15,469 nt of DNA, taken from contig JADGKB010000198.1 of NCBI GenBank assembly GCA_027604185.1, forward strand, positions 1-15,469. The letters run 5' to 3'. Positions 1-15,469 of the stretch are shown piece by piece (the first letter of the stretch is position 1; each line of letters begins with the position of its first letter). Source of the stretch: Boothiomyces macroporosus. Taxonomy: Eukaryota > Chytridiomycota > Chytridiomycetes > Rhizophydiales > Terramycetaceae. The position numbers and the translations under genes were made by a program. The notes under the pieces are model-generated. The model was given only the letters and a program-made list of their open reading frames with translations. It searched no databases and was not told the DNA's origin.

Positions 1-598
1 TTCTAAATTTCCATTTTCTGCTGCGCTATTAAATGTCTCTTCATCCCAAGGACAACCATTCTCTTTTAGCCATTTCATATTTTCTAAATTTCCGATTATT
101 GCTGCATTTTCAAATGTGTCTTCATCCCAAGGACAGCCATTGTCTTTCAGCCACTTTAAATTGTCTAAATTTCCATTTCTTGCTGCAAAAGTAAATGTAT
201 ATTCATCCCAAAGACAGCCATTGTCTTTCAACCACTTCATATTTTCTAATTTTCCATTTTCTGCTGCACTATTAAATGTCTCTTCATTCCAAGGACAATT
301 ATTCTCTTTCAACCACTTCATATTTTCTAAATTTCCATTTTCTGCTGCACTATTAAATGTCTCTTCATTCCAAGGACAATTATTCTCTTTCAACCACCTC
401 ATATTTTCTAAATTTCCATTGTATGTTGCATTTTCAAATGTCTCTTCATCCCAAGGACAATCATTCTCTTTCAACCACTGCATGTTTTCTAAATTTCCAT
501 TTTCTGCTGCTTTACGAAATGTCTCTTCATCCCAAGGACAGCCATTCTCTTTCAACCACTTTAAATTGTCTAAATTGCCATTTTCTGCTGCATCTGCA
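1..598 (-). repeat. 81-bp tandem repeat array encoding ankyrin-like units
   Basis: Units recur with an exact 81-bp period; the shared TCTAAATTTCC-like block (on the + strand) recurs near 1, 82, 163, 244, 325, 406, 487 and 568. Units 241-321 and 322-402 differ at only two of 81 positions by eye. Confidence 0.9.
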
Positions 599-717
599 GT
601 GTTAAACCATTCTGTTTTTTTCTTTACATATTCGCTTTGTAATTTCCTTGTGCTCTTTAGAGTTTCTTTATCACATAGTAACCATATTTTATCCCAAACT
701 TCAGTTGGCAAGTTCAT
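1..717 (-). CDS. F-box-like / ankyrin-repeat protein, 3' end outside window
   Basis: An uninterrupted minus-strand frame of 239 codons starts at the ATG at 717-715 and runs off the window at base 1, so the C-terminus is missing. The first ~35 residues (MNLPTEVWDKIWLLCDKETL) resemble an F-box, with the LPxEvWxxI pattern. From about residue 40 there are seven complete and one partial 27-residue repeats of the type NGNLENMKWLKENGCPWDEE. This is the degenerate ankyrin-like repeat (GCPWDE...AA..G.LE.L.WL) that is abundant in amoebae, algae and their large DNA viruses. By family analogy such proteins are substrate adaptors of SCF ubiquitin ligases, with the repeats binding the target; the substrate is unknown. 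The 81-bp DNA units are very similar to each other, which indicates recent duplication. Certain: repeat protein. Likely: F-box. No stop interrupts it. Confidence 0.85.
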   Translation of the reverse strand, partial: MNLPTEVWDKIWLLCDKETLKSTRKLQSEYVKKKTEWFNTADAAENGNLDNLKWLKENGCPWDEETFRKAAENGNLENMQWLKENDCPWDEETFENATYNGNLENMRWLKENNCPWNEETFNSAAENGNLENMKWLKENNCPWNEETFNSAAENGKLENMKWLKDNGCLWDEYTFTFAARNGNLDNLKWLKDNGCPWDEDTFENAAIIGNLENMKWLKENGCPWDEETFNSAAENGNLE

Positions 718-1127
718 TTTCACTCCTATTTCTGCACAATTTGAGAAAACTTTTTGTGTGAACTTACAAGGGGAGAGAACAAGAAGTTGAACAAAGATTA
801 GAAAAGGTAGAGTAGAATTGAACGTATTTGTGAATTACATTTATAGACACATCCCGAAAACTGTAAATTCAACTTTTTTTACAGGAGATACACTAGACGG
901 TATATTCTACTGAAGATGTGAGGGGGATATTATGAGATGTATAAAGGAAATGCTGATAGCTACGGGAATACAATGCCAAGGTACAAGTACAATATTACAA
1001 TATTGGTTGGATAGTTGCAAGCACAGAGGGACGTTAGAAGCCTTCCTTGTCCCTGTAGGAGTACTTTTAGAGACTGCTTCATTGAGAATTAGGTACTGCA
1101 CTTTTATATAAATTTAGATTGCTTTAT
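718..1127. other. intergenic stretch, mostly without a confident gene
   Basis: Lies upstream of the ankyrin gene and downstream of ODAD4. It holds a 59-codon + strand frame at 932-1111, listed separately, and no recognisable RNA gene. The minus strand is also open at 907-1101, but without an ATG. Splice-like strings here have lengths of 16, 22 or 23 nt, outside the 19-21 nt rule of the confident introns. Confidence 0.5.
932..1111 (+). CDS. doubtful small ORF, 59 aa
   Basis: An ATG-to-TAA frame begins MRCIKEMLIATGIQCQG and ends IRYCTFI. I do not recognise it. The in-frame stop TGA at 911-913 limits any upstream extension, the A-rich leader seen before other starts here is absent, and the opposite strand is also open. 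It converges on the 3' end of ODAD4, 16 bp away. It is listed only because it has an ATG and fills a gap; it may well be chance. Confidence 0.15.
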   Translation: MRCIKEMLIATGIQCQGTSTILQYWLDSCKHRGTLEAFLVPVGVLLETASLRIRYCTFI

Positions 1128-1128
1128 T
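1123..1128 (-). promoter_or_regulatory. polyadenylation signal AATAAA overlapping ODAD4 stop
   Basis: The TGA stop (1130-1128) is followed directly by ATAAA, so the final A of the stop is the first A of AATAAA. Confidence 0.7.
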
Positions 1129-1972
1129 CAATGGTTTGCAGTAACTGTTTTCCTTTGAGCAGTCATTGGTTTGGGTTCGTGTTCTTCTTTTCCCTTCTTC
1201 ATCCTTGGCACTATCTTTACCTCTTTTGGTCTGGCATACAATGGGTACTGCTGTCTCCAAAACCCAATTCTAGTAGTCAAGTACTTTAGTCCATCGTTAA
1301 CAAGCGCTTGTATTTGCTCATCAGGGAAATCCGCAAAGTCTCTGTCATTCAATAATTCCTAGTGTCAAGACTATATACTTGGAGATAAAGCTTGTCATCG
1401 TGTAATTCTTCCAGCAGCTTTCCTTCCATTGCACTAGACAACTTTACATTTGTGTGGTACGGTCTCTTGTCTTCATCCTTCTTATCTTTATCCTCTTTTT
1501 GTTCAGACAAGGCTTGGATAGTCTTTCGCAATCGAGATGGAACATGTATCTTCATCTTTTTAGGGTCACCGATAGAATTGTTGATTGCTTCTCTGCTCTT
1601 CAAAATACCAACACGGAATTCATATAGTTCTGGCCGGAGCTTGTTGCCTCTGTGGAAATATAGCAAAGCCAACTCAAAATCACCCTCAGCATACAAGGCT
1701 TCAGCTTTGAGGTATATACCTTTGTAGTATGTTTGATCTTCTTTCAAACTGGTATTTGCATCCTTTAGAGCCTCTTGAGGACATCCGATTTGGATATAAC
1801 AACGCGCTCTAGCAACTAGGCAATGCTTGTCTGTTGGTCTGATTTCAATGGCTTTGGTGTAAATCTGGATTGCTTCGTGAAATGCACCACGTTGTAAAAG
1901 TAAATCACCTTCAGCAGACAAGCTCTGGAATGTTGCAATGAGTGCTTCTGGGTTTTCCTTTTCTTCTTCCAT
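1128..1972 (-). CDS. ODAD4: outer dynein arm docking complex subunit 4 (TTC25-like), short form
   Basis: Two exons (1972-1379 and 1358-1128) encode 274 residues after removal of a 20-nt intron. Residues ~14-115 form three tetratricopeptide repeats (for example GDLLLQRGAFHEAIQIYTKA). They are followed by the family stretch FRVGILKSREAINNSIGDP and, after the splice, by LEELHDDKLYLQELLNDRDF and YLTTRIGFWRQQYPLYARP. Vertebrate TTC25/ODAD4 has closely similar EFRVGIQKAQEAINNSVG and FWRQQKPIYAR stretches. In animals the protein helps dock outer dynein arms on axonemal doublets, so this gene implies a motile cilium. It ends soon after the FWRQQ block with a basic tail (to TVTANH), followed at once by AATAAA. 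The human protein is more than twice as long, so the second TPR half is absent. The start is the first ATG after an A/T-rich leader. It is head-to-head with the TMEM242-like gene. Confidence 0.88.
1359..1378 (-). other. 20-nt intron of ODAD4
   Basis: Starts GTATATAG, has the branch-like TTGAC, ends ACTAG; phase 0. Removal joins KLYLQ to ELLNDRD and restores alignment with TTC25 proteins. Retention shifts the frame. Confidence 0.88.
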
Positions 1973-2304
1973 TTGAAAATAGTAAAATTATTCTTTGTAA
2001 TAATAAGCATTGTTTTGCTGTCATTGTTTTCCTCTTGAAGTGTGGCTGGTGGGGCTGACCCTCTTATTTTGACCCAACGATTACATTGCACCGTATGATC
2101 CTTTCGAGTTTATTCCACTGTGATTTCAATGCCGCTTCTATTCCACGATAGCAATTTCGAGTTGAAATGCCCTTTATTCAGACAGCCGTTTCTCAGTGTT
2201 CCTCATGTACTAATTGAACAGTGGTGATTTATTCATCCAGGAAGCATCAGCGTATTCACTAGTGTGCTAAACTCTCAATTTGCCTCCAAATTTTTTTTCA
2301 AAAA
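1973..2304. other. divergent promoter region between ODAD4 and TMEM242-like gene
   Basis: A 332-bp head-to-head spacer. No coding frame of note and no RNA gene seen. The + strand ends in a T8 tract followed by CAAAAA just before the TMEM242-like ATG; on the minus side TTTTCAA precedes the ODAD4 ATG. I found no convincing RFX X-box for the ciliary gene. Confidence 0.5.
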
Positions 2305-2790
2305 ATGGACATTGACAAGGAACAGATTGTGCTTAAATTAAGAGAATACAAACAACCAATAGTATCCGGACTGCTATTATTCGGATTCGGAGCTACTATA
2401 TTCAACATGCGTCGGTCAAGAGCAAACCTCGCTGCACTTCACAATAACCCGGTTTTAAAACAGAACCCAAGGTACCTGGGAATCATGATGGCTTCCAGAG
2501 CACTAATGTACGCTACATCAATCGTAGGTATTACAGCTATTGGTGTTGGGTATGGTGTGTCCACTTATATGGAAGTCGACACTCTTCAAGAATTTTCAGT
2601 CAAATTCAAAATTTGGGCACACAAGACTTTCCCTTCGCTAGTAATTAAAGATCAGTCGGATGAGAATGATGTTGTCGAATTCATGCAGGAATTCAAGATT
2701 GAATTGGACAAGCCTGAGCCAAAGGAGAGTTCTACCCACAACTATATTAGTGATAGGTTAATGAAAGGATTGGGACTAAGAGAAAAATAA
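2305..2790 (+). CDS. TMEM242-like mitochondrial inner membrane protein
   Basis: Single-exon frame of 161 residues. Two hydrophobic segments are visible, at ~18-34 (IVSGLLLFGFGATIF) and ~64-88 (RALMYATSIVGITAIGVGYG), followed by MEVDTLQEFSVKFKIWAHKT FPSL. This resembles human TMEM242, which has RALGWGSLYAW, a second helix and then HSMNDFRSKMQSIFPTI. In human cells TMEM242 is an inner-membrane factor that supports assembly of the ATP synthase c-ring and also complex I. The acidic/polar C-terminal tail (~110-161) looks lineage-specific. The start follows a T-tract/A-tract leader, and AATAAA overlaps the TAA stop. It converges on eIF5B with only 28 bp between stops. A HIG1-domain protein was considered but fits less well. 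The assignment rests on remembered motif similarity and should be confirmed by a profile search. Confidence 0.65.
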   Translation: MDIDKEQIVLKLREYKQPIVSGLLLFGFGATIFNMRRSRANLAALHNNPVLKQNPRYLGIMMASRALMYATSIVGITAIGVGYGVSTYMEVDTLQEFSVKFKIWAHKTFPSLVIKDQSDENDVVEFMQEFKIELDKPEPKESSTHNYISDRLMKGLGLREK

Positions 2791-2791
2791 A
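2786..2791 (+). promoter_or_regulatory. polyadenylation signal AATAAA overlapping TMEM242-like stop
   Basis: The stop TAA (2788-2790) is the centre of AATAAA. Confidence 0.7.
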
Positions 2792-2817
2792 CTTGCTTTA
2801 TATAATTCGCAATTGTG

Positions 2818-2823
2818 TTTATT
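2818..2823 (-). promoter_or_regulatory. polyadenylation signal AATAAA overlapping eIF5B stop
   Basis: The last codon CAA plus the TAA stop plus the next A spell CAATAAA. Confidence 0.7.
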
Positions 2824-5800
2824 GAATTGACAAGATTTTCTTGAGACGGACCACCAGTTTCCAGTCATCCTTTGACACTTCATCCCTGAATGTGTTTTTC
2901 AAGACATCAATAGATTGGCGAGTGATCTAGGTTAAACAAAGAGTACGTGAGAGTAGATTTCATTGTCCTGAGTAAAGTGACGCCCATACATGGCAGGTGT
3001 TTGGTATGTAGCACATTCTACACGAATTGCGACAGATGGATCACCTCTTTTAACTACCTGTTTAGGCTTCTTGTTCAATTCAATACCAACAACCTTTCCT
3101 AATGAAATGATATTGCCATTCTAAAATCAAGTAAAAATTACATCCTTGTTGACTACACACAGCGGAGTACCAATCTTTAGTACACCTTCCATTACATCAA
3201 CACCAATAATAATTGGCGCTCTCTTGTTGAAAATAGCATCTGGAACCATCTTCAACAAACAAGGGAATACCGCAGATGGAGCGGCATCTACCTTTCGCTG
3301 CTCTTCAAGCTCCTTCATGTATGCAGTAAACTTGTCAAACAAGTGATAAATAATATTTGCTGAAAATATTTTGACTCCCATTTCATTAGCCAACTGTTCA
3401 GCATCTTTGTCGATTGGAACATCAAATGCCAACATTTGCGCGTACTCTGGACACCTTTCCAGCATGACTGAAGCACGAATAATGTCCTTTTTGTGGACTG
3501 GACCAATGTTAATACCTGAAACTGGAATTTTGGAATCTTTCAAGAATGATAACAGAGCCTCCAATGAACCTAAAGTTGAAGCTTGCACACAGACACCCTT
3601 TCCAGATTTATCAATTGAGGTTAACAGTGTTTGCAAATCAGTCATGACTTCTTCCTTGATATCATCTTCATCATCGTCGGGACCAATGACTAATAAACGA
3701 GAACCAGCGATAGCTTTCTCTAAATCTGGTGCAGCAATCTTTACACCTAAAGATGCCTTTACAGATTTGTGATGCTGGTATTCTGATTTCACACGCAGTT
3801 CTCTCATTGGCTGAGGAGTCAAGAGAGCTCTGACTTGGGTAACAATCGGTCCATTCAAACCGCAAACACAGATCTTGTCACCTTCATTCAATACACCATT
3901 GGACAAAACAACATCGATAGTTGTGCCCAAACCTTCGATGACTTTGACTTCAAGAACTGTACATTCAAGTTCTGAAATGTACATTAAACTTTCGGTCATT
4001 CTGTTTTGGCAAAGGTCCATTAACAAGTGAAGCAAATCAGGTACACCTTCACCAGTAACTGCAGAAGTTGGGATTAGCGAAACATTTCTGCCCATATTGG
4101 TGTTTTCCCAGTACAAACAAGCATTCAAACCTTGCTCAGCAAATTCAACGATGGTCTTGGTTACACGTTCGTTGAATTCTTTGAGTACGTGCTTCTTTTG
4201 CAATTCAAGAGTTTTTCTAGTTGGGAAATCTTTGTGAGTTTCCCAGTCAAAGAGACGATCGATTTTGTTTAATGCTACAACAAAAGGAGTCTTTCTTGCA
4301 CGCAACATGTTCAATGATTCCAAAGTTTGAGGTTCCAAACCGTGCACAATATCAACAACCAGGACAGCAATGTTACAAAGGGAAGAACCTCTTGATCTTA
4401 AATTACTGAAAGATTCGTGACCAGGAGTATCAATAACCAACAAACCAGGTAGTTTATAGCCAGATGGTTTGCCTTCATGGATGAGTGCAGTTTTTTCTTC
4501 CACAGCAGAAATAGGAAAGTATGTAGCACCGATTTGTTGAGTGATACCACCAGCTTCGCCACCTTGCACATTAGTCTGACGAATTTTATCCAAAAGTTTG
4601 GTTTTACCAGTATCGACGTGCCCCATGATAACACAAATAGGCGAGCGAAGGTTATCCTTTGATCTAGCAGCCATTGAAGCTGCGATTCTTTCTTCTCTCC
4701 GCTTGTGTGCTTCTTCCTTGCGTTTCATTGCCTGTCTCTCAGTAGCAGTATAGCCGTCTTCATCTTCACTTTCTTCTTCGCTATCTTCTTCACTGTCATC
4801 ATCACTTTCTTCTTCGCTGTCTTCTTCCTCACTTTCTTCTTGTTCCTTTGTAGCAGCAGGTGGTTTTGCAGCTTCTTTGGTGACCTTTTGTTCAGCCTTT
4901 GGTGCTTCTTTGGTAACTTTTTGTTGTTTAGGTTCTTCCTTGACAACCTTTGCTTGCTGTTTGGGCTCTTCTTTGACAGCCTTTGTTTGCTTGGGTTTTT
5001 CAACAACTTTGGGTTTTTCAGCAACTTTGGGCTTTTCATCTTCACTTTCAGCATCCCAAGAGTCTTTAACATTGTCATCGCTATCTGCATCCCAAGAGTC
5101 TTTAACATTGTCATCGCTATCTGCATCCCAAGAATCTTTGACATTAGAGTCACTTTCAGCGTCCCAGGCTTCTTTAACTTCAGGTTCTTTTTCAGTGGTT
5201 GGAGTAGCTTTTTCTTCATCGGACTCTGCATCCCAGGATTCTTTAGGTTCGCCTTGTTCACTAACAGCCTTTTCGCTAGCTGGCTTGCTATCAACAACCT
5301 TTTCTTTTTGGTTATTCTTCTTTTTCCTGTTTGAATAAATAGGTCTCTTTGGTTTCTTTTCTTCTTCACCTTCAGCCAATGCCTTTACTACAACTTGGCC
5401 AGATGCTAATAGCGCATCTAGTTTGGCTTTTGCTTGTTGCTGAGCAAGCTTTTGTGCAGGAGTCAAGTATTTACCAGACTTTTTGAGTTCTTCTTTTTTC
5501 AACTATATTTAGGAGGATATTACCCTTTCTTTCTCTTTCTTCTTTTGTCTAGCTTCTTCTTTAAGTCTCTCTTCTTCGGCGGCTTTTGCTTCTTCAGCCA
5601 ACACTCTTTGACGTTCCTCTTCAACCAATCTGGCAGCTTCTTCTTCAGCAGCCTTCTTTGCAGCAAGCGCATTACGAAGAGCAGCGATAGCACCAGCAGG
5701 CTTTTTACCACCTTTCTTGTCTTTCTTGCCACTAGAAACAACTTCATCCGCAACAGAAGTCTCTTCAACAACTGGAGCAGGGGCAGCAGTTTCTTGCTTC

Positions 5801-6597
5801 TTTTGTGGAGCAGCTTTTTTCTTTGCCAACTTTGCTCTCTCTTTCTTTTCCCTTTCTTTTTCTGCCTTTGTTTTGATTCTGATAGTTGAAGGGTCAGGGA
5901 TATCTTCTTCAGTAATTTCCTTTTCTTTCTTTGCTGGCTTTTCCTTTTTAACGGGCTTTTCTTCTTCCTGCTCCTCAGCATCCAATCTAGCCAAGATGGC
6001 AGCCGCATCCTCTTCGTCGTCGAAATCCTTTTTGTTTTTCTTTCCTTTGCCTTTCTTTACAGGTACAGGCTCAGCTTCCTCTTGCTGTTCCTGTTCATCC
6101 AATTTTGCAAGGATTGCAGCTGCATCCTCTTCATCGTCAAACCCTTTCTTGCTCTTTTTTCCTTTAGATTTTTTAGCTGGAGCTGGTGCAGGCTCGGCTT
6201 CTTCTTCTGCATCTAATTGCGCAAGAATGGCAGCGGCATCTTCTTCATCGTCGAATGCCTTTTTGCCTTTCTTTGCTTTCCCTTTCTTTACAGGTGCAGG
6301 CTCAGCTTCCTCTTCTGCATCCAATTTTGCAAGAATTTCAGCTGCATCCTCTTCATCGTCAAAATCTCTGTTCTTTTTTTTCTTTCCTTTCTTGACAGGC
6401 TTTGAATCTTCAAAATCCTCATCCAAATTGGTGATTTCAACATTCTTTTTTTTCTTTAAAGTTGTAATTGCAGACATTAGTCCGCCCAAATCTTCGCCGT
6501 CCTCGCCTTTGTTGAAGCCGGCTGGTTCAATCCAGTCGTCATCCTTTTTATTATTCCTAACATCAAGCGCAAATTACTTTTTCTTTTTTGGAGGCAT
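2819..6597 (-). CDS. EIF5B: eukaryotic translation initiation factor 5B (eIF5B)
   Basis: Five exons (6597-6578, 6556-5524, 5502-3142, 3120-2947, 2926-2819) give 1231 residues. eIF5B is the cytosolic translational GTPase, the orthologue of bacterial IF2, that joins the 60S subunit to the start-site-bound 40S with eIF1A. The N-terminal ~630 residues are charged and low-complexity, with four FDDEEDAA repeats and three [12 protein letters not shown] repeats. The GTPase domain starts near residue 640: G1 GHVDTGKT at ~645-652, then [20 protein letters not shown] and NKID. Domain II includes [13 protein letters not shown]; domain III includes [12 protein letters not shown] and [11 protein letters not shown]; domain IV is completed by exons 4-5 (GRHF, then [10 protein letters not shown]). 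Total length is close to the ~1220 of the human protein. The start lies in a 20-nt first exon, MPPKKK(K), spliced in frame to [14 protein letters not shown]. Confidence 0.97.
2927..2946 (-). other. 20-nt intron 4 of eIF5B
   Basis: Starts GTACTCTT, branch-like TTAAC, ends CTAG; phase 0. Joins NEIYSH to [10 protein letters not shown], the conserved SRQSIDALK region of eIF5B. Confidence 0.95.
3121..3141 (-). other. 21-nt intron 3 of eIF5B
   Basis: Starts GTAATTTTT, branch-like TTGAT, ends TTTAG; phase 0. Joins CVVNKD to [10 protein letters not shown]. Retention gives an in-frame TGA. Confidence 0.95.
5048..5160 (-). repeat. 36-bp tandem repeats inside eIF5B
   Basis: Three 12-residue units [12 protein letters not shown]; the GCATCCCAAG block on the + strand recurs at 5051 and 5087 with exact 36-bp spacing. 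Acidic, probably disordered linker upstream of the G domain. Confidence 0.85.
5503..5523 (-). other. 21-nt intron 2 of eIF5B
   Basis: Starts GTAATATCC, branch-like CTAAA, ends TATAG; phase 0. Joins KKKEKER to [14 protein letters not shown]. Retention gives an in-frame TAA. Confidence 0.94.
5965..6395 (-). repeat. four-fold FDDEEDAA repeat in the eIF5B N-terminus
   Basis: Four imperfect ~32-39 residue modules, each a Lys-rich patch (KKGKGKK type), then [12 protein letters not shown], then LDAEEE and a Pro/Ala/Glu linker. Spacing varies by a few codons, so these are old protein-level repeats rather than a fresh DNA duplication. Confidence 0.85.
6557..6577 (-). other. 21-nt intron 1 of eIF5B
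   Basis: Starts GTAATTTGC, branch-like TTGAT, ends GTTAG; phase 2, after a 20-nt first exon. Retention makes a TAA stop at codon 8. Confidence 0.9.
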
Positions 6598-7026
6598 TTC
6601 AAATGTGAAAAACTTTTTTGCGAGTGACTCAACTGTAGATGGTGCTCATAGTAAGTTACGAGCGACTCGATTATTCATGTGTGATTGTAGTAGGCTATCC
6701 TTGATCCCCATTTCAGCTTATAATTCGCTGTATAAAGGAGTTGAACAGTTGGCTGTATGAGATCATGTCTAATATTACATAAAAGCAATCTATGGTATTC
6801 CAGCACCTAAACCTAATCGATAAAATGGTTTGGCTAATAAAAGTAACTCTATGGATTTGAGATGGACACAGTAATCGGGGCTAATATTAAATAGGTATTA
6901 ATTGCGGACTTTTAAACCCGCTATTGAATATGTAGCCTATTTCCTTGTACAGCCTTTGTTTTGTACTATAGTCTCGTGAAATAACTTTGCCCAACTTCGC
7001 CTAAAAATTGTATTTAAAAAACAAAA
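6598..7026. other. divergent promoter region between eIF5B and SH3 gene
   Basis: A 429-bp head-to-head spacer. I see no convincing gene, tRNA or repeat. TTTTTTGC lies close to the eIF5B start on the minus strand, and an A-rich leader (ATTTAAAAAACAAAA) immediately precedes the SH3 ATG. Confidence 0.5.
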
Positions 7027-7392
7027 ATGAGTTGTTTTTCTTGGATGACATTCAAACGAAAAGAGCCTTTCAAACCAATTTCATATTACTACGAATCGCC
7101 TAGGCTGCGCGCAAGGATGTACCAGCAACTCCCAAACGATATAGTAGTTTCGAGGCATATAGACACTGTCAAAGTTTCCATGTCTTATCGAGCAACAGAG
7201 ATTGACGAAATTGATTTAAAGGAAGGAGATTTTGTTTTGCTGCAGTGTAAATTAAAAGGCGGATGGGGAATAGGAATCAACCTGACAACCAACAAGGAAG
7301 GGAAATTTCCACTGGAGAACATTGCCCCAATACTGAGGAATCCTCTTGCTTCACCCCTCCCTCCTCCCATGCCAAAAATTAGAATCTTTTGA
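7027..7392 (+). CDS. small SH3-domain protein
   Basis: Single-exon frame of 121 residues. Residues ~48-102 fit an SH3 domain. VSMSYRATEIDEIDLKEGDF corresponds to the ALYDY/E-DELsf--GD part, KGGWGIGINL to the dWW-G part, and GKFPLENIAPI to the G-FP-NYV part. The first Trp of the usual WW pair is Gly here. A short proline-rich tail (LASPLPPPMP) follows, which could itself be an SH3 ligand. There is no signal peptide or transmembrane segment; the first 47 residues are basic and unassigned. SH3 domains bind Pro-rich peptides in cytoskeletal and signalling complexes, but the partner is unknown. The start follows an A-rich leader, and AATAAA lies 7 nt after the TGA stop. Confidence 0.78.
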   Translation: MSCFSWMTFKRKEPFKPISYYYESPRLRARMYQQLPNDIVVSRHIDTVKVSMSYRATEIDEIDLKEGDFVLLQCKLKGGWGIGINLTTNKEGKFPLENIAPILRNPLASPLPPPMPKIRIF

Positions 7393-7398
7393 ATATTT

Positions 7399-7404
7399 AA
7401 TAAA
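7399..7404 (+). promoter_or_regulatory. polyadenylation signal AATAAA of SH3 gene
   Basis: Lies 7 nt downstream of the TGA stop at 7390-7392. Confidence 0.6.
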
Positions 7405-7570
7405 CACTTGTAATACTAGCATTGATTATATCGAAAGACTAATATTTGTCCATTCTTGTTGGATGTGGCACAAAGTAGCTGACGAAAATGGTGAAAAAAA
7501 CAAAGTGGGTAGAATTGGAAAGAGAGGTTGGTTTCTTCGAGTTGATCCGAACTGAAGCTGTAGTCAACAG

Positions 7571-7596
7571 AGTTGCACACTGGAGAGTGAGCAACT
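7571..7596 (+). repeat. near-perfect hairpin
   Basis: AGTTGC pairs with GCAACT, then an A-A mismatch, then CACT pairs with AGTG, closed by a GGAG loop. It sits in a GC-richer patch that ends in T6 at about 7686-7691. Confidence 0.6.
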
Positions 7597-8091
7597 TGGT
7601 TGTTCAACATCGCTGAAACCGGTCGAGGCAGGCAACTGAGCAGACAGAAGGCGAGGCTATCGCTAGCAGGTCGGGAGGTCGGCTCTTTTTTGTCAATTTT
7701 GAAACCCCCCAATGGTAGAGTTTAATTTACATCAATTAGAATGTGCAATATCGACCCAGTTGCTCATTCAACCAAAATCCAACTACTGGGCGAATCTACA
7801 AAGTTACAGATTTAGCCATTGATATTCTGTCAACATCATGATACAAGTATCCAACAAGCGCGCTTTTGTCCAGTTTCAGTGGTAGCAATGTTTGGATTGG
7901 CACTCTACGAGCGCTTTCTTTAGATACATTATTGAAAACATGACCATACAGAATCCAAGACCACCGCTCAAATCTTTTGATAAATACTCCGGTTTCTACT
8001 ATACACAATTGCAAATGGAGTCTGTATTCATGCAAAGACACAGCCCCTGCTATTTGTGATCTGTGCACCAAAAACTTTTTTTAAATTAAAA

Positions 8092-8647
8092 ATGAAAGAC
8101 TGGTGGTTCGCAACTATTTTTGCCCTATCATTCATCATCACCCTTCTCGCTACTGCGACACCAAACTTTATACTCCTCAAGAACTACCGATTCGGATTGT
8201 TCCAAATATGTACGCAGTCAAATTGCATTAAATTCCCAGATATCCGATGCAAGAACGAATGGAAGATAGATCAGGGCGAATTAGAATCACTATCGTTCTG
8301 TCAGTCATGGTTAGCCACCCGGTACTTGATGGTAATTCAATCTAATGTAGATATCCGCATGCAGTTTTGGAATAGTAATATTTTGCGCTTATCTTGCTGC
8401 AATATTCCGCAAGGATAGAAAGATAAACAAGATCATCTTTGTATTTACTGGCCTGATGATATTCTGTGAATCTATAGCACTCCAAATGGTCTACTATATT
8501 CGCAAAGATCAATTATTCCTTCACTCAAGGTTCGGGTCTTGTTTCTACTGGCTGCTGTTCATGATTGCTTGCCAGCTGAGTCTGGTTTGTTCATTCGGTT
8601 TCTACAGTTTCTTTGATAAGCAGCTCGGCTACTTGCCCATCCCATGA
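8092..8647 (+). CDS. claudin/PMP22-superfamily-like four-helix membrane protein
   Basis: Exons 8092-8331 and 8351-8647 give 178 residues. Four hydrophobic segments are visible: ~5-25, ~78-98, ~107-128 and ~142-168. The first extracellular loop carries FGLFQIC(x4)C at residues 34-45. This recalls the claudin/PMP22 GLW-x2-C-x(8-10)-C signature, with Phe for Trp and a shorter Cys spacing. TM2 is preceded by LATRYLMI, comparable to the AARALMI of claudins, and TM4 contains GSCFYWLLF. Claudin-family proteins organise membrane contacts or act as four-helix accessory subunits; the role in this organism is unknown. It has no recognisable cytoplasmic tail (it ends QLGYLPIP). Unspliced, the frame breaks before TM2. 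The start is the ATG after a T7/A-rich leader; the in-frame upstream ATG at 8056 would add a non-hydrophobic extension and is disfavoured. No AATAAA is seen, only AATATA at 8652. The next gene starts 37 bp downstream. Confidence 0.72.
8332..8350 (+). other. 19-nt intron of claudin-like gene
   Basis: Starts GTAATTCAA, branch-like CTAAT, ends GTAG; phase 0. Joins ATRYLM to ISACSFGIV, restoring TM2. Retention shifts the frame. Confidence 0.9.
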
Positions 8648-8684
8648 ATCTAATATATTTTTCGTCCTTAATTTTTGAAAAAAA

Positions 8685-9266
8685 ATGCAAGACCTGCCAA
8701 ACTATTTCGAGTATGAGCCAGAAATCAGACCAGCAATAATGACCCTAGTCAATTCGCAGCCCTTGGACAATACTCCATTCATTGCCCCGTATGTGCAAAT
8801 CAATGAATCAGTGTGTAGAAAGGCATTGGAATTTTCTGGAATTAAACCTACAGAGTCACTACTGGATTTAGGCTGCGGCGACGGTACAATTCTCAAAACC
8901 GCTTACAGCGAATCTATTCAACGACTAGTGGGGGTAGAATTCGACCCATTGCTGTGTAAACATATCCGACAGAAATGTCCCTACATTGAGCTGTACGAAC
9001 AGGATATGTTTACAGTAGATTTAGAATTATTGAATGTGGATGTAATGATATTGTACTTGCTAGAGCAAGGCCTGGGCAAACTGAAAGAAATATTGAAAAG
9101 ATGGCTCAAGAACGAAAGGAGGATTGTCACTGTAGGATATTTTATACCGGGATGGGTGCCTGTCAAGACTACTAGTGTCAAAGTTGAAGATGGGTTCATG
9201 GGAGGCGCGCAACAGGATGAACAGATGCTGTACTATTACGATTATACAATAAATAAAGAGCAGTAA
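8685..9266 (+). CDS. class I SAM-dependent methyltransferase, FAM173 (ATPSCKMT/ANTKMT)-like
   Basis: Single exon, 193 residues. The SAM-binding motif I is LLDLGCGDGT at ~59-68, followed by an acidic motif II GVEFDP at ~83-88. The preceding TPFIAPYVQI and the later VGYFIPGWVPVKT resemble the PYVP and FPLPTW(Q)PV stretches of FAM173 proteins. In animals, FAM173 enzymes trimethylate a lysine of the ATP synthase c subunit (ATPSCKMT) or of the adenine nucleotide translocase (ANTKMT). There is no obvious transmembrane anchor or presequence before the fold, unlike animal FAM173, so a different substrate is possible. The start follows T5GA7. Two overlapping AATAAA boxes (9248-9257) lie inside the last codons, upstream of the TAA. 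It converges on the ARID2-like gene, 36 bp away. Confidence 0.72.
   Translation: MQDLPNYFEYEPEIRPAIMTLVNSQPLDNTPFIAPYVQINESVCRKALEFSGIKPTESLLDLGCGDGTILKTAYSESIQRLVGVEFDPLLCKHIRQKCPYIELYEQDMFTVDLELLNVDVMILYLLEQGLGKLKEILKRWLKNERRIVTVGYFIPGWVPVKTTSVKVEDGFMGGAQQDEQMLYYYDYTINKEQ
9248..9257 (+). promoter_or_regulatory. overlapping AATAAA signals within the last codons of the methyltransferase
   Basis: AATAAATAAA spans codons just before the stop TAA at 9264-9266. Confidence 0.5.
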
Positions 9267-9301
9267 CTTCTCAAAGGTAGAACAAGTTGATAGGAATTTG
9301 G

Positions 9302-9307
9302 TTTATT
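9302..9307 (-). promoter_or_regulatory. polyadenylation signal AATAAA overlapping ARID2-like stop
   Basis: The last AAA codon, the TAA stop (9305-9303) and the following A spell AAATAAA. Confidence 0.7.
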
Positions 9308-11404
9308 TAAGCTCTGCAAATATCTGTCCAACAATTCGGTTGAATTTCACATTAGTAAGCATTGCACTGAGATCCTTCTCGAACGGAATAAAGTAAGAGT
9401 GGTTGTGTGGGTGGCGCGATATATTACGTATTACTAATAGAGCTGAAAGTGGAATTCCTTTGAGTTCATCATTTGGATCAGGGTAAATGTGTGGTTTGTT
9501 GTCTTTCTTTCCAACAACTTTTGGTTTGATTGGGTCACTAGGGATATGCGTTTGTAAGTGAAGCATTAGTTGGGTTTTGCTATTTGAAAGCTTTTTGCAG
9601 GTTTTCCATGGGCATTTTAATGAACTGAATGAATGGCTTTCAACGTGTTTCCACAGGTCTTTAGGCTCAGTATACGCTTCAGTGCAATTGGCTACTCCGC
9701 AAAACAAATCAGTCGGAGACTTCTTTGGTGGAGCTGGTGGTTGTGCTTCTCTAGGTTTTAATCCAATCACATCATTGTCATCGGATGATACTTCTGTAAA
9801 TATCTTTGGAAGTAGTTTTAAAAGATCATTAACTGGAAGGATATTAATTTGGTTGATTTGACAGTAGTTTTGGTATTCCGCATGGAAATCCGGATGTGAA
9901 ATTTTGTATCCTACAGAGATATCACACATACTTTGCAACCTGAAATTAATGATGCTTACCAATAGGCAGCATAGAATAAATCAATGGCTCGTTGGTTGGT
10001 TCCCATATTTGGAGGTGGAAGTGGTTTAGCATCATTTCCATCTTCATCAGCAGGTGGTCTATACACAGTTGCTTTGAATACTTCCATTCCAAATCCTCTC
10101 CAGTGCAAAAACTTTAACAACAGCTTTAAAACCTACATTAAAGATGCTTACATTGAATCTCACGGAATTGGTAATACGAACTCCAGCCTCTGGGGAAATA
10201 TTTGAAAACAAGTACAAGAATTCCTGACATTAATCCAACTTACCATAACATTCATAACTATTTCCTCATCCTTTACCAGTAACAATTGAATTAATCTTTG
10301 GATAACAGGTGTATCGATTTGAATTATCACTTTTTCATTGCTATCAAATGCCAATAGTTTAATCAAGCATCGCAATGCACCAAGGATGCGCGATCGATCA
10401 GATCCAAAAATCATCTTTTTTAAACAAGCCAAATAAAAGTCTGACGGGCCACGAAGCTGGATCAATTTGGCCATGTTTTCGAAAATATCTAGAGCGTATT
10501 GTTGAACTTCGTTGTAACTAGAATCAGGAGGTAATGCCAATGATTTCGCCAGGATCGTGAGTAAACGATGATCTCTAGAGAAGGCTAAAATGAAAAAGAA
10601 TGTACCTTGAGCATTTTCATTCATAAATGACATGTTTCTAATGACATGTAATGCTTGTAAAACACGTTCCAATAACACGGCGCTTTCTTGTACATTGAAT
10701 ACCGTAATTTCAGCCATTTCAGGGACTGTGGAATTATCTGTTTCTGGATTCAGTGTAGTTTCAAAATTATAGGGGCTAGTATTCAATATTAAGTGATCAA
10801 AGAACGGCAGAGTGTGGTCAATCAACGTTTCAGGCAGTCCCGGAATGAATCCAACATAGAAATGGAGTTGGAACGACAGCTTGACAAGCTTGTTGAACGC
10901 CCAATCTACCTCATTTGGCAGATTGGACTTTAGCGCCAATGCCAATCTATTTTGCCATCCTCCTTGAATATATTTTTCTTCCTTTCCGTCATCCTCTAAA
11001 ATTAAAACCTATTTGCCTGGAAACTTTTCAATCTTTTTCCTGACGACTTGCTCCGCTACCGGATTAGTGTTTTTGCTGTTATTAATCGCTTGATCGAGAG
11101 ATTGCCCTCGAGTCATATTTTCAAAGGCAAGCAGGTGACGCTGATATAATTGCTTGAAAACAAAAGCACTATTGGTACATGTTTCCGGCAACTGAAAATA
11201 GTTTGAAATTCGTTTCCAGGCTCTTTCCTGAGTAACTTTGTTGTAACCACCATTTTGCATTACGAGGTTGAAAATCATATGCAGATCAAGTTTCTTTCCA
11301 CCTAAAATCGGCTCTCTCTGCAGCGTAACGCTTTATTAGCGATTTATTTACCCTTGCTTATCATGGATTTGCTGTAGAGTCTCGTAAAACTTTTCGTTTT
11401 GCAT
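9303..11404 (-). CDS. ARID2/Rsc9-like chromatin remodelling subunit
   Basis: Six exons (11404-11352, 11330-11017, 10995-10244, 10223-10152, 10132-9960, 9939-9303) give 666 residues. Order of parts: an ARID DNA-binding domain at ~1-90 (REPILGGKKLDL, MIFNLVMQNGGYNKVTQ, LPETCTNSAFVFKQLYQRHL); a helical armadillo-like region at ~125-400 beginning LALALKSNLPNEVDWAFNKL, as in ARID2/Rsc9; an RFX-like segment at ~445-500 (AAYWLQSM, SHPDFHAEYQNYC); and two C2H2 fingers, C535-x4-C540-x12-H553-x3-H557 and C564-x4-C569-x12-H582-x3-H586. This order matches ARID2 (BAF200) of PBAF and fungal Rsc9 of RSC. These are nucleosome-remodelling complexes in the nucleus. It is much shorter than vertebrate ARID2 because the long central linker is missing. 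The start is the first ATG; an in-frame TGA lies upstream. One of its five introns has a GC donor. Confidence 0.9.
9940..9959 (-). other. 20-nt intron 5 of ARID2-like gene
   Basis: Starts GTAAGCATC, branch-like TTAAT, ends TTCAG; phase 2. Joins IDLFYAAY to WLQSMCDI in the RFX-like region. Confidence 0.92.
10133..10151 (-). other. 19-nt intron 4 of ARID2-like gene
   Basis: Starts GTAAGCATC, branch-like TTAAT, ends GTAG; phase 0. It closes a 72-nt exon and joins NSVRFN to VLKLLLKFLHW. Confidence 0.88.
10224..10243 (-). other. 20-nt intron 3 of ARID2-like gene
   Basis: Starts GTAAGTTGG, branch-like TTAAT, ends GTCAG; phase 0. Joins EEIVMNVM to EFLYLFSNIS. Confidence 0.9.
10996..11016 (-). other. 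21-nt GC-AG intron 2 of ARID2-like gene
   Basis: Starts GCAAATAGG, branch-like TTAAT, ends TTTAG; phase 1. The flanking exons are in one frame interrupted only by a TAG inside this string. Removing 21 nt joins KIEKFP to EDDGKEEKYI. No GT donor in the neighbourhood gives an open frame. Confidence 0.75.
11331..11351 (-). other. 21-nt intron 1 of ARID2-like gene
   Basis: Starts GTAAATAAA, branch-like CTAAT, ends AAAG; phase 2. Joins QIHDKQ-G to VTLQREPILGGKK at the ARID start. Retention makes an immediate TAA. Confidence 0.88.
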
Positions 11405-11461
11405 TTGGAATTTTATGGATGATTTTTTTCAAATGCAAGAATCTCACAACAGCCAACGAGT

Positions 11462-11492
11462 AGGTTCAACCAGTGTGACTCTAGTTGAACCT
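11462..11492. repeat. inverted repeat upstream of ARID2-like gene
   Basis: AGGTTCAAC (11462-11470) and GTTGAACCT (11484-11492) are perfect 9-nt inverted arms around a 13-nt spacer. It lies in the 173-bp spacer between the ARID2-like start and the 3' end of the next gene. Could be a transcription factor site or a short hairpin. Confidence 0.6.
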
Positions 11493-11576
11493 GTTCGCCT
11501 CCCGTATGCGATCGATTCGCTGTATAGACAATGTTCCCACTGTCATTATTTGGGATTTCGCAGAATATCAAGTTTC

Positions 11577-11582
11577 TTTATT
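11577..11582 (-). promoter_or_regulatory. polyadenylation signal AATAAA overlapping stop of downstream paralogue
   Basis: GAA TAA A: the stop TAA (11580-11578) lies inside AATAAA. Confidence 0.7.
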
Positions 11583-12045
11583 CATTCACAATGAGAAACA
11601 TCATTTCTTGAAAATTTCCAAGTATTTTCAAGCCAAATTTTCCTCTAGGAATTTCAAAAACCTTCTTTTCGCCCAACAAGGAGTTTTGGTAAATGCAACT
11701 GCCGTCTTTGTAGTAATAATTTTGTAAATCTGGATATGGCTTTGGCATTCCAATCTTCAAATATTCTCCGTTTTGCTTTTCAGGAAATTTCCAGTTTACT
11801 GTGCCCTTTGCTATTCCCATCTCACTAGATTCATTGAACGTAGCAACGTTGAAACCGCCATTTGAATTTCTATAGGAAAGATGAGCTGTCCCTCTTGGTG
11901 AAGAACTAGTTTTAAGGGACACATGGACAATTGTTGCATCACTATCCATTTTTGGGAAGCAAAACGTTAATAGAAATAGAATTAGCAAAAGTGCAACTAA
12001 TGAGCTCTTTACTGCTGATCTGTGACCTACTCTTTTAATTTGCAT
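11578..12045 (-). CDS. unknown membrane-anchored protein, tandem paralogue A
   Basis: Intronless frame of 155 residues from the ATG at 12045-12043. A basic N-terminus (MQIKRVGHRSAVK) precedes one hydrophobic segment at ~15-29 (LVALLLILFLLTFCF). This predicts a signal anchor with a ~120-residue domain on the far side of the membrane. That domain shares a pattern with the adjacent upstream gene: FPEK-GE-LK-G, YYK-G--IYQNS-LGE, then an EIP motif, an L-G motif and a hydrophobic end (MMFLIVNE). I do not recognise the family. The frame is open upstream of this ATG to 12159, but that part overlaps the upstream gene in another frame. A CGCGTTTAAA box lies immediately before the ATG and resembles one before the paralogue. 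It starts only 19 bp after the paralogue's stop. Confidence 0.7.
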   Translation of the reverse strand: MQIKRVGHRSAVKSSLVALLLILFLLTFCFPKMDSDATIVHVSLKTSSSPRGTAHLSYRNSNGGFNVATFNESSEMGIAKGTVNWKFPEKQNGEYLKIGMPKPYPDLQNYYYKDGSCIYQNSLLGEKKVFEIPRGKFGLKILGNFQEMMFLIVNE

Positions 12046-12064
12046 GAATTTTAAACGCGTATAT

Positions 12065-12535
12065 TCAATTGTCAATGAAAAACAAGAGTTCAGAATAACT
12101 TGCATATCCTTGAAGATTAACACTACCATAAGCTGGAAGATCATAAATTGCTTGTTCACCTAGCTTGGAGTTCTTGAAAATCTGTCTTCCGTGCTTATAA
12201 TATATAATTTCAGCCTCTATTGAGTCTCTATCAGGACCAACTTTTATGCATTCTCCTTTTGCTTTTTCCGGAAATGGTAAATTTACAATTGCTGTTCCTC
12301 CTATTTCCGGGTTATAGGAATCTACTGTAATTATGCTCCAGGATCCATTTTGATGTTTGTAAAAGATATCCAGGTGGTGATCTACAAAAGGGCTTCCTCT
12401 GGAAGTTAAACGTGAGAGGATAACAACAGGGTTGCAACATAGCAAGCATTGATAAATGTGGTATAATACTAGTGTAATACAAATAAAAGCAATCAAAAGC
12501 CCAAAATTTCTTGTTGGTACAGCTGCTGTTTTCAT
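12065..12535 (-). CDS. unknown membrane-anchored protein, tandem paralogue B
   Basis: Intronless frame of 156 residues from the ATG at 12535-12533. One hydrophobic segment at ~11-31 (FGLLIAFICITLVLYHI) is followed by a Cys-containing stretch (QCLLCCNP) and a ~115-residue domain. The domain has NLPFPEKAKGECIKVG, then YYKHGRQIFKNSKLGE, and ends ELLFFIDN. It aligns by eye over its C-terminal ~75 residues with the next gene downstream, so the two are a tandem duplicate pair. I do not recognise the family, and no catalytic motif is evident. A CGCGTTTTAATG string places a CGCGTTT box directly before the start. No AATAAA follows the TGA, only AATATA. HtrA ends 59 bp upstream. Confidence 0.7.
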   Translation of the reverse strand: MKTAAVPTRNFGLLIAFICITLVLYHIYQCLLCCNPVVILSRLTSRGSPFVDHHLDIFYKHQNGSWSIITVDSYNPEIGGTAIVNLPFPEKAKGECIKVGPDRDSIEAEIIYYKHGRQIFKNSKLGEQAIYDLPAYGSVNLQGYASYSELLFFIDN

Positions 12536-12589
12536 TAAAACGCGAAACAAATTGCATGAAATTTTGATTTCATTATCAAAGTTGAGATA

Positions 12590-12595
12590 TTTATT
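12590..12595 (-). promoter_or_regulatory. polyadenylation signal AATAAA overlapping HtrA stop
   Basis: The final A of TAA (12597-12595) begins AATAAA. Confidence 0.7.
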
Positions 12596-13899
12596 TATAC
12601 TCCAACTGCGGTGGTAGTATTATCCTGAACATTGTGGATTTCAATATCCAACTCTTCCGGCACTACTTTACAAACATAATCTACAGTCTCGTATCGGATC
12701 ACCCTTCCTAAAATTAATGAAATGTACCATCCCAGTCCATTTCCAAAGGGACATTGCGCTTGATATGTATATGAACCGGTTTGCCAAACCCTAAGCCAAT
12801 GATTTGAAGCATATCCTGACTGCTTGTTATTTTGGTTGAGTTTACTTGAGTAATAATATCCCCTTCTTGCAGTCCAGCTTTTTCTGCCGGTGATCCAGAA
12901 TTGACTCTGACCAATAGAACTCCTTGATTAACATGTGGGACGCTATTGGCAAATGATTTCTTTAACTGATGGAAAACGTTTGGTGACAATGTTGTCATTT
13001 GCAATCCAAGATATGGTCGCACCACCTTGCCTTCCTTTTTCAACTGCTGAATCATATCCAGACAAGTATCAACTCTGATTGCAAAGCTAAATTAGTTGAT
13101 GCTACCTTATGCCTTCAGATTCGGCTCTGGTAGTATTGATTCCAATCACCTTGCCTTCCAGATTAATCAGAGGGCCTCCACTACTTCCACTATGCACCAC
13201 ACAATCTGTCTGTAAAAACCTAACTCTGTCATCTCGAGCACCAATCTCTACACTATGTCTGCTGCGAGATGAAATAACTCCTGCTGTCACTGTGTTCTAT
13301 ATTAATATAGTCTACCTGCAACCCAAATGGGCATCCTATTGCAACTACCCAGTCTCCTGGCCGGGTTTTAACATTGCTTCCAAACTGAACAGCTTTAAAC
13401 TTTTCTCTTTGAGGGTGTATTGGTTTGACAATTGCCAAGTCTGCTCTGGTATCTAGCGAAAACACCTCTGCTTCAAACTATATTAACGATGATTACTTCG
13501 TATCCATCGCTTGCTCGGACCATGATTTTGCCATCATCCATATCTGTGACTACATGTGCGTTGGTGAGAATAGTTCTTATTAGCTCAAAGGTACCCATCT
13601 GAATCTATAAAGAATCCAGATCCTGATGAGATGAACGTATTCTTCTTAAAGAACTGCATCGTCGTGGTTTCCACTGTGATGTTTACAACTGAGTCTATCA
13701 CTTTATCCACTGCATCAGCGATAAACGTCGTTGGATTTGGCTTTTGTTCCTGTGCATGGAGCGTAGTTAAAAATAGAGGAATTAGTACGAGTGGATATAA
13801 ATATAATCGTTGTTGCGTTTGTTTTGGGAATTGTTGGATGATTCGTTTTGTCGGCTGCTTTGGAATTCTAGTTCTAAATAGGAATTTCAGATTCCGCAT
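12595..13899 (-). CDS. mitochondrial HtrA-family serine protease (HTRA2/Omi-like)
   Basis: Six exons (13899-13595, 13575-13497, 13477-13316, 13296-13106, 13086-12728, 12707-12595) give 402 residues. The first ~50 residues are rich in Arg, Lys and Gln with no acidic residue (MRNLKFLFRTRIPKQPTKR). They are followed by a hydrophobic segment at ~33-48, like the presequence plus inner-membrane anchor of HTRA2. The trypsin-like domain has SGSGFFIDSDGTILTNAHVV with His109, Asp141 in TRADLAIVKP, and Ser221 in GSSGGPL: a complete catalytic triad. PFGLQNTVTAGVIS and SEGISFAI are also conserved. A single PDZ domain follows (~264-360: PYLGLQM, GSPAEKAGLQEGDIITQVN). Predicted role: quality-control protease of the mitochondrial intermembrane space. 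It is slightly shorter than human HTRA2 (458 aa). The start is the first ATG; the frame upstream has only TTG. Confidence 0.95.
12708..12727 (-). other. 20-nt intron 5 of HtrA gene
   Basis: Starts GTACATTTC, branch-like TTAAT, ends TTTAG; phase 1. Joins EMDWD-G to RVIRYETVDY. Confidence 0.88.
13087..13105 (-). other. 19-nt intron 4 of HtrA gene
   Basis: Starts GTAGCATCA, branch-like CTAAT, ends TTAG; phase 2. Restores the EGISFAI motif of HtrA proteases. Confidence 0.96.
13297..13315 (-). other. 19-nt intron 3 of HtrA gene
   Basis: Starts GTAGACTAT, branch-like TTAAT, ends ATAG; phase 0. Restores PFGLQNTVTAGVIS. Confidence 0.96.
13478..13496 (-). other. 19-nt intron 2 of HtrA gene
   Basis: Starts GTAATCATC, branch-like TTAAT, ends ATAG; phase 0. 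Joins RASDGYE to FEAEVFSLD. Confidence 0.95.
13576..13594 (-). other. 19-nt intron 1 of HtrA gene
   Basis: Starts GTACCTTTG, branch-like CTAAT, ends AAG; phase 2. Restores DSDGTILTNAHVV around the catalytic His. Confidence 0.95.
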
Positions 13900-13998
13900 T
13901 CTGGTGTAAATTTGCAAAAATCAGAGCAATAGATATGCAGAAACTTCCGCAAGAAAGATGGTAATATCTTCGAGTCGTTTATTAGCAGGAAAGTAGGA

Positions 13999-14133
13999 AT
14001 GGCACCCAGTGGCATATACATGAGTATAATTGACTTTTACCGCGACATGTCTTTACAACAATTCTGGATTAACCAGATGGATAAACTCTGTGTTGGAAAT
14101 AGCATCCGAAGGCAGGTCATTGTAAAAGATTAG
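13999..14133 (+). CDS. possible small gene, 44-45 aa
   Basis: An ATG frame beginning MAPSGIYMSIIDFYRDMSLQ runs to a TAG at 14131-14133. It sits in the 283-bp gap between the HtrA start (divergent) and the 3' end of the Pro/Gln-rich gene (convergent). The composition looks protein-like, with amphipathic stretches (QQFWINQMDKLC), but I recognise no family. A string at 14122-14142 meets the local intron rule (21 nt, GTA start, TAG end, in-frame stop on retention) except for a weaker GTAAT branch box. Splicing it would change the end from VIVKD to VIQIDN, with a stop at 14155-14157. The frame is open upstream of the ATG back to a TAG near 13929, without another ATG. Confidence 0.35.
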   Translation: MAPSGIYMSIIDFYRDMSLQQFWINQMDKLCVGNSIRRQVIVKD

Positions 14134-14182
14134 TAATAATAGCAAATTGATAACTAAATTGTATTAAAATCAGATTCAATTC

Positions 14183-15469
14183 TTAATGGCTCTTTGAAGC
14201 ATTGTAAACCACTTGGTCATAGTCTCTGTTTGCCCATTCCACAGCATCATTCAAATTTTGATGAGCATGTTCAACAGTACGTTCGTAGTTCTCTTTGACC
14301 CTTTGCACATCACGCTCATAGTTCTTTCTATTATTGAACATGTTTGTAGCAGTGTTAAACAGACCGGAATTGCTGTTCAAACTGTATAACGAAACACCAC
14401 CAAATATTTGGGTTCGTGATTCGATATCTTTTACATCTCTGTCATGCTGCAGTTGTGCGTCTCTAATATCACGAGTATGTCTGTTTTGTGCATCTTGGAT
14501 CCTGTACAAGTAGTGTCGGAAACCTTCTTTAACATCAACACTAGCATTCGCTGGTGGTGCAGGTCTTAGTGATGGAATGGACTGAATTAATTCCAAAGGA
14601 ATAGCTTGAGTGGCATCTACGACTTGCACTTGTTGTATAGAAGGAATTGCTTGTCCAACTAGCGGTTGACCAGGCGGTGGAACTTCGACAGGGTTGAATA
14701 CTATGTTACTATTGACATTGGCGTTTGGAGGTGCGTTTGGAGTTTGAGGAGGAGCATAGTATTGATGATTACTTGGTGGAGGTGCAACTGGAGGCGCAAA
14801 ATTTCCTTTTTCTGGCGGTGTACCAGTTGGAGGGCCATAATTTGTCTTTTCTGGAGGTACAGACGGTGGTTGATAATTTCCATTTGCAGGTGGTGGTTGA
14901 TAATTTCCGTTTGCAGGTGGTGGTTGATAATTTCCGTTTGCAGGTGGTAGATTCTGAGCCTGCCCAGGATATCCTTGATTTGGAGGATTAGGAGGAGCAT
15001 TTTGTGTAACTTGAGGAGAAGGATTAGTAGCATAACTTGGCAATGTTCCATTATTAGCATTGGATTGTATATCTGCAGGAGGTTTCTGATCTGGCTGAGC
15101 CTGATCACCAGTAAAAAGATTAGCATAACTTGCTGGAGGTTTGTCACTAGTTTGGGATGGATTTGGGCTTGGTACACCTTGTGGTGGTTGAGGAGATTGA
15201 GTTTGTTGAGCGTTTACTGCAGATGGTTGATTTTGAGGCGATTGTTGAGCTTGTGCAGGGCTATTTTGAGCAATATTTGGAGGGGGTTGATTTGGTGGAT
15301 ACTGCTGGTTCGGATATGGTTGTCCAGGGTACTGATTAGGATAGGGTTGTCCTGGATACTGGTTTGGTGGAAATTGTTGACCAGGATATTGGTTTGGTTG
15401 TCCAGGATATCCATAGCCTTGAGGGGGATATGGCGGTTGTTGATATTGTCCTTGTTGCATATATGGTTG
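14183..15469 (-). CDS. Pro/Gln-rich protein with helical C-terminal domain, 5' end not resolved
   Basis: An open frame runs from the window edge to the TAA at 14185-14183. The first ATG inside is at 15460-15458 (425 residues from there), but the three codons before it (Gln-Pro-Tyr) fit the same composition, so the true start may lie outside. The first ~300 residues are Pro, Gln, Asn, Tyr and Gly rich: PGQPYPNQYPGQ near the start and PPPANGNYQ repeats in the middle. Such tails resemble the disordered N-termini of ALG-2-binding and annexin A7/A11-type proteins, but no annexin fold follows. The last ~115 residues are charged and probably helical (EGFRHYLYRIQDAQNRHTRD, NRKNYERDVQRVKENYERTV). Family not recognised. 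No introns are needed. Only a variant AATACA follows the stop. Confidence 0.75.
   Translation of the reverse strand, partial: QPYMQQGQYQQPPYPPQGYGYPGQPNQYPGQQFPPNQYPGQPYPNQYPGQPYPNQQYPPNQPPPNIAQNSPAQAQQSPQNQPSAVNAQQTQSPQPPQGVPSPNPSQTSDKPPASYANLFTGDQAQPDQKPPADIQSNANNGTLPSYATNPSPQVTQNAPPNPPNQGYPGQAQNLPPANGNYQPPPANGNYQPPPANGNYQPPSVPPEKTNYGPPTGTPPEKGNFAPPVAPPPSNHQYYAPPQTPNAPPNANVNSNIVFNPVEVPPPGQPLVGQAIPSIQQVQVVDATQAIPLELIQSIPSLRPAPPANASVDVKEGFRHYLYRIQDAQNRHTRDIRDAQLQHDRDVKDIESRTQIFGGVSLYSLNSNSGLFNTATNMFNNRKNYERDVQRVKENYERTVEHAHQNLNDAVEWANRDYDQVVYNASKSH
14865..14945 (-). repeat. three 27-bp tandem repeats in the Pro/Gln-rich gene
   Basis: GGTTGATAATTTCCGTTTGC-type blocks on the + strand recur every 27 bp, encoding three NYQPPPANG units; units 2 and 3 look identical. 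Confidence 0.85.

Follow-up and report, generated by a model that had tools for sequence, protein, structure and literature searches.

The short strings that interrupt the genes of the chytrid Boothiomyces (Rhizophydiales, Terramycetaceae) are almost certainly U2-type spliceosomal introns, and the introns that we sampled are nearly all 19–22 nt long, rarely 23–24 nt. As predicted from the sequence, they are among the shortest nuclear introns known, and they mark Boothiomyces as a further tiny-intron lineage, a fungal one that was absent from the systems listed in an earlier sequence-only reading. The analysis began from a stretch of 15,469 nucleotides (the window) and was extended to other parts of the genome and to related chytrids. 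No paper on tiny chytrid introns was among the matches listed in the literature searched (open-licence PMC).

Introns in the Window

All 16 strings reported by the sequence-only reading were present at the lengths given there (six of 19 nt, five of 20 nt and five of 21 nt), and 15 start with GTA and one with GCA, as it had claimed; they comprise 15 GT-AG introns and one GC-AG intron. The AG ends were likewise correct, but TAG occurs 12 times instead of 11, with two CAG and two AAG. The branch A lies at nt 14–16 as described, at a distance of 4–6 nt from the 3' end rather than 3–6 nt. The total of sixteen was too low, as a 17th intron had been overlooked in the ARID gene (Table 1). It has GT-AG ends, keeps the reading frame and is free of stops, and its branch box, TTCAT, does not fit the pattern proposed for the others.

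Table 1. Predicted genes and introns of the window (P numbers denote proteins used for comparison; fractions are residues matched at the junction).
Feature	Position	Strand	Evidence
ODAD4/TTC25-like gene	1128..1972	-	274 aa spliced; PDB ODAD4 chains, 173 bits
Intron, 20 nt, GTATATAGTCTTGACACTAG	1359..1378	-	ODAD4-like gene; PDB match across junction
eIF5B gene, four introns	2819..6597	-	P0002, 100% (rounded), residues 640-1229
Intron, 20 nt	2927..2946	-	eIF5B; 12/12 in P0002
Intron, 21 nt	3121..3141	-	eIF5B; 12/12 in P0002
Intron, 21 nt	5503..5523	-	eIF5B; 12/12 in P0002
Intron, 21 nt	6557..6577	-	eIF5B; 12/12 in P0002
178-aa predicted protein, called claudin-like earlier	8092..8647	+	Pfam: none at E<=0.1
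Intron, 19 nt	8332..8350	+	"Claudin-like" gene; motif and frame
ARID2/RSC9-like gene, six introns	9303..11404	-	ARID2: Terramyces 92%, Boothiomyces 92%
Intron, 20 nt	9940..9959	-	ARID2/RSC9-like; 12/12 in P0121 and P0122
Intron, 19 nt	10133..10151	-	ARID2/RSC9-like; 12/12 in P0121
Intron, 20 nt	10224..10243	-	ARID2/RSC9-like; 12/12 in P0121
17th intron, 21 nt, GTACATTCTTTTTCATTTTAG	10585..10605	-	12/12 in Terramyces P0121, 11/12 in Globomyces P0123
GC-AG intron, 21 nt	10996..11016	-	ARID2/RSC9-like; 10/12 in P0121
Intron, 21 nt	11331..11351	-	ARID2/RSC9-like; 11/12 in P0121 and P0122
HtrA-type serine protease gene, five introns	12595..13899	-	PDB HTRA1/2/3; P0148, P0149
Intron, 20 nt	12708..12727	-	HtrA; 12/12 in P0148
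Intron, 19 nt	13087..13105	-	HtrA; 12/12 in P0148
Intron, 19 nt	13297..13315	-	HtrA; 12/12 in P0148 and P0149
Intron, 19 nt	13478..13496	-	HtrA; 12/12 in P0148 and P0149
Intron, 19 nt	13576..13594	-	HtrA; 9/12 in Globomyces P0169; PDB alignment continuous

We counted an intron as confirmed by homology when its removal regained residues that are present in annotated relatives or in orthologues of solved structure. The claim that removal restores conserved proteins held on this basis for 16 of the 17 introns, but not for the one at 8332–8350, which was judged by motif and frame only. In the ODAD4-like gene, the PDB match covers residues 9–263 and runs through the intron junction. The eIF5B protein differs from P0002 in at least two residues despite the rounded 100%, and its identity to Boothiomyces sp. 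JEL0838 is >99%. The name claudin-like for the 178-aa protein is not supported, as neither a claudin/PMP22 profile nor any Pfam family matched at E<=0.1.

Most, but not all, of the window strings are spliced out in the GenBank models of JEL0838. This annotation lends weak support, because the 17th intron is retained in it as coding sequence, its HtrA model begins within the HtrA intron at 13576–13594, and P0122 is without two stretches that are conserved. On the practical side, the Boothiomyces and Terramyces proteins from GenBank that we examined include retained 21-nt introns, and one of these proteins lacks conserved stretches.

The motif with its A at 14–16 occurs 22 times in the window when both strands are counted, that is, in all 16 of the introns reported earlier and in six other strings. 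In 200 second-order random sequences, the mean was 8.4 and the maximum 20.

Intron Lengths beyond the Window

A gene finder given neither a motif nor a preferred length, with 10–200 nt allowed, was applied to 201 kb, or 1.3% of the genome. A clear GT-AG excess was confined to 19–22 nt, with a mode of 20 nt. At a penalty of -6, 62 of 185 predicted GT/GC-AG introns fell at 19–22 nt, against 2–7 among 141–163 predictions for four control end pairs; at -5, the numbers were 123 against 10–23. Judged by these controls, about a tenth to a fifth of the finder's 19–22 nt predictions may be false. The finder recovered 6 of the 17 window introns exactly at -6. The sequence-only reading had named a main mode well above 30 nt as evidence that would speak against it; the 201 kb showed the mode below 30 nt and the narrow spread of a tiny-intron genome.

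Among 93 distinct introns outside the window, 85 start with GTA and 63 end with TAG, and YTRAY was present in 67, compared with 13.6 in shuffled interiors, although the motif was not imposed. The branch A was at nt 14–16 in 87 of 91 introns. In the catalogue of GTA-starting introns, an in-frame stop was found in all 18 introns of 3n length and in 49 of the 75 others, a bias that is unusable because the finder hardly detects stop-less 3n introns. In-frame stops in 3n introns are reported in Paramecium (PMC5014332). The 17th window intron is itself a stop-less 3n intron.

In genes picked by function, not by intron content, seven further introns, each of 19–23 nt, align across their junctions with orthologues of solved structure; three lie in U2AF35, two in U2AF65 and two in Slu7. 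With those of the window, the homology-confirmed introns number 23, all of 19–23 nt. When length was left free, the finder placed introns of 156 nt in U2AF65, 65 nt in Slu7 and 183 nt in U2AF35, and the short-intron models regain residues lost in these. At the SF1 locus, the free-length run gave introns of 192, 68 and 16 nt. A 16-nt Cwc25 intron from the short-length run was taken as false, and a 23-nt U2AF35 intron from that run was replaced by one of 20 nt, which was read by eye and then checked. The first U2AF35 intron, a GC-AG intron of 21 nt that follows two codons, was also read by eye and stands outside the confirmed count.

Splicing Components and Possible Mechanism

Nine of the ten components searched were found, namely U1, U2, U6, SF1, U2AF65, U2AF35, Slu7, Prp18 and Cwc25, so that a reduced spliceosome as in Mikrocytos was not observed. 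The tenth, RED (RED_N, PF07808), had no match in the genome or in the controls. U2 (two matches) and U6 exceeded the Rfam cut-off, and U1 scored just below it (68.8 vs 69.5 bits). U2 contains GTAGTA and U6 contains ACAGAGA. A search for altered U1, U2AF and SF1 had been suggested; instead, the U1 5' end, ATACTTACCTG, proved canonical, the SF1-HH domain is present in SF1, and both U2AF65 and U2AF35 can be aligned to solved orthologues.

Each intron bears three marks, a 5' GTA, a branch site (mostly YTRAY, with its A at nt 14–16) and a 3' AG, and in the sampled introns the terminal AG lies 4–7 nt past the branch A. The donor is degenerate, only 18% having G at position 5. Since U1 is canonical and the donor degenerate, recognition would rely on GTA, branch site and AG being placed at near-fixed distances. 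The 1–4 nt between the branch A and the three terminal bases are too short for a normal pyrimidine tract, and so U2AF65 probably works through contacts with SF1/SF3b and U2AF35, without the usual tract. Moreover, 13–15 nt gives scant space for both U1 and U2, which would probably act sequentially or across exons. Human splicing is reported to require ~50 nt from the 5' site to the branch site (PMC6692369), and U2AF65 binding at least eight pyrimidines (PMC8363638). The former limit is not absolute, as this distance is 27 nt in one human intron of 56 nt (PMC8363638). In Boothiomyces, a fungus that retains U2AF, SF1, Slu7 and Prp18, the sampled genes appear to fall short of both limits.

Relatives in Rhizophydiales

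The intron lengths of relatives were decoded by back-translation of introns retained in their proteins, and they suggest a span from 18 to 89 nt within Rhizophydiales. P0006 and P0046 cluster with Gorgonomyces (support 94/92), and P0179 is nearest to Kappamyces by BLAST. The P0006 decoding was equalled by 0 of 60 shuffles, with a small margin, and that of P0046 by 1 of 60, an earlier stricter pattern having given 40 nt; both are of moderate strength. No shuffle control accompanied the decoding of P0163, P0142 and the 75-nt case of Globomyces. For P0019 a length of 19 nt was obtained, yet 31 of 60 shuffled references score equally well. For P0016, P0017, P0020, P0188 and P0182, the decoding failed or fell short of significance, and P0033, P0034, P0044 and P0047, which have short tails, gave no fit in a single attempt. 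The fits of P0019, P0149 and P0169 were spotted by eye first and scripted afterwards.

Alternative Explanations

Splicing cannot be demonstrated from sequence alone, and the strings might remain in the RNA as frameshifts, sequencing errors or translationally bypassed spacers. We give this a nearly negligible probability, as the donor, branch-site and acceptor marks are near-fixed in spacing and exceed random sequence, and as the introns of relatives differ in length at two shared positions: the Globomyces intron at eIF5B position 2927–2946 decodes to 34 nt (here 20 nt), and the Terramyces intron at HtrA position 12708–12727 to 21 nt (here 20 nt). It is also very improbable that the tiny introns are a real subclass beside many introns of the ordinary fungal 50–100 nt. 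The sample covers only 1.3% of the genome, rare long introns could sit below the finder background, and the 81–120 nt bin held 30 predictions at -6 (26 with GT alone) against 23–26 in controls. However, this excess was absent at -8, the other bins above 22 nt were inside or under the control range at -6, and the homology-confirmed introns are short without exception.

A reduction private to Boothiomyces and Terramyces, with the other Rhizophydiales excluded, is a rather unlikely reading that draws on Globomyces, where three retained introns decoded at 26, 34 and 75 nt, exceeding the Boothiomyces lengths. Against it, retained introns in five proteins from relatives (P0163, P0006, P0046, P0142 and P0179) decode to 18–22 nt. 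By this indirect evidence, the shrinkage is probably shared within the order and not restricted to the Boothiomyces genome. The earlier suggestion of an independent case stands by the distance of chytrids from ciliates, nucleomorphs and mikrocytids, but probably not within the order. We lean slightly towards a graded series in Rhizophydiales, from ~75–89 nt through 26–34 nt in Globomyces to 18–24 nt in Boothiomyces, Terramyces and their kin, in which Boothiomyces at least keeps U1, U2AF65/35, SF1, Slu7 and Prp18. If this is true, an ordinary spliceosome can function with 13 nt from the 5' splice site to the branch A and without space for a polypyrimidine tract. One family tree could then serve to map the steps that enabled such short introns. 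JEL strain numbers belong to a culture collection (PMC7537106). As the named relatives carry such numbers, the minimum intron for an ordinary spliceosome would be testable beside longer-intron relatives.

Comparison with Known Tiny-Intron Systems

A chlorarachniophyte nucleomorph is a relic algal nucleus of less than 0.4 Mb, unlike the fungal nuclear genome of Boothiomyces, which measures 15.2 Mb. Tiny introns are already known from nucleomorphs, ciliates and mikrocytids (PMC10245619, PMC9505925, PMC5014332). Those of chlorarachniophyte nucleomorphs are reported at 18–21 bp (PMC10245619), and Boothiomyces resembles them in the equal length range, the narrow spread and the many introns. In M. 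mackini, 217 of 224 introns are of 16 bp, and the Mikrocytos spliceosome is described as cut to 17–19 proteins, with only U2, U4 and U6 found among the snRNAs (PMC10245619). Like Boothiomyces, Mikrocytos and Paramikrocytos have numerous, uniform introns with conserved marks, but in Boothiomyces, unlike Mikrocytos, U1 was found as well as U2 and U6, together with six of the seven splicing proteins that were sought.

Dicyemids, which are also opisthokonts with tiny introns, have a reported median of 27 bp (PMC6543705); they differ from Boothiomyces in being animal parasites and in their longer introns, about one-third of those predicted being at least 30 bp. Stentor coeruleus introns are 15–16 nt (PMC9505925), and those of Boothiomyces are longer by a few nt. 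Both use the standard nuclear code, have tiny introns and possess U2AF2, U2AF1 and SF1; Slu7 and Prp18, reported as undetected in Stentor coeruleus (PMC9505925), are present in Boothiomyces. As to the code of the mitochondrial contig, TAG is read as Leu, and its own tRNA(CUA) is present. The mitochondrial COX1 is split into pieces, with reading frames between them that we take to be of LAGLIDADG type, a label of our own.

Short Introns Confirmed by Homology

The sequence-only reading had proposed 16 introns, and all 16 strings were found with the lengths it gave (six of 19 nt, five of 20 nt and five of 21 nt). Their acceptors all end in AG as it described, but we counted 12 TAG, two CAG and two AAG instead of eleven TAG; likewise, the branch A does lie at nucleotides 14–16, but its distance to the 3' end is 4–6 nt and not 3–6 nt. 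A 17th intron was found in the ARID gene. The seven residues it encodes are absent from the Terramyces and Globomyces proteins, and it was overlooked by that reading and retained in the JEL0838 annotation because it is in frame and lacks a stop. The name claudin, proposed for the gene at 8092–8647, received no profile support in a Pfam search.

The 15 junctions of eIF5B, ARID and HtrA were compared, at 12 residues each, with the annotated proteins of Boothiomyces, Terramyces and Globomyces, and the best match covered 9–12 of the 12 residues at every junction. Some junctions fail in single proteins; P0122 and P0148, the ARID and HtrA proteins of JEL0838, mismatch at some because of their gene models. 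The ODAD4 junction is spanned by an alignment to solved ODAD4 chains. Seven introns beyond the window, in genes selected for function, lie inside alignments to solved orthologues: three in U2AF35 (19, 19 and 20 nt), two in U2AF65 (20 and 19 nt) and two in Slu7 (20 and 23 nt). The homology-confirmed set thus comprises 23 introns, eight of 19 nt, eight of 20 nt, six of 21 nt and one of 23 nt. Six others are predicted without homology confirmation in U2AF65 (19 and 19 nt), SF1 (22 and 24 nt), Cwc25 (21 nt) and U2AF35 (21 nt), while none is predicted in Prp18. These splicing-gene models came from a run restricted to 15–30 nt with a bonus for GTA. Without the length limit, the models contained instead introns of 156 nt in U2AF65, 65 nt in Slu7 and 183 nt in U2AF35, whose removal would cost conserved residues.

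Locations of individual introns and other features
Feature	Location	Length	Remark
17th intron, ARID gene	window 10585–10605	21 nt	
Intron, 'claudin-like' gene	window 8332–8350		basis: motif and frame only
First intron, U2AF35	after second codon	21 nt	GC-AG; read by eye
Long call spanning two tiny introns	10133–10243		early run
Identical introns, first pair	joined stretches L012–L013, 16810–16829 and 19279–19298		spaced 2,469 bases
Identical introns, second pair	16455 and 18924		equal spacing
Cwc25 matches	C49:3194–3481 and C100:4789–5076		equal score
Ankyrin-repeat gene	window 1–717		cut off by window start
Mitochondrial genome	contig C148 (L006–L008)	28,474 bases	

Length Distribution and Intron Marks

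The wider sample of 201,469 bases combined the window with 19 stretches drawn from 12 further contigs, amounting to 1.3% of the 15.2-Mb genome, and was not random, with 12 of the 19 stretches beginning at contig base 1. The gene finder received codon statistics, trained on this same sample, and two-letter intron ends with lengths of 10–200, and was blind to motifs. At an intron penalty of -6, it called 185 introns with the true ends, 62 of them at 19–22 nt, while the control ends GA-AG, GT-AC, CT-AC and TG-GA gave 163, 141, 143 and 156 introns, with 7, 3, 2 and 5 in that range. When lengths were limited to 14–30 at a penalty of -5, the GT-AG counts were 28, 56, 23 and 16 at 19, 20, 21 and 22 nt, falling to zero at 18 nt and two at 23 nt, and the four control pairs gave 10–23 in total at 19–22 nt. 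At the penalty of -6, the only bin above 22 nt in which the true ends exceeded all controls was 81–120 nt (30 against 23–26; 26 with GT alone), and at -8 this bin held 13 against 13–18 in the controls. Some calls of this length span two tiny introns. Among the finder's calls, 6 of the 17 window introns appeared with exact boundaries; extrapolation to the genome gives about 7,800 introns from the raw count and about 22,000 with a 17/6 correction, both rough figures.

The catalogue at penalty -6 contained 127 introns, of which 95 were outside the window at 19–22 nt, or 93 distinct ones after two repeats were dropped. Among these, 85 of 93 start with GTA, 63 of 93 end with TAG, and a full YTRAY is present in 67 of 93 against 13.6 in shuffled interiors. 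Of the 91 introns with a branch box scoring 4 or more out of 5 points, 87 have the A at nucleotides 14–16. Because the finder received no motif, these marks count as independent evidence. Beyond GTA the donor is weak (n = 109), with A in 56% at position 4, G in 18% at position 5 and T in 55% at position 6, and the final exon base is G in 55% (n = 94). Two pairs of identical introns with equal spacing were observed in L012–L013, probably reflecting a recent tandem duplication.

Splicing Machinery and Proposed Mechanism

The U1 gene has the canonical 5' end ATACTTACCTG and scored 68.8 bits, slightly below the Rfam cut-off of 69.5; two U2 genes carry GTAGTA and U6 carries ACAGAGA. Proteins matching U2AF65, SF1, Slu7, Prp18, Cwc25 and U2AF35 were found; the U2AF65 exons, scored separately, were below the NCBIfam cut-off, and its identity was settled by a PDB match. 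RED is a factor required for short introns in human cells. RED_N (PF07808) had no match across the whole genome, but no control gave a signal, so absence does not follow. Cwc25 matched equally on two contigs, which may reflect duplicated or allelic sequence in the assembly.

Human splicing requires about 50 nt from the 5' splice site to the branch site (PMC6692369), against 13–15 nt here, but a human intron with 27 nt is named in PMC8363638, which also reports that U2AF65 needs at least 8 pyrimidines. In the present introns the branch A is separated from the terminal three bases by 1–4 nt. We suggest that U1 and U2 probably work sequentially or across exons, and that spacing rather than donor strength would define the intron. 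The AG could be read by U2AF35, with U2AF65 bound to SF1 and SF3b, and this could suffice to retain U2AF.

Known Systems and Relatives

Introns of 18–21 bp are reported in chlorarachniophyte nucleomorphs and of 16–17 bp in Mikrocytos (PMC10245619), of 15–16 nt in Stentor (PMC9505925) and, near this size, with a median of 27 bp in dicyemids (PMC6543705). The Boothiomyces introns are probably removed from the RNA and would work like those of all four. As far as these papers describe them, Boothiomyces, unlike Stentor, retains Slu7 and Prp18, and in contrast to Mikrocytos it possesses U1 together with six or more splicing proteins of the ordinary spliceosome; it differs from all four in being a fungus. 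In GenBank, the JEL0838 models already remove the majority of the strings that were compared, and the introns are therefore in the database record, yet among the open-licence PMC papers listed by our searches we found none on tiny introns in chytrids. P0122 retains one 21-nt intron and misses two stretches present in Terramyces, which points to mis-annotation where a genome has tiny introns.

In some database proteins of relatives, translation continues into an intron until a stop is reached, or an in-frame intron is retained. These introns were decoded by back-translation under the constraint of GT and AG ends, and the length at which the conserved exon resumed was taken; 60 shuffled references served as the control. 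No shuffle was as good for intron 4 of Globomyces JEL0801 eIF5B (34 nt), Globomyces pollinis-pini HtrA (26 nt), Terramyces HtrA (21 nt), P0011 (89 nt), P0179 (22 nt) and, by a small margin, P0006 (19 nt). P0046 gave 19 nt (1/60 shuffles as good) and 40 nt with a stricter pattern. Decoding without the shuffle control gave 18 nt for P0163, 21 nt for P0142 and 75 nt for Globomyces ARID. The decodings of P0019 (19 nt), P0017, P0188 and P0182 were not significant, and no fit was found for P0016, P0020, P0033, P0034, P0044 and P0047. In an eIF5B tree of 36 rows, P0006 and P0046 group with Gorgonomyces (94/92), adjoining the Boothiomyces and Globomyces group, and P0011 falls outside this whole set (93/91), both supports being below the tree program's starred level. 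Taken together, the decoded lengths and the tree suggest, indirectly, that short introns probably predate Boothiomyces. A PF05203 domain was observed in eIF5B of Batrachochytrium dendrobatidis, Dispira, Acaulospora, Cetraspora and Funneliformis (P0013, P0078, P0090, P0098, P0119); the insert in P0013 directly follows HVDTGK, a position as for an intein.

Source and Mitochondrial Genome

Residues 640–1229 of eIF5B are 100% identical to Boothiomyces sp. JEL0838, a rounded value given two or more differing residues. ARID shares 92% identity with both Terramyces and Boothiomyces, and HtrA is 98% identical to Boothiomyces and 91% to Terramyces over 75% of its length. The eIF5B repeat region differs from that of JEL0838, and the source is therefore a Boothiomyces strain or species other than JEL0838. 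The mitochondrial contig has 23% GC, reads TAG as leucine and carries a tRNA(CUA) gene. The taxonomic range of this code includes chytrids, with which the finding agrees. COX1 is split into pieces, with LAGLIDADG-type reading frames, named by eye, in between.
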